From Candidatus Poseidoniaceae archaeon (GTDB lineage: Archaea; Thermoplasmatota; Poseidoniia; Poseidoniales; Poseidoniaceae): a DNA stretch of 64,000 nucleotides. The number at the start of each line of letters is the position of its first letter. Position 1 is the stretch's first letter. The stretch spans positions 1-64,000 of the forward strand of contig JAOMTZ010000002.1 of assembly GCA_028356125.1 (NCBI GenBank), in the 5' to 3' direction. A program made the position numbers and the translations under genes. Below the pieces are notes generated by a model. It was not told the origin of the DNA, ran no database searches, and saw nothing but the letters and a program-made list of their open reading frames with translations. Below, piece after piece: positions 1 to 64,000 of this stretch.

Positions 1-2
1 CT

Positions 3-1214
3 CTAGGTGAGGTTGAAACCGATTCTGGGATTCTTGAATTACAATTGAAAGGAGCAGGAAAGACGCCATACTCGCGTTTCGCAGACGGTAAAGCCGTTTT
101 ACGATCATCGATTAGGGAGTTCCTATGCAGTGAAGCAATGCATCACCTAAGAGTGCCTACAACTAGAGCGTTATCACTTGTTACTACAGGAGAAGATATA
201 ATGCGGGACATGATGTATGATGGAAATCGTGAATTTGAACCAGGTGCAGTTGTTTGCCGTATAGCGCCTAGTTTTATCCGGTTTGGAAGTTTCCAAATTC
301 ATGGTTTGATGAAAGATAATGAAACATTACGCACATTAGTAGAACACACTGTGAAAAACCATTTCCCTGAGTGCAATGTAGAATCTGATGAAGGGATAAT
401 TCAGTGGACTAAAGTAATTGCAAAGAATACTGCAGAAATGATTGCTCACTGGATGCGCGTTGGTTTTGTTCACGGAGTAATGAATACTGACAATATGTCA
501 GTTCACGGACTAACTATCGATTACGGACCATATGGATGGCTCGAAGATTACAATCCGGGATGGACACCCAATACTACCGACTCATCTCACAGAAGATACC
601 GATATGGCAATCAACCACAAATAGGGGCCTGGAATTTAGCAAGATTACTTGAGGCTGTATCACCGTTAATGGATAGCCCTGACAGGTTGAAAGAAGTTTT
701 AGAGTTCTATATTTCAAGTTATGAAGAATGCAATGACAACATGTGGGCTGCCAAATTAGGAATTTCAGAGTTTGCTGAATCAGACAATGAATTGATTTCT
801 GAACTCAATGTATTGTTACAGGAAGTCGAAACTGACATGACCATATTTTTCAGAGAATTGTGTAAAATTGAGCAACCGGACATAACTGAGCTAAAGTTCG
901 CATTTTATGATGATGAGAATATTCCTGCAACTGAATGGAACTTATGGCTGGCGAAATGGTGGACTAGAGTAAATTCCAATCCAGAACGAGAATTGATGCG
1001 ACTAAACAACCCGAAGTATGTTCTTCGTAACTGGATGGCTCAGTTGGCTATCGATGCTGCAGAAAAAGAAGACTATTCGGTTTGTGAATCAATATTCGAT
1101 TTATTGAAGTCACCATATGATGAACATCCAGAACAGGAGACTGAATGGTATCAAAAGCGTCCAGAGTGGGCAAGGCATCGTGTTGGATGCTCAATGCTAT
1201 CTTGCTCAAGTTAA
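3..1214 (+). CDS. selO: Protein adenylyltransferase SelO (YdiU/UPF0061), 5' truncated by window edge
   Basis: Frame is open from base 3 (LGEVETDSGILELQLKGAGKTPYSRFADGKAVLRSSIREFLCSEAM...), the SelO signature; the ORF-track TTG start at 45 is internal; ends ...LSCSS. Confidence 0.9.
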   Translation, partial: LGEVETDSGILELQLKGAGKTPYSRFADGKAVLRSSIREFLCSEAMHHLRVPTTRALSLVTTGEDIMRDMMYDGNREFEPGAVVCRIAPSFIRFGSFQIHGLMKDNETLRTLVEHTVKNHFPECNVESDEGIIQWTKVIAKNTAEMIAHWMRVGFVHGVMNTDNMSVHGLTIDYGPYGWLEDYNPGWTPNTTDSSHRRYRYGNQPQIGAWNLARLLEAVSPLMDSPDRLKEVLEFYISSYEECNDNMWAAKLGISEFAESDNELISELNVLLQEVETDMTIFFRELCKIEQPDITELKFAFYDDENIPATEWNLWLAKWWTRVNSNPERELMRLNNPKYVLRNWMAQLAIDAAEKEDYSVCESIFDLLKSPYDEHPEQETEWYQKRPEWARHRVGCSMLSCSS

Positions 1215-1240
1215 TTTGCATGCGAAATAAATATACAGAT

Positions 1241-1520
1241 TGGTAAAGAAATACATCGAATATATTTCTGAAAATCCCTTAGTCTGAAACAGGCCTTAAT
1301 ATGTGCACCGACGATGGATAGTGCATGGAGCAAATACAAATTGCAAAGACCTTCAAGAAAAACAACTCGGCTACAGCGGTGAAGTTTGTGCTGGTAATGG
1401 CAGTCATTTTCCTAATGACTTTCATTGTCAGTCTATTCCCGATCATGATTACAATCATGTTCCTAACCGCACCAGCGATCATCATGAACATTGGATGGTT
1501 GATGTTTGCAGGCGCTGTGT
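1241..1520. repeat. Direct repeat copy 1 (tandem duplication, about 280 bp)
   Basis: Near-identical to 1573-1851: tggtaaagaaatacatcgaatatatttctgaaa...gatgtttgcaggcgc[t/a]gtgt; 5 substitutions and one 1-nt indel by eye. Confidence 0.95.
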
Positions 1521-1522
1521 AA
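1325..1522 (+). CDS. 65-aa hydrophobic small membrane protein, copy 1
   Basis: MEQIQIAKTFKKNNSATAVKFVLVMAVIFLMTFIVSLFPIMITIMFLTAPAIIMNIGWLMFAGAV; identical peptide encoded in copy 2; an overlapping minus-strand ORF cannot be formally excluded. Confidence 0.65.
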   Translation: MEQIQIAKTFKKNNSATAVKFVLVMAVIFLMTFIVSLFPIMITIMFLTAPAIIMNIGWLMFAGAV

Positions 1523-1572
1523 TCAGTCAGAATTATCAAATTCGCATATACGCATTGTTATTGATATACTGA

Positions 1573-1851
1573 TGGTAAAGAAATACATCGAATATATTTC
1601 TGAAATCCCTTAGTCTGAAACAGGCCTTAATATGTGGACCGACGATGGATAGTGCATGGAGCAAATACAAATTGCAAAGACCTTCAAGAAAAACAACTCG
1701 GCCACAGCGGTGAAGTTTGTGCTGGTAATGGCAGTCATTTTCCTAATGACTTTCATTGTCAGCCTATTCCCGATCATGATTACAATCATGTTCCTAACCG
1801 CACCAGCAATCATCATGAACATTGGATGGTTGATGTTTGCAGGCGCAGTGT
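1573..1851. repeat. Direct repeat copy 2
   Basis: See copy 1 at 1241-1520. Confidence 0.95.
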
Positions 1852-1853
1852 GA
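1656..1853 (+). CDS. 65-aa hydrophobic small membrane protein, copy 2
   Basis: 100% identical peptide to 1325-1522; all nucleotide differences silent; different stop codon (TGA versus TAA). Confidence 0.65.
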   Translation: MEQIQIAKTFKKNNSATAVKFVLVMAVIFLMTFIVSLFPIMITIMFLTAPAIIMNIGWLMFAGAV

Positions 1854-2501
1854 CTATCTCTGCCCGTAGAGAAGGTTGGTCAATCTTTCAGATTTGACAG
1901 TAGTTTCTACATCTGTCAATCTGCGTTCGATTTCAATGACTTGCATAACTATCCTCTTGGTAGTGTCCTGAGTCGCAGGCCCCTTTACTTCCAACTCTTC
2001 TACAGTTTCATCAAAGTATTGATCTGGTTCATTGTAACTGGTTACTAAAACTCGAAATAGGCCAGCTAAGAAACCAACGATGACTGCGATTACTAGGCTG
2101 GTTACGCTTAATATTGATTCAGATAATTCAGAGGCACTGATGTCCTCATAGACGCTGACAACAATTATCAAGAAACCGAAAAGCTGGGCAAGAACATTTC
2201 CAATTGTCGAACTAATAATAGCAGAACCAAAAGCGTCAGATTTGGTAAGTCCTAAGTTGGAACTCGCATAGGCGCCAACCATAGCGACTGCAGGAAAAAT
2301 AGACATCATTAATGAATAATTAATCAGAATCGAGAATGTATCGCTAGAACCTTCAAGATGAGTAGATGTTGCAGAAATTATTCCCCAAAAACCTAGGAAG
2401 AAACCGATTACTAGGGCTGAACGGAGACTACTCTTTGTTTCTTTGACTACCACAATTTTCGTTCTAAGGCCACGTATTTGAATATTTATCCTAAACACCA
2501 T
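1854..2501 (-). CDS. Hypothetical multi-pass membrane protein
   Basis: 215-aa ORF with several hydrophobic segments. Confidence 0.7.
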   Translation of the reverse strand: MVFRINIQIRGLRTKIVVVKETKSSLRSALVIGFFLGFWGIISATSTHLEGSSDTFSILINYSLMMSIFPAVAMVGAYASSNLGLTKSDAFGSAIISSTIGNVLAQLFGFLIIVVSVYEDISASELSESILSVTSLVIAVIVGFLAGLFRVLVTSYNEPDQYFDETVEELEVKGPATQDTTKRIVMQVIEIERRLTDVETTVKSERLTNLLYGQR

Positions 2502-2529
2502 TATGCACTGAGTGCGTTAACGCACAAGC

Positions 2530-3213
2530 ATGGCTGTCGATTCTCAGTTGCTATGGTTTCTCGGCCTAGGGGCTTTTGCGTTCATCACAGTGATGGCAAT
2601 AAAGCCGTTTCATGCATACCTGATGTCGAAAGGCTGCGAGAACATGGTAGCTGTTTACTACAACCGCAAAGTCGCACATATGGTAGCGGGTGGAGTTCCG
2701 CTAATATTGTGCCCAATAGTATTCACAGACCCAATATATCCACTTCTAGGCGGACTTCTCGGTGCAGCCGGCTTAGCAGCTGCTCACATGATGAATAGAC
2801 GACTCTGGTGGATGCAAACTGAACAGAACATGAACGATGCAACGTTTGCATTTATGCTTGGAATCTCAGTATTCGCTCTGTGGCATTACTTGGATGATGC
2901 TTGGCTGGCGATTCTTCCAGCCCTATTCATGGCATATGGAGATGGAGTTACTGGAATTATTCGCAACAAGATGTTTGCAAAACGAACCAAGAGTGCATGG
3001 GGTAATCTTGGAATGGCGATTCTTTGTATTCCTCTTGGCTACCTAATCGGTAAGAATGCAGACCCTTCAATTCCATTATGGGGAGCACTTTCTGGTGCTC
3101 TTGCTTCATTTGTTGAGCGCTACGAGTTTGGACCAATCGATGATAACGTACTGATTGTAATCGCTTCAAGCATATTGATTGCAGCGGGCGTTCACTTTGG
3201 ACCGCTACTGTGA
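2530..3213 (+). CDS. Phytol/dolichol kinase-like (CTP-dependent lipid kinase family) membrane protein
   Basis: RKVAHMVAGG ... AYGDGVTGIIRN ... KSAWGNLGM motifs and multiple TM segments. Confidence 0.65.
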   Translation: MAVDSQLLWFLGLGAFAFITVMAIKPFHAYLMSKGCENMVAVYYNRKVAHMVAGGVPLILCPIVFTDPIYPLLGGLLGAAGLAAAHMMNRRLWWMQTEQNMNDATFAFMLGISVFALWHYLDDAWLAILPALFMAYGDGVTGIIRNKMFAKRTKSAWGNLGMAILCIPLGYLIGKNADPSIPLWGALSGALASFVERYEFGPIDDNVLIVIASSILIAAGVHFGPLL

Positions 3214-3573
3214 TCAAGACATTATTTCGTCTTGCTCAGCATCTTCGACTAGAATGAACTCGAATTCTCCAGTCCTACTGTCATAATCAATACTTGAGAA
3301 TACTGCCTTCATCTGGCGGTCTTCGAATGGGTCGTGGAATATAGGCTGATCTTTTCGGAAAATAGCTAGGATTCTCTTGTACTGGTCCATATCCATCTTA
3401 CCCGTGATTGTGTAAACTGCGGATTCTGCACCTTCATCAAGAAGGTCATCTCCTTCATTGCCACGAATAACTGTGCGCTGTAGTCGACGCTTTACGTTCA
3501 TGTGAACATTGCAATCTTCGATTCTTTCCCAATCTTCACCCATAGTGGTGATGAAACACTCGTTATTCTCCAT
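3214..3573 (-). CDS. Hypothetical protein (119 aa)
   Basis: Intact ORF abutting neighbouring genes. Confidence 0.6.
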   Translation of the reverse strand: MENNECFITTMGEDWERIEDCNVHMNVKRRLQRTVIRGNEGDDLLDEGAESAVYTITGKMDMDQYKRILAIFRKDQPIFHDPFEDRQMKAVFSSIDYDSRTGEFEFILVEDAEQDEIMS

Positions 3574-3621
3574 AGAGCAGACTGTAGGCCCATATGTGAT
3601 AGTAATTTCTACTACGAAATC

Positions 3622-4119
3622 TCAGTTGGCAAGTTGGTTAAGCATGTCCTCAATAGTTTCAGGGTTAGCCTCTTTATCCTTATTTGAAGCCAACTTACGT
3701 CCCAATACATTGCATCCGAGATAAGAGAACATCTGGCGCATTGCCATGATCACGTGTTCGCCACCGCCACCACTGTGTGTTGCAAGACCAACCTTACGGG
3801 AATTGAATAAAGCACGGAAATCTTTCCACTGTGTACTGAGCCATGCAACCGCATTGTTTAGAGTTGGAGGCATTGAACCATTATATTCAGGGGCAATAAC
3901 CATCCAGGAATCTGCAGAGGACATTGCAGCCTTTAGTTCAGCCATTCCAGGAACTACATCTAATTCCTTAGAACGAGCAACTGTGAACATAGGAAAATCT
4001 AATTCCGCAAGATTGACTATGTCTGCTTCATGTCCCATTTCACGTGCAGCATCAGCAAATTTCCCGGCAAGAGCGAGGTTGTTATCGGAAGTTGCAGTGA
4101 TCATCAGTATCTTGGCCAT
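3622..4119 (-). CDS. NADPH-dependent FMN reductase family protein
   Basis: Flavodoxin-like fold: MAKILMITATSDNNLALAGKFADAA...WMVIAPEYNGSMPPTLNNAVAWLS...KVGLATHSGGGGEH. Confidence 0.85.
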   Translation of the reverse strand: MAKILMITATSDNNLALAGKFADAAREMGHEADIVNLAELDFPMFTVARSKELDVVPGMAELKAAMSSADSWMVIAPEYNGSMPPTLNNAVAWLSTQWKDFRALFNSRKVGLATHSGGGGEHVIMAMRQMFSYLGCNVLGRKLASNKDKEANPETIEDMLNQLAN

Positions 4120-4207
4120 AGTTGTCGCAAGAGGTCTCGGTTCTCAAAGGTGTGCATTGAAAGATACCACGAGTGAGATACAAATACTACTGTGCGAAAT
4201 ACGCTAT

Positions 4208-5239
4208 GTGGAAGAACAGACCAAGTTCGAACCTCTTCCTTCAGAGAGAATAGATTTTGTTCCAGTAGAAGTGCCCCAAACAAAAGAAAGAGGATGGATT
4301 GGTGTAGCACTTATTCGTTTACTTTCATTATTGATAGTTGGAGGAGCGTTGTACTATTCAACGGAAGGTTTGGTCGTAGCACTAGTTCTGTTTATTCTAA
4401 TAGTCCCTGTAGAGAAATTGTTTCCTCGCCATCGGGGGCAAAAAGTACGACGACCCCTTTACAAATTAGATGTAAGTTATGCATTTTCATCTCCATTGTT
4501 GAATTTACTTGGTTTGATTGCTGCAGTAATTGTTGCAATTATTTCATTTGCCTGGATCCCGGGATTGTTGATTAGACCATTAGTCTCTGAAATACCGAGT
4601 CAATGGTTACCTGTAGTCGGGTTTCTATTGTTCGATTTTGTAGGTTATTGGACACACAGATTCTATCATGAAATACCAGTATTGTGGAAATTTCATGCAG
4701 TGCATCATTCGACTGAACACCTTGATTGGGTTAGTGGATTTAGAGCACATCCATTTGATGGAACTTTGATCGCTCCAGCCTTTGCATTCCTAGTCGCAGC
4801 AGGATTCAGTCCGGAAATCACAGGACTATTCGCCATTTTCCAAATCCTGTTAGGACTTCTATTACATGCAAATGTCAGATTCAGGTTCAGATGGTTACAC
4901 CCATTTTTGGGAACTCCAGAAATGCATCATTGGCACCATAGCAATGAAGCGGAAGCGATTTGGACAAATTATGGTGCAGCAATTCCTCTGTGGGACCAAA
5001 TATTTGGAACATATCACATGCCTAAAGATAAGCGTCCGTCAGTATATGGGGTAGACGAATACATTGAACCCAACATGATTGATCAATTCATGTACCCTCT
5101 CAAAGGAGTTGGCAATCCCTTTAACATAATTAGACACCCTTTCAAATCAATAGCTAAAGGATTCCGTTTTTACTGGAATCTGATAAAGCAGATGAAGTGG
5201 GTAATTTTCAGGCCTAGAGGCATGAAGCCCCCTATGTAA
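4208..5239 (+). CDS. Sterol desaturase / fatty acid hydroxylase superfamily protein
   Basis: His clusters HRFYHE, HAVHH, HHWHH; start estimated at GTG 4208 because the longer ORF (3746) overlaps the FMN reductase antisense. Confidence 0.85.
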   Translation: MEEQTKFEPLPSERIDFVPVEVPQTKERGWIGVALIRLLSLLIVGGALYYSTEGLVVALVLFILIVPVEKLFPRHRGQKVRRPLYKLDVSYAFSSPLLNLLGLIAAVIVAIISFAWIPGLLIRPLVSEIPSQWLPVVGFLLFDFVGYWTHRFYHEIPVLWKFHAVHHSTEHLDWVSGFRAHPFDGTLIAPAFAFLVAAGFSPEITGLFAIFQILLGLLLHANVRFRFRWLHPFLGTPEMHHWHHSNEAEAIWTNYGAAIPLWDQIFGTYHMPKDKRPSVYGVDEYIEPNMIDQFMYPLKGVGNPFNIIRHPFKSIAKGFRFYWNLIKQMKWVIFRPRGMKPPM

Positions 5240-5250
5240 GCGTTCGATTA

Positions 5251-5265
5251 CTCTTTTTCTTTTTT
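5251..5265 (+). terminator. Oligo-T archaeal terminator
   Basis: ctctttttctttttt directly downstream of the desaturase stop. Confidence 0.5.
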
Positions 5266-5409
5266 GGGTCTTAGCCTGAAAACTATTTTCGAACTATTAG
5301 TGCAATCAAAACAGTGACAGGCAAATGATTGAAACCATTAGAAAAGCAATAACTCTCATTATCATCTCTACAGAATTTAGGAGATAGTAGTTCTTCCGGG
5401 TATCAAAAG

Positions 5410-6003
5410 TTAAAGTCGTTTGAATATAGTAGAAATGTACGGTCTCTCTCCGCCAAATGGATTGATATGTGTGTGTCTAATTGAATCAACTAGAGTCCAA
5501 TTTTCACCTAGTAAATCAGTTAGCATTGCTTCATCATATGTGTGTAAATCAAGGCCACAACACATCTGTTCCCCATCGGTAGAGAAGGTTTCGATAACTG
5601 CAAAACCACCGCTTGAAATGCACGATTCTAGATTGTAAACATAGGATTGCCTCTCGCTTTCTTTCAACAAGAAATGTAAGACTGCTCGGTCATGCCAGAT
5701 ATCAAAAATGCCTAATTTGAGTTCATTGGTCAAATCGCCTTGAATATATTGCATATTAGTTCCGTGTCTCTTCGACAAGATCCTAAGCGCTTCTGATGAA
5801 ACATCCAGTACAGTAACCTCATAATCGTTAGAAAGTAATGTGTCGACAAGTGTTGTAGCTCCGGCTCCAACATCGATAATCTTCTTCCCATCACAAGATG
5901 AGATTAGATCCATTGAGACTGCATGTTCCTTCTGATACCAACCTAACTGAGTTGTTTCGGCATCATTGTACGCTGCATTCCAGTGTTGCGCATTGTTTAG
6001 CAT
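5410..6003 (-). CDS. Class I SAM-dependent methyltransferase
   Basis: IIDVGAGATTLVDTLL...VTVLDVSSEAL...HDRAVLHFLL. Confidence 0.85.
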   Translation of the reverse strand: MLNNAQHWNAAYNDAETTQLGWYQKEHAVSMDLISSCDGKKIIDVGAGATTLVDTLLSNDYEVTVLDVSSEALRILSKRHGTNMQYIQGDLTNELKLGIFDIWHDRAVLHFLLKESERQSYVYNLESCISSGGFAVIETFSTDGEQMCCGLDLHTYDEAMLTDLLGENWTLVDSIRHTHINPFGGERPYISTIFKRL

Positions 6004-6012
6004 AATACCAAC

Positions 6013-6411
6013 TCATTGGAATGTGACATCAACTTCCATCGATTCACTAACCGATACACAGACAGGGCAATTGCAACCTTCAGTAATCAACCATGCACGG
6101 TCCTCCATAGATATACCTGAAGGAAGGTTGACTACAACTTCGAGTTTTGCAACACGGCGTGGGCTAGCAGCCATTGTTTTCTCAACACTTCCTGTCATTC
6201 CAGCGACATCAATCTCCTTGGAGTCAGCCCTGATTGCGACAATTGTCATTACACACGTAAGCATGGAAGTCGCTAGCAAATCTGTTGGAGAGAATGATTC
6301 TCCCTTGCCCATATTATCTACTGGTGCGTCAGTAATCAGTTTGCCACCAGATGGCTCATGAGTTGCTGTACAGCGTAAATCGCCATCATATGTTGCATCT
6401 ATACGAACCAC
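6013..6411 (-). CDS. OsmC family protein
   Basis: OsmC-like: DNMGKGESFSPTDLLATSMLTCVMTI ... GCNCPVCVSV. Confidence 0.85.
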   Translation of the reverse strand: MVRIDATYDGDLRCTATHEPSGGKLITDAPVDNMGKGESFSPTDLLATSMLTCVMTIVAIRADSKEIDVAGMTGSVEKTMAASPRRVAKLEVVVNLPSGISMEDRAWLITEGCNCPVCVSVSESMEVDVTFQ

Positions 6412-7014
6412 TTAATCACCATTAAAATTGATATCATGGCCCATGCGATCAGCCTTGGTCTGCAGGTAATCACGATTTCCAGTTCCTACGCCGACAATTA
6501 ATGGCACCATTTCTACGACATTGATTCCGTATTCCTTGAGTTGTTTTGCCTTATCAGGATTATTTGAAAGGAGGCTAACATCATTGACTCCTAAGGAATC
6601 CAACATAGTACTTGCAATTCTATAGTTACGAGCATCACCAGGTAATCCGAGCATTAAATTTGCATCTAAAGTGTCTGCCCCTCTGTCTTGAAGATGATAG
6701 GCCTGAATCTTTGCATGAAGACCAATTCCTCTTCCTTCTTGTCGCAGATAGAGAACTACACCCCAACCCTTCTCAGATATTGCTTTTAGAGCAGCATCTA
6801 ATTGAGGCCCGCAGTCACAACGAAGAGAACCAAATGCATCACCAGTGAGGCATTCTGAATGTACCCTCATTAGAACAGGGTCTGGCCCAGTCATTTGGCC
6901 CAGTGAAAGAGCGACGTGGTCAAAACCGGTTTCTGATTCATTGAATACGCGGATATTGAAATCACCATATCGGGTAGGAAGTTTTGCCTCGCTCGGAACC
7001 TCGTCGATACTCAA
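6412..7014 (-). CDS. ribA: GTP cyclohydrolase II
   Basis: [22 protein letters not shown] ... [23 protein letters not shown]. Confidence 0.95.
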
Positions 7015-7241
7015 TCTTTCACCTCGATAATGAAACGTAATTCGCCGGCAGATTTGAGGACATCGATTAGATGATGACCGAGCCTGTCTACGAGTATTGG
7101 CATATCATGCATTGTTTCAGGATCATCTGCTATAACCATCAGCACATCTCCTTGAGTTAAATCGACTAGGGCTTTTCTTGCTTGACTTACAGGCACAGGA
7201 CAGTAATGTCCCAACACATCTAGCTTGTGAGTCGGTTCCAC
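7011..7241 (-). CDS. TusA/SirA-family sulfur carrier-like protein
   Basis: [36 protein letters not shown]; 4-nt overlap with ribA. Confidence 0.85.
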
Positions 7242-7317
7242 GATTTAGGCGAAGGGATAGGCAACTTGAACCCTCGTACAAGTGAGAGTTCATCAATAAG
7301 GTGGATTATTGAGTAAC

Positions 7318-8262
7318 ATGGCCGAGGAATCCAAGCCACTACTAGAGGAGGTCGAAGACCTTTCTTGGGGTGAAGTTGGAAAACTTGCTCAAGGTTATTT
7401 GCGGATTCCATTAGCACTGTTACTCGTTGAAATGTTCTACTGGTTCATTACTCAGCCAACCAACACATTGGGGGTCATTCAAGAATCTGAAGCCTGGATT
7501 TGGTATCAGTTGCTAGAATTGATTTATGGTCCAGGGACTGCAACTCTATCAGAGTACAATGGATGGACAACACTTGTCACGTTGAGGCACCCGGATTTCT
7601 GGGCAGACCAAATACGACTTTACGTTTCAGATGAATGCGCTGGAGTTCATGAGATGTTATTCATCACTGTACTGATTATGATGAGTAGTGGAGTGCCACA
7701 AAGGTTGCGAATAAAGAGTGCAGTTGTAGCATGTGTAATCGTTTACATTTTGAATATTGCTAGACTAGTGGTATTGTACCCGCTAGCAATGTCTGGATGT
7801 GCAGAGAATCCTAACATGATTGGCTGTGAGCAACCAATGCATGATTTCCATGCTTTTGTTTACCAATGGGGATTCCTGATAGTTCTGATTCTGATGTGGC
7901 TTGCTTGGTTCAAATGGGTAAATGCGGGAGATTTAATCAGAAAAGAACAGGCATCCGGTAAAGGAAAGTGGAAATTCATTTATCGAAATAATTGGAGTAA
8001 CATTCACAAGGCTGCATTAGCATTGTCAGTGATCTTAATCCTTGGCGCATTTGCCAATGTATGGCTTGATGAAGATGCAATGCTAGCAAAAGAAACTGTT
8101 GAGGCGTGCGAATTTTATTCCAGTGTCACTGGTGACTGCGGCGATGCTAGAGATGTATGGGCCCAGGAGATACAGTCATCATGGTCTCTTGCAACACTAG
8201 GTATGCTTGGTATTGCTAGCACTATAATTACAATAGACAAACCTTCAGATGAAGAAGAATAA
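7318..8262 (+). CDS. Archaeosortase/exosortase-family transpeptidase-like membrane protein
   Basis: Multi-TM; DECAGVHEM (Cys), NIARLVVLY (Arg), HDFHAFVYQWGF (His) in exosortase-like order; ATG 7318 preferred over TTG 7309. Confidence 0.8.
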   Translation: MAEESKPLLEEVEDLSWGEVGKLAQGYLRIPLALLLVEMFYWFITQPTNTLGVIQESEAWIWYQLLELIYGPGTATLSEYNGWTTLVTLRHPDFWADQIRLYVSDECAGVHEMLFITVLIMMSSGVPQRLRIKSAVVACVIVYILNIARLVVLYPLAMSGCAENPNMIGCEQPMHDFHAFVYQWGFLIVLILMWLAWFKWVNAGDLIRKEQASGKGKWKFIYRNNWSNIHKAALALSVILILGAFANVWLDEDAMLAKETVEACEFYSSVTGDCGDARDVWAQEIQSSWSLATLGMLGIASTIITIDKPSDEEE

Positions 8263-9663
8263 TCAAGACTCGATTATTGATGAATCAATACCTTTCGAAT
8301 TGAATGACCTTACAGCTAGGGAAGCGTGCTTATTGTGCACTTCAACAACAGTGTGGTCATCATGAATCACGATGTCGCCAACCGCTAACTCAGGGCATTT
8401 CAGTGAAGTTGTTATCTCATTTACAATTGCAAATTTGGACATCGAAGTAGTGACTAGTCTTATTGGAACCATTCCGAAAACATCTGCTGCTTCAGCATTA
8501 TCTTCCTGTTTCTTGACAGGGTCTCTACTGATGCCATCAGGAAGTTCAGGTGCTTCTGAAGAAACAATTTCTAGAGAGTGTGTTGCAATAATCTTGTTTA
8601 GTTGAGGAATGTCATCTCTGCCAACTAAAACCCAGGCTTCTCCTTTGCGTCCGATACGACCGGTTCTCCCAATACGGTGGACATAATTGTCGACATCGTC
8701 AGGAACATCATAATTGATTACCAAAGTGATACCATCAACGTCAATTCCTCTAGCAGCAACATCTGTTGCTACAACTACGCTTGAATTTCCATCTTTGAAG
8801 TTGGATATAATTTTCTCTCTCTGATTTTGAGACATATCTCCATGAAGGCCTTCGACATCGAATCTGTGCTTTTTGAGTCGCTGAACAATTAAGTCAACCA
8901 TCCTTTTTGTGTTAGTGAAAATTATTGTTTGATCTTCTTCACTCATTCGCGATAGTAGTCGTCCTACAACCCACAATTTGTTAGCACGGCCAATTCTGAC
9001 GCTATATTGGTCAATTGGAGGTATGTCCAACTTCTCAGTATTTGTTAGAACGAAATCCGGTTCGTTCATGAATTCATTTGCGGCATCAATGATTTCCTGT
9101 GGAAAAGTTGCAGAGAATAGAAGAGTTTGTTCCCTTCCAGTCATCTTCTCAATAACCCACATGATGTCTGGGAAGAATCCCATGTCAAGCATTCTATCTG
9201 CTTCATCGAGAACGAAAGATGTTGGCTTGGTAAGGTCGATATGACCTCTTTCAGTCATATCCATGACTCGCCCAGGTGTTCCAACAATAATGTCGACACC
9301 TTTCTTCAAAGCACGGGCTTGCTTTTCTAAATCAGTCCCTCCATAAACAGTCATTATAGTGAGACCGGATTGTCCTTGAATAGTGTTCAATTCTTCAGCA
9401 ACCTGATTTGCCAACTCCCTAGTAGGAGTTAGTATCAGTGCTTGTAATTCACCAGTAGGCTGGCATGAATTCATTGTTGGGAGCCCAAATGCTGCTGTCT
9501 TTCCAGAACCAGTTCGGGCTTGGCCAATCACATCTTTACCTTGTAATGCAATAGGAATGGTATCCTTTTGCACTTGAGTTGCAAATTCCCAACCATTACT
9601 GACTAGGCCTGCTTGTAATTCATCTTTTAATCCCCAAGCGGAGAATGGAGTTGTTGTGAACAT
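8263..9663 (-). CDS. DEAD-box ATP-dependent RNA helicase
   Basis: ARTGSGKTAAF, PTRELA, VDEAD (VLDEADRM), SATFP, HRIGRTGRIGR. Confidence 0.95.
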   Translation of the reverse strand: MFTTTPFSAWGLKDELQAGLVSNGWEFATQVQKDTIPIALQGKDVIGQARTGSGKTAAFGLPTMNSCQPTGELQALILTPTRELANQVAEELNTIQGQSGLTIMTVYGGTDLEKQARALKKGVDIIVGTPGRVMDMTERGHIDLTKPTSFVLDEADRMLDMGFFPDIMWVIEKMTGREQTLLFSATFPQEIIDAANEFMNEPDFVLTNTEKLDIPPIDQYSVRIGRANKLWVVGRLLSRMSEEDQTIIFTNTKRMVDLIVQRLKKHRFDVEGLHGDMSQNQREKIISNFKDGNSSVVVATDVAARGIDVDGITLVINYDVPDDVDNYVHRIGRTGRIGRKGEAWVLVGRDDIPQLNKIIATHSLEIVSSEAPELPDGISRDPVKKQEDNAEAADVFGMVPIRLVTTSMSKFAIVNEITTSLKCPELAVGDIVIHDDHTVVEVHNKHASLAVRSFNSKGIDSSIIES

Positions 9664-9705
9664 TTGGATCCCTCGGTCCGTCCCTTCCCTAATTGGGCCA
9701 CCGGG

Positions 9706-9722
9706 ACGGGGGTGACCCCCGT
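9706..9722 (-). promoter_or_regulatory. Perfect GC-rich hairpin (ACGGGGG-TCA-CCCCCGT on minus strand) between a 71-aa gene and the helicase
   Basis: 7-bp perfect stem with 3-nt loop. Confidence 0.6.
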
Positions 9723-9729
9723 GTCACGA

Positions 9730-9945
9730 TCAGAAGTTTTCGCTGTCCTTAGCTTCAGCCTTTAGAACACCCATCCAATACTTGAATGCGTTTTCACGGT
9801 TGAGTGGCTTCTTCATCTGGCGAACATGCTCCAGAATGTACTGACGGAATTTTAGAGACTTGTTACGGTTTACACCCTTTGGTGTGATGCCGTCCCACAG
9901 GTCTTCGAACTGCTTCTCTTTGTCATTGAACGTATTCTCAGTCAT
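9730..9945 (-). CDS. Hypothetical small protein (71 aa)
   Basis: Soluble charged 71-aa ORF in gene order. Confidence 0.7.
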   Translation of the reverse strand: MTENTFNDKEKQFEDLWDGITPKGVNRNKSLKFRQYILEHVRQMKKPLNRENAFKYWMGVLKAEAKDSENF

Positions 9946-9987
9946 GAGTACTACACCTTAAGCGATTCGCCGACCGGCAGCCCCCTC

Positions 9988-11238
9988 TTAACCATGTCGT
10001 GTCTTGTCTGCATCGGCATCAGGAGGAGGAAGTTCTCCCAGTCCCACGATTTTACCTTGAGACTCTGCTATTTCACGGTCAATCTCTGGCACCTTTGGAG
10101 CAGGAGCCAAGAAGGCATTCTTCTGGTCTTCAGTACCTTCAATTTGTGCATCGAAAGTCATTTGTTTGAGTTCCTTTCGGATAATTGGATCTGTTTCTTC
10201 TCTCAATAATGCATTGCAATGGTTACGAAGGATATCATCACCCATCAAACGAGGTAGAATCTTGACACAAGCAAGACGGACACTTGTATTCTTATGAGAA
10301 CAACCAGCCAGAACAAGGTCTCTGGCACGTCCATGATCGGTATCTAGAACTTCTATGCACTTGATTGCAGAAAGCATAACTTTAGAATCAGAATCTAGAA
10401 TAGCACGTTCTGCTAAAATTGTAGCTATTCTTTGTTCCCTGTGTGCTAGTGGAACAAGACATTTTGAGGCTTGACGTCGGGTTTCTACGTCTTCATCCTC
10501 AAGTGCCCATCCAATCAAATCCCATGCGGCTGCTCCACCTTTGGCTAGAACTCTGCGTAACAGCCCCGCTGCACTCCTTCTCAAAGCTAAGGAGTCTTCC
10601 TGTAGCAACTCATCAATGTGATCACATGCGACTTCGGGCCAGGTTTGGCATAAGTCTCCAAGACCTGAAAATGCAGCATCTCGGCGGGACTTTATTTCAT
10701 GCCGTAATTCGAATGCCAATGTCCCTTCAGTGGCAGAAGGGAAAATTGGTGCTACTGATTTCAAGCAGCCGCTAGCAGCTAATCTTACAGATTTATCTTT
10801 ATCATCAAGTAGAACAGAAAGATGGTCAAATAATTCATCAGGACAAGTTTCAGCAACAGAAGGTAGGGCATACAGCCCTGCAATTCTGACTTCAGGGTCG
10901 TCATGCATTAAACTATCAACCAATATCGAATGACCATCATGTGCTAACGCACCAGAAAGAATTGATAATGCTTTGATACCATCAAGTCGGGTCATATGGT
11001 AGTCTTTTTCTTTCCATCCCACACGATATGTTTCAATTTCTCCGGTGGCCAAGGGGATGACCGCCTGTTGCGGTATTGCCATCCAAGGACCTTCTTTCAA
11101 ATCGCTACGCTTCGACTTACGGCGGCCTTGTCCAACATTGATTGGACGGCCTGTCCGGGGGTCGCGGGCGATGTAATCTCGTGACATTCCGAGCCGGGCA
11201 TAACCCCGTAGGAAATGAACCCTCCCCTTTTGAGACAA
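9988..11238 (-). CDS. HEAT-repeat-containing protein
   Basis: Repeated HEAT-like helices: DPEVRIAGLYALPSVAE, DKSVRLAASGCLKSVAP, DVETRRQASKCLVPLA, NTSVRLACVKILPRL. Confidence 0.85.
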   Translation of the reverse strand: MSQKGRVHFLRGYARLGMSRDYIARDPRTGRPINVGQGRRKSKRSDLKEGPWMAIPQQAVIPLATGEIETYRVGWKEKDYHMTRLDGIKALSILSGALAHDGHSILVDSLMHDDPEVRIAGLYALPSVAETCPDELFDHLSVLLDDKDKSVRLAASGCLKSVAPIFPSATEGTLAFELRHEIKSRRDAAFSGLGDLCQTWPEVACDHIDELLQEDSLALRRSAAGLLRRVLAKGGAAAWDLIGWALEDEDVETRRQASKCLVPLAHREQRIATILAERAILDSDSKVMLSAIKCIEVLDTDHGRARDLVLAGCSHKNTSVRLACVKILPRLMGDDILRNHCNALLREETDPIIRKELKQMTFDAQIEGTEDQKNAFLAPAPKVPEIDREIAESQGKIVGLGELPPPDADADKTRHG

Positions 11239-11254
11239 TTTCCTTTACACAATT

Positions 11255-14200
11255 ATGAAACCCTTCAGACCCATCAGGTCGGCTATGCGAAGGGAGTTTT
11301 TGGCATGTTTTGTCGTATCTCTTTTTGTAATGCAAGCATGGACAATTTCCGGAAATGAGTTTTCTGAAATTCAAATTTCTAAAACTTTCCATCATGACAA
11401 TCAATTCAATCAAAGTGGTTATGTTGAATCTGGAACATATACCACGCCAGATGGAGAATCACATATTACCCGCCCTCGTGTTCAGTGGACTACGCCCTCA
11501 CAATTACTTGCATTCAGTAGGACAGGGGCATGCACTGCAGTCGTAGATACGCTGGATGAAGTGTGGTTGATGGGGGGTCGTTTTGACCCTAACCCTGCGC
11601 AAAATAATGATGAAACTCCTACAGATGTAGTCGAAATACTAACAAATGGAAACAAAACTTGGGAACCGTCATTCAATATGCTTTACACCCAGCAATATTG
11701 TGAAGCAGAAGTTGTTGGAGATCTAATCTTCGTAGTAGGGGACTGGCTAAGAGGTAGTAACCCTGCTGAGTACCCCTCAGGCAGAGTGCAGATACACAAT
11801 CTTAGCAACGATACTTGGTATAATGGCACTCCAATGCCTTCTACGCAAGAAAGAGGGCTTGGAGGAATGGCGGAACATAATGGCTACCTATACTATGCAG
11901 GAGGAGTAAGAAATCCTTCAGGAAATGATGCTACAAACAAGACATTCCGTTACGATCCAGTCAACGACAATTGGACACGAATGGCGGACATGAACCAGGC
12001 AAGAGCATCTTTTGAATTGATTAATTTTCATGGACAATTGTATGCAATGGGTGGATTCCAAGGCACACAGACTTGGAATAGACAGGGACTAGATTATGTT
12101 GAGAGATACGACCCTCCAACAGATACCTGGACTAATCTGTCAGCTCTACCGGTTGGGATGTTTGGTTGGGGCGGGACCGTTCTAAATGACGAAATCGTGT
12201 TAGTCGGCGGATACAATGGTGGTTCGAAAAGAACAGTGTATCACTGGAATCCCATAGAGGACACATGGTCGAATGGAATAGACATAGGTTCTAATGGACA
12301 CTTCGATTTAGAAGTAGAAGAAATCAATGGCAGCATAGTTTGGGCATCTGGAGATACCTCTGCTTACCCCTACAATACCTGGCAGCAGAGTTTCTCGCAA
12401 AATACAGAATACCAAAATGCTTCATCGACACATTCGGGCTGGATAATATCACCTGGTATCGATTTGCGACCGAATGTCAATGGTAGAGCCGTTCCCGTTC
12501 AGTTTGATTTACAGGGCAATAATTCCCCCGAAGGTGTGATTGGATTCCAATACAGAGCAGCCAGAACATACGCTGGATTAACTGCTATGGGTTGGATTGG
12601 TAGCGATTCTACAGTGAACACAACATTCCCACTTGGCACCACTGATATCGACTTAGATGATTATGCTAACTTTGTTCAGTATAGAATAAAGATGACTGTG
12701 ACTAATCTAAGCAATTGGGACGAGCCTAATCTCGATTCTATGACAATTCATGCAGAGCATGCTGCATTTGAATCAACTTTACCCTCAGTACTAAATCCAA
12801 GAGGTGATACAGTGACAATTCAGACAAGTCACGATACATCATCTTCATCAGGCGAGATGTTCCTAGAATTGGCTCCTTGTGATTCGAGCGGAGCATTATC
12901 GAGTCATTGGTCTAGAATGTCTTATGAAAATGGTTTTACTGAAAATGATAGTATGAATCTTTTCCTTCAGAGTTCCGGCATAGTAAATAGTTCTTCCATA
13001 AGTGAAACCTTGGTTGACTGGTCCTTCGATTTAGGGGACCTAACTATCGCTGGCAACACCAGTGGTTCAGAAGTTGAGATTTCACATCTATGCGCTAAAG
13101 TTGGGACATCTGGTGCTGAGGATTTGGAATATATTCATACAAGCACAATCCGAATCGACAGAACACTGCACGTTAACATCACTGGAATCAACAACAATTC
13201 AGTTGGAGATGCTACCACTGGAGGATATCCTTTGCAAATCGAACTTAATCATTCATTCCCGGAGACTGGAAAGACATTGACAAGTGGTAATCTGCAATCA
13301 AGAGTTACGTTCAACATCCATGTAATTGACCCTGAAACTAATTCCTATGTTGAATGGGTCAACCAAACAACTCCTTGGACAGATATAGCCATAGGTCAAA
13401 CCGATACAATAACCTGGGGTTTACCATCCAATGTTTCAGGAAATGTTGATATCCATTTAGAATCAAGAAGTGATCAACCATTACTGATAGTGAGTAATTC
13501 CAATTCATGGAACCTACTTCTGGACAATGATAATCCGGTCATACTTTCTAGTATACCTGCACTTGGAACTTATGTAGATAGTATCGAAAATCGGGAGCTT
13601 TCTTTATTGATAGCAGACACATCTGGATTCATATCTAGTAATATAGCCCTCGAAGTTTGGGTAGAAGGATTAGATGACGGATCTGATGGTGGCATCCTAG
13701 ATGGGGCACCGCAAGAACAAGAGTTTAGAGAAATCAATTACACATTAGAAAATAATGGTAGTTTATGGTGGATTAATGCAAGCCAATCAGATAATGTAAA
13801 CGCTGATGATCAATATGTGTACCTCAGAGTCGTTGGGACTGACAATGCAGGTCTTGCCACTACTAACAACACGGTTTGGTGGACGACAAGGGATGCGCAA
13901 AATGCCGTTGTTGAATCTATTTCAAATGCAGAACAGACACAATACTGGGAAGTCTCTAGAGATATTAGTTGGCAAGTAACATTAACCGATACAAACTCAA
14001 TTTACGATATAATTTCGATGAAAGTTGAATTAGGTGACGATTCAGACTTTGGAGTCACTTACAACGTGGCAGACATGACGTGTTCATCTCTAGATTACCG
14101 AATTGACTCTGACCGAACTACATGTAATCATGATATTGAAGGGCAGAATATGATTATCTCAATAACCCTATACTCCGGGTGGGAAGTTGACAGGTCTGTA

Positions 14201-15784
14201 CTGAATGAAGGAGAAGTGAAGTTAACGATAACAGACTTAGATGGTAGTAGTTCCGTAATTTACCAAAACCTCTGGATATTCTCGGAAGATTTTGATTTCA
14301 CAATAACCAGTATTAGTGATGTTACAGGATTGGTCACCGGGAATATAACCAATGAGAGTATTGTAATAACTGGTGAAACAATACAAATCGAGGGTATTGT
14401 GACGCACTCGCTTTCTGGAATTCCTTACCAAGGTGATTTGTCGCTAAGTTGGTGGGGATTGATACAAGGAAAGGATTGGTTTGGAGCAGGTACGGTTTCC
14501 GTAGTCGATGGACAAATCAATGCATCCATCCCAATGCCAAATACGGGTGGTGTGATCGACATTAGTGTGGCATTCATGGACCCTCTAGAAACTAAAGTAA
14601 TCGGCAGCTATGACTTGCCAGTATTCGATATTGACCCACAACGCCCTATCATATTGGAGACTGGCACTGAAGGATATTCTCGTTATCATCTTGAAAATAT
14701 TGAAATTGGAGTTAATATCAATGAAGATGTTTCTTGGACTGGAGAATTAAAACTTACATGCCAAGTAATCTCGACAGATTTGCAATGGGAACCAATCAGT
14801 ATATCGATGCCTCCTTCAAATGTTTTTCAAGGTAAAACATTATTCTCATTCAACTTTGATTTTTCAGAACAAGGGGACCCATCTTTACTATCTCCTGAAT
14901 CCCACATCGATTGCTGGGCAGAAGGATATGATGATGCTGGTTGGGGATTAATTAGTGAAACTGGTTCATCTCTGATCGAACCATGGTTAACGCTTCAATT
15001 ATCTACAGTGGGCCCTAATATAGAACTAGAAGATGTCAAATTAGAAGGTAATCCTGAGCCAGGAAAAGAGATTCGAGTAGAAATATCGGTAATGAATACT
15101 GGAGAGAGTTTGCAACAACCATTCAACATAACAGTCTACACTGTTTCCGGTGATGAAAGAACATTAGTAGGTCGTTTTAAACAAGGGCAAATGGCCAGCG
15201 ACCAAGGAATAATCAAACGCGTAGGTGTAGCTGTTCCGGAAGGAGATTGGACACTGGAGATATATGTTGATGAAGACCAACAAATTTGGGAATTAAATGA
15301 AGATGATAACTCATTCTCGAAGGACTTTGACGGGCCTGAAGAACTCAACTACTCACTAATTGCAGGTATTGGTTCTGGATTTGGATTGCTACTCTTGTTT
15401 ATGGTGGTAATCATACGTCGGAAAAACAACAATCAATTGACTGGAACAAAGGAATTGCCTGTGCTAGACAATTTAGCTCGGACTGGACCGCCTCAAGCAA
15501 ACCGAAGTAATAACAAAACCTCGAAGCCTAAGAAAGGGCCTCCACCTAAGAAAGTAAGCGTTCCGGTTGACTCTCCAAAGCATGACATAAGTGATGCGAT
15601 GGCCAAATTATCACTTTCTTCTTTACCAGGAAATATGAAACCACAACCTGAAAAGGTATCATCCTTCGAATTACTTCCTGGTGGAGGAGAGTATGAATAT
15701 CTCGAGGAAGGTACTTACTACTCTGGAGAACATATCGGTAAATGGAAATTGGAAGACGATGGGTCTTTTTCCAAACAGGAGTAG
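11255..15784 (+). CDS. Giant kelch-repeat/CARDB-like surface protein with TM helix and cytoplasmic tail
   Basis: Signal peptide; kelch motifs (GGMAEHNGYLYYAGG, RYDPPTDTWTNLSALP); CARDB-like NTGESLQQPFNITVYT; TM LIAGIGSGFGLLLLFMVVIIRRK then about 110-aa tail. Confidence 0.85.
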   Translation: MKPFRPIRSAMRREFLACFVVSLFVMQAWTISGNEFSEIQISKTFHHDNQFNQSGYVESGTYTTPDGESHITRPRVQWTTPSQLLAFSRTGACTAVVDTLDEVWLMGGRFDPNPAQNNDETPTDVVEILTNGNKTWEPSFNMLYTQQYCEAEVVGDLIFVVGDWLRGSNPAEYPSGRVQIHNLSNDTWYNGTPMPSTQERGLGGMAEHNGYLYYAGGVRNPSGNDATNKTFRYDPVNDNWTRMADMNQARASFELINFHGQLYAMGGFQGTQTWNRQGLDYVERYDPPTDTWTNLSALPVGMFGWGGTVLNDEIVLVGGYNGGSKRTVYHWNPIEDTWSNGIDIGSNGHFDLEVEEINGSIVWASGDTSAYPYNTWQQSFSQNTEYQNASSTHSGWIISPGIDLRPNVNGRAVPVQFDLQGNNSPEGVIGFQYRAARTYAGLTAMGWIGSDSTVNTTFPLGTTDIDLDDYANFVQYRIKMTVTNLSNWDEPNLDSMTIHAEHAAFESTLPSVLNPRGDTVTIQTSHDTSSSSGEMFLELAPCDSSGALSSHWSRMSYENGFTENDSMNLFLQSSGIVNSSSISETLVDWSFDLGDLTIAGNTSGSEVEISHLCAKVGTSGAEDLEYIHTSTIRIDRTLHVNITGINNNSVGDATTGGYPLQIELNHSFPETGKTLTSGNLQSRVTFNIHVIDPETNSYVEWVNQTTPWTDIAIGQTDTITWGLPSNVSGNVDIHLESRSDQPLLIVSNSNSWNLLLDNDNPVILSSIPALGTYVDSIENRELSLLIADTSGFISSNIALEVWVEGLDDGSDGGILDGAPQEQEFREINYTLENNGSLWWINASQSDNVNADDQYVYLRVVGTDNAGLATTNNTVWWTTRDAQNAVVESISNAEQTQYWEVSRDISWQVTLTDTNSIYDIISMKVELGDDSDFGVTYNVADMTCSSLDYRIDSDRTTCNHDIEGQNMIISITLYSGWEVDRSVLNEGEVKLTITDLDGSSSVIYQNLWIFSEDFDFTITSISDVTGLVTGNITNESIVITGETIQIEGIVTHSLSGIPYQGDLSLSWWGLIQGKDWFGAGTVSVVDGQINASIPMPNTGGVIDISVAFMDPLETKVIGSYDLPVFDIDPQRPIILETGTEGYSRYHLENIEIGVNINEDVSWTGELKLTCQVISTDLQWEPISISMPPSNVFQGKTLFSFNFDFSEQGDPSLLSPESHIDCWAEGYDDAGWGLISETGSSLIEPWLTLQLSTVGPNIELEDVKLEGNPEPGKEIRVEISVMNTGESLQQPFNITVYTVSGDERTLVGRFKQGQMASDQGIIKRVGVAVPEGDWTLEIYVDEDQQIWELNEDDNSFSKDFDGPEELNYSLIAGIGSGFGLLLLFMVVIIRRKNNNQLTGTKELPVLDNLARTGPPQANRSNNKTSKPKKGPPPKKVSVPVDSPKHDISDAMAKLSLSSLPGNMKPQPEKVSSFELLPGGGEYEYLEEGTYYSGEHIGKWKLEDDGSFSKQE

Positions 15785-15789
15785 ATGTC

Positions 15790-16344
15790 ATGCCAAGTGA
15801 AACTGAGGATATCAAGAGGGTTCTTGCAATCTGTTTCAGGATGGGAGACAATCAAACTGCTGATGATCTGGAGCGAATTCTTTCATTTGACATGGGCTGG
15901 ATGGATACAGATACTGCTCATGATGCGATAAAGGCTCTAACATTCGCAGGGTGGATAAAGGACAATGATGGAACTCTTAGTCCAAATTGTGAAGTTAAGG
16001 GCATTCAAGCACCGCTTGGTTGGCAACCTAGGCCATCAAGATTGACAGACCCCGCTGTTAACGAATCTCATGCAGTAGAGAAACCTCCAACGCCAATTCA
16101 CCCTCAAACGGTAATAAAACCAAAACCTGAGGTCACAGATAGTGACCCTCGTGCGAAAGTCGAGAAGCGTTTGATTCGATATATAGCTAAGAAAGCCAAA
16201 CTCGATTCGGATGAGGTTAAGCGAAGGGCTGAGAGAAAGGTCAGTGCTCTAGGGTATTGTACCACGTGGCTAGCACTTTGCTTGATTAGTAGAGAACAGG
16301 ATTTAGAAATGAGTGCGATTATTGATTCACTCTCTGCTTCCTGA
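15790..16344 (+). CDS. DUF2240-like protein
   Basis: N-terminal winged-helix-like MPSETEDIKRVLAICFRMGDNQTADDLERILSFDMGWMDTDTAHDAIKALTFAGWI; start set after upstream gene. Confidence 0.65.
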   Translation: MPSETEDIKRVLAICFRMGDNQTADDLERILSFDMGWMDTDTAHDAIKALTFAGWIKDNDGTLSPNCEVKGIQAPLGWQPRPSRLTDPAVNESHAVEKPPTPIHPQTVIKPKPEVTDSDPRAKVEKRLIRYIAKKAKLDSDEVKRRAERKVSALGYCTTWLALCLISREQDLEMSAIIDSLSAS

Positions 16345-18894
16345 AGTATTCTCTGCCATCATCAATAACACAGGTAGAACGATTATTGATAATATTAGAG
16401 AAAAGGTGACTGTCAAGGCTGTTACTAATCCAAATTGCTGAACTACAGGCATAGGCGAAAACAGAAGCACTAAGAATCCAAGTGCTGTAGTTCCAGCAGA
16501 CAATACAAGTGCTACTCCTGTTGTTGAGATTGTTTCTTCAAGAGCCTCCCATACATCATCTCTACGACTTCTTTCAGCCTCAAAACGCCGCCACATATGT
16601 ATCGAATAGTCAATACCAATTCCAAGAGATAGAGCTGTAACCATCACAGTCAATACATTCCACTTCAAGGAAAGAATGACCATTGAACCTACTACCCATA
16701 ATGTTGCTAAAACTACAGGAGTTAGGACAACTAATGCTGGAACTGCCCTTCTGGTTAGTAGAAGAAGTACAATGAATGACACGATGAATGATATCGCTGT
16801 TGAAGATAACTGCGACGAATTTAGTCCATCTAGAACATTCTGAAGTGCAACTAAGTCCCCCGTAACATAGATATTAGCGACACCAGATAGTTCGCTTCGC
16901 ATCTTCCCGTTATCATCGGTACCACCCAATTCTTCCTCAAACCATTCCACGACTTTACTAGTTTCAGACGAAGTTGAAGCATCGACTCTCACTTCGATTC
17001 GAATATGGATGATTTTATCTTCATCAAGGTTGACGGTGTTATCAATTCTATCCGACCAAGAATCTCCAGTGAAAGGATCTGCAATGGAGTCATTCTCGGA
17101 CAGGTTTTGTAATGCAGCGCCCATATCGAATTGACTTGCAACACCTCTCCTCAAATCTCCTCCCGTAATTACGAGACCGAATTCTTCACCAAACATGACG
17201 TCGTTGTCTACAGCGTCGTACAGTACTTTGTAAGGCCCTTCATAGGAAGGGCTTGCGTCGGAACCTCCACCTCCTACAACATCGTGATTATTGGCTAGAT
17301 CATTATGCAGACCTCGCATCTCATTCAAAAGAACAAAGTCAGAATCAATCTCAGACATTGAATTATCTGGTTCCATAAGAACGTAGATTAATTTCCACCC
17401 TGCACTTTCATAACTTGAGTCTAAGTCTTCTCTAACTTCCATAATCTCCATTTCTTCGTCTAGGAAATCAGTCAAATCGAATTCAGTTTCTAAGCCCATA
17501 GCACCGAAGATGGATGCACCAGAAATAATCAGTGCAATAATGAAAACAATAGCTTGCTGTGAGCGCTGAAATTCTACCAACTTCTTTGAGAACCTTGGCA
17601 TACGAATTGGGTCAGCAGGAACTGTTTTCCCAGATGAGTCCAAGACTACATGTAACGCCCCAACCACTACTGTTGCGTTAATGAAAGCAGATATCACACC
17701 AACAGCAAGTGCAATTCCAAATGTTTCTAGTGGAGGCAATGGTGACATAATGTTGGCTAGGAAGGCTGCAACAGTAGTAATGACTGCAAGTCCCAAAGGA
17801 GTTGATAAGCGTGCACAAGAGGCAAGCCATGATTCTGCTGAATCTTCCAATTCTGCCCGGAAAGCATTGTATCTTCTTTGTAAATGAATAGAATAATCGA
17901 TACCTAAACCAAGAACCAGAGGTGCAACTGCCACTTCTAAAGCAGTAAACCTAGCCCCTGAAAGATTCAACAGACCATATGTCCATATCAAGGCAAAAGA
18001 AAGACCAACCAATGGGAAAACTACCCCTCTGACACTTCTGAAAGAAATTGCTAACAAAACAACTACTACCAAAACAGCGAGCAATATTAGTGTTGCAAGA
18101 TTATCGAAGGTTCCTTCATCGATGTCATGTGAAATTAAGTCAAGAGATGCAACTCCGTAATTCAATTCTGAATTTTCGCTTAATTCATGGAACAAGTCAC
18201 GTAACTTATCTTCCTTGATTTTACGTTCTTCGGTACTTAGGCTTGGATCAATTTCTAGAATCCAAAGAGTTGAAGATGCTGAAACACTAGCAGAACCATT
18301 CTCTCCATTGGTCTCAATCCATAGACAAATCTCTGAACCATCAAAGTCCTTATTCAGCATCCCATCAAGAATGAATTGTGCCACTTCTCTCTGCTTCGAA
18401 ACATCTCCGGGGCAGTCAGATTCGTTAACATCTATTACAAGATTGAGCATTTCTTCCCAAGATGCAATGTCTGATAGTTGGGTGCCATTCGCTTCCTCAT
18501 CTAATGCAATTTGCAAAATTGAAGGTCCGGTAATCCAGTTTTCAACTAAATCTCCCATGCTAGCACTTTTATCTTCAACAGTTGAAAGATGAGTGTTCAT
18601 TAAAATCAAAGAATCGATATCGAGGACATTCCCTCCGTCATCCCTAGTTACGTGAACGAATAACGGCCTAGTTTCTTCCGTGAACTGTTCATTTATTCGG
18701 TCGTGTGCATCAGCTGAATCTGATTCTGGAGCGAAATCGGCCAAATCAGTGTGGAATGAAGGGGTATCTACGAAAGCCAAATCGACTACTAGACCTGCAG
18801 TCAAAGCGATTGACACGATTAGTATCGGCCAAGAATACTTGCGGAATGTGGCGGACTGGCCCCGCAATCTCTCCTCGATATTTGGAGCACTCAC
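16327..18894 (-). CDS. RND superfamily / MMPL (SSD-type) transporter
   Basis: Two TM bundles with GLGIDYSIHLQRRY and SLGIGIDYSIHMWRRF motifs. Confidence 0.9.
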   Translation of the reverse strand: MSAPNIEERLRGQSATFRKYSWPILIVSIALTAGLVVDLAFVDTPSFHTDLADFAPESDSADAHDRINEQFTEETRPLFVHVTRDDGGNVLDIDSLILMNTHLSTVEDKSASMGDLVENWITGPSILQIALDEEANGTQLSDIASWEEMLNLVIDVNESDCPGDVSKQREVAQFILDGMLNKDFDGSEICLWIETNGENGSASVSASSTLWILEIDPSLSTEERKIKEDKLRDLFHELSENSELNYGVASLDLISHDIDEGTFDNLATLILLAVLVVVVLLAISFRSVRGVVFPLVGLSFALIWTYGLLNLSGARFTALEVAVAPLVLGLGIDYSIHLQRRYNAFRAELEDSAESWLASCARLSTPLGLAVITTVAAFLANIMSPLPPLETFGIALAVGVISAFINATVVVGALHVVLDSSGKTVPADPIRMPRFSKKLVEFQRSQQAIVFIIALIISGASIFGAMGLETEFDLTDFLDEEMEIMEVREDLDSSYESAGWKLIYVLMEPDNSMSEIDSDFVLLNEMRGLHNDLANNHDVVGGGGSDASPSYEGPYKVLYDAVDNDVMFGEEFGLVITGGDLRRGVASQFDMGAALQNLSENDSIADPFTGDSWSDRIDNTVNLDEDKIIHIRIEVRVDASTSSETSKVVEWFEEELGGTDDNGKMRSELSGVANIYVTGDLVALQNVLDGLNSSQLSSTAISFIVSFIVLLLLTRRAVPALVVLTPVVLATLWVVGSMVILSLKWNVLTVMVTALSLGIGIDYSIHMWRRFEAERSRRDDVWEALEETISTTGVALVLSAGTTALGFLVLLFSPMPVVQQFGLVTALTVTFSLILSIIVLPVLLMMAENTSGSRE

Positions 18895-19041
18895 ATAACA
18901 CGGGGGCCCGATTCAGTACAAAAGCGAGAAGGGTACAAAAGTCATGGAATTCTCGATTAATAGACCCGATTCAGAGGCCGATTTACCCTGTAAGAGGCCA
19001 AAGGTTCATGAACGCGGGGCTGGACGCCAGCATCGTTCACT

Positions 19042-19299
19042 ATGCCAGTTAAGGTACTCGCCCGCGATGCAAACGAACTCCGTGTTCGCTTTATTGGAGA
19101 GTCTCACACCTCTCTACAGATACTCCGTGAAAGGCTAAACAGCCACAAAGGTGTCGATTATGCCAACTATTTCCCGGGACACCCTGACTTGGATGAGCCT
19201 GAATTCTTCATCCGCACCAAGGGTAAGACTGATCCTGCTGACATTCTTAAGAAGCTCATTGGAGATATCCAAGGGGACTTCTCTAGCCTTAAGATTTGA
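19042..19299 (+). CDS. rpoL: DNA-directed RNA polymerase subunit L (Rpo11)
   Basis: FIGESHTSLQILRERLNSHKGVDYANYFPGHPDLDEPEFFIRTKG. Confidence 0.9.
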   Translation: MPVKVLARDANELRVRFIGESHTSLQILRERLNSHKGVDYANYFPGHPDLDEPEFFIRTKGKTDPADILKKLIGDIQGDFSSLKI

Positions 19300-19312
19300 G
19301 ATGTGTTAGCAC

Positions 19313-20710
19313 ATGTCCTCTGAGGATAGCCTCGCTAATACCATTGGCCTAACAGGTTACGCTGTTTCAGGCAAAGGCATAGGTGGAGTCCTCAAAGCAA
19401 GAGTTACCGATTTCAGAGTTGAAGAGATTTCAACAAAGATTAGTTTAGATCCAAAAGGTCGCTTTACTGCGGCAAATGTCACACTAACAAATTGGGAAAC
19501 AAATCGCTTTATTGGTAAGTTGGCTAAATCGTGTGGCATTTCAAGAAATCGAATTTTCTTTGCAGGGACAAAAGACAAGCGAGCGGTAACAAGGCAAGTA
19601 TTCATCATTGATGCACCTACCAAAAAGGTCGCACAGGTTAGTATACCTGATGTCGAAATTGAAATTATTGGTAGAACCCATCAGAAGTTAGGATTTGGGA
19701 ACCACAGAGGAAACAGGTTCACAATAGTGGCACGTGGATGTTGCCACCCAGATGGCAGTCCGATGACTGATTCCGAAGCCATGGAAAGAATCTCAGAAAT
19801 CGAAAGTGGAATGAAAGAGAATCTCGGCAATGGATTGTTCCCAAATTGGATAGGACCACAAAGATTCGGAGCGGGACGGCCTGTTACTCCGATTGTTGGC
19901 CGTCATGTCATCTCAAATGATTGGAAGAGCGCTGTTATGACTTACCTAAGTATGGAGGGTGACGAAAACGATGATGTTGCCAGCTTTAGGAAACATATTC
20001 GTGACAATGGAATTACTCAAGAGGGACTTGATATTATTCCACACTGGCTAGGATTTGAAAGAGACATGTTGAGGCATCTGGTTGCTAACCCCGAAGACTG
20101 GGTGGGAGCATTCAGAAAATTACCTAATAATCTTCAACTAATGACTGTTCATTCATTGCAGTCTGTGGCATTTAACAAAACCATTCGGGCTAGAATAAAT
20201 GCAGAGATATCACTATCATCTCCTGTAGAAGGAGATATTGTTGGAAGGGTCGATGAAAATGGACAACTGGAAACCTCGTCTATGGTTAAAGTTGAAGAAA
20301 GGACACTGAATCGAATCTCGAGGAATTGTAAGTTGGGAAGACTAGTAGTTACCGGACAATTACCTGGTTCTAGATTAGAAAGATCAGAAGGTCTCGTTGG
20401 AGAAATAGAGAAATCTGTATTGGACGAAATGGAACTTGCCAACACCACATGGAAGGTTGAAGATATCGGGAGACTAACAACTAAAGGAACTCGAAGACCT
20501 CTAGTCACTACATTCAGTGAATTCCAATATGAACCGGTTCCAATCGCTGGGGAGGAAACTATGGGGGACAAATGGACTGAAGGTGTCCAAAATGGAGATT
20601 TATGGCACCCTGAAGGTGCTTGTATCCGATTTAGATTCATACTACCATCCGGTAGTTACGCTACAACTCTTCTAAGAGAGTTTATGCGTACGCCATTACA
20701 ACAATTGTAA
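19313..20710 (+). CDS. truD: tRNA pseudouridine(13) synthase TruD
   Basis: DFRVEEIS, FFAGTKDKRAVTRQ, GNHRGNRF, FPNWIGPQRFGAGRP. Confidence 0.95.
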   Translation: MSSEDSLANTIGLTGYAVSGKGIGGVLKARVTDFRVEEISTKISLDPKGRFTAANVTLTNWETNRFIGKLAKSCGISRNRIFFAGTKDKRAVTRQVFIIDAPTKKVAQVSIPDVEIEIIGRTHQKLGFGNHRGNRFTIVARGCCHPDGSPMTDSEAMERISEIESGMKENLGNGLFPNWIGPQRFGAGRPVTPIVGRHVISNDWKSAVMTYLSMEGDENDDVASFRKHIRDNGITQEGLDIIPHWLGFERDMLRHLVANPEDWVGAFRKLPNNLQLMTVHSLQSVAFNKTIRARINAEISLSSPVEGDIVGRVDENGQLETSSMVKVEERTLNRISRNCKLGRLVVTGQLPGSRLERSEGLVGEIEKSVLDEMELANTTWKVEDIGRLTTKGTRRPLVTTFSEFQYEPVPIAGEETMGDKWTEGVQNGDLWHPEGACIRFRFILPSGSYATTLLREFMRTPLQQL

Positions 20711-20716
20711 AGAAAT

Positions 20717-20734
20717 TACTTCATTGGTGAAGTA
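20717..20734. terminator. Symmetric hairpin TACTTCA-TTGG-TGAAGTA between convergent genes
   Basis: Perfect 7-bp stem between truD and aEF-1beta stops; could act on both strands. Confidence 0.5.
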
Positions 20735-20745
20735 TTTACTAAGGC

Positions 20746-21018
20746 TCAAAGAAGTCCCATTGAAAGAACTTCGATTTCGCCGGTGCCACGGATGGCACGC
20801 ATGTTGTCTTCAAAAATGTCCGAAAGTCCGGAGCCGTCGTTCATGACAACATGAACTTGAATAAACTTCAAACCAAACGCTAGTGGCTTAGTTTCACAAA
20901 GTTGGACGTCGTAAACATCGTCCTTGAGAGCTTGTATCTGTGTAGCAATATCATCAGCAGAGACGTCGTCGACGTCAGAATCTGGCATTACCTTGTAGGT
21001 TAGTGCGACCATTCCCAT
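20746..21018 (-). CDS. Translation elongation factor aEF-1beta
   Basis: MGMVALTYKVMPDSDVDD...CETKPLAFGLKFIQVHVVMNDGSG...IRGTGEIEVLSMGLL; ORF track extends start to 21030. Confidence 0.9.
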   Translation of the reverse strand: MGMVALTYKVMPDSDVDDVSADDIATQIQALKDDVYDVQLCETKPLAFGLKFIQVHVVMNDGSGLSDIFEDNMRAIRGTGEIEVLSMGLL

Positions 21019-21033
21019 AGTAATCACCAATTA

Positions 21034-21201
21034 TTAAGGTCCCTGGAAACCACAATTACTGCAGACGTAAGTGACACCTTGGTTTCTGCAGCGAGGGCTG
21101 CGGCCAATTGATTCGCCACATGATGGACATGGGAAAGTTGTAGATCCTTTGTCCACTAGTGGGACTCCGGAAGCGGTACAGACGGTTGCTCGCTCAGACA
21201 T
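21034..21201 (-). CDS. Small zinc-ribbon protein (HVO_2753-like family), 55 aa, absent from ORF track
   Basis: Manual translation: MSERATVCTASGVPLVDKGSTTFPCPSCGESIGRSPRCRNQGVTYVCSNCGFQGP; typical adjacency to aEF-1beta. Confidence 0.88.
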   Translation of the reverse strand: MSERATVCTASGVPLVDKGSTTFPCPSCGESIGRSPRCRNQGVTYVCSNCGFQGP

Positions 21202-21266
21202 GATATTACACCTCAGTGCAGCCCGGCCACGACCTCTCCCTCTTTATCCTTGCGTGAAGTCAGAGT

Positions 21267-21662
21267 TCATCTGTCAAGAATCATTAGTGAACCATTTCTA
21301 CCAGTTGACACTATTATTTCACCATCTCTTGAGCGGCACCAACCATTCTCAATTCGTATTACGTCGCCCGCTTTCACCCGATTTACTTGCTCTCCCCAAA
21401 GGACAATCCCTACCAAACCGGTTTCATCTCTACCACATGCAGCGGCCAATGAACCTGTATAATTCGCAGAGTTCACCAGACGCCGAGGATACCGACGAAG
21501 AACTACCAATTCTACACGGTGAATTACTTCATTGGGCAATAAATCAGTCACTTTCTGTCTTGCATTATTTTCTGATTTCGCATTGGTGTGGTTTTTCATA
21601 TCAGACAAAATTGACTTTGTCCTCTCATCTTTAGGCTGGCCCCTTGTATGCTTATTTTGCAT
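21267..21662 (-). CDS. OB-fold nucleic-acid-binding protein (ssDNA-binding/RPA-like)
   Basis: KAGDVIRIENGWCRSRDGEIIVSTGRNGSL characteristic of archaeal OB-fold proteins. Confidence 0.6.
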   Translation of the reverse strand: MQNKHTRGQPKDERTKSILSDMKNHTNAKSENNARQKVTDLLPNEVIHRVELVVLRRYPRRLVNSANYTGSLAAACGRDETGLVGIVLWGEQVNRVKAGDVIRIENGWCRSRDGEIIVSTGRNGSLMILDR

Positions 21663-21726
21663 AAACAGACTGGATTTCTCTAATCTTATTGAAAGATTCC
21701 CCCAGGCCTAAAGGAATGTGAACATG

Positions 21727-22470
21727 TTACTCCTCAGGAGTACGCTTCTTCATAATTCTGAAAGTGGATTTTACTGGCTCGACATCATCAAGCGGCTCCG
21801 GCCCACCTTTACGGGACTCTAATGCATCCTCGAATTGTGGTCTAATCTGCCAATCAGGACCACGCTTAGGAGTATGGAATTTGCAAACTAAATAAACTTC
21901 GGATGATGAATTTCTACTTGCCATAGGAGAGAACCTCTTCACTGTCTGGAAGTGTGGGCGCACTAATTCAATCATCTCTTCAACTCCAACGCCTTGGAAT
22001 AGTTTGGTTACAAAGTGGCCTCCATACTTCAGTAAAGGTAGAGCGAAATCGAAAACATCAGCTACCAGCATTAACGAGACTGCTTGGTCGATATCCCATT
22101 TACCCGTAATATGTGGAGATATATCTGAAATGATGACATCAATAACTTCTGTATCGATCGCATCGAGTACTGATTGTTGAGTAAATGGATCTGTGATATC
22201 TCCAACCAACAAGTTTGCCCCCTCAACAGGAACACAAGATTTCAAATCAATACCTACGACTTTTCCTTTTTTGCCAACCAATTCGACTGCTACTTGAGCC
22301 CAACCTCCTGGGTGACAACCTACATCCAAAACACTGTCTTCAGAATCGATGATCTTGTGACGATCGTGGATTTGTTTGAGTTTGAATGCAGAACGGGCAC
22401 GGTAACCGCTCGCTTTGGCTTGCTTACGCCAAGAATCACGTTGATGATCTTGAACCCAGCGGTCAACCAT
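21727..22470 (-). CDS. rlmE: FtsJ/RlmE-family rRNA 2'-O-methyltransferase
   Basis: GYRARSAFKLKQI, DVGCHPGGWAQVAVE, ISDISPHITGKWDID, VTKLFQG. Confidence 0.92.
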   Translation of the reverse strand: MVDRWVQDHQRDSWRKQAKASGYRARSAFKLKQIHDRHKIIDSEDSVLDVGCHPGGWAQVAVELVGKKGKVVGIDLKSCVPVEGANLLVGDITDPFTQQSVLDAIDTEVIDVIISDISPHITGKWDIDQAVSLMLVADVFDFALPLLKYGGHFVTKLFQGVGVEEMIELVRPHFQTVKRFSPMASRNSSSEVYLVCKFHTPKRGPDWQIRPQFEDALESRKGGPEPLDDVEPVKSTFRIMKKRTPEE

Positions 22471-22543
22471 AGTACACCCTCAGACCATTCGGGTAAGCAT
22501 CTCCATGATAACTTCATGGACAAGTTACTGGTCCTCGGGACTA

Positions 22544-23347
22544 ATGAGACACATAATGGCCATACTCGTACTGGCCTTGTGCCTCACCCCCGCCACTACT
22601 GCGTTAGCAGAAGAGAATGTGGATAAACACTGGCTGCAGAGAACGATTTTAGTTGAAGAGAGGACCGCCATCGATTGCCCCTCATGCGCTGAAATCGATC
22701 CGGAACTTACGATGGTTGCTAAGTCACACGGAGCTAGAACGGCAATTGTCGGCATTCACGTAGGTGATTCATTCGAAAACGATGCGAGTTTGGCTAGAAT
22801 TGCATACCAAATGCAATCTGATAACACAACATACGGAACTCCTACATTCTTTGTAGATGGAATGAAAACAGCTGAAGGGTATGATGCATGGAGTGATGTT
22901 CAAAAGAGAATTTTACTCCAAGAAAGTACACGATTGGCACCAGAAGCGATTGCTATGAGTTTAGTGGATGATGAAATTATAATTCCTTCTCCCGAATTTG
23001 GACAGTTGACAATTATGGTCCTCGAGCATGAAAAAGAAGTCCCACCTGATGTTGAAAATATGGGTGAAGATGACCGAGATCGAGTTCTTGTTGGAATGAA
23101 GGTTGTAAACTCATCCGGAAGTATATCGGTATATGGTAACATGAGCTTAACCGATTCATGGTCAGTTGTACTAGTGCATGAGCCTGAAGAAGGCGGAGAG
23201 CCTTACGGAGTAGTAGAAGTTTCGAATAGAGAATTTGAGGAAACTAAAGATAACCATCTTTTGGCGATCTTAGCGGTTTGCATTTTCCTTGGGGCATTAC
23301 TAGTATTCGTGCCGAAAAGCAATCCCCGCTTTACGGAAGAAGAATAG
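22544..23347 (+). CDS. Membrane-anchored thioredoxin-like protein
   Basis: Signal peptide MRHIMAILVLALCLTPATTALA; RTAIDCPSCAEIDP (CPSC); YGTPTFFVDG; C-terminal TM. Confidence 0.75.
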   Translation: MRHIMAILVLALCLTPATTALAEENVDKHWLQRTILVEERTAIDCPSCAEIDPELTMVAKSHGARTAIVGIHVGDSFENDASLARIAYQMQSDNTTYGTPTFFVDGMKTAEGYDAWSDVQKRILLQESTRLAPEAIAMSLVDDEIIIPSPEFGQLTIMVLEHEKEVPPDVENMGEDDRDRVLVGMKVVNSSGSISVYGNMSLTDSWSVVLVHEPEEGGEPYGVVEVSNREFEETKDNHLLAILAVCIFLGALLVFVPKSNPRFTEEE

Positions 23348-23453
23348 AGATTACCGGAAATAATTAACAATATTGGCTTTATTATTAACATTTTGAGGAA
23401 AGAAATGAACATGTAACCAAACATTTGATAAGGTTCAGGGGCCATGTAATATC

Positions 23454-23720
23454 ATGGAACCGAACAACAACACATCAGAAGTAAATCAAGTTGTAACTAA
23501 GTCTTGGATGGTAGAATATACCGTGGAGGTTGATGAAGAAAGTCATCGACACCTATCCATGATCAAGGCTGAAGACGTAACAAATGTACATCATCAATTA
23601 CTTCGGGAATTACGAAAGACCTACCACACAAGCGCCAAAGTCGACGTAACCGTACATCGCATTGAACCAGTAACTACTAACACAGACGCTCTGTATTTTG
23701 AAGGTATTTACGCACCTTAG
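23454..23720 (+). CDS. Hypothetical protein (88 aa)
   Basis: Intact ORF in intergenic space. Confidence 0.6.
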   Translation: MEPNNNTSEVNQVVTKSWMVEYTVEVDEESHRHLSMIKAEDVTNVHHQLLRELRKTYHTSAKVDVTVHRIEPVTTNTDALYFEGIYAP

Positions 23721-24241
23721 TTAGAAGTGTAGGATATCACAATATTTTGGCCATCCGCTAGTATGAGATTCTGGTAATCTGTACTAATCTGTCCATCTAC
23801 TGTCATCTCAATGGTTCCATCCCTGTATTCCATTATACCGGTTTCATCGAAGTGTTTGCCCCATACATCAAAGAATACTTCCAATGGTACATCCTCGATT
23901 TGTTTGCTCTCAACATGTATCTTCCCCGAATCATCGTGAGTGTGAGTCATGTGCATTGCACCCTTGCAAATATCTGTATCGATCCCAGTATTACCAGGAA
24001 TTGAATATTCATTACCATCTATCAATATTGTCAGATAGGGGTGGAAGTGCATAGCAAGACCGTCGTGGTCTAGACATTCCATTCCAAGTGGATGCATTTC
24101 TTCGGATGTATTGCTTAGTGGTGCTGCTGATTCAGTATCATCGATTAGATTGATGATTCCCTCATATTCCAATAACCCAACCAGAGATGCAAGGCAGACG
24201 GCTGTGAATATCATCCACCAGCTGCCTTCTTGCAAAATCAT
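23717..24241 (-). CDS. Membrane-anchored His-rich domain protein
   Basis: N-terminal TM; GLAMHFHPYLTILIDGNEYSIPGNTGI...CKGAMHMTHTHDDSGKIHVES; 4-nt overlap with VKOR gene. Confidence 0.7.
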   Translation of the reverse strand: MILQEGSWWMIFTAVCLASLVGLLEYEGIINLIDDTESAAPLSNTSEEMHPLGMECLDHDGLAMHFHPYLTILIDGNEYSIPGNTGIDTDICKGAMHMTHTHDDSGKIHVESKQIEDVPLEVFFDVWGKHFDETGIMEYRDGTIEMTVDGQISTDYQNLILADGQNIVISYTSN

Positions 24242-24927
24242 TCCTCCTCAGAAGAATTCTTTGGTGCTACGTAACCACCGCGCTTTCTACGTTCTTTGGA
24301 TTCAGTTTCTGTTGCTATTACAGACGAATTACTCCAGTCACTACCACCATACATCTTGCTTAAACGGAAAAACCCGATTGTTGATACTACATGTGAGACG
24401 TGAGCAGTAGTACAGTATTGACATAGTTTACCGATTTCATACTCAGCATATATAAGGTAGAATATCATCAAAATCCCAAGAATTCCAAAGTTCCTTCCAA
24501 TGCTAAGGTTTGAGCTGACCCAAGTTGCCGATGGTTCCTTTGCAATTGATATTGCCAACCACAAGAAAAGAGCGAATGCCATCATTCCAAGTAAACCCCA
24601 GGGTAGACCAATAAACGGCATGGTATTCCAATCTGAGTTACCTATGACGCTTGAACAATCCCAAACTCCATCTGCACTGCAGAATTGTCCGCCGCCCATT
24701 TCGCTAGCCTTATTGTGAATCCATAGTGTGTGTGCCGATACTGTAAATCCACCAAACATTACTGCGATCATTCCACCGAGTGTACGACCTCTAACTGTTT
24801 CCAGACTCTTCCATCTTGAAGAAAGGCTCTTTCCTAGCCCCTCACCTAAGGGAGACATGAGAACTAATCCGAATACAATAGGTATCCAATGGAAAATAAG
24901 TTGTGTATTAGCATCAAGTTCCATCAC
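24238..24927 (-). CDS. Vitamin K epoxide reductase (VKOR) family protein
   Basis: VWDCSSVIGNSDWNTMPFIGLPWGLLGMM ... GKLCQYCTTAHVSH (CxxC), multi-TM. Confidence 0.88.
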   Translation of the reverse strand: MMELDANTQLIFHWIPIVFGLVLMSPLGEGLGKSLSSRWKSLETVRGRTLGGMIAVMFGGFTVSAHTLWIHNKASEMGGGQFCSADGVWDCSSVIGNSDWNTMPFIGLPWGLLGMMAFALFLWLAISIAKEPSATWVSSNLSIGRNFGILGILMIFYLIYAEYEIGKLCQYCTTAHVSHVVSTIGFFRLSKMYGGSDWSNSSVIATETESKERRKRGGYVAPKNSSEEE

Positions 24928-25574
24928 ATTACACCTCCAGTGGGTATCTCATAATCCATGGCATCCCAAATTGATAGCCCTTGTTCAGCGTCAGGAGTAG
25001 CATACAGAATGATACCATTAGGTGCCACGAGGAAATAAGTTGGAGTTCCAGGTATTCCCCACTCGTCACGGTTATCGTTGTCATGATCATCCATGTAACC
25101 GAAAGAGTGTTCGTATTCGGTCCTGAAATCGGTGATTTCAGTCTGTCCGTAATCCCAGCCTTCAGTTCCTTCACGTAGTGAAATTGAGACTGCTAGGAAT
25201 TCTACGGTGACATTTTCGGGCATTGATCGTGTAGGACTATCTCCTGTCCATTTTGATTGTTGACTAGTAATTTCACTAGCAGATGATATGCAAGCACTAC
25301 AATTAGTATCCATGAACTCAATCATGTAGTAAGTTCCACCGTCGCCTTCAGACCACATTGAATCAATGTTGTCCTGTAAATCAAAATCTGTCCAAGATGT
25401 ACCATCCCAAACTTCTCCTGATAGATCTGGTGCTCTGTCACCTACACCAATTCCAGTGTAGACTGGATTAGTAGTTAGTGCAATGTAAGTAAACGCTGTG
25501 ATAAATAGCACACTAACAAACATCAAACCATCAGATCGTGCTCCGGCTTCATTACAAATATTTCTTCGTAGCAT
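24924..25574 (-). CDS. Membrane-anchored TlpA/redoxin-like thiol-disulfide protein
   Basis: DRAPDLSGEVWDG..., EFMDTNCSACISSASEI (CxxC), WGIPGTPTYFLVAPNG. Confidence 0.8.
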   Translation of the reverse strand: MLRRNICNEAGARSDGLMFVSVLFITAFTYIALTTNPVYTGIGVGDRAPDLSGEVWDGTSWTDFDLQDNIDSMWSEGDGGTYYMIEFMDTNCSACISSASEITSQQSKWTGDSPTRSMPENVTVEFLAVSISLREGTEGWDYGQTEITDFRTEYEHSFGYMDDHDNDNRDEWGIPGTPTYFLVAPNGIILYATPDAEQGLSIWDAMDYEIPTGGVM

Positions 25575-25578
25575 ATTA

Positions 25579-26523
25579 TCACCCCATAATCTCCTTAATC
25601 AGGACTCGAGTAGTGTAGGCCACGGCCTCCTCACTATCATAGTTGACCTTGAATCCTAATTTCTTGAGTCTATTTATTGCTAGCATAGCCTTGGGGATAT
25701 CTCCTGCCCAACCACGATCTCCACCAGTGTATTCTATGCTTGCACCATCACATCCAGTCTCCTTGATTACAATGGCGGCAATGTTGCGAACGCTACATGT
25801 GTCATTTGAACCAAGGTTGTATAGATTGATGTTATCATCTGTATTTTGAATTACATGCAATATTGCGTCTACACAGTCGCCTACTTCCATGTATGATTTT
25901 TCTTGTAGTCCATTACCTAAAACCTCTAATCGACTTGGGTCGGCTTTCAGTTTGTGAATGAAATCAAAGATTACACCATGAGTCCCTCTTTCACCAATAA
26001 TATTGGCAAAACGGAAGATCCATGCTTGTAGTCCGAAGGTTCCGACCCAAGAGCCGATTAGTCCTTCACCAGCTTGTTTCGAGGCCCCATAAAGGGAGAT
26101 TGGAAGGCACGGCCCATGATCTTCAGGAGTCGGCATTGGTGCGCCTTCACCGTAAACAACCGAAGATGATGCAAATGCAATCTTCCCTACTCCAGCCAGG
26201 CGCATTGCTTCTAGAACATTATACGTTGCAATCGTCCCTTCGTTAAGATCAGTGTCGGTAATTTTTGTACCTAATCTAATATCTGGATTTGCAGCCAAGT
26301 GATAAACCATGTCGATACCATCCATCAACGGAATTAATCCATTCAGATCCTTAAGATCAGCATTATGGAATGTAACTGCTCCAGAATCAATGTGTCCTTG
26401 AATAAATTCAATAACTCCAGAAGACAGATTATCTACCACTGAAACCTTGTCACCTCTAGCGACAAGACGGTCAATTAAGTGGGAACCAATGAATCCGGCT
26501 CCTCCGGTTACTAGTGCTCGCAT
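25579..26523 (-). CDS. NAD-dependent epimerase/dehydratase (UDP-glucose 4-epimerase-like)
   Basis: MRALVTGGAGFIGSHLIDRL ... YHLAA ... SSSVVYGE ... YGASKQAGE. Confidence 0.92.
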   Translation of the reverse strand: MRALVTGGAGFIGSHLIDRLVARGDKVSVVDNLSSGVIEFIQGHIDSGAVTFHNADLKDLNGLIPLMDGIDMVYHLAANPDIRLGTKITDTDLNEGTIATYNVLEAMRLAGVGKIAFASSSVVYGEGAPMPTPEDHGPCLPISLYGASKQAGEGLIGSWVGTFGLQAWIFRFANIIGERGTHGVIFDFIHKLKADPSRLEVLGNGLQEKSYMEVGDCVDAILHVIQNTDDNINLYNLGSNDTCSVRNIAAIVIKETGCDGASIEYTGGDRGWAGDIPKAMLAINRLKKLGFKVNYDSEEAVAYTTRVLIKEIMG

Positions 26524-26686
26524 GTGCGGTCGTCATCATCATTTCATTTTAATACTCAGTATCACCGTCTAGATTTACTTTCATGCCACCTCTGTCAGAA
26601 AATGATATCGTGCTTTGACGATAGATTGTATTTTGCTGCAAGTGGGACGATGCAGTATTAACAAGAAGTTCCAGGAGTTGAAAATA

Positions 26687-26941
26687 ATGCCAAAGATAGA
26701 AAATAATAAAGAGCAAGATAATGAACAAAATACGAACAGTGTGCTAGTTGGATTTGTACGAAAATCCAACGCAGGGCGTGCTGTCAAACTGTCAATAAAC
26801 ACAAGTTCGTTCCAGGACTGTGCGACATACGTAACCAGTGACGGGCAAACTTATGTCCAGTTAGTGATAAGCTTAAACGCACTTTCAGGAGTGATTGAAG
26901 GGAGTCGCGCAGTGACTTCGATTAATCAGTTAAACGATTAG
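26687..26941 (+). CDS. Small hypothetical protein (84 aa)
   Basis: MPKIENNKEQDNEQNTNSVLVGFVRKSNAGRAVKLSINTSSFQDCATYVTSDGQTYVQLVISLNAL...; ATG 26687 preferred. Confidence 0.65.
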   Translation: MPKIENNKEQDNEQNTNSVLVGFVRKSNAGRAVKLSINTSSFQDCATYVTSDGQTYVQLVISLNALSGVIEGSRAVTSINQLND

Positions 26942-26965
26942 TGCACATGAGTACATACGGTTTAA

Positions 26966-26991
26966 GCCCGCCCTAGAGTATTAGGGCGGGC
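26966..26991 (+). terminator. Strong intrinsic-like hairpin GCCCGCCCTA-GAGTAT-TAGGGCGGGC
   Basis: Perfect 10-bp stem, 6-nt loop, about 25 nt after the 84-aa ORF stop, followed by ctttacccctctt. Confidence 0.7.
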
Positions 26992-27068
26992 CTTTACCCC
27001 TCTTATTCAACGGATTACACTGATATGGAGCCGAATCACATATATTGGACTCGGTCGCGAGTAGTACC

Positions 27069-28001
27069 ATGGAGGAGGAACCTGTGGGGCAATTCAAAAT
27101 TGTTGCAGGCCTGCCCATGTACAACGAAGAAGAGACTATTGGAACCGTGGTTACCAAGGTCCGAGATTATGTTGATGAAATCGTTTGTGTAGACGATGGA
27201 TCTTCAGATTCGGGAGCAAGAATCGCAGAGTCTTGTGGAGCAATCATTCACCGCCACAGAGTGAATCGAGGCTACGGAGGTGCCCTAAAATCCCTATTTG
27301 CTAAGGCCAGAGAAATGGATGCAGATGCATTAGTAGTCCTAGATAGTGATGGGCAACACGAACCCGCAGATATTCCCAAGTTGCTAGAGCCTATTCTTTC
27401 TGGTGAAGCAGACTTTGTAATTGGAAGCCGATTCATCGATGGTGGCGGTAGTGAAGACATGCCAGCATACAGAAGATTGGGAATCAAAGTGATAACGGCA
27501 ACCTCAAATTTGTCAAGTGATTTAGGAATCCAAGACACTCAATCTGGATTTAGAGCATTCTCTAAATTAGCAATCGAGAGACTAAGGTTTGATGCAGAAG
27601 GCATGGAATTATCACTCGAAATGCTTGAAGATGCTCATGAGAAGAATCTGAAAATCGAAGAAGTACCCACTGTCATTAGGTATGATGTTCCAAAGGGTAG
27701 CAACTTTACTGCGATATCCCATGGATTTACAGTCCTAGTATGGGCTCTACTCTCACTATCTCAAAAGAAACCACTGCTAGTATTAGGACTACCAGGTTTC
27801 GGTTTATTTGCAGCAGGTGCCGCTATGGCATTCAATGCAATCGATGGGATTTCAAACTCTGTAGATGCCCTTGTTGGACCCGGTCTGACCGCCATATGGA
27901 TTGGTGTACTTGGATTAGCAATGATGGCCACTGGGCTTGTTTTACAATCCGCTAGAAACTTCATCCGTCACCTTTTGATTAGGGAATTCGGACTGGCCTG
28001 A
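27069..28001 (+). CDS. GT2 glycosyltransferase (DPM1/dolichol-phosphate sugar synthase-like) with C-terminal TM hairpin
   Basis: GLPMYNEEETIGTVV, VDDGSSD, VLDSDGQHEPADIP, GSRF, DTQSGFRAF. Confidence 0.9.
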   Translation: MEEEPVGQFKIVAGLPMYNEEETIGTVVTKVRDYVDEIVCVDDGSSDSGARIAESCGAIIHRHRVNRGYGGALKSLFAKAREMDADALVVLDSDGQHEPADIPKLLEPILSGEADFVIGSRFIDGGGSEDMPAYRRLGIKVITATSNLSSDLGIQDTQSGFRAFSKLAIERLRFDAEGMELSLEMLEDAHEKNLKIEEVPTVIRYDVPKGSNFTAISHGFTVLVWALLSLSQKKPLLVLGLPGFGLFAAGAAMAFNAIDGISNSVDALVGPGLTAIWIGVLGLAMMATGLVLQSARNFIRHLLIREFGLA

Positions 28002-28035
28002 ATGTGCTCAATTTAGCATAGCCTTCATGGATTAG

Positions 28036-30912
28036 ATGCGCACCCACCCAATCATGGGAGAGGCATCGGAGAGATTCTCTGAACTTTCGCGTCTTGCACG
28101 TGAGAAGACAGAATCTGCCTTGGACTCCACATATTCACAGATTCTCACTCAACCAAAAACAACATTGGTAATGTTGGTAATTTTGTCAGCATGGCTAGGC
28201 AATATAGGTACTGGATTCCAAGATCAAATCGTAGATGATGTTGAAGTATTCTTACCCGAAGGTGCAGAATCTACAGACTTACTGCTTGAAGTTCGAGAAG
28301 AGTGGTCGACCGATGTAGGGTTCATTTACATCAAAACTCAGAATGCAGAATGTGATTATACATTACCTCTAGATCACCCCGAGCAATGTGATAGACCAAA
28401 CGATGTTCTGGATAACATCACTAATGTGAATGTATTACATGAAATTTCTTGGATTGAAGGAGATGATGAAAAAAGATCTCCAGGGATTAAACAAAATGGC
28501 CTTGATTGGGATAAAAACGACCACGGCGAATCAGACGGAGTGCTATGGATAATTTCGATATCTCAAATAATTAAAGAAATTAATTCAAGTAATGGCCGAT
28601 TTAATCACGCAATGTGTGATCACACAGGTAACCGTTCAACCGGTAATCTGATTGATTGTGAAGCATTATCACAGCTCCCAGGAGGGGGGGGAGGACTCTA
28701 TGCTATTCCCGATGAACAAGATACAATAGACGAAATGGTCAACCAATCAAATGGTTCGCTGGACGCCCTCGCAAAGGATACTAATGGTGATGGAATTTGG
28801 GATACGACCGCTGTATTAATTGGAATAATATCGGCCAATCAGATTGAGAAGACTGGGAAATGGGATGACTACAAAGAGTTCTTTGCACATGTAGAAAGCG
28901 TGATCGATGAAGAAAACAGGCCAGATAAATATCGAATAAACGAGTTGAACATGACACAAACTGGCCTCTCTAAAATCTTAGAAGACGTTTCTGATAAAAT
29001 ATACCTAGATTTGCTCGGAATGATGCCCTTATCACTATTCTTCACAGTACTTATCATCACGCTACTACACCGGTCCTGGAAGGTCGTAATAATCTCTGGA
29101 ACTCCAATTGTCATGGCATTAGCCGTAACTTTTGGAGCAGCAGTACTGCTAGAGATGACACTAACTCCAATGATTATTGCCACATTCCCGATACTGATTG
29201 GCCTAGGGGTTGACTATGCATTACATATGGTCAACCGTATCGAAGAAGTGCGGCGGAAAAAAGTAGATGCGGCAGTAGAAGAAAACGAAAGAAGAAGGCG
29301 TAAGGGGTTAGTCCCTCTAGAGGTTCCTGATCTTTGGGACCCTGATTTCTATCGTTCATGTGTAATGGATATGTCGAAGACAACTGGAGTAGCCGTTCTT
29401 ATCTCAGCTGCAACTACGATTATTGGATTCTCAGTACTGATACTACCAAACATAGTTCCTATCATTCCAATACGTTCAGTTGGAATGACTCTTGTTGCAG
29501 GAATTTTAGCAACTCTAGTATTCTCAATGATTCTAGTTCCTGTGCTAATTTGGCTACTCAAATTCAACAAACGAACAAAATCCCCAATAAATTGGGCCTC
29601 AGTTTCAAAATTGCCGGTTAAGCACTTCGCAGTGTTCTTGTTACTCGCTGGAGCAATAACCTTAGCAGGAGTAACTAATCTTGATGAAATGGATAAACCT
29701 ATTTCAGGTTCTGACCAGACTCCGGATAACATTCCATCTATGCAAGCGATGGTTGAATATTCCAGTACATTCTCTGGTGGCCAGACATCCTTGTTCATAT
29801 TTGATGCATCAGAACACGTTAGTGATCAAGATATGAAAATACGGTCACTGGAGGTTCTTGATGCGATGGATGCTTTAGAAAATCGAATAGGAGAAGTCGC
29901 ATATACCAATACTACCAGTTTAATCACATTCTTAGAAGCCGTGCCTGTAACTATATCAGAGCCGCAATCTGGAATCACGCTATACAATGGCAATCTATGG
30001 GGCCTCTTGCATGATGAATGCTGGGAATCAAATAGTCTAGAATGTGCAGCATGGGTGCCACTCGATGCACTTTCAAATCCGCCAGGTAATGGAAGAGAAG
30101 AATTGCGTAAGGACATGGTAAATGTGGCATACGATACTCTTTCGAAAGAAGTTCAATGGATGTTAACGAATGTAGACGGTAGTAAGGCCCTAGTTTATGT
30201 TACACAACCATACATGAATCTTGATAACGCAAGTATGCTTAGGGACGATATCGATTTAATGCTAGAAGATCCAATGGAGGAACAAGGCATCAGAGTATCT
30301 CCTTTAACTGGAGGATTACCTGTCAGCCTTGATATCAACGAAGGAATTCATGATACTCAAAATTACACGACATTACTAACACTTTTGATACTCACGATTG
30401 TACTGTGTTTAGTGTTTAGGTCATTCCGCCTTGGAATCTATACAATGGTCCCTGTAGCGGCTATTATTGTGTGGCAGCCACTATTGATGAGCTCTGGCGA
30501 TGTTAATGTCAACATATTTACAGCAATGATTGGGACTATTGTCTTTGGAATAGGAGTCGATGATGCAATTCACGTGATGCATAGGATCCAAGAAGAAGGT
30601 GAAACTGCTGTTGGAATGTCAAAGGCCATAGAAAAGACAGGTATGACTATCTTTGAAACTACTGCGACTACCGTAGCCGGTTTAGGTGCGGGATTCTTCG
30701 TAGCATTCCCGGGATTAGTTAATTTCTTCATCCTAATGATGCTTCTAATTGGATTCGCATTCTTAACCAGCGTATTCCTACTCCCAGCATGTCTAACTGC
30801 AGATCATATAATTCGGAGACAAATTAAGGGGGAATCAAGTTTCATTGACTTTGGAGAGGGCGCAGTCTTAACCGATGAGAAAATGAATGCTGTCGATGCA
30901 ATCCTTGAATAA
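28036..30912 (+). CDS. RND superfamily / MMPL (SSD-type) transporter
   Basis: IGLGVDYALHMVNRIEE and FGIGVDDAIHVMHRIQE motifs in two TM bundles. Confidence 0.9.
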   Translation: MRTHPIMGEASERFSELSRLAREKTESALDSTYSQILTQPKTTLVMLVILSAWLGNIGTGFQDQIVDDVEVFLPEGAESTDLLLEVREEWSTDVGFIYIKTQNAECDYTLPLDHPEQCDRPNDVLDNITNVNVLHEISWIEGDDEKRSPGIKQNGLDWDKNDHGESDGVLWIISISQIIKEINSSNGRFNHAMCDHTGNRSTGNLIDCEALSQLPGGGGGLYAIPDEQDTIDEMVNQSNGSLDALAKDTNGDGIWDTTAVLIGIISANQIEKTGKWDDYKEFFAHVESVIDEENRPDKYRINELNMTQTGLSKILEDVSDKIYLDLLGMMPLSLFFTVLIITLLHRSWKVVIISGTPIVMALAVTFGAAVLLEMTLTPMIIATFPILIGLGVDYALHMVNRIEEVRRKKVDAAVEENERRRRKGLVPLEVPDLWDPDFYRSCVMDMSKTTGVAVLISAATTIIGFSVLILPNIVPIIPIRSVGMTLVAGILATLVFSMILVPVLIWLLKFNKRTKSPINWASVSKLPVKHFAVFLLLAGAITLAGVTNLDEMDKPISGSDQTPDNIPSMQAMVEYSSTFSGGQTSLFIFDASEHVSDQDMKIRSLEVLDAMDALENRIGEVAYTNTTSLITFLEAVPVTISEPQSGITLYNGNLWGLLHDECWESNSLECAAWVPLDALSNPPGNGREELRKDMVNVAYDTLSKEVQWMLTNVDGSKALVYVTQPYMNLDNASMLRDDIDLMLEDPMEEQGIRVSPLTGGLPVSLDINEGIHDTQNYTTLLTLLILTIVLCLVFRSFRLGIYTMVPVAAIIVWQPLLMSSGDVNVNIFTAMIGTIVFGIGVDDAIHVMHRIQEEGETAVGMSKAIEKTGMTIFETTATTVAGLGAGFFVAFPGLVNFFILMMLLIGFAFLTSVFLLPACLTADHIIRRQIKGESSFIDFGEGAVLTDEKMNAVDAILE

Positions 30913-30922
30913 CGAAAGGAGT

Positions 30923-31225
30923 GGAGAATGCAGGGAGTAAGCCCCTTTCTGTTCCCTTTCGGTGACTGCATTCAACTATGCGTCCTACCTGTCCCTGAAC
31001 GTGCCGCATAAGCGGGACTGTTTGGACTTGCTCCAGCGGGGTTGCTCGTCTCATCGACCACGTGGCAATCTCGTCCTTCCGGATTCATCGTACACACCTC
31101 GTATCGTTCGTTTCTGCACCATTGACCGACCCATTTCTGTGTCTCGACTTGTGTCGACCGCTTGCACTGTGGAGAGGGGACTTTCCTCAGACTCGAAGTC
31201 TGTCAGCAGCCCTCCTGCATCCTCC
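30923..31225 (-). ncRNA. rnpB: RNase P RNA
   Basis: Minus strand contains GAGGAAAGTCC (CR-I), ACAGAA elements and GGGGCTTACTCC; P1-like pairing GGAGGATGCAGG (5') with CCTGCATTCTCC (3'). Confidence 0.9.
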
Positions 31226-31266
31226 ATACTGTCGCGGGGGCCGAACACATTTCAAACCATTGGGAA

Positions 31267-34200
31267 TCAAATGTAATCGCTTTCGTCGTATTCTTCATTC
31301 GAATCCTTCTTACCAGAAACGACTAGATAGCCTAGTAAACCAAGCATCATGAATGTTATAATTGCAAATCCAGTTAGCATAGAATTGCTAGCTCCTTCAA
31401 GCCCTTCGATGATAAATGTAGATTCACCTTTCTCAACCTGTATTGCGTCGGTTCTTTCAGACATACCGCCAGGTGTCGATACTTCGACCCAAGCAGTTCC
31501 TGGTGATTCAGGCACCCAACTCAACTCGAAATATACTGAACTCGATGCTGGCACATCAACATTGATAATTTCCAGTAAACGTCGATTATTGCCATCCTCA
31601 ATAACCTCAACTCGGACACTAGAAGTTCCATCCACTTGACCGAAATTATGCACAGTAATGTTTAGCATCATAGGCGTATTTACGCTTGGATATTGGTTTG
31701 CTATAATAATATCATCAGAACTTATTTGAATATCGGATTGACGGTTTGCTAATTGTAAAACCGCTAGTGGTGAAGACATACTGTTGAAGGTTGAATCTAG
31801 GTAATGGGAGGCATAATCATGTCCTTCTACCCAAACCCATAGATCCCACGAATTATGCCTACTTACCTCAGGTATGAGTGTAGCAACATTTAGTGTTGCA
31901 GCAAGTGGAATTGCTTCGCCAGAACCAGTTCCCGCCATCAGGTCCATGCTTACATTACCACTCAGTAACGCCAATTCAGGTATCGTAATTCCATGAGGGA
32001 CAATCAACCAATGCATTCTCATCGAATCTAGTGATAAGCCCTCACTCTCATTAACCATTATTTCAAAAGTAAGATTTTCCCAATCACGCTCTTCAACCAA
32101 TTCCAATGGGTCTGGAGAAAGTAATTGCAAAACCTTCGGCTTGTCACCATCGACTACCATCCAAGCTACCACTTCATCTGTATTAGTTCGGTCGATTGCT
32201 CCTAGTGGAAGATTAACTAAATCGATAGTTATTGGGTGAATACCTGTAAAATTAGGAGCAACTAGATTTAGATCAGTTGTTCCATTAATAGACATTCCAT
32301 ATTGTTCATTGCCTCCTATTGAAGCAGCTACTTCTATTGGGTAATCGACTGGTTGGCCCCCTTTAGTCCAAATTAAATCTGCTGAAATTGAACGGTTTTG
32401 CCCGGGGGCTACAAATGCAGTACTATCGATGAAAGCAACGCTAGAAAGATCAATTTCCATCTCACTTGAATACCGCCAAGTAGCCTCTAAATCACTTCTA
32501 TGAGATTGACCTGAATCATCAATAGCTGAGACTCTTATTCTCCTTTCAAGAGAGGAATCGGGATTGAAAATCCAATCAAACGACATTACTACTTGTAAGG
32601 TGAAAATCGAATCGAAATGGGACGCATTCCCAAGAATTACACAATTCTGAATTAATATCCCGTCATTGGTTGTAGAACATCCATCAGAAGTAGACCAATG
32701 TATTAGTAGATTTTCGGATGATTCAGATGACATATCAACTTCAACTGACTGGAGATCGCCGTACCCGTTCACATCTTGGATTGGAATCTCCATACTGTAA
32801 TTTTGACCAGGATGAAGCCAATTTTCTTGGTGAGTCCATCCAAGACCATCATCCAAAACGATTGGAGCGCCGTCTGGTCCGAACCTGATGATGAATAAAG
32901 GAGATTCTTGGCTACCGGAATTTGGTAAAGCATGACCTGCTGGATCGAACATTTCAATCCACCCAGAAAGAGTGTCTCCAACCTCGGCGGTTCTGACATC
33001 GAGAACTTTCGAATAAACCCCTTGGAACCCATTCAAATTTGATGGTTGATCTAACTCCACAGTAAGGTATCCATCCCAAGAAGTCTGTAAATGTAGCAAA
33101 GAATGCCTCGGAAGTAATGGCCTGTCACCAATTTGGAACATCAATTCCAATGGAGAATCGCTACTTCGATGGTCTAATGGTGCTACATTTGAAGACAGTA
33201 ATTCGGGGTACACATCATCGGGCAAGAAGGTGGCATTATTGGGAACTTTCCAATTCACATTCTGTCCAAATAATCCCGAAACGGTAACTTCCAAATCAAA
33301 CTCTGTCGCCAATAAGTCAGGAGTGAACATTAGTGATGCTACTCCATCATTGAGAACTTGAGTAGTATCTGCCAAGAGGCCATCTTGGTAAAGTGCTACA
33401 TTGAATGAAGATGAACGAGGAACTGAATCAAGGTTCTCAAATGCTAATTCAACTTCGACAATAACTGGACTAGATGGGTCTAGGTATAGGGCGTCCCAAG
33501 TTGATTCTGCACCATTCATGAATGATAGGTGCCAATCGACTACCTCAACATCCTGTTCAACACCCATCGACCACCCAAGGCCGAATCTGAGTTGAGCTGG
33601 TTTGGATGATGGCCCATCCATATCTATGGAACTTGACACAATTAATGCATCCTCATCTGGCCAGATAGCAGATATCCCAACACGGTGATGGAACTCAACA
33701 AATGAACCATTGAATGTATGTGAAAAAGAATCTACAATGATTCCTTGCTCACTATTACAAGAACTCGAATCGATTGAACAATTGGTAGAGCGGCTCCATT
33801 CACTACCTCCGAGTGTGAATACGGAAGACCACTCCTCTGAGGCAAAGTGCTCACTAGCATCTGAAACGCCAATGTTGGATAAATCAAATTTACTGGAGAA
33901 ATCGTACCAATCATTTCCAGCAACAAGAGTTTCTGAATCGTTTGACATACTCAAATAAATGGGTTCAGGTGAGCCCAGAGTCTGTATCCCATAATCCCAG
34001 ATTGACAATTTACCCGGATTGGTCATAACTATTGGAACCGGCACCTGTATTACCCCATTAACTGGATTGAGGTTAGTTAGTTGAGAATTAATGGCTGAGA
34101 TTATAGGTAGAGAATCATCACCCGAGATTTCAGCTGTGTAGCGATATGGAATAGATAATCCAGAAATTAGTAAATCCCCACCAGAAGTGGATGAGATTGA

Positions 34201-36078
34201 TACATCTATTTTATGAGATTCGAGTTGATCGATGATGTTGAAATCAGCAACTCTTGAATTTAATTCAGATTCTAGAATTTGCATTTGAGATGAAGTAAGA
34301 ATTAGAGATTTAGGAGATGACACCAATCCCAATGATGTTGTGAGAAGTTCCTTACCTCCAACTGACAGTGTTACTTCAACATCATCTAATGGACTACTTA
34401 GAGGGGTTAATGAGAACATCATAGGACCTGTTGAGACATATGATTGGCTAGATGTTCCGATTGGGTATTGCATTGATACTAAATCGCTCCCACTAGGAGA
34501 AACCGATAGGTTTGAACTTCTTTCGCCATTCGAAAATATGTTTTGCAATCCCCAATTACCAATTTGATCGTGAGAAAAAGACCATTCGTTTACACCATCT
34601 AAACCAATGTCAATTCGAGCATCCAAAGGAGAAGAATGGCGGTGTAAGTCAATTTCAACATAATCTATTGAAAATGAACCACTTCCGCTCCATCTAAGAT
34701 TCATCAGCACGCTAGGGTTTTCCATCGACAATTTACCACTAGAAGGAATTTGAACCCAATTACCTGAGCAATGTGCCACTTCTAAGAAGCATGCCTCAAA
34801 GTGGCCACTGCCACTTCCATCCCAGTCCAACTCAAGTGCACTAAACGCGTTCGTAGTTCGCCACTGAGGTGATGTTAGCATACCATTACCGGATACAACT
34901 CCATTGCCATGTGATGAGAATCCACTCCATCCATTTGTTGAAGGATTTTCTTCAAATGATTCAATAATCCCTCCACCTAACTTAATTGAGTTAATTACTG
35001 GGGTTTCACTAGATGACTCCATCTGTATTTTCAACTGAACGCTTGGATGCACTATCGTGTCGATTACAGAGAGGTCTGCGCTGAAGTCTTGACGATTTTC
35101 AAATCCGGGAATAAGAGAACCATCATTTTCATCAATCAGACTCCAATGCATGAAAGAACCTTGAGGAATAACCGCGTCAATAGCCATCAAACCATGCTCC
35201 ATTTGCATTTCACCTGATGCTCCTGGCCCAAATCCTAAACTTGTCCAATTGGCAACCCCATTACCAGTATTACCTCTAGGCTCTACTGTGATGTCATCAA
35301 TGTTCCAACCGGTGTAAGAAACTGAACCATCCGTTCTTCCTAACCCGAATCTCAGTTGAAAAGCTGAATTACCATTGATGTAATTGCTTATGTCATGAGT
35401 AGACTGCATAAATGAACCATCGTTGGTTGTACCATAGGGGTTTGAGTAAACATTTGTCCAACTACCTGCAGAAGACTTCACAGAAACATAAGCGTGATCA
35501 TAATTAGAGGATTCAATTCCAAGGCGCTTCCAATACTTCAAATCCCAAGTGCCACTACAAGATGAACAATCAATAGTCGGAGAAGTTGCCCAGTAAGTAG
35601 CCCCCATATTATTTGGATAACTTCCGGTGTAAGTGTATAATGCTGAATTACCAGAATGGACTCCACCGGTCGCCCCTAAGGTTGAATCGTAACCATGCGC
35701 CCAACCGCCACCTGATAATGTCCATCCTTGGGCTGAGCCTTCAAAATCCCATTCGTGACTCATTGGTAAGATACGCAATCCAGTCAGGTTGTAATCAACA
35801 CCATCCATTACGTGACCATTAGCCCAATCTTGTTTGGTATTCAATGAAACTACATCATCGATTGGCCAAGACTTCTCAATAACTTTGACATTTAACTCAG
35901 AGATTATTTCGCCAACTGGCACCTCTACAATAAATTGCTCTGAGACACCATCCGGTCCTAAGCCAATTTCGACCTCCACCTTTCTCAAAGGTGTTGAAGC
36001 ATCCACCATTGGAGAAAAGGACATCAAGCAGAATAACAAAGCGAGGTAAAGTGCCATACTTTGCCTCGCCATGTCCAT
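31267..36078 (-). CDS. Giant secreted/surface protein (1603 aa), signal peptide and C-terminal TM
   Basis: MALYLALLFCLMSFSPMVDAS signal; MAM/jelly-roll-like and CARDB-like NFGQVDGTSSVRVEVIEDG; C-terminal TM MLTGFAIITFMMLGLLGYLVVSGKK. Confidence 0.85.
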   Translation of the reverse strand: MDMARQSMALYLALLFCLMSFSPMVDASTPLRKVEVEIGLGPDGVSEQFIVEVPVGEIISELNVKVIEKSWPIDDVVSLNTKQDWANGHVMDGVDYNLTGLRILPMSHEWDFEGSAQGWTLSGGGWAHGYDSTLGATGGVHSGNSALYTYTGSYPNNMGATYWATSPTIDCSSCSGTWDLKYWKRLGIESSNYDHAYVSVKSSAGSWTNVYSNPYGTTNDGSFMQSTHDISNYINGNSAFQLRFGLGRTDGSVSYTGWNIDDITVEPRGNTGNGVANWTSLGFGPGASGEMQMEHGLMAIDAVIPQGSFMHWSLIDENDGSLIPGFENRQDFSADLSVIDTIVHPSVQLKIQMESSSETPVINSIKLGGGIIESFEENPSTNGWSGFSSHGNGVVSGNGMLTSPQWRTTNAFSALELDWDGSGSGHFEACFLEVAHCSGNWVQIPSSGKLSMENPSVLMNLRWSGSGSFSIDYVEIDLHRHSSPLDARIDIGLDGVNEWSFSHDQIGNWGLQNIFSNGERSSNLSVSPSGSDLVSMQYPIGTSSQSYVSTGPMMFSLTPLSSPLDDVEVTLSVGGKELLTTSLGLVSSPKSLILTSSQMQILESELNSRVADFNIIDQLESHKIDVSISSTSGGDLLISGLSIPYRYTAEISGDDSLPIISAINSQLTNLNPVNGVIQVPVPIVMTNPGKLSIWDYGIQTLGSPEPIYLSMSNDSETLVAGNDWYDFSSKFDLSNIGVSDASEHFASEEWSSVFTLGGSEWSRSTNCSIDSSSCNSEQGIIVDSFSHTFNGSFVEFHHRVGISAIWPDEDALIVSSSIDMDGPSSKPAQLRFGLGWSMGVEQDVEVVDWHLSFMNGAESTWDALYLDPSSPVIVEVELAFENLDSVPRSSSFNVALYQDGLLADTTQVLNDGVASLMFTPDLLATEFDLEVTVSGLFGQNVNWKVPNNATFLPDDVYPELLSSNVAPLDHRSSDSPLELMFQIGDRPLLPRHSLLHLQTSWDGYLTVELDQPSNLNGFQGVYSKVLDVRTAEVGDTLSGWIEMFDPAGHALPNSGSQESPLFIIRFGPDGAPIVLDDGLGWTHQENWLHPGQNYSMEIPIQDVNGYGDLQSVEVDMSSESSENLLIHWSTSDGCSTTNDGILIQNCVILGNASHFDSIFTLQVVMSFDWIFNPDSSLERRIRVSAIDDSGQSHRSDLEATWRYSSEMEIDLSSVAFIDSTAFVAPGQNRSISADLIWTKGGQPVDYPIEVAASIGGNEQYGMSINGTTDLNLVAPNFTGIHPITIDLVNLPLGAIDRTNTDEVVAWMVVDGDKPKVLQLLSPDPLELVEERDWENLTFEIMVNESEGLSLDSMRMHWLIVPHGITIPELALLSGNVSMDLMAGTGSGEAIPLAATLNVATLIPEVSRHNSWDLWVWVEGHDYASHYLDSTFNSMSSPLAVLQLANRQSDIQISSDDIIIANQYPSVNTPMMLNITVHNFGQVDGTSSVRVEVIEDGNNRRLLEIINVDVPASSSVYFELSWVPESPGTAWVEVSTPGGMSERTDAIQVEKGESTFIIEGLEGASNSMLTGFAIITFMMLGLLGYLVVSGKKDSNEEYDESDYI

Positions 36079-36146
36079 GGCATGAACTCAAAGCACTTCA
36101 GACATTCGCTTCACATGTTTATTGACTTCTGACCGCTGGAAGGTAC

Positions 36147-36851
36147 ATGGCAGATGTTGAAGCACTCAAGAGAGAAGCAGGAATTGAAGCATGTAAATTC
36201 GTTAAGAATGGTATGAAGGTTGGACTAGGGACTGGTTCAACTGTGAAGCATACTGTTATCGAATTGGGAAGAAGAATTTCCGAGGAAGGGTTGGAGATTA
36301 TTGGCGTCCCTACAAGCCTAGCCACTGAGAAACTAGCTAAAGAAGTTGGAATAACTTTAGTTGAACTATCCGACATCGACGGATTAGATATTGTGATAGA
36401 TGGGGCTGATGAATATGACCCCCATTTCCAATTAATCAAGGGCGGAGGAGCCGCATTACTACGTGAGAAAATTGTCGCCCAGGAGAGTTCTGCGATGGTT
36501 GTTGTGGCTGATGATCGTAAGAAAGTGGAAACTCTGGGTGCATTCCCCCTACCAATCGAAGTAACACCTTTCTCACATGAAGCAACAGTTAGGTCACTAA
36601 GTAGACTTCTTGATTGCAGAGTTAACATTAGAATGTCAGGAAATGGACCAGTAATTACCGATAATGGAAACATGATTGCAGATGCTCACTCAGGTCCTAA
36701 GATTTCCGACCCTCTTACTTCTGAATCTGAAATATTAATGATTGCAGGCGTTGTACAGGTAGGACTATTCAACAATATGTGTGACGCTGTAGTTTTGGCA
36801 GGCTCAAACGGTGTTGAGACAATAATCAATCCCAATGGTAGACTGATTTGA
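36147..36851 (+). CDS. rpiA: Ribose-5-phosphate isomerase A
   Basis: VGLGTGSTVKHTVIELG, DGADEYDPHFQLIKGGGAALLREKIVA. Confidence 0.95.
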   Translation: MADVEALKREAGIEACKFVKNGMKVGLGTGSTVKHTVIELGRRISEEGLEIIGVPTSLATEKLAKEVGITLVELSDIDGLDIVIDGADEYDPHFQLIKGGGAALLREKIVAQESSAMVVVADDRKKVETLGAFPLPIEVTPFSHEATVRSLSRLLDCRVNIRMSGNGPVITDNGNMIADAHSGPKISDPLTSESEILMIAGVVQVGLFNNMCDAVVLAGSNGVETIINPNGRLI

Positions 36852-36854
36852 TGA

Positions 36855-36931
36855 TGGCGGGCCTGACGGGGTTCGAACCCGCGGCCGATGGATTAAGAGT
36901 CCATCGCTCTACCTGACTAAGCTACAGGCCC
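36855..36931 (-). tRNA. tRNA-Lys (anticodon CTT), CCA encoded
   Basis: GGGCCTG/CAGGCCC acceptor, loop CTCTTAA, T-arm GGTTCGAACC, genomic CCA (tgg at 36855-36857). Confidence 0.95.
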
Positions 36932-37009
36932 ATCCTGCGGTCCGTCAAGTCGTATTTAATCTAATCTAGTTAGCTAAACATATTGTTTTACTATCCAAGA
37001 ATAATGTCG

Positions 37010-37912
37010 TCACTTTGTTATTGTCGTCCCACTTTCACCACGCAATGCTTTGATTGCATCACCTGGTTGGCACAAAACAGATTTTACACCATCTATATGG
37101 TTAGCCGCTTCAATGAGAGATTCAACCTTTGGACCCATTGAACCTGCTGGGAACTCTCCTGCTTGTAAATAAGCAGATGCTTGTTTTACACTCAAATGAT
37201 GATGCACTGTTTCGTTTGGACCTCCGAAATCAATCCTTATCGCATCGATTGCTGTGGAAATTATTAGGGCATCGACGTTCATTTCGATGGATAGAAGCGC
37301 ACTTAGTCGATCTTTGTCGATGACAGCAGGAACTCCAGAGTAGTGACCGTCCTTTTGAATGACAGGGATTCCTCCGCCACCACAACAAATTACGATTGCA
37401 TTTTTCGAGACTAAGGATTTGATGACATCAATATCAAGAATCCTCAATGGCATTGGAGAAGCAACTACTCTTCTCGCACCGATTTTTGTTTCTGCGATAT
37501 CCCAATCTTCAGACATTACCTGTTTATCTGACAAGACGGGTCCAACTGGCTTAGTAGGAAAGTTGAACCCCTCGTCATTTACATCAACTTCAACTCTAGT
37601 TAACACGACTGCTGTTGCTTCAGGGCGATTTCTTCTTCTTAAGATGGAATCAAGATTTATCGATAGGGAGTGACCTATCATTCCCTGAGTGGCAGCAACC
37701 CAGTCATCCATAGGCTGAGAGGAATCCAAAGACATCAAGTGGCCTACTTGTGGCCCATTACCATGAGTAAGAATTACTCGCCAACCTGCTTCCAGTAAAT
37801 CGACTACATCACTAATGACTTTCGCCAATACCAAAGCCGATTCATCACCTCCATCCCCATTAGGAGAGGATAGAGCATTGCCTCCGATAGCGTATACTAC
37901 TGTTCGAGACAC
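37010..37912 (-). CDS. arcC: Carbamate kinase
   Basis: VYAIGGNALSSPNG, THGNGPQVGHL, CCGGGGIPVI, VIDKDRLSALL, GSMGPKVES. Confidence 0.93.
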   Translation of the reverse strand: MSRTVVYAIGGNALSSPNGDGGDESALVLAKVISDVVDLLEAGWRVILTHGNGPQVGHLMSLDSSQPMDDWVAATQGMIGHSLSINLDSILRRRNRPEATAVVLTRVEVDVNDEGFNFPTKPVGPVLSDKQVMSEDWDIAETKIGARRVVASPMPLRILDIDVIKSLVSKNAIVICCGGGGIPVIQKDGHYSGVPAVIDKDRLSALLSIEMNVDALIISTAIDAIRIDFGGPNETVHHHLSVKQASAYLQAGEFPAGSMGPKVESLIEAANHIDGVKSVLCQPGDAIKALRGESGTTITK

Positions 37913-38037
37913 ATTTGTGGCCTTTCAAAGTAAGGTTTGATGCTTTCCCAAAGAAGAGTCATGGGTTCTCCATTTGTTAGGTTAGTGGATAATACCGTAG
38001 GTGAAAAGATGATACATGCCATAATAGTCGGGAAATC

Positions 38038-39405
38038 ATGGTCGGAGAAATATCCCCTGATGGAAATTTTATTTGGAACGGTACAGAATGGTTACCCCAT
38101 AACAACGCTCCACAAGAACAGAATGTATTCCAACTTACAACCGATGTTCAAGAACAAGAAATTGGATGGGAGGCTGTTTCTGAAAAACTAGATGAAGGCG
38201 GTAAAGGAAAAATGATTGCCATGAGTATTGTAGGTCTACTAGTTCTCACCGCCCTTAGTTGGGTAGTATACGCATTCGTTATTGACCCAATGCTATTCCC
38301 TGATGAACTCAAAAGAGATGAATTCATTAAAATGGCAAATGATGAACCCACTATTGAAGATGTTACATCTGGAGATGTAGGCTACTGGACGTGTGATATT
38401 GATTTGAAGATGACACAAGAAGAGGATGGAGAATCAATCACAATTCGAGGAGATTATTCAATATACGCTTCGGAAGACTCAGCACGTGTCAGTTCTGAAA
38501 TCTCTGCTCTTTTCTCAACATTCGGCAATGATATTTGGATGGATGAAAATCAAATCGCTTGGGATATTGATGATGAAGATTCGGGCAGAGTTGCTATTGA
38601 AAGCATGTCCACATCACCAGCATCTGAATTACTTACTAACTCCGATGCACCGATTGAATTCTGTTTCATGCACCAATTAGTGGCTATAAGTTTGGAAAAT
38701 GATGCATCTCAGCCATTTTCATCCGAAGGTGAGAGATTCCCCGACGAAGAAGGAGTTAGAGCTGTGAAGATTGTAACTGAACAGCCCTTAGAAGATGATG
38801 ATACTTTTACGATATCTGTTTACTTTGATGGTGATGGCAATCTGCTAGGAACTAAAATGACAAATTCAAGTTCAGAAATATTAGTTGAAATTGGATCTGA
38901 TTCCTTTTCTAAACCAAGCTGGGTAAAGAATGCAAATTCAGACACACCAATGCCAATGATAATTGATTCTAGCATTTGGAGTTCTAACCACAGTAGTACT
39001 GTAGAAACATTATTCAATTCATCATACTCCATGGAAGGTGCAAAAGTAGTTCTTTACACTGAAGAATATGATTATGAGAATGATATTGACATTATTGACA
39101 TCGTATTCGAAGTGGATATTGATACTGCCATTAACGGAGGCGGGTTAATTCAGGCCACTGATGAATGGTATGGAGACAATAATTGTACAATCTCATATAC
39201 AGATAATGCCCCATTTGAAGAAATCTCTAGCGGGGATGTTCTGTCAATAAGTTGCGATAACTATGCAATGAGCGATTATGAAATTGGAATCTCAAATGAA
39301 AACGGAATTGCTAGTGAAGTGGACTTATCGGTTCCATGGGTGTCCCCATTCTTCACAATTATCGCACTACTGGGCGCTGCATTGATTGTATCCAGAAGAG
39401 AATGA
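38038..39405 (+). CDS. Membrane protein with archaeosortase-type C-terminal tail
   Basis: N-terminal DG.W.G..W motif, internal TM, C-terminus VPWVSPFFTIIALLGAALIVSRRE*. Confidence 0.75.
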   Translation: MVGEISPDGNFIWNGTEWLPHNNAPQEQNVFQLTTDVQEQEIGWEAVSEKLDEGGKGKMIAMSIVGLLVLTALSWVVYAFVIDPMLFPDELKRDEFIKMANDEPTIEDVTSGDVGYWTCDIDLKMTQEEDGESITIRGDYSIYASEDSARVSSEISALFSTFGNDIWMDENQIAWDIDDEDSGRVAIESMSTSPASELLTNSDAPIEFCFMHQLVAISLENDASQPFSSEGERFPDEEGVRAVKIVTEQPLEDDDTFTISVYFDGDGNLLGTKMTNSSSEILVEIGSDSFSKPSWVKNANSDTPMPMIIDSSIWSSNHSSTVETLFNSSYSMEGAKVVLYTEEYDYENDIDIIDIVFEVDIDTAINGGGLIQATDEWYGDNNCTISYTDNAPFEEISSGDVLSISCDNYAMSDYEIGISNENGIASEVDLSVPWVSPFFTIIALLGAALIVSRRE

Positions 39406-39468
39406 TAATCCAATTGTTTGTTAGTAAACAAGCGAGGCATTCAAGCACAATGCCTTACACGGCAGCAC

Positions 39469-40800
39469 ATGGCGAAAGAGTTCTGGATTGGTGATGTCCA
39501 GGCAGGCATTCATGATGGTGCTGAAGTTGAATTGAAAGGTTGGGTCAAAAGAGCTCGAGGCTCTAATAAGATTCGATTCGTGGTACTGCGTGACTCAACC
39601 GGAACGATTCAATGTGTCGCCAAGCGAGAGGCATTGGGCGATGAATCCTTTGAAGAATTAAAGGGAGCCTTAATCGAAGCATCTGTCATCCTGAAAGGAA
39701 TAGTAAATGTTGATGAAAGAGCGCCAGGAGGCCATGAAATTGTTGTTTCAAGTGCCGAGGTTGTTGGAGCGGTAAGAGCAGAAACACCATTCCCGATCAC
39801 TGAATCAGCCATGGCTGCAGCAGACGGAGGAGAAACTGAGTTCCTACTCGACAATAGACATCTCTACTTACGTACTGGAAGGATGACTAACATGCTCAAG
39901 ATTCGTTCAAGTATATTTGGCGCAATTCATTCTTACTTTAGAGACAAAGATTTCGTTGAGTATCAGGCTCCAAATTTCGTAGCAGGTGCAGTAGAAGGCG
40001 GTTCAACCTTGTTCGAGGTACCTTATTTTGGTAAGAAAGCATATCTTACTCAGTCGTGGCAACTTTATGCCGAAGCCGCAATGCCTGCATTAGAGAGACT
40101 ATACACAATTGCACCTTCATTCCGTGCTGAGAAAAGTAGAACTCGAAGGCACCTGACGGAATTCTGGCACGCTGAAATGGAAGTTGCTTGGGCTTCAAAC
40201 GCTGAGATAATGACTCACGGCGAAGGACTGGTCAGGCATATTGCTAGAACTATTTTAGATGAAAGAGAAGATGAATTAGTTGGAATCGACAGAGATCTAG
40301 ATTTGCTCGCTAGGTATGCAGATAATCCATATCCTAGAATGCGATATGATGAAGCCGTTGAAACACTTCAGGGTATGAATGTTGAAATTGAATGGGGACA
40401 GGACTTGGACTATTCCAAAGAGAAGATTCTGACTCAAGATTTCGATGTACCTCACTTCCTTACTCACTACCCGAAAATAGCAAAACCATTCTATCACCGA
40501 GTAGATCCTGATGATGACAACTATGTGTTATGCCATGATTTACTTGCCCCTGAAGGATATGGAGAGATTGTAGGCGGAGGAGAAAGAACATGGTCTGAAG
40601 AAGAAATTCTTGCAAGAATAGATGATGAAGGAGTCCCTCGTGAGCCATACCAGTTCTATATCGACACAAGAACATACGGTGGCGTTCCTCATGGAGGATT
40701 CGGCCTAGGTGTTGACAGAGTTTGCTCTTGGTTGTCCGGTGCAGACCACATCAGAGAAGTAATTCCATTCCCTCGTGACTCTCGCAGAGTCACTCCTTGA
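39469..40800 (+). CDS. asnS: Asparaginyl-tRNA synthetase
   Basis: VELKGWVKRARGSNKIRFVVLRDSTG, FRAEKSRTRRHLTEFWHAEME, GGFGLGVDR. Confidence 0.93.
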   Translation: MAKEFWIGDVQAGIHDGAEVELKGWVKRARGSNKIRFVVLRDSTGTIQCVAKREALGDESFEELKGALIEASVILKGIVNVDERAPGGHEIVVSSAEVVGAVRAETPFPITESAMAAADGGETEFLLDNRHLYLRTGRMTNMLKIRSSIFGAIHSYFRDKDFVEYQAPNFVAGAVEGGSTLFEVPYFGKKAYLTQSWQLYAEAAMPALERLYTIAPSFRAEKSRTRRHLTEFWHAEMEVAWASNAEIMTHGEGLVRHIARTILDEREDELVGIDRDLDLLARYADNPYPRMRYDEAVETLQGMNVEIEWGQDLDYSKEKILTQDFDVPHFLTHYPKIAKPFYHRVDPDDDNYVLCHDLLAPEGYGEIVGGGERTWSEEEILARIDDEGVPREPYQFYIDTRTYGGVPHGGFGLGVDRVCSWLSGADHIREVIPFPRDSRRVTP

Positions 40801-41506
40801 TTTGATTCTTAATCGCTTCAAGAACATCGAGTAGATTGCGACTTCTAATAGTCATCTTGGCAACAGCCACTGGTTTCTCGTCCCAAGGGTTGAAACAGAT
40901 TGACAGTTCACTATTTTGAAACATTCCAATATCTCCAGCGCTATCACCGATTGAGATTGTGCGAGATTTGGGTATATCTAGGCGGCGTTGAAGCATCCTA
41001 ACAATTGAACCCTTACCATTCATTTGGACCTGATAGCGCCCATAATCGCCTATCGTACCATCATTTCGCTCTAGCCAACCATTAGTGAAAACATGGAATT
41101 TAGTATCACACCCTCGATGACGATTTATTCCACCCCAGCGTCTCCTCCAAGGTGTTTCAGAAGGATACATACAAGCTATGTCTCTAGCGGTTTCTTGCAT
41201 TCCACCACTGATAATGGCAACTTCATGCCCATTAGAAACAATCCAGTCTAGACAATCTTTGATTCCATCCATCAGAGGAGTGCCAATGCATAACTCACGC
41301 ATTTTTGCATCGGTAATCTCTCCGTGAGCACCTTTAACCAGTGCGAGATCCATCTTCAGCCAATCCCATTCATCCAATTTACCTTGATTATACAACTCAA
41401 ACGCTTCATGATTTGAAACCCCTAATTTGTCATACACGTATTGCCAAGTTGAAAGATGGTCGACCAGTACGCGGTCCATATCAAAACAAATTAGATGTTT
41501 CATCAA
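40790..41506 (-). CDS. HAD-superfamily phosphatase (SerB-like)
   Basis: CFDMDRVLVDH, AIISGGMQETA, ISIGDSAGDIGMF. Confidence 0.85.
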   Translation of the reverse strand: MMKHLICFDMDRVLVDHLSTWQYVYDKLGVSNHEAFELYNQGKLDEWDWLKMDLALVKGAHGEITDAKMRELCIGTPLMDGIKDCLDWIVSNGHEVAIISGGMQETARDIACMYPSETPWRRRWGGINRHRGCDTKFHVFTNGWLERNDGTIGDYGRYQVQMNGKGSIVRMLQRRLDIPKSRTISIGDSAGDIGMFQNSELSICFNPWDEKPVAVAKMTIRSRNLLDVLEAIKNQIKE

Positions 41507-41510
41507 ATCA

Positions 41511-42335
41511 CTACTCTTCTTTAGGCCAATGATTGTATTGCGCCTGGATTTGCTTGACCTGCTTGCCCATGATGTAAAGAATCAACCCAACCATCATGGC
41601 AAACAATCCCATCAGCGTGACTCCAATTACAGCAATTCCAACTCCTACGCTGGTTTCGTTCCACTCATCAAATGAGTCCAGAACATTGCCTGAAAGGTTG
41701 TAACCAACTAAGAATAAAACGATTCCAGGAATGCCGAAGAGCAAGAGAGGATGTCGTGATTCAAGCATCCAGTAGAATAGTTGGGCAAATCTAGATGCAG
41801 TAGCAAGTGACTCTCGCTGTTGAACTTTGGGAGCAGGTTTTGAATGAAGAACTCTAACTTTCAACTTCTGATCCAACTCGAGAGGTGTTTGCGTATTCTC
41901 TGACTTAGAGATCGCTTCTAATCCATTTACTGATGCTGCTAAGTGGGATAATTCAGCATCCCCATAAACTACTTCTTGAGGGTTGGAATTGTCACTAGCC
42001 CCGCTAATGAATGACATGTGGACATCCCAATTTTCTTTGGCTCTATTTACTAGAAGTGGTAAGTCTCTTAATTTGAATCGACCATTGATATGAACCAACA
42101 GAGTGAATTCCGTCGGATTATCATCCAGCAATAGACTTCCAAGAACGGGTGCATGTGTTTCTCCATCGTGATTTAGCACCCTGCAATCTATTTTCTCAGC
42201 GAGTTCGACAGTACCATCAGAACTCCCTAAATCAAGAAGAATTACTTCCTCTGCTAATTCTCTAGACCTAACAACAAGAGAAACCAATCGCAACTCGAAG
42301 TCTTTACCCATCAGAACGATACGTAGTGACTCCAT
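41511..42335 (-). CDS. Degenerate GT2-like membrane protein
   Basis: EVILLDLGSSDGTVELAEK retained, DxD replaced (LLVHINGRFKLRDLP); C-terminal TM hairpin resembles that of 27069-28001. Confidence 0.65.
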   Translation of the reverse strand: MESLRIVLMGKDFELRLVSLVVRSRELAEEVILLDLGSSDGTVELAEKIDCRVLNHDGETHAPVLGSLLLDDNPTEFTLLVHINGRFKLRDLPLLVNRAKENWDVHMSFISGASDNSNPQEVVYGDAELSHLAASVNGLEAISKSENTQTPLELDQKLKVRVLHSKPAPKVQQRESLATASRFAQLFYWMLESRHPLLLFGIPGIVLFLVGYNLSGNVLDSFDEWNETSVGVGIAVIGVTLMGLFAMMVGLILYIMGKQVKQIQAQYNHWPKEE

Positions 42336-42426
42336 AAACTGCGGGTATTCTTCTATGACATGAACTTCATGGAAGATTATTGATAGAAAATACGTTTTCT
42401 AAAGTTTAGAGAATGTACCAAACGGC

Positions 42427-43044
42427 TTACAACAAGTCCAAAGCCTCTGTCAGAATCGACTCGTTGGCCCAATATTTCTTATTCTTCCATATTGTTTTAC
42501 CATCACCATCTAGAACATATAACGAAGGTGTCGCTGGATTAGAGAAAGCTTCGGTATAATCATATTCAGTTAGTTCATTTCTGTCTACATCTATTGCTGA
42601 TTGACCATCAGTTGGTATCAAGACAGGCCACAGTGATTCAGTAGAACTATTGGATGAGGCGTATACATCAATAACCTCTTCTCGGTTTTCGAAGGAGGGA
42701 TAACGATGTACAGTTATGACTCTAGTATCATTCGAAATGTTGCCGCTACGCATCTCCCCGGCAATCATTTCGGTCCAATCGTGACAACCTGTACAACCTG
42801 TTGAAACCCAAAGAATAAGTGTGTTTTCACCATCTGCATCTTGCAGAATATCCATTTGCTGGCCTCGATCGATGTCCCTTCCTGCAGTGTCTGCAATCAA
42901 ATTCAGATGCTCGGGGACTTCGATTTCATTGGAAGGCACCTCTTCCTCCATACTCTTAGGGTTCGTACATCCCGGGATTATCAAAAGTATAGTGATAGCA
43001 ATAGCAACTGCATAGAAATCCTTTGCCATGAGTCGAAATATCAA
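42427..43044 (-). CDS. Thioredoxin-like lipoprotein
   Basis: Lipobox-like ITILLIIPGCTN; STGCTGCHDW (CxxC); PSLYVLDGDGKTIW. Confidence 0.75.
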   Translation of the reverse strand: MIFRLMAKDFYAVAIAITILLIIPGCTNPKSMEEEVPSNEIEVPEHLNLIADTAGRDIDRGQQMDILQDADGENTLILWVSTGCTGCHDWTEMIAGEMRSGNISNDTRVITVHRYPSFENREEVIDVYASSNSSTESLWPVLIPTDGQSAIDVDRNELTEYDYTEAFSNPATPSLYVLDGDGKTIWKNKKYWANESILTEALDLL

Positions 43045-43116
43045 CTTAGCCTTTTGAAGATTTGTTTAAACTAATCTAGCCATGAAGTTCATCATGAGAA
43101 TCTTGCTAGGGGTGCT

Positions 43117-43947
43117 ATGTACGACGGGATGATGGTCGGAGTAGTCATCCCCGCTCGTAACGAAGCTGAACATCTAACTGAGGTTTTGTCCACAATACCT
43201 GACTTTGTCGACAGGGTGGTAGTGGTTGATGATGGTTCCACAGATGGAACTGGGAAACTTGCTGTAAATGTAGAACTAGTCACACTCACAGGAGAGGGAG
43301 TTGGAGCGGCAATCGATGCTGGACATCGGCGAATGCTCGAATTGTTCGACCAGGAGTTCGTGTCGGTTGTAATTGCGGGAGACGGACAAATGGATCCATC
43401 CGATATGGAGAATTTGATATCTCCAATAATCGAAGGAAAGGCCCATCACTCAAAAGGAGAGAGATTAGACAGAGCCGGCAAGATGCCATTTTACAGGCGG
43501 ATTGGAACATTCCTACTAGCCATACTGACGACACTAGCGTGTGGCCAAAATATATCTGACCCTCAGTGTGGATATACTGCCACAAGTAGCAAAGTTCTCA
43601 AAACATGGAATTGGGATAAATCATGGAAAGGATATGGTTACCCAAATTGGTGGTTAATGCGACTGGCAGAAAATGGTTGGCGAATCAAACATGTTCCTGT
43701 TCGAGCCATTTACACTGGACAAAGAAGTGGAATCAAAGTTTCCACATTTCTACCAAAGGTTTCTTTGATGTTACTAATTGGTTTGCATTCTAGAATAATA
43801 CGCAACACAATCAAAAAGCCGAGCACATTACTAGTAATTACATGGGCAACATACCTGACTGGTTGGCTATACCACCCGGTTGCATTCTTAATTGCCCACA
43901 TTAGTGATAGAGTGCATGTTAGAAATATATTGAGGGACACTAGATGA
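43117..43947 (+). CDS. GT2 glycosyltransferase
   Basis: VVIPARNEAEHLTEVL, VVDDGSTDGTG, IAGDGQMDPSDM, SDPQCGYTATS. Confidence 0.88.
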   Translation: MYDGMMVGVVIPARNEAEHLTEVLSTIPDFVDRVVVVDDGSTDGTGKLAVNVELVTLTGEGVGAAIDAGHRRMLELFDQEFVSVVIAGDGQMDPSDMENLISPIIEGKAHHSKGERLDRAGKMPFYRRIGTFLLAILTTLACGQNISDPQCGYTATSSKVLKTWNWDKSWKGYGYPNWWLMRLAENGWRIKHVPVRAIYTGQRSGIKVSTFLPKVSLMLLIGLHSRIIRNTIKKPSTLLVITWATYLTGWLYHPVAFLIAHISDRVHVRNILRDTR

Positions 43948-44249
43948 GAAGGCCTGGGAGATACGCACACGCCAGACACATATTGGTAGGGAGTAAGTCT
44001 CAGGCACAAGCTATTCTTAATGAAATTACTAACGCCAAAAAACCATTGAAGATATTCAAGAAAATGGCAAGAGATTATTCATCTTGCTCTACTGCTGAAA
44101 AGAAGGGAGACTTAGGTGAATTCCATGAGAAGCAAATGGTACCTGAGTTTTCGGAGCAGGTTTGGTCACAAGACTTGGAGCAGTGTGATTGCTTTATCAA
44201 AACTAGATTTGGATTCCATCTAATTTGGGTTCACTCTCGAGATGAATGA
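43944..44249 (+). CDS. Parvulin-type peptidyl-prolyl isomerase
   Basis: HARHILVGSKSQAQAIL...FKKMARDYSSCSTAEKKGDLGEF...TRFGFHLIWV. Confidence 0.9.
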   Translation: MRRPGRYAHARHILVGSKSQAQAILNEITNAKKPLKIFKKMARDYSSCSTAEKKGDLGEFHEKQMVPEFSEQVWSQDLEQCDCFIKTRFGFHLIWVHSRDE

Positions 44250-44272
44250 CTGCTAGCCTAAGCTGTTGTAAA

Positions 44273-44350
44273 TGGTGGGTCTGTCCAGATTTGAACTGGA
44301 GTCCAAGCGTCCCAAACGCCCGAGTATAGGCCAAGCTAACCCACAGACCC
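44273..44350 (-). tRNA. tRNA-Pro (anticodon TGG), CCA encoded
   Basis: GGGTCTG/CAGACCC acceptor, loop TTTGGGA, T-arm TCCAG-TTCAAAT-CTGGA, genomic CCA. Confidence 0.93.
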
Positions 44351-44385
44351 TGCAAACCTTGCGCAATCGTTTCCCTTCTTGAATG

Positions 44386-44802
44386 TCACTGAAGAAGTAG
44401 ATATGAATTATCATCTCGATGAATCATCAAACCTTGCCCAACAGCCTCTTCTGCTACGTCTTCTGCAGAAATTGTTACTCCTTTTCCACGTAAAGCGCCT
44501 GCGAGCCTGTCCAAGGACACAATGTCCTCAATAGCAGCAATTCTAATGCATTCGAAAAGTAAGGTTGCGCTAGGATTGTCATTCACTTCTATTGTTTTTG
44601 GCAACTTTTGGCGCATCTCATCTCTGAGGTTTTCCGGCATGTTTGAGATTGCTACTTCTCTTTGGAGATCACTTGCGTTTTCAGCAACTGAAACTACCTG
44701 TAATTTATCACCTGCTGGAAAACCACAATGTGGACATTTTCGCGTCTTACCCATTATACCCCAGCACCGTTCACAATTGGAACAGCGAACAACGGTGTAC
44801 AA
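44386..44802 (-). CDS. Zinc-ribbon protein with helical C-terminal domain
   Basis: VVRCSNCERCWGIMGKTRKCPHCGF. Confidence 0.75.
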   Translation of the reverse strand: MYTVVRCSNCERCWGIMGKTRKCPHCGFPAGDKLQVVSVAENASDLQREVAISNMPENLRDEMRQKLPKTIEVNDNPSATLLFECIRIAAIEDIVSLDRLAGALRGKGVTISAEDVAEEAVGQGLMIHRDDNSYLLLQ

Positions 44803-44811
44803 ATTATCACC

Positions 44812-45492
44812 TCAAAGTGAGAAGTCTGTATTTCCGCCACCAGGTGGTTTTCTTCCACCTGGCCTCATTGCAGGGGCTGCCGGCGCTTTGGTGTCAACTC
44901 TCTTGGCAGCATCCGCCATAGCATCTGTAGCTTGCCTAGTCAGGCCAGCGCGAACTCTTCCGACATTACCTCCGCCAGACATCTTGAGTGAATCTGGAAG
45001 AATCAAAGCAGCCATTGCAACTCCATAGTGGTCTTGTGCTGCTGTCACTTCATCAACTGCAACATCGAACGAAATAACTTCAAGATCTCTACTAGCCAAA
45101 CGCCTTTGCAGATTTCTCTTTAGTAGAGCTTCTGTTTCTTCATAGTCTAATTCAGTGGTAATCTTGGCCACAATTGCACATTCATCACCTTCTGGTGTAC
45201 GGCAAGCGGCCCAAGCCACACCCGCACATGCACTAGAGCCGCCGTAAGCATACGCTGTAGCTAAATGACATTCAACCAATGAACCCATTGGTAATGGGAG
45301 AGGTGGTGTTGCTTCGAACCCCATGGGTAAGAAAGCACCGTGTACTTCAATCAGTCTTGAGTCACCGAGGCCCATTTCAACTAAGCCTTGGTCATAAGCA
45401 TCTTCTGCATTCTCTCCCCAAGGAGCGACTGCTGTCATTAACCAACCAGGGCATGCTCCTGCCGATGCGGGGTTGTTACCAGAACTGTACAT
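44812..45492 (-). CDS. Pyruvoyl-dependent arginine decarboxylase (PvlArgDC)-like protein lacking the Ser-Ser cleavage site
   Basis: GENAEDAYDQGLVEMGLGDSRLIEVHGAFLP...LPMGSLVECHLATAYAYGGSSACAGVAWA...EETEALLKRNLQRRLASRDLEVISFDV; cleavage region reads TAVAPWGEN. Confidence 0.7.
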   Translation of the reverse strand: MYSSGNNPASAGACPGWLMTAVAPWGENAEDAYDQGLVEMGLGDSRLIEVHGAFLPMGFEATPPLPLPMGSLVECHLATAYAYGGSSACAGVAWAACRTPEGDECAIVAKITTELDYEETEALLKRNLQRRLASRDLEVISFDVAVDEVTAAQDHYGVAMAALILPDSLKMSGGGNVGRVRAGLTRQATDAMADAAKRVDTKAPAAPAMRPGGRKPPGGGNTDFSL

Positions 45493-45545
45493 ATTAGGGT
45501 CGAGGATGGGCTAGGTTCATCAAGACCGTGGTCCGAGTAGTTAGT

Positions 45546-45833
45546 ATGGCAAGCAATTCAAGGGGAGTCTTATTGCTTGGAGGAGGTGCTATGATTGCAG
45601 TTGCTGCAGTCAGTTCAACTACTCACGGAAAGGGATGGATTGTTCCAATGGCCATCTTGCTTTCAATAATCCTAGCCATTTTATTATTTTCAACTCTGAC
45701 TTCTAGCAGTGATAAAATACAGGGAAGCACACCTATTAATGTTAGAAAACAGATTCATTCAGAAAATATAGAATCTGTTACTGAAGACCTACCCGAACCT
45801 AGTGAATCCGGAATTGAGTTACCAATGTTGTAA
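45546..45833 (+). CDS. Small hypothetical membrane protein
   Basis: Two hydrophobic segments, 95 aa. Confidence 0.55.
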   Translation: MASNSRGVLLLGGGAMIAVAAVSSTTHGKGWIVPMAILLSIILAILLFSTLTSSSDKIQGSTPINVRKQIHSENIESVTEDLPEPSESGIELPML

Positions 45834-45836
45834 CCA

Positions 45837-46445
45837 CTATTCTACATCACTTTGACTGAACACAGGTGGTTCTGGCCCCACCGGTAAATCTTCTAACTCT
45901 AAAGCGTCTAACTCCCGCATTGTCGCGTCGCCATGAAGAATCTGTGAGTGCCCATTCGGGTCAAGCAATTCAACTGTTATAGGGCGTGGAATTGGGTCCT
46001 CTTTCAATTCAAGTAGAGTAGTATGCATATCCTGTAATCTCTTGATATCTTCAATGTCGGAATCATCGGCATAACACTGTCGAGTGACCATAACAATGAT
46101 TTCCATAAAACGATCTATTACGCCTTCAACATTTGAAACATAACCGGTGGATGCTGTTCCTGGTTTAACCTCTAAATCTAGTTCCGGTATTCTTACTGTA
46201 CAGGAAGATGAACGTACAACCCTTGCACGAATGTGCTCAGGTTTGCTGATAAGTAATTGACAACTACCGGGCTTCTTACCTTCTGCAGGTATGAAATCGG
46301 ATTGTCTCCAACCGCATGCATGACAAAGAACAGTGACTTGGGTATGCTCACCAAAATATGGAATCTCATCAATATGTGTCATCATCCTTACTTGGCCTTC
46401 AGCTTTACAGATAGGGCATGGTATTTCGACAGGTACTTCATCCAT
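45837..46445 (-). CDS. ZPR1-type zinc finger protein
   Basis: CPICKAEGQVRMMTHIDEIPYFGEHTQVTVLCHACGWRQSDF, STGYVSNVEGVIDRF. Confidence 0.92.
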   Translation of the reverse strand: MDEVPVEIPCPICKAEGQVRMMTHIDEIPYFGEHTQVTVLCHACGWRQSDFIPAEGKKPGSCQLLISKPEHIRARVVRSSSCTVRIPELDLEVKPGTASTGYVSNVEGVIDRFMEIIVMVTRQCYADDSDIEDIKRLQDMHTTLLELKEDPIPRPITVELLDPNGHSQILHGDATMRELDALELEDLPVGPEPPVFSQSDVE

Positions 46446-46454
46446 GTAATCACC

Positions 46455-46919
46455 TCAATTAAACTCTGAAGAATCTGCAGCAAATGCTTCAGATTCAACA
46501 CCATTAACACCACGGCAGCCCGGAGGTAAAAGCATCAACCTAGTTTCAGTAAGACGGATAATCTGACCCCCTAAATCGTTTTCAATAAATTTGTTCAACC
46601 TCTCGATTGCTGTTTGAAGTTCTAACTTACGATTTAGCAACTTCTCCATACGAACTATGGCTGCCTCACCATCGGCTAGCCAATCCATTAATTGGAGAAC
46701 ACCAGTAAGGTCGTGTAGAGTTGCCCTATGAATTACTAATCCATCAACCACTTTTGGAACAGGAGCTGTAGGATACAGTTTCTCTAAATCATGGTAAGTT
46801 GTATTACCTTGACTATTAGAGGTAGGAAGCGAGGATTCTTCAGAGGGTAAATTCAACCTTCTAGGGGCTTGGCCAGAGAAAGCATCCAGCGAAGTCTGCT
46901 TATCCCCCTCCTCGCTCAT
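46455..46919 (-). CDS. sepF: SepF-like cell division protein
   Basis: VIHRATLHDLTGVLQLMDWLADGEAAIVRMEKL...LNKFIENDLGGQIIRLTETRLMLLPPGCRG resembles archaeal SepF core. Confidence 0.7.
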   Translation of the reverse strand: MSEEGDKQTSLDAFSGQAPRRLNLPSEESSLPTSNSQGNTTYHDLEKLYPTAPVPKVVDGLVIHRATLHDLTGVLQLMDWLADGEAAIVRMEKLLNRKLELQTAIERLNKFIENDLGGQIIRLTETRLMLLPPGCRGVNGVESEAFAADSSEFN

Positions 46920-47011
46920 AGTAGGGTCGGTGTGACGGTTGGTTGATAAGGGTCCCGCGAGACGCAGGTATCATCCCGCCTAATCTGTCGGGAACCTATC
47001 GAGTTGAGAAC

Positions 47012-47635
47012 ATGGAAGACAGTCCCTTAGCAGTCAAAACTGGAACTAGTACAATCGGTATTACATTTAATGGAGGAGTAGTAGTTGGAGCTGACCACAG
47101 AGCAACTATGGGTCACTTCGTTGCAAACAAGAGTGTACAGAAGTTGTTCAAAATTGGAAACAATCTAGCTCTAACAACTGCTGGACTTGTAGGTCATGCT
47201 CAATCATTAGCACGTACACTTGCTGCAGAAGTATCCCTGTTTGAACTACGCCGAGGAGATTCTATGACCGTAAAGGGAGCTGCAACACTAACTGCAAACA
47301 TCCTATCAGGAAGACCTCATTGGGTACAATTACTAATCGTTGGAGTCGACAATGATGGCGGCTCTGTATACTCAATAGATTCTGCTGGCGGCTCAATACC
47401 TGACACTTACTGTGCAACAGGTTCTGGATCCCCATACATGTATGGTGTCCTAGAAGACGGATTCAGTGAAAATATGTCCAGAAAGGACGCAGTGGCTCTA
47501 GCTGCTCGCTCACTTTCTGCTTCTGCACAACGTGATGCAGCATCTGGAAATGGTATGGATTTGGCTGTAATTACAGCGAAAGACGGATATGTACCAGTCG
47601 ACCAGAGCGAAATCGCCGCCGCACTCAAAAGGTGA
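47012..47635 (+). CDS. psmB: Proteasome beta subunit
   Basis: Propeptide MEDSPLAVKTG then TSTIGITFNGGVVVGADHRATMG (Thr nucleophile). Confidence 0.95.
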   Translation: MEDSPLAVKTGTSTIGITFNGGVVVGADHRATMGHFVANKSVQKLFKIGNNLALTTAGLVGHAQSLARTLAAEVSLFELRRGDSMTVKGAATLTANILSGRPHWVQLLIVGVDNDGGSVYSIDSAGGSIPDTYCATGSGSPYMYGVLEDGFSENMSRKDAVALAARSLSASAQRDAASGNGMDLAVITAKDGYVPVDQSEIAAALKR

Positions 47636-47709
47636 GGCATTCCCACTCCACCTGCGGGTTAGTCCCGTGGATCTCCACCTCGGGGGTTCACAATGTCAAT
47701 CAGTGGGAC

Positions 47710-47717
47710 GGAGGTGA
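47710..47717 (+). promoter_or_regulatory. Shine-Dalgarno-like GGAGGTGA upstream of FttA start
   Basis: cggaggtgaacacgATG, supports start at 47723. Confidence 0.6.
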
Positions 47718-47722
47718 ACACG

Positions 47723-49627
47723 ATGAGACTTAGTTTCAAAGAAATGAAAGATGCGATAGCAAAAATCGTGCCGAAAGGAATCGAATATGACGTCGATTTA
47801 GAGGCAGGAGATATTGCGATAATTACACCCACACCAGATTCATTTGGTGGAGGCGAAGGACTAATTGGAAAAATAGCAAAAAAAATCAAGAGAAGAGTTG
47901 TTCTTCGACCACATGCTTCAATTATGAAAGATGAAAAAGAAACTGAAGAGTTCATACGAGATTTAATTGAAGAAGTAGCAGGAATCGATTCGATTTACTT
48001 CGATGCTTGTTACTGCGAGGTTACAGTAATCTGTAACAACCCTGGTGAAGCAGTAGGAAGAAGAGGAGCGAACGCAAAAGCTATTCGAGATAATTGTGGC
48101 TGGATGGTCAAATTCGAAAGAACTGCACCTATCCACTCCAAGACTGTTCACGATATCAAAGGCTACAGAGCATCCCATGCTAAAGAACGCCGTAAGTTGT
48201 TGAAAGATTTCGGATTGAACATTTACCGACCCAAGCGCCCGGGTTCCTTCTGGGTTAGGACGACTGGGCTTGGCTCATACAGAGAAGTTGGAAGGGCTTG
48301 TCACCTTGTTACGACAAACGAAAGCCGCGTAATGATCGATGTCGGAGTTAATATTGCATCAGATACAGACCCTATGCCTTACTTTACTGCGCCTGAAGCA
48401 CTACCTATGGAGAAAATGGATGCCGTTATTCTAACACACGCGCATCTAGACCACGCAGGTATGTTGCCCGTTCTTTTCAGATATGGCTACAGAGGACCTG
48501 TTTACTGCACACCACCGACAAGGGACATGATGCTATTGTTGCAATCAGATTACCTCAAGGTTGGAGGCGCTGAGGGTAAAAGAGCTCCATATGACATGGA
48601 AGATATACGAACTTGTATGCGCCACGTTGTTGACGTTGATTGGGGACAAACTGTCGACATCGCACCCGATATGAAACTGACATTCCATAATGCAGGTCAC
48701 ATTCTTGGTTCATCATCAGTTCACCTTCATGTAGGAGATGGGAAGCATAACATCGTATTCTCAGGGGACCAGAAGTATGAGAAATCATGGTTGTTCGATG
48801 CTGCTAACACTAGATTCCCTCGTTGTGAAACTTTGGTTATTGAATCGACATATGGCGCATCCGGAGATTTCCAGCCTAGCCGTGAAGAAGCAAATCAAGA
48901 ACTTCAGGATATTGTGAGCCGTACGATACAGAGAGGAGGCAAAATGATTTGTCCTGTATTCGCAGTTGGTAGATCCCAAGAAGTTATGATTGCAATCGAT
49001 GAGTTGTTCCGTTCAGGAAGTGTAAAACCAGTACCTGTCTACCTGGATGGTATGATTCAGGAAGCAACTGCTATACATTCATCACATCCAAATTATCTGA
49101 CACAGGCTCTGAGAAAGAGCCTACTGAAAGATGATGGAAACAATCCGTTCACAAGTGAATGGTTCAGACCTGTTCAGGGAAGAGACATGAGGGAATCTAT
49201 CATTATGGATAGCAGCCCATGTATTGTTCTAGCAACTAGTGGAATGATGAATGGGGGGCCAGTAATGAATTACTTCCAGAATTGGGCACATGAAAACCGA
49301 AATTCACTCTGCTTTGTAGGATACCAAGCCGAAGGAACATTGGGTAGAAGATTACAGAAAGGATTCAGTGAAGTTCCAATGGTTATCAATGGACAAACTG
49401 AGATTGTCAAGATTGGTTGCGAAATGGCAACTATTGATGGATTCAGTGGACACTCAGATAGAAGACAACTTCTTGAGTTCATTGAGAACATGAGTCCAAG
49501 GCCAAAGAATGTTATTTGCCACCATGGTGATTACTTCAAGTGTAACGAATTGGGAAGAACGCTACGTGAGAAGTTCAAGGTTAGGACTTATGCACCTCAA
49601 AACCTTGAGACTGTCAGACTTTCCTGA
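47723..49627 (+). CDS. KH-domain beta-CASP ribonuclease / transcription termination factor FttA (aCPSF1)
   Basis: N-terminal KH region (NNPGEAVGRRGANAKAI), LTHAHLDHAG, AGHILGSSS, VFAVGRSQEVM, GFSGHSDR. Confidence 0.95.
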   Translation: MRLSFKEMKDAIAKIVPKGIEYDVDLEAGDIAIITPTPDSFGGGEGLIGKIAKKIKRRVVLRPHASIMKDEKETEEFIRDLIEEVAGIDSIYFDACYCEVTVICNNPGEAVGRRGANAKAIRDNCGWMVKFERTAPIHSKTVHDIKGYRASHAKERRKLLKDFGLNIYRPKRPGSFWVRTTGLGSYREVGRACHLVTTNESRVMIDVGVNIASDTDPMPYFTAPEALPMEKMDAVILTHAHLDHAGMLPVLFRYGYRGPVYCTPPTRDMMLLLQSDYLKVGGAEGKRAPYDMEDIRTCMRHVVDVDWGQTVDIAPDMKLTFHNAGHILGSSSVHLHVGDGKHNIVFSGDQKYEKSWLFDAANTRFPRCETLVIESTYGASGDFQPSREEANQELQDIVSRTIQRGGKMICPVFAVGRSQEVMIAIDELFRSGSVKPVPVYLDGMIQEATAIHSSHPNYLTQALRKSLLKDDGNNPFTSEWFRPVQGRDMRESIIMDSSPCIVLATSGMMNGGPVMNYFQNWAHENRNSLCFVGYQAEGTLGRRLQKGFSEVPMVINGQTEIVKIGCEMATIDGFSGHSDRRQLLEFIENMSPRPKNVICHHGDYFKCNELGRTLREKFKVRTYAPQNLETVRLS

Positions 49628-50998
49628 TTAATCGAAGAACTGCTCCACCAAGTGAGCTGTTTGATCTCGCATTTCAGACAGATTACCAAGCCATTCCGTG
49701 GCTCTTTCGATACACATTTGTTTCATTTCTCCAGCCAAGATTTTACCTGCACGGTAACCTTGGTTTATTTCAGCCAAGAATGCGTCATCTTCTTCGAAGA
49801 AATACATCATATACTGATATGCGACGTCTTTGTCAGGATCTCCGCCTAATCTTCGATGTTCTTCTAGAGTTGCTTGACCACCAGAATATGACTTTTTGAT
49901 TTTCTTTTCTGCAGTAGCAATATCATCAGAAAGGAATAATGTTGTTTTTGGTTTAGATGATGACATTTTGTCACCAGTCATACCAACTGCAAACCTATGG
50001 TAAGTGCTGGAAGGAGCAAGTAAGCCCATCCCACCCATACTTCTCTCCAATGCAAGAAGTGCCATACGGATTGAGGATTTATCACGAGGAGTTGCGCTTG
50101 GAATATTCACAGTCCCATGTTTGGGGTTAGACATGATATCTGAAAAACCTAAACCTGAAATAGCAGCCACTATTTTTGCGAATACATCTTTCTGCTTTTC
50201 TTTGTTAACACGGCCATTGGCTTCAACACCCATTATCAAAGCATTATCTTCTTGGACAGAAACGCCAACCTGTAATCCCATCTTGGCATCGCTAACGTTG
50301 AACCAGTTTGTCTTGGAAGCAAGACCGCGCGTCAACCTTAGGTGGGGATCTTGGTCCACACCAACAGGGACTACTACCGGACGCAAACCCCCGTATTCAT
50401 CCAACTGAGGATGAAGGATATCACCTGCTTGAACCAGAGGTGCTTGCACATGAGCTAGATTTGTAGCACCATCAAAACCGTATATTGCTTCTAACTCTGA
50501 TAGGTTTGTCCTTTTACCCAACTGGAAACCTAAGCGTTGAACAACACTCCTTTCAGATTGAAAATAGACTGTTGTTTTCTCTGGGTCCAGACCCAGTGCT
50601 GCATAATTCGCCACATATTCTTGTGATGCAATCTTACGACCCTCTGCCAATGAAATACCTCTGGTAGCAGTGGATTCTAAATCAGCGACTGCAATGGTAA
50701 CATCCCCGCCTTGCTTCTGAAACCAATTTACTTGATCGATAACCATCGAATGACCAAGATGCATCATTCCAGATGGCATTAACCCCGTAAGAACACCGAA
50801 TGGGTCACCCTTTCTCTTAGCCTCGAGGACAACATCTAGCTCTCGGTGAGCGAATACAATATCTCTACGGTGAAGCCTTGAAGGGTCATTCAATTTGACA
50901 TTCGACATTGAAGATAATCCGAATTGCTCGATGATCCTCGAGTAATCTGTGGATTGAGATGAGCCCCAAGGATCGATGGTTACTTCATCATTCATCAT
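49628..50998 (-). CDS. trpS: Tryptophanyl-tRNA synthetase
   Basis: GLMPSGMMHLGHSMVIDQV, QAPLVQAGDILHPQ, DKMSSSKP; downstream ATG (MNDEV/MMNDEV) preferred. Confidence 0.9.
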   Translation of the reverse strand: MMNDEVTIDPWGSSQSTDYSRIIEQFGLSSMSNVKLNDPSRLHRRDIVFAHRELDVVLEAKRKGDPFGVLTGLMPSGMMHLGHSMVIDQVNWFQKQGGDVTIAVADLESTATRGISLAEGRKIASQEYVANYAALGLDPEKTTVYFQSERSVVQRLGFQLGKRTNLSELEAIYGFDGATNLAHVQAPLVQAGDILHPQLDEYGGLRPVVVPVGVDQDPHLRLTRGLASKTNWFNVSDAKMGLQVGVSVQEDNALIMGVEANGRVNKEKQKDVFAKIVAAISGLGFSDIMSNPKHGTVNIPSATPRDKSSIRMALLALERSMGGMGLLAPSSTYHRFAVGMTGDKMSSSKPKTTLFLSDDIATAEKKIKKSYSGGQATLEEHRRLGGDPDKDVAYQYMMYFFEEDDAFLAEINQGYRAGKILAGEMKQMCIERATEWLGNLSEMRDQTAHLVEQFFD

Positions 50999-52229
50999 CA
51001 TCACCGCCTGTGCTAACATCCATCAAGCCTTCGGCTTTAGAATGTTGAATGGCGTCCTTCTTGAGCAATAACCATATCCCCGATACACTAGTGATTAGAA
51101 CTCCTAATCCTAAATATGGAAGCCAAGCGATTCCTTCATCCAAACTTCGAGGAGATATCAGCCATGTAAATCTCAACTCATCATTTGCATCAAATCTCTT
51201 TGACCAAAGGAATAGGTCGGTAGTTGAATGCCCTGCAATTGTTAATGCAGAAGATTTGTTATTGAAAAATCTAGAGACACTATTAACCTCATATTCAGAG
51301 TCATCCGAGAACTCTAAACTGACATTATGCCCCCTAAGTACACTCAAATATAGAATTGAACCATCGAACCTCCAACCTTCTTTAGTGTTTGAATCAGATT
51401 CATCCATTTCGGTTAATGATGACTCGATAACCGTTCCATTTTCAATTTCAATCATCCATGTCACAGGAACATTCCAGGCGTGTGGAGATGAAGATTTGCA
51501 ACTTTCTGAATTCAAATGTTCAAAAGTAAATGTTTTATTTACAAAATTATGATGTAAATCATCGCATTGAGAGGCAGCCCAGTAGGAATAAGCTTCTCCC
51601 CATGTAGTGAACCAAACATCATCTCTCTCCGAAAGCATGTCCAATACCTCACCGTCATGCCTGACTGTAGCATCGTAAATTCTGCCAATCCAGTACATGT
51701 TAACAAGACCACCTTCGTCCAACTCTAAACTTAGTGAATCTATATCTGCAATTTCTTTTTCTAAAGAACCACCTCTTCTTCCTAGATCGTACCAATCGGA
51801 GTTCTTCGTTGGAACATCATCAGAAGAATGCCAAGCAGTGGAATCTTGGCCTGTTTCATCACCATGTACCATGAACCCTTGACCTGCAATAATCGAATGC
51901 TGCGATGCGGTTAAGTCGTCAGGAGTGAATGTAGAAATGGGACTTTTACTCCATTTAGAAGCATCAATTCGGTCCTCGATGTAGTCTCGACATTCTAATG
52001 ACATCGCCCCAGGGTCTGCTTCCCAAGCAAGATTAGGCATCCCATAGCATCCAAACTCATCGCCATTTTCTAGGTGCTCTAGACCAATGGTTGCAAGCCA
52101 GCCGTCTTCTTCCCATTTGACATCTGCAAGAACCGATGGAGCGAGTGTTGCGGTAAGCAACATCCCCAATACCAGCATACGCATGTGCATACGCTTGTGA
52201 GGTAGGCATTTCAGCATTACCACATACAT
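50988..52229 (-). CDS. Hypothetical secreted/membrane-anchored protein
   Basis: Signal MLVLGMLLTATLAPSVLA and C-terminal TM; start codon uncertain. Confidence 0.7.
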   Translation of the reverse strand: MYVVMLKCLPHKRMHMRMLVLGMLLTATLAPSVLADVKWEEDGWLATIGLEHLENGDEFGCYGMPNLAWEADPGAMSLECRDYIEDRIDASKWSKSPISTFTPDDLTASQHSIIAGQGFMVHGDETGQDSTAWHSSDDVPTKNSDWYDLGRRGGSLEKEIADIDSLSLELDEGGLVNMYWIGRIYDATVRHDGEVLDMLSERDDVWFTTWGEAYSYWAASQCDDLHHNFVNKTFTFEHLNSESCKSSSPHAWNVPVTWMIEIENGTVIESSLTEMDESDSNTKEGWRFDGSILYLSVLRGHNVSLEFSDDSEYEVNSVSRFFNNKSSALTIAGHSTTDLFLWSKRFDANDELRFTWLISPRSLDEGIAWLPYLGLGVLITSVSGIWLLLKKDAIQHSKAEGLMDVSTGGDDDE

Positions 52230-52272
52230 CTTCTAAGTAACCATCAAAGGTTAGGTTCATTTCCATCAGATT

Positions 52273-53037
52273 ATGAGTGACCTCAAAGAGGCGTGGATGG
52301 CTTTGGAAAGCCACTGGAAAATCACTCCCGCAAATAATCGGATCAGCGGAGACAAATCATACGGTTTCATGAGATGGACACTAGCACCATTTTTCCGAAT
52401 GATATTACGCGTAAAGATAAGAGGAATTAGCAATGTTCCTAAATCAGGACCAACGATACTCGCAGCAAACCATCTCTCTCACGTGGACCCTTTGGTTGTG
52501 ATTCTGGCATCCAGAAGAAAAACTCACTATTTGGCTAAAGATGGACACTTCCGGAATTTCGCATTAGCTAGTTTCATGCGTGCAACTGGTCAAATTGAAA
52601 CTAATCGAGAAACTGGAGGCTCTGAAGCTCTTTCCAGTGCAGCAGTGGCACTACATGCAAAGAGAGCGCTAGGAATATTCCCCGAAGGCACTCGTTCAAA
52701 ACGTGAAGAACCACCGTTTTTGCTACGAGGAAAGACGGGTTTTGCAAGACTCGCGGCTGCATACCCAGAAGTTCCGGTTGTCCCAATCGGACTTACAGGC
52801 ACTCGCAATTTCATGGCACCTTCTAAACACAAGTTTCCGCGATTCTGGAGAAGAGTTGGGATATCTTACGGCAAGCCGATCACCTGGTGGGAATGGCTGG
52901 AGAAAAAAGGAGATTTAGAACATTTGCAAGCACTTGCTCACAAAGAAGACCACGAAGTTAAAGCTGCTCTCGCTGCCATGTATCGAGAGTTTACTGATGC
53001 TTTCATGGAGAGAATACGTGGCCAAGGTGCTCCGTGA
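52273..53037 (+). CDS. 1-acyl-sn-glycerol-3-phosphate acyltransferase (PlsC)-like
   Basis: [15 protein letters not shown] (HxxxxD), [22 protein letters not shown]. Confidence 0.9.
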
Positions 53038-53074
53038 CAATCCTCAAAGGCCTTCGCAATCAACAGTCATATCG

Positions 53075-53872
53075 ATGCAAGAGTACCTCAATCTAATGCA
53101 ACGCATCCTCGATGAAGGGGAGGAGAAAGGTGACCGTACTGGAACCGGCACTATTTCGGTGTTTGGACACCAAATGCGATTTGACCTCTCCAAAGGTTTT
53201 CCAATGGTAACGACCAAGAAATTGCATCTAAAATCAATTATTCATGAACTACTTTGGTTCATTGCAGGAGATACTAATATTGAGTATTTGCAACAAAATG
53301 GAGTTCGTATTTGGAATGATTGGGCTGATGAAAATGGGGATTTGGGCCCTGTTTATGGTAAACAGTGGAGGAAGTGGGAGTCGACTGATGGCCGCGTTAT
53401 TGATCAACTCCAGCAAGCTGTTGACATGATTAAGAACAACCCTAACTCGCGTCGGATTATTGTTAGTGCTTGGAATGTTGGTGAACTAGAAGAGATGGCA
53501 CTAATGCCATGTCATGCCTTTTTCCAATTCCATGTAGCAGGTGGTAAATTAAATTGCCAACTCTACCAAAGAAGTGCTGATGTATTCTTAGGAGTGCCTT
53601 TCAATATTGCATCATATGCACTTCTGACTCACATGATGGCTCAAGTTTGTGACTTAGAGGCTGGAACATTTGTTCATACAATTGGTGATGCACACCTCTA
53701 CACAAACCACCTTGAACAAAGCAACTTACAATTATCTAGAACTCCTATTGAACCACTACCCATATTGAAGTTGAATCCAGAAATCAAAAACATTGATGAT
53801 TTCAGTTACGAGGATATCGAAGTAATTGGTTACGAGCATCACCCACACATCAAAGCCCCAATAGCGGTGTGA
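53075..53872 (+). CDS. thyA: Thymidylate synthase
   Basis: [31 protein letters not shown] ... [45 protein letters not shown] track start 52934 overlaps upstream gene. Confidence 0.96.
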
Positions 53873-53876
53873 TTCA

Positions 53877-54338
53877 ATGCTGGGTATGATTGTTGCATGT
53901 GACCGAAATGGCGCTATTGGAAAGGATGGAGATTTGCCTTGGAGGCAATCAACAGATCTGAAGCATTTCAAACAAGTAACAATGGGCTCAAATCTAATTA
54001 TGGGGCGTAAAACTTGGGATTCACTACCAGGGATATTACCTGGCAGAACTCACTATGTTCTTTCCAGAGGTGAAGTAGAGGGTGTTGAGGTTATCACATT
54101 CGAACAAGCATTAAACATGGAAGGTTGGATTATTGGAGGCGGAGAAATATACAAATTATTCTTGGAACATGTTTCCGAACTACACCGCACAATTATTGAT
54201 GCTAGAGTTTCAGATGCAGATACCCATTTTCCAGACATCACGGGATTAGGTTTCACATTAACAGAAGAAAAGCATGTAGTTGCTGGTGAAAAAGACCAAC
54301 ACGACATGGTGTTCCAGCATTGGAATAGAAACTTGTGA
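53877..54338 (+). CDS. folA: Dihydrofolate reductase
   Basis: MIVACDRNGAIGKDGDLPWRQSTDLKHFKQVTMGSNLIMGRKTWDSLPG. Confidence 0.95.
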   Translation: MLGMIVACDRNGAIGKDGDLPWRQSTDLKHFKQVTMGSNLIMGRKTWDSLPGILPGRTHYVLSRGEVEGVEVITFEQALNMEGWIIGGGEIYKLFLEHVSELHRTIIDARVSDADTHFPDITGLGFTLTEEKHVVAGEKDQHDMVFQHWNRNL

Positions 54339-54367
54339 ACTCGGTTTTCGCAGTTCAGTTTTTCCAA

Positions 54368-54466
54368 TTAACCAGTAATTATTGTCATCGCACCATGGAA
54401 TAACATCAATGTGGTAAATAGTACAATCATTGTTACAGTCATGATTAGTTCAAATCCGGGATTCAT
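54368..54466 (-). CDS. Candidate 32-aa single-TM microprotein
   Basis: Manual translation MNPGFELIMTVTMIVLFTTLMLFHGAMTIITG*; not in ORF track. Confidence 0.35.
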   Translation of the reverse strand: MNPGFELIMTVTMIVLFTTLMLFHGAMTIITG

Positions 54467-54534
54467 AGTATATCACTATGTCATGGAAATCAAACTGTGT
54501 GTATAAAGATAATTCCGGATTTATGGAATTATCA

Positions 54535-54934
54535 GAGGGCCATCGGACCACCTGGCGTGATTTCAGGCAACATTCACAAATCCCCGTAAAGTGCAGGACC
54601 TGTCACATAAGTTCCAACAATTCCTAGCTCACCTTAGTATTGTGTGCTAGAGCAATCCATGGCCTTACTTCATCATCGATTTCAACATCAATGAAATCTT
54701 CAAAGCCCCCACATCGAACATTTCCACAATCATCTGTAATGTCAAGTGGGTCATCCAGTGAATTTACAGCCACTGTGGTGATAAGGGGGTTTTCGGCAAA
54801 TGCATCTGTCATAATAGACATGTAACCTGACCATCCACCATTATCATCTCCTTCTCAAATTCATCATCTCCAAAACATCCAGCTAATGCTTGGGTGGAAA
54901 GTATCAACAGTGTAAACAAGACACCAGTGCGCAT
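54535..54934 (-). pseudogene. Frameshifted lipoprotein remnant
   Basis: Frame 1 MRTGVLFTLLILSTQALAGCFGDDEFE; frame 2 GDDNGGWSGYMSIMTDAFAENPLITT...ALAHNTK; frame 3 GELGIVGTYVTGPALYGDL*MLPEITPGGPMAL*. Confidence 0.65.
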
Positions 54935-55019
54935 ATTCTAACATCTTGTGCATTGTTGATGAACTCTCCTCTTTCGTTGTAATGGAACAGTTGAAGTGTA
55001 TCTTCTTGCTCGTAGGCAT

Positions 55020-55598
55020 ATGAGCGCAGGCATCATTATTGGAGTAATCGCAGGAATTGTAGCCATAATTCTACTGATTTGGTTCATTAGCACATGGAAC
55101 AGATTAGTTCGCCTAGAAGAGAACGTAAACAAGTCATGGTCTGACATTGATGTTCTACTAAAACAACGATATGACATGATTCCAAACTTGGTAAACATCG
55201 TCAAAGGATACGCTAAGCATGAGCGTGAAATCTTCGAGCAATTCGCATTAGCACGACAAACTGCTGCTGGTGCTCTAGCGTCAGGTGACGTGCGTGGAGT
55301 TGGAGCAGCTGAAGGTACACTTGCTGGTCTAATGCCAAGAATCAACATGGTTGCTGAGCAATACCCTGAATTGAAGGCTGATACTTCTTTCGTCAACGTC
55401 CAAAACCAACTCGTATCAATTGAGAACCAAGTTTCTGACCGACGTGAGTTCTACAATGCTAGCGCTACTAACTGGAATGCAGCAATTCAGATGATTCCAA
55501 CCAGTATCGTTGCAGGCATGAAGAATGCAATGCGCCGTGACTTATTCGAAGTAACCGATCCGGTTCAAAGAGAAGCAGTTCAGATTAGTTTCGACTAA
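55020..55598 (+). CDS. LemA family protein
   Basis: WNRLVRLEENVNKSWSDIDVLLKQRYDMIPNLVNIVKGYAKHE. Confidence 0.93.
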   Translation: MSAGIIIGVIAGIVAIILLIWFISTWNRLVRLEENVNKSWSDIDVLLKQRYDMIPNLVNIVKGYAKHEREIFEQFALARQTAAGALASGDVRGVGAAEGTLAGLMPRINMVAEQYPELKADTSFVNVQNQLVSIENQVSDRREFYNASATNWNAAIQMIPTSIVAGMKNAMRRDLFEVTDPVQREAVQISFD

Positions 55599-55608
55599 TA
55601 CAACTAGT

Positions 55609-56631
55609 TCATTTTTTGAAACGTAGTAGGACTTTCCCGATGTTCTTTGCATCGTGAATGTATTGATGAGCATTCGCTACATCTTCCGCATCAAATACTG
55701 AATCAATAACCGGTTTGAGATGACCTAACTTGATTCCTTTCATTATTTTGTATAGTTGCTCAGACATTGCATCTTCATCTTTCCAAGTCCCCATATGAAC
55801 TCCAAAGACACCACGGTTTCGGGTCATCAATTTCAGAGGATCAAACTTAGGTGTTTTTCTCCAGGCTAAGAATGCTCGAATCATCGACCTTTTCGAAGAA
55901 GGGGCTGCAGCCGACATCCCATATGTGTAGAGTCTTCCGCCCTCTGCTAGAACCGACAAACTGCGGGTAAGGTTGTCACCGCCAATAGGGTCAAGAATAT
56001 GGTTAACACCACGGCCATCTGTGGCTTCTTTGATAATCTGAACGAAATCCTGGTTGTGCCGATCGATAGGAATTCCTCCAAATGATTCGATAATCTCTGA
56101 TTTCGAACCAGATGCAGTCGCCCAAACATTGTCTATTCCTGCCCATTGACAAAGTTGTAATGCTGCTGTTCCAACACCACCTGCTCCACCATGAATCAAA
56201 ACAGTCTCGCCTTTCTTCAGATGTCCAAGGTAGTGTAGCATGTGGTGTGCTGTAAGGTAAGTTACTGGCATTGCAGCAGCTTCATCCAGCCCCATCTCAT
56301 CAGGAACTGGGATTACTCTAGAGGTTTTTACTGCCACATGGCTAGATTGACCACCAGTCGGCACTGCTGCAACAACTCGTTGTCCAACTTCAAACCCGGT
56401 TACCCCACTACCAAGAGAATTTATTGTCCCACTTAACTCATAACCTGGAGTGAAAGGAAATGGTGGCCTAGGCTGATATAGCCCTAGACGCATTAACGTA
56501 TCAGCGAAGTTTATTCCAGCAAAGTGGACTTCAATACAAACCTCACCTTCTTTTGGAGTGGGCATATCCATTTCCAGGATTTTCAAAACAGACGGAGAGC
56601 CTGCTTTTGTGATTGCAACTCGATGAGCCAT
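55609..56631 (-). CDS. Zinc-type alcohol dehydrogenase / quinone oxidoreductase (MDR) family
   Basis: GVNFADT-like FAGINFADTLMRLGLYQPRPPFPFTPGYELSG; HGGAGGVGTAALQL. Confidence 0.9.
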   Translation of the reverse strand: MAHRVAITKAGSPSVLKILEMDMPTPKEGEVCIEVHFAGINFADTLMRLGLYQPRPPFPFTPGYELSGTINSLGSGVTGFEVGQRVVAAVPTGGQSSHVAVKTSRVIPVPDEMGLDEAAAMPVTYLTAHHMLHYLGHLKKGETVLIHGGAGGVGTAALQLCQWAGIDNVWATASGSKSEIIESFGGIPIDRHNQDFVQIIKEATDGRGVNHILDPIGGDNLTRSLSVLAEGGRLYTYGMSAAAPSSKRSMIRAFLAWRKTPKFDPLKLMTRNRGVFGVHMGTWKDEDAMSEQLYKIMKGIKLGHLKPVIDSVFDAEDVANAHQYIHDAKNIGKVLLRFKK

Positions 56632-56681
56632 AGATGTCCTACAAGGGATTACAAATCAATACTTGCCTGTTCTTGATTGGC

Positions 56682-57443
56682 TCATTCTTCTTCTACAGAA
56701 ATTAATTCACGGTCACGAATCATAACCATAAGGAACCAAAGGCCAATTCCTGCAGCTAGATGCTTCAAAGTATGTCCGCTAATTATTCCTGTGATTTCGA
56801 ATATCTGCTGATCTGCAAACTCAAATATTGTTGCCAAAAGGAACATCGAAAGCCCCCAATAATATCCTGAAATTTTATCATAAATCCGATGCCCACAGAA
56901 TAAAAAAATAGGGAACAGAATAAATGGATGATGCTTCACAATGAAATAAACTCGTAAATCGTCAAAAACAGGCCACCATAGAACAGATAGAATACTCGCA
57001 ATAACGATGGGCAAGTGGATTTTAGCTGCGAGATTTCTATCCCACATATCGTGAATTAGTAATGAGATACAAGAACCAATAACAACAGACATTCCCAAGC
57101 GATCCCACAACATAGTGGAATCTGTTGGGTCTAAATGGAACCAAACTGAACCTGCAAATGTCAAAATCATCCCAGAGAACAGTGTGATTTGAATACTAAT
57201 TTCATCCTCAGACACCTTAGGTAACTTCCGGCTTTCATGTACAAAAGCAAGACCTACAACTCCTGGATAAATGATTGCTAAATTCGACATCACATCGAGT
57301 GCATTCGGGATTCCTAGAATCTCTCTATCATCTGCAAAATCATGATACTCTTGAGGTTGAGAGATGGGCCCATAAAAAAGAGCCACAATAATGAATACAA
57401 ATAAGGCCGAGAAATACAGCCTTTTTGCATTCATTTCACTCAC
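56682..57443 (-). CDS. CREST/alkaline ceramidase-like membrane protein
   Basis: WFHLDPTDSTMLWDRLGMSV ... SGHTLKHLAAGIGLWF; seven or so TM segments. Confidence 0.6.
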   Translation of the reverse strand: MSEMNAKRLYFSALFVFIIVALFYGPISQPQEYHDFADDREILGIPNALDVMSNLAIIYPGVVGLAFVHESRKLPKVSEDEISIQITLFSGMILTFAGSVWFHLDPTDSTMLWDRLGMSVVIGSCISLLIHDMWDRNLAAKIHLPIVIASILSVLWWPVFDDLRVYFIVKHHPFILFPIFLFCGHRIYDKISGYYWGLSMFLLATIFEFADQQIFEITGIISGHTLKHLAAGIGLWFLMVMIRDRELISVEEE

Positions 57444-57834
57444 CGGTATATTCTGTTACTCTTATGCCTAGCCTGCCTTGTCTAGAGTTACGTTGCATTA
57501 TCCGCTCATATTTGGATTCGAATGCTGCCTTCAAGTCGACTTTCATTGCTAGTGAATGACCCATCAATAAAATCATGATGTCCGCCATTTCTTCAGCGAC
57601 CTCTTCTATAGGTTTACCTTTGGTTATAGCAGCTGCTAATTCTCCTAATTCTTCCACTGTCAAGGCAATACGATAGCCCATGTCATGACCATTATTTCCT
57701 GCGAAATCATGCTTATGATGGAATGCTGCGACTTTACGCATCATCTGACTCCATTCATCATTATCTTCAGTAGCAAGCCAGTCATCGACACTCCGCCCCA
57801 TGTAAGGGGGGTTTGCCACACAAGGATTAGTCAT
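57436..57834 (-). CDS. MazG-family nucleotide pyrophosphohydrolase
   Basis: ALTVEELGELAAAITKGKPIEEVAEEMADIMILLMGHS. Confidence 0.88.
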   Translation of the reverse strand: MTNPCVANPPYMGRSVDDWLATEDNDEWSQMMRKVAAFHHKHDFAGNNGHDMGYRIALTVEELGELAAAITKGKPIEEVAEEMADIMILLMGHSLAMKVDLKAAFESKYERIMQRNSRQGRLGIRVTEYTGE

Positions 57835-58597
57835 TACTGAAGGATTTGATACAATCTATTACTGGACCTAGCCTAGAACCTGCTGTGCTAGAAACCTCCA
57901 GGTGGTCAAGATCTTTTCCTGAATCACCCGGCTCTCTTCCAGCAGCCCAGTTACTTGCAACTACAATTGCGGCATATGGAATTCCAATTTCAGCCGCTAA
58001 TTTACATTCCCTAGGCATTGTCATCCCAACAACTTCTCCACCTAACTTCTCAATGGCATCGATTTCGGCTGCGGTTTCGAATTGAGGTCCTTGGGCAAGC
58101 CAATAGTTCCGGGCTAGCGACAAACCTGGTTGTAGACCAGAAAGGACAGATTCCAATTTTTGATTCATATTTTCATCAAAAGGTTTAGTCATTGAAGTAA
58201 ATTGAGCATCTTCATCATGAAATGACATTGTAACGCCTGTAAAATCAATGTATTGAGAGGCGTATCCAACTGACCCAGGAGGGAAATCCTCTGGAATTGT
58301 CCCTACCGAACAAACCGCAAGAATCGCATCGACACCTGCGCCTGCCATGGCCTCAATATTGGCACGGTGATTTATGTTGTGAGGAGGAGTTGTACCTTCT
58401 CCGTGGTGCCTTTCTAAAAATATCAACTCATTAGAGCCACTCTGAACACATGTTAGAGGAACTTCGCCATAACTTGTTTGTGCTACAATATCATCAGATC
58501 TTGTAACCTCAATCTCATCAGCAGCAAGGCTAGTCATTGCCGTGCCGCCAATGAGACCGAGTCGCACATGGCTCAACTCACTCGAGTAAACGAGCAA
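57827..58597 (-). CDS. Purine nucleoside / methylthio(adenosine/inosine) phosphorylase family
   Basis: RLGLIGGTAM, FLERHHGEGTTPPHNINHRANIEAM, GPQFETAAEIDAIEKLGGEVVGMTMPRECKLA. Confidence 0.88.
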   Translation of the reverse strand: MLVYSSELSHVRLGLIGGTAMTSLAADEIEVTRSDDIVAQTSYGEVPLTCVQSGSNELIFLERHHGEGTTPPHNINHRANIEAMAGAGVDAILAVCSVGTIPEDFPPGSVGYASQYIDFTGVTMSFHDEDAQFTSMTKPFDENMNQKLESVLSGLQPGLSLARNYWLAQGPQFETAAEIDAIEKLGGEVVGMTMPRECKLAAEIGIPYAAIVVASNWAAGREPGDSGKDLDHLEVSSTAGSRLGPVIDCIKSFSND

Positions 58598-59603
58598 CGA
58601 TGTCTGCCTTGGTACCAGAAGTTGCTACTCCTGCCGCCTTTGCTTTCTCGACTAACTCGTCTTTCTTCAACTTCATCAAACCGGCTTCAGTTTCACCAGA
58701 TTCTTTTGGTGCAGGTGCTTCTTCAGCAGGTGCTTCTTCAGCAGGTGTTTCTTCAGCAGGTGCTTCAGCGGCTGGTGTTTCTTCAGCAGGTGCTTTTGCG
58801 ACCTTTTCCTTCTCAGAAATTGATTCCATTGCTTCAGCTGCTGCAAGAAGATCGCCTTCAACAGGTGCTTCTTCATCGGTTCCTTCTTCGCCTGCTTCTG
58901 CAATTGCTGCTGCTTTCTTTGCTTTGAGTTCTGCATCTTGACGTGCTTCCTCTGCATGAATGTCGTCTAATGTTGGTCCCTTTTCGGTAACAACACCAGT
59001 CTGCAATAATTGGCTCTTACGGATTACAACATTTCGGCATGGGTAAATCGACTTGACAGCATTTCTGATATCAGTCTCTAATTCCCCACCTAGCATTGCT
59101 TCTTGCAACTTTGAATAGTTGGACTTAGCAGCACAAGCACGAATAATCTCTGCTGACTTAGCACGCATTGCTTGCTTAACGGAAGTTTGGCATCGGCGCT
59201 CTGTAATCATCAAAGGCTTCAGTCTAACCAGGTACCCATCAGTAGTTACTACATCTACTACATCGTCAATCTTACCACGGTAGCGGCGGATTTGACGGCG
59301 TGTGTGGTCGGACTGGTGCGCATGACCCACAAATGTTGTCAGAGCATCTTGCCCTACAACTTCTGTAACGCGGAAGCGAAGTAAAACATGCATCTTAGTG
59401 AAGTCGCCACTGAATTCTTGTTGGGTCATTTCGTAAATGCGCCCCATAATGTGGTCATCTGTCTCTCCGATCGTCTCTCCGATTCGCTTGAAGTTCCATG
59501 GGTGTCGTGGTGCACGAATTGTGAACCATCGCTTGTTCTTCCACTTGTCACGCTGCTTACGTGCTGCTGCACGTGCCTTTGCACTCAACTTCTTTGCTGC
59601 CAT
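58578..59603 (-). CDS. Ribosomal protein eS1 (S3Ae) with acidic PAEE repeat linker and SAP-like C-terminus
   Basis: KWKNKRWFTIRAPRHPWNFKRIGETIGET...RRYRGKIDDVVDVVTTDGYLVRLKP; C-terminus GLMKLKKDELVEKAKAAGVATSGTKADIVARLLE. Confidence 0.9.
   Translation of the reverse strand: MAAKKLSAKARAAARKQRDKWKNKRWFTIRAPRHPWNFKRIGETIGETDDHIMGRIYEMTQQEFSGDFTKMHVLLRFRVTEVVGQDALTTFVGHAHQSDHTRRQIRRYRGKIDDVVDVVTTDGYLVRLKPLMITERRCQTSVKQAMRAKSAEIIRACAAKSNYSKLQEAMLGGELETDIRNAVKSIYPCRNVVIRKSQLLQTGVVTEKGPTLDDIHAEEARQDAELKAKKAAAIAEAGEEGTDEEAPVEGDLLAAAEAMESISEKEKVAKAPAEETPAAEAPAEETPAEEAPAEEAPAPKESGETEAGLMKLKKDELVEKAKAAGVATSGTKADIVARLLE
58711..58795. repeat. Imperfect 15-bp tandem repeat (gcttcttcagcaggt) within eS1 tail
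   Basis: Five or so units encoding (A/T)PAEE. Confidence 0.85.
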
Positions 59604-59690
59604 TCGAATCAACTCTCAGATTGCGGGGGCTACCCCACTTGCAAGCCTCGGACAAACAGGGGCTATATGAAAGCAACAGATGGACTAATG

Positions 59691-59705
59691 CACCCCTACG
59701 GGGTG
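59691..59705 (-). terminator. GC-rich hairpin CACCCC-GTA-GGGGTG after pdxS
   Basis: Perfect 6-bp stem with 3-nt loop starting 4 nt after the pdxS stop. Confidence 0.5.
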
Positions 59706-59708
59706 TAA

Positions 59709-60704
59709 TCACCAGCCTCTTTGGTCCAATCGGACTTCAAGAGTTTCTAGTTCATCGCCACGCATTGGGTCACCAGTCATCATGCCCATAGCCTCTGCAA
59801 CTTTGTCTGCATCATCATAGTGAGCAGTTGCTAACACGATAGCGTCAGCCATTGTTTCTGGATCGTCAGACTTGAAAATCCCTGAGCCAACAAATATGCC
59901 GTCAACGCCCATTTGCATCATTAGAGATGCATCAGCGGGCGTTGCTATTCCACCAGCACAGAAGGTAACTACTGGCAGTCTACCTAAATCTGCGACTTCC
60001 ACTAGGATGTCACGGATACTTCCATGCATTTCATCATCGATTTCTCCAAATGGAGTTACGTTTGAAATTCCAGGTAAATCACTTGATTCGGCAAGAACAC
60101 GGTATCGGTTCATTATCAAATGAGCCGCATCGTCTAATCCTGCATCGTTGAGAGTCTGAGTCTGACGAATTTCTTGGTCTATTAATCGAGCATGAGTTAC
60201 TGCTGCGACTACATTGCCAGTACCAGCCTCTCCTTTCGTTCTAATCATTGCAGCACCCTCATAAATTCGGCGGACTGCTTCTCCCAAGCCAGTTGCTCCA
60301 CAGACGAAAGGAATGTCGTGGGCGTTCTTATTTATGTGGAAATACGGATCTGCAGGAGTTAGAACCTCTGATTCATCCACCATATCTACACCCAATGCCT
60401 GAAGCACTTGAGATTCAGCTTCATGTCCAATCCGTGATTTTGCCATAACTGGAATCGAAGTACATTCTATTATTCCCTTGATCATGTCCGGATGTGAAGT
60501 CCTTGCAACACCACCAGATTTACGAATGTCTGCTGGAACTCTTTCGAGTGCCATAACTGAGACTGCGCCAGCAGATTCTGCCACCGCTGCTTGTTCAGGG
60601 GTTACAACATCCATAATGACACCGCCTTGAAGCATGGAAGCAAAACCACGCTTCAGTAGGTCATCTGCATGTCGAAGTGCGCTAATGTCGTTGGAGTTAT
60701 TCAT
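59709..60704 (-). CDS. pdxS: Pyridoxal 5'-phosphate synthase subunit PdxS
   Basis: [53 protein letters not shown]. Confidence 0.97.
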
Positions 60705-60760
60705 CTAAATCAAACCTACCGGTGATAATCATACTCATCAAAGTATGTAGTGTGCCGTAA

Positions 60761-61036
60761 TTAATCAGCGAGAACAGGAGTGTCCCCAGTTGCAATTTCT
60801 GCATCCTGAGATTCTTCTTCATTTCTGTCAACCCATGCCTCTTCGCCGTCTGGCACATCTGTGTCAGCAAAGATTGCATCAACTGGACACTCGGGAACAC
60901 ATGCTCCACAATCGATGCATTCATCTGGATCAATAATCAGATATGTATCTGCTTCTCGAAACGCTTCAACAGGGCATACTGCAACGCATTCTTGGTATTT
61001 GTGGTCAACACATGCGGATGTTACAACGTGAGTCAT
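60761..61036 (-). CDS. Ferredoxin (7Fe/8Fe type)
   Basis: CVDHKYQECVAVCPVEAF ... CIDCGACVPECPVDAI. Confidence 0.93.
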   Translation of the reverse strand: MTHVVTSACVDHKYQECVAVCPVEAFREADTYLIIDPDECIDCGACVPECPVDAIFADTDVPDGEEAWVDRNEEESQDAEIATGDTPVLAD

Positions 61037-61085
61037 AGTATTCTCTCCGCTACGATGTCGTAGGCTAGAGGATATAATGGCTTGC

Positions 61086-61622
61086 TCAAACCCTTACATT
61101 TTCAGGGAGCCCTAATCTACTAGCATCTGCAATTGCTTTATCAAGAGTATTAAACGCCACTTCATCAACAATATTACCGGGATACACTTCTAATTTAGCA
61201 CGACCTTTGATCGTTGTTCGCTCACCTGGAACAGTCAAAGTGACTTTACCCGCCAGTAAATCCAATAGGTCTAGACGGATGTGTATAACATTACTATCAT
61301 CCATCCGATTATGTAGATCACTTTTCAGTTCCTTCAACAAATCAGGACCTAACCTTGAAAGAGATTTTGTAGCTTTGCCGCGACTCTTTATCTCAGCACG
61401 TACTACATGAATTGGAGAGCCATGATAAGAATCCATTCTTTCAATCTCAACAAGTTCGTCATCACCGACTAACCAGGCAATTGCTGCGGCATGAATGTAC
61501 TCATCTTCAACGCCGCTGGCAGTAGTTTGCCAAGAAACATGGTGAACTCCCATAACATCCCCACGCGTAAGAGGCTGATGAGTGTTGTTAGTCCAGTGGA
61601 TGCTCGACGCCTTCTTCGCCAA
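61086..61622 (-). CDS. Archaeal RNA-binding/exosome-associated-like protein (PF01877-like)
   Basis: VHHVSWQTTASGVEDEYIHAAAIAWLVGDDELVEIERMDSYHGSPIHVVRAEIKSRGKATKSLSRL; start codon uncertain. Confidence 0.5.
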   Translation of the reverse strand: MAKKASSIHWTNNTHQPLTRGDVMGVHHVSWQTTASGVEDEYIHAAAIAWLVGDDELVEIERMDSYHGSPIHVVRAEIKSRGKATKSLSRLGPDLLKELKSDLHNRMDDSNVIHIRLDLLDLLAGKVTLTVPGERTTIKGRAKLEVYPGNIVDEVAFNTLDKAIADASRLGLPENVRV

Positions 61623-61830
61623 GAGTCCATCTGAATGTTTTGATTACTCCATCCAAGGCCTTATGATTCCTAGCAGCCTCTTTCATACCTTCACGGTCGC
61701 CATCTCCACGGCACTGTTCGAACCACTTTTTCCATTGCTCTCGTCTAGCAATAGCCTTGTCAAGCATCTCTTCTATCTCTTCCCAAGAGCGGTTGTAACT
61801 TCGTACCGGTCCATCGTTGTCGACGCTCAT
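61588..61830 (-). CDS. Hypothetical protein (80 aa)
   Basis: MSVDNDGPVRSYNRSWEEIEEMLDKAIARREQWKKWFEQ...; ATG 61830 preferred. Confidence 0.6.
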   Translation of the reverse strand: MSVDNDGPVRSYNRSWEEIEEMLDKAIARREQWKKWFEQCRGDGDREGMKEAARNHKALDGVIKTFRWTLGEEGVEHPLD

Positions 61831-61889
61831 ATTTCCTTTGCGATGAACAACGGTATAAGAATAACACGCCGACAAGCGTAGATTAAGTA

Positions 61890-62924
61890 TCATCCTCGAC
61901 GTTCATTTTGTAAATCAATTGTGATATGAATACCATCACCAATTACACAATTGTGAACCCTCGAATCCACAATGGAGTTCTCCCCAATTATTGAAGATTC
62001 AGCAACTCCATTTACTTTCGAGTTTGACATTACAACCGTGTTAACAATAGCACCGTTCACTGACGCACCACTCAAAACTATAGATTTCTCCACATGCCCA
62101 CTTACAGAAGCCGAACTACTAATGAAAGAACCGTCCGGAAGAACTTCTCCGTCTGGCATTGGGAAAGGAAGAACATCCCTTCCTGAAATCAAAGCCATCT
62201 GCGCATTATGTAATTCAAATGGATGTCCAACATCGAACCAAATACCATTAACAGTTTTAGCATACATTGGCCAACCCCTAGATAGTACATCAGGGAATAA
62301 TTGTTTGGAGAAGTCGTACTTCTCACCTTCTGGAATAAGATCCATCACTTCGGGCTCAATTATGTATAGCCCTGCATTTATCAGATTCGAAAAGGCCTCA
62401 TTAATAGTAGGCTTTTCCTTGAAGCGTGAAATGAAACCTTCACTTAAATCTGAATCTACATCTCCTTGATTGGCTTCTGACAAACCAACTATTCCATACT
62501 CCGTTGGGTCATCAACACGCCACAAAGCCATTGTTACCTTAGCACCAGATTTGCGGTGAGACTCCAGTAAGTCTGTGATATCAAAAGAAGCTACAGAATC
62601 TCCAGAACCAACTACAAAGGTTTCCTTCAACTCATCCGAAAGCAAACGTACGCTTCCGGCAGTACCCATAGGAGACTCTTCTTGGTTTACGCGACTATTT
62701 ACATCCCATGTATCTACATGTTCAACCAATTGTTCACCTTGATAGCCAGTAGTAACTACAATTTCGGATAACCCAGCAGCCACCATTGCATCCTTGACAT
62801 AGTCAATTACTGGACGGCCTAATACGGGAACCATTGGTTTGGGCCTATTTGCAGTCAATGGCATTAGACGGGTGCCTCGGCCCCCGGCCATAATTACACC
62901 CAACAGGCTCTCACTTCCTTCCAC
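61890..62924 (-). CDS. Sugar-1-phosphate nucleotidyltransferase
   Basis: LLGVIMAGGRGTRLMPLTANRPKPMVPVLGRPVIDYV; C-terminal left-handed beta-helix-like region. Confidence 0.92.
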   Translation of the reverse strand: MEGSESLLGVIMAGGRGTRLMPLTANRPKPMVPVLGRPVIDYVKDAMVAAGLSEIVVTTGYQGEQLVEHVDTWDVNSRVNQEESPMGTAGSVRLLSDELKETFVVGSGDSVASFDITDLLESHRKSGAKVTMALWRVDDPTEYGIVGLSEANQGDVDSDLSEGFISRFKEKPTINEAFSNLINAGLYIIEPEVMDLIPEGEKYDFSKQLFPDVLSRGWPMYAKTVNGIWFDVGHPFELHNAQMALISGRDVLPFPMPDGEVLPDGSFISSSASVSGHVEKSIVLSGASVNGAIVNTVVMSNSKVNGVAESSIIGENSIVDSRVHNCVIGDGIHITIDLQNERRG

Positions 62925-63921
62925 GGGAAACTGTCATGTCTACTCGGCGCATGCTCTTTTTCTTGTCGGAGCGGCTTTTCTTTACATCCGCTCCCGCTCT
63001 ATCTCCAGACATTGTGCCACCAAAGGTTAGGTTTCCGGCACTAAGCAGGTGTTCAACCATTGAATCTGCAACCTTTTGGTCTTCCGCTCCGGTCTTCATT
63101 TCTTTAGTGACCAAAGCGTTGTGGTCGCTAATCCATGATTCTCTTTCTTCTCTGGCAATTTTGAGTTTGTCACGCGCTTCATTGACTTCCTTCATCATTT
63201 CAGTAATCTTAGAATGTACTTCGTCAGCTTTTTCTTTACAAGCAACGAATTCTTTGTGATGTCTGTCACCTTCTCCCTTCAGGAAATCACGGTGAGAGAA
63301 TAATTCATCTAATTCCTTACTCATTCCCTTAGCACGCTCTAGACATTCAACGAATAATTTGTGAGCCGCATCTGCTTCATGTTTTAGAGTTGCAATCGCT
63401 TCATCACGGTTGGACAAGTCTACCTTAATCAGTTGCAATTTGGTAACTTCTGGTTCAAGTTCCTTCATGCGACGACGCATGACTTTGATCTTCTCCATAG
63501 TCTCTTTTTCTTTCTTTGGAGACATACCGCCACGAGTCTCAAACACCTTTTCCATATTGTCAACTTCGCTTGTCAACTTGTTAAATTCGAAAGATGCTGA
63601 CTTCTTCTCATCTTTACTACCGCGCTGAGCCTTTGCCTGGCCGATGAGGTCTCTAATCTGAGCCTGTATAGCGTTTCTACGCTCTTTGTGAATATTTTGT
63701 TCTGCCCTGATGGCTTTTACTTCTGCAACAGATAAATCGAGTTTTTCACGATGTTCTTTGTATTGTGTCTGAATGGCATTACGTTGCTCTGCAAAACGCT
63801 TTCCTTGTTCGTTGTGGTTATTACGTGCATCACGTAATTTACGAACTTTAGCTTCCATCTGATGCAAGTGGTCGCGTAGGTCAGAATCTGGACGTGTTTC
63901 CTCGGTAGCACGCTCGGTCAT
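62911..63921 (-). CDS. Coiled-coil protein (COG1340-like)
   Basis: Long heptad-rich coiled coil, RDARNNHNEQGKRFAEQRNAIQTQYKEHREKL... Confidence 0.75.
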   Translation of the reverse strand: MTERATEETRPDSDLRDHLHQMEAKVRKLRDARNNHNEQGKRFAEQRNAIQTQYKEHREKLDLSVAEVKAIRAEQNIHKERRNAIQAQIRDLIGQAKAQRGSKDEKKSASFEFNKLTSEVDNMEKVFETRGGMSPKKEKETMEKIKVMRRRMKELEPEVTKLQLIKVDLSNRDEAIATLKHEADAAHKLFVECLERAKGMSKELDELFSHRDFLKGEGDRHHKEFVACKEKADEVHSKITEMMKEVNEARDKLKIAREERESWISDHNALVTKEMKTGAEDQKVADSMVEHLLSAGNLTFGGTMSGDRAGADVKKSRSDKKKSMRRVDMTVSRGRK

Positions 63922-64000
63922 GACTTCTGCGACGGCATCATCGCTTTCAATGCTACGATTAAGAAATTAGTATTATGCAGCCGATAATACTGCTAATATT

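Follow-up and report, generated by a model that had tools for sequence, protein, structure and literature searches.

Introduction

Small membrane proteins with one or two transmembrane segments, such as CydX, AcrZ and KdpF, are found in bacteria. A second described system with which the present locus can be compared is that of RudS, a tRNA 4-thiouridine desulfidase named for its TudS-DUF1722 architecture (PMC11417400). Overexpression of RudS in Escherichia coli lowers both the tRNA s4U and the growth delay under UVA, and RudS genes are often found in light-responsive operons of bacteria, with the Pseudomonas operon of PhrB, LitR and RudS being a light-associated example (PMC11417400).

The locus discussed here lies in a 64-kb window (the whole stretch of DNA that was analysed) from a Marine Group II archaeon and carries two tandem copies of a gene for a 65-aa hydrophobic protein, for which the name mp65 is coined here. 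In size, hydrophobicity and the possession of a strongly conserved short motif, mp65 is like the CydX, AcrZ and KdpF type of protein; in contrast, no sequence relationship exists and no partner complex has been identified beside mp65. The likeness to the bacterial RudS operons lies in RudS as the predicted regulon partner, from which a stress-linked regulation is inferred. Unlike in these operons, the shared element resembles an archaeal core promoter, photolyase lacks the element, a LitR/MerR-type controller was not found, and there is a membrane microprotein in addition. A third comparison is with the SelO neighbourhood. In most genomes, mp65 is found immediately downstream of SelO, although the mp65 promoter is separate and mp65 persists where SelO has decayed or lies elsewhere. 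The reading favoured here, to which we give an even chance, is that mp65 belongs to a small RudS regulon as a membrane microprotein specific to this lineage, and that the regulon probably serves the response to near-UV or redox stress.

The Duplicated Gene and Its Coding Strand

The features of the locus are collected in Table 1. An earlier note on this DNA had reported a tandem duplication of about 280 bp with exclusively silent changes in the open reading frame and a difference in the stop codon, and alignment of the copies bears this out. The copies, with a start-to-start spacing of 331-332 in the 64-kb window, differ by five substitutions and one indel, which is an A in the 5' flank. One substitution (C/G) lies in the promoter, and the coding differences between copy 1 and copy 2 are GCT/GCC (codon 16), AGT/AGC (codon 36), GCG/GCA (codon 51) and GCT/GCA (codon 64). 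All four are silent and at the third position; the two different stop codons lie at the extreme edge of the repeat. Under a simple model without selection, with a transition weight of 4:1 and 27% of random point changes being silent, the probability of four out of four silent changes is p ~0.005. This is the sole long repeat in the 64 kb, except for a low-complexity coding stretch at 58676-58915 with imperfect 15-bp repeats, a probable minus-strand coding region. Both mp65 copies are intact and have complete promoters, and the arrangement is a recent tandem duplication.

Table 1. Features at the start of the window (positions of the 64-kb window).
Feature	Position	Strand	Remarks
SelO (protein adenylyltransferase)	3..1214	+	truncated at the 5' end by the contig start; usually found upstream of mp65
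Tandem repeat copy 1 (promoter and CDS)	1241..1520	+	
Promoter element of copy 1, AAACAGGCCTTAATATGTGCACCGACGATG	1287..1316	+	starts 38 bp before ATG
mp65 copy 1, 65-aa membrane microprotein	1325..1522	+	stop TAA
TCAGTCAGAATTAT, following copy 1; seems to be left over from the promoter of the downstream gene	1523..1536	+	
Tandem repeat copy 2 (promoter and CDS)	1573..1851	+	~98% identical to copy 1
Promoter element of copy 2	1618..1647	+	one substitution, at -19
mp65 copy 2, 65-aa protein identical to that of copy 1	1656..1853	+	stop TGA
215-aa membrane protein	1854..2501	-	no library match
227-aa polytopic membrane protein	2530..3213	+	no convincing library match; usual downstream neighbour

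The note had rightly cautioned that antisense open reading frames (1279-1539 and 1610-1822) share the same third positions, and it is the relatives that settle the plus strand. In the sense frame, dN/dS is mostly 0.06-0.2 for close pairs across species, and the pairwise differences at codon positions 1, 2 and 3 amount to 4673, 2023 and 6809, respectively. Since position 2 is the most conserved, the plus strand is the coding strand; an antisense gene would predict sense position 1 to be more conserved. The antisense frame is interrupted by stops in 4 of 20 sequences from several species, and its dN/dS is equal to or above that of the sense frame in the pairs compared, so a minus-strand protein gene is rejected. 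The proposed selection on the plus-strand membrane peptide is thus upheld, and we are close to certain that the mp65 frame is a real gene. The alternative of a structured RNA also found no support in Rfam, which gave no match above the gathering score and only two sub-threshold matches in 1-4000.

The mp65 Family

mp65 is a previously unclassified, genus-restricted membrane microprotein family. A profile search detects it in 21 of the 27 genomes of its own genus in the Poseidoniales, which is probably MGIIa-K1, and a protein search also finds it. Outside this genus, a convincing copy was observed in just one other genome of the family (G119, from another genus), on a 2.8-kb contig, and mp65 was not found in the remaining genomes of the order that were searched. 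Two candidate distant homologues were spurious, as one (L061) overlaps a protease gene and the other (the G318 match) contains three stops. In Pfam, NCBIfam, PHROGs and PADLOC, no match above the curated cut-off was obtained, with weak scattered matches only (best Pfam match E 0.006, in one member), and literature searches found the family nowhere described. A viral origin was also rejected, as no relative is present among viral contigs. A contig filed under a Gemmatimonadales MAG (L066, DLTN01000060.1) has mp65 with neighbours as in G002 and appears to be a contig from Marine Group II that was misbinned.

The protein has a short charged N-terminus, followed by approximately 40-45 residues that are uncharged in all relatives, and a lone arginine close to the C-terminus in most of them. 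The best conserved part is the C-terminal motif P..MN.GWL.F. As charges flank the hydrophobic stretch on both sides, a hairpin with both ends inside is suggested. mp65 is probably such a membrane hairpin with its charged N-terminus inside, a topology that is not confirmed by AlphaFold2, which models one long helix with low pTM (0.43 and 0.38).

A Promoter Element Shared with RudS

Each copy of the gene is preceded, from 38 bp before its ATG, by an element with the consensus AAACaGGc-TTaATAT-N4-ACCgAC. Across the genus, conservation of the mp65 promoter is strong between about -43 and -5, with the TTaATAT part at about -29 to -23. Between -20 and -1, the mean conservation is 1.16 bits, against 0.55 for the downstream gene in the same genomes, where the TATA-like part is conserved and the -20 to -1 region much less so. 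The spacing between the element and the ATG would fit a leaderless message of the archaeal kind, and the conserved 5' DNA looks like the core promoter of such a predicted message. The earlier idea that each copy has its own leader stands as far as conserved regulatory DNA is concerned, but this DNA does not look like a transcribed leader.

A search of the window's own genome with the element returned the two mp65 copies and one further site, which lies upstream of a TudS-DUF1722 (RudS) gene. A pattern scan of 27 genomes gave matches only at mp65 and RudS, and a backwards control pattern gave zero matches in the same genomes. In addition, a matrix trained on mp65 promoters alone placed its top site 38-39 bp before the start in all 12 RudS loci with an intact 5' end, with scores of 11-31 and a next best score of at most 5.4 in the same loci. 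This matrix was applied to selected loci and to the 64-kb window, in which the best other site scores 9.4; genome-wide scans were pattern searches. The pattern scans and the matrix placement at RudS together indicate that the element is a real shared signal with a wider range than mp65. Two incomplete genomes (G014 and G008) have RudS with the element, and no mp65 was found in them.

A relaxed family-wide search added ABC1/UbiB-type kinases with the element in three genomes of the genus (G006, G009 and G015) and, from another genus, the RudS genes of two genomes (G036 and G085). In a genus without mp65, the element is present at -38 of a 77-aa hydrophobic protein (G065:C15:224309-224338, L134), which is a possible functional counterpart of mp65. 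Most other two-mismatch matches outside the genus look like background, because the backwards control also gives scattered matches. Photolyase was rejected as a regulon member, as no element was present in 11 loci from nine genomes (best score 3.5); it was not detected in the window's own genome, which is 65% complete. The SelO promoters among the loci scanned and the gene downstream of mp65 also lack the element. Sequence statistics thus show that the mp65 promoter belongs to a distinct class that is common to RudS and, in some species, also to an ABC1/UbiB-type kinase, and mp65 and RudS are very probably under shared regulation.

The conserved positions cover the BRE- and TATA-like parts of a leaderless promoter, and the invariant C-terminal motif of mp65 suggests a fixed packing partner. 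Both observations agree with another explanation, namely that mp65 belongs to a membrane complex as a small accessory subunit made constitutively, and that the element is merely a strong core promoter, shared with RudS without any stress meaning. A general strong promoter should, however, match many genes, whereas the 27 genomes yielded mp65 and RudS only and the relaxed search within the genus added mainly ABC1. Moreover, the conservation reaches -18 to -5, past the TATA box, unlike in the downstream gene. We therefore regard the constitutive subunit as possible but doubtful.

Stress Context and Proposed Role

In this genome, genes for TspO, a SnoaL-like protein, a quinone-reductase-like protein, TrhO and a ChrR-type cupin are found near RudS; this gene content is consistent with redox or light stress, and the promoters of these genes lack the element. 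The cluster at G000:C40 (L092:579-6771), in which SDR, Rieske, SnoaL, TspO, quinone reductase, an HxlR regulator, RudS, TrhO and a ChrR-type cupin lie together, resembles bacterial light/redox stress clusters. The HxlR regulator, which lies beside RudS here, was rejected as the controller because it is not conserved beside RudS in relatives.

Given the same unusual promoter, the most informative clue at this locus, mp65 probably takes part in one stress response together with RudS. In the RudS regulon favoured here, mp65 would be made from a leaderless mRNA and controlled like RudS. The signal might be near-UV/light or the ensuing redox stress, a proposal that takes its light link from bacterial RudS and could equally well hold or fail. 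Our favoured guess for the protein itself, which is more speculative, is that it sits in the membrane as a stress-induced membrane-stabilising or enzyme-regulating subunit, and the two copies would simply raise output.

Neighbouring Genes and History of the Duplication

mp65 is single-copy in every other genome, and two copies are found only in this one, so conservation of the locus does not extend to the duplication. At silent sites the copies have diverged by 0.10, whereas the values for three genes relative to G025, the nearest sequenced species, are about 0.3-0.56. As the value between copies is the lower, the duplication is probably young and later than the split from G025. G025 matches copy 2 at the stop and at the three distinguishing coding sites that it covers, indicating that copy 1 carries the changes. 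Since its coding changes are all silent, copy 1 appears to be under constraint as well, unless gene conversion keeps the copies alike. Homology of the 5' flanks of the two copies beyond 1241 was not above that of shuffles. Contig ends within the mp65 gene in G025 and G013 were considered as hidden duplications and rejected, as the numbers are too small and the SelO contig of G025 also ends elsewhere.

The sequence directly after copy 1, TCAGTCAGAATTAT, matches the junction that in relatives leads from mp65 into the promoter of the downstream gene, whose 227-aa product is dolichol-kinase-like by eye only. Copy 2 abuts the inserted gene for the 215-aa membrane protein. This gene is also present between mp65 and the downstream gene in G007 and G023 and is not there in other relatives. 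In G007 (L003:1100-1400), an extra small minus-strand open reading frame apparently lies between SelO and mp65, which suggests that small insertions have repeatedly entered the region between these two genes.

The duplication occurs in a single draft genome and lies 1.2 kb from the end of a contig, which raises the question whether two strain variants were merged during assembly; such an artefact would concern the duplication and not the gene. It is unlikely, as the copies differ at six sites in addition to the indel, and a simple head-to-tail join does not explain the changed remnant of the downstream promoter in the spacer.

The proximity to SelO, which is linked to protein AMPylation and redox, could also mean that the two are a functional pair. 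mp65 lies directly 3' of SelO in 17 of 21 genomes, usually with the gene for the 227-aa membrane protein next, and of the six genomes of the genus in which mp65 was not detected, four are also without detected SelO. However, mp65 has its own promoter, with an element that is missing from the SelO promoters scanned. The two genes also come apart: in G022 (contig C39, L063), SelO is a C-terminal remnant and the adjoining mp65 is intact, they sit on separate contigs in G002, and in G005 and G006 SelO occurs without mp65. We consider a SelO pair improbable. A toxin-like peptide had also been proposed. Such a peptide, or a holin-like one, with copies as in type I toxin loci, would fit the short N-terminus with its lysines and the hydrophobic stretch after it, but this is very improbable, as no antitoxin partner gene is seen, inheritance is vertical and syntenic over a genus, matches to holin or defence models are at chance level without any credible family match, and no viral contig encodes mp65.

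Conclusions

This work gives a name to a gene family that is unannotated and comes from an uncultured archaeal lineage of the sunlit ocean, and an independent regulatory signal ties mp65 to an enzyme with a role that has been tested for its bacterial form. Only tentatively, the RudS regulon proposed here can be extended to a near-UV/redox regulon of Marine Group II with a dedicated core promoter, which an alternative TFB or else a specific activator might read. It would comprise a tRNA s4U desulfidase, a UbiB-type kinase and a lineage-specific membrane microprotein with tandem amplification in some populations. If the proposed regulon is real, it would offer a testable entry to the sunlight response of Marine Group II archaea, a response that is otherwise hard to study without cultures.
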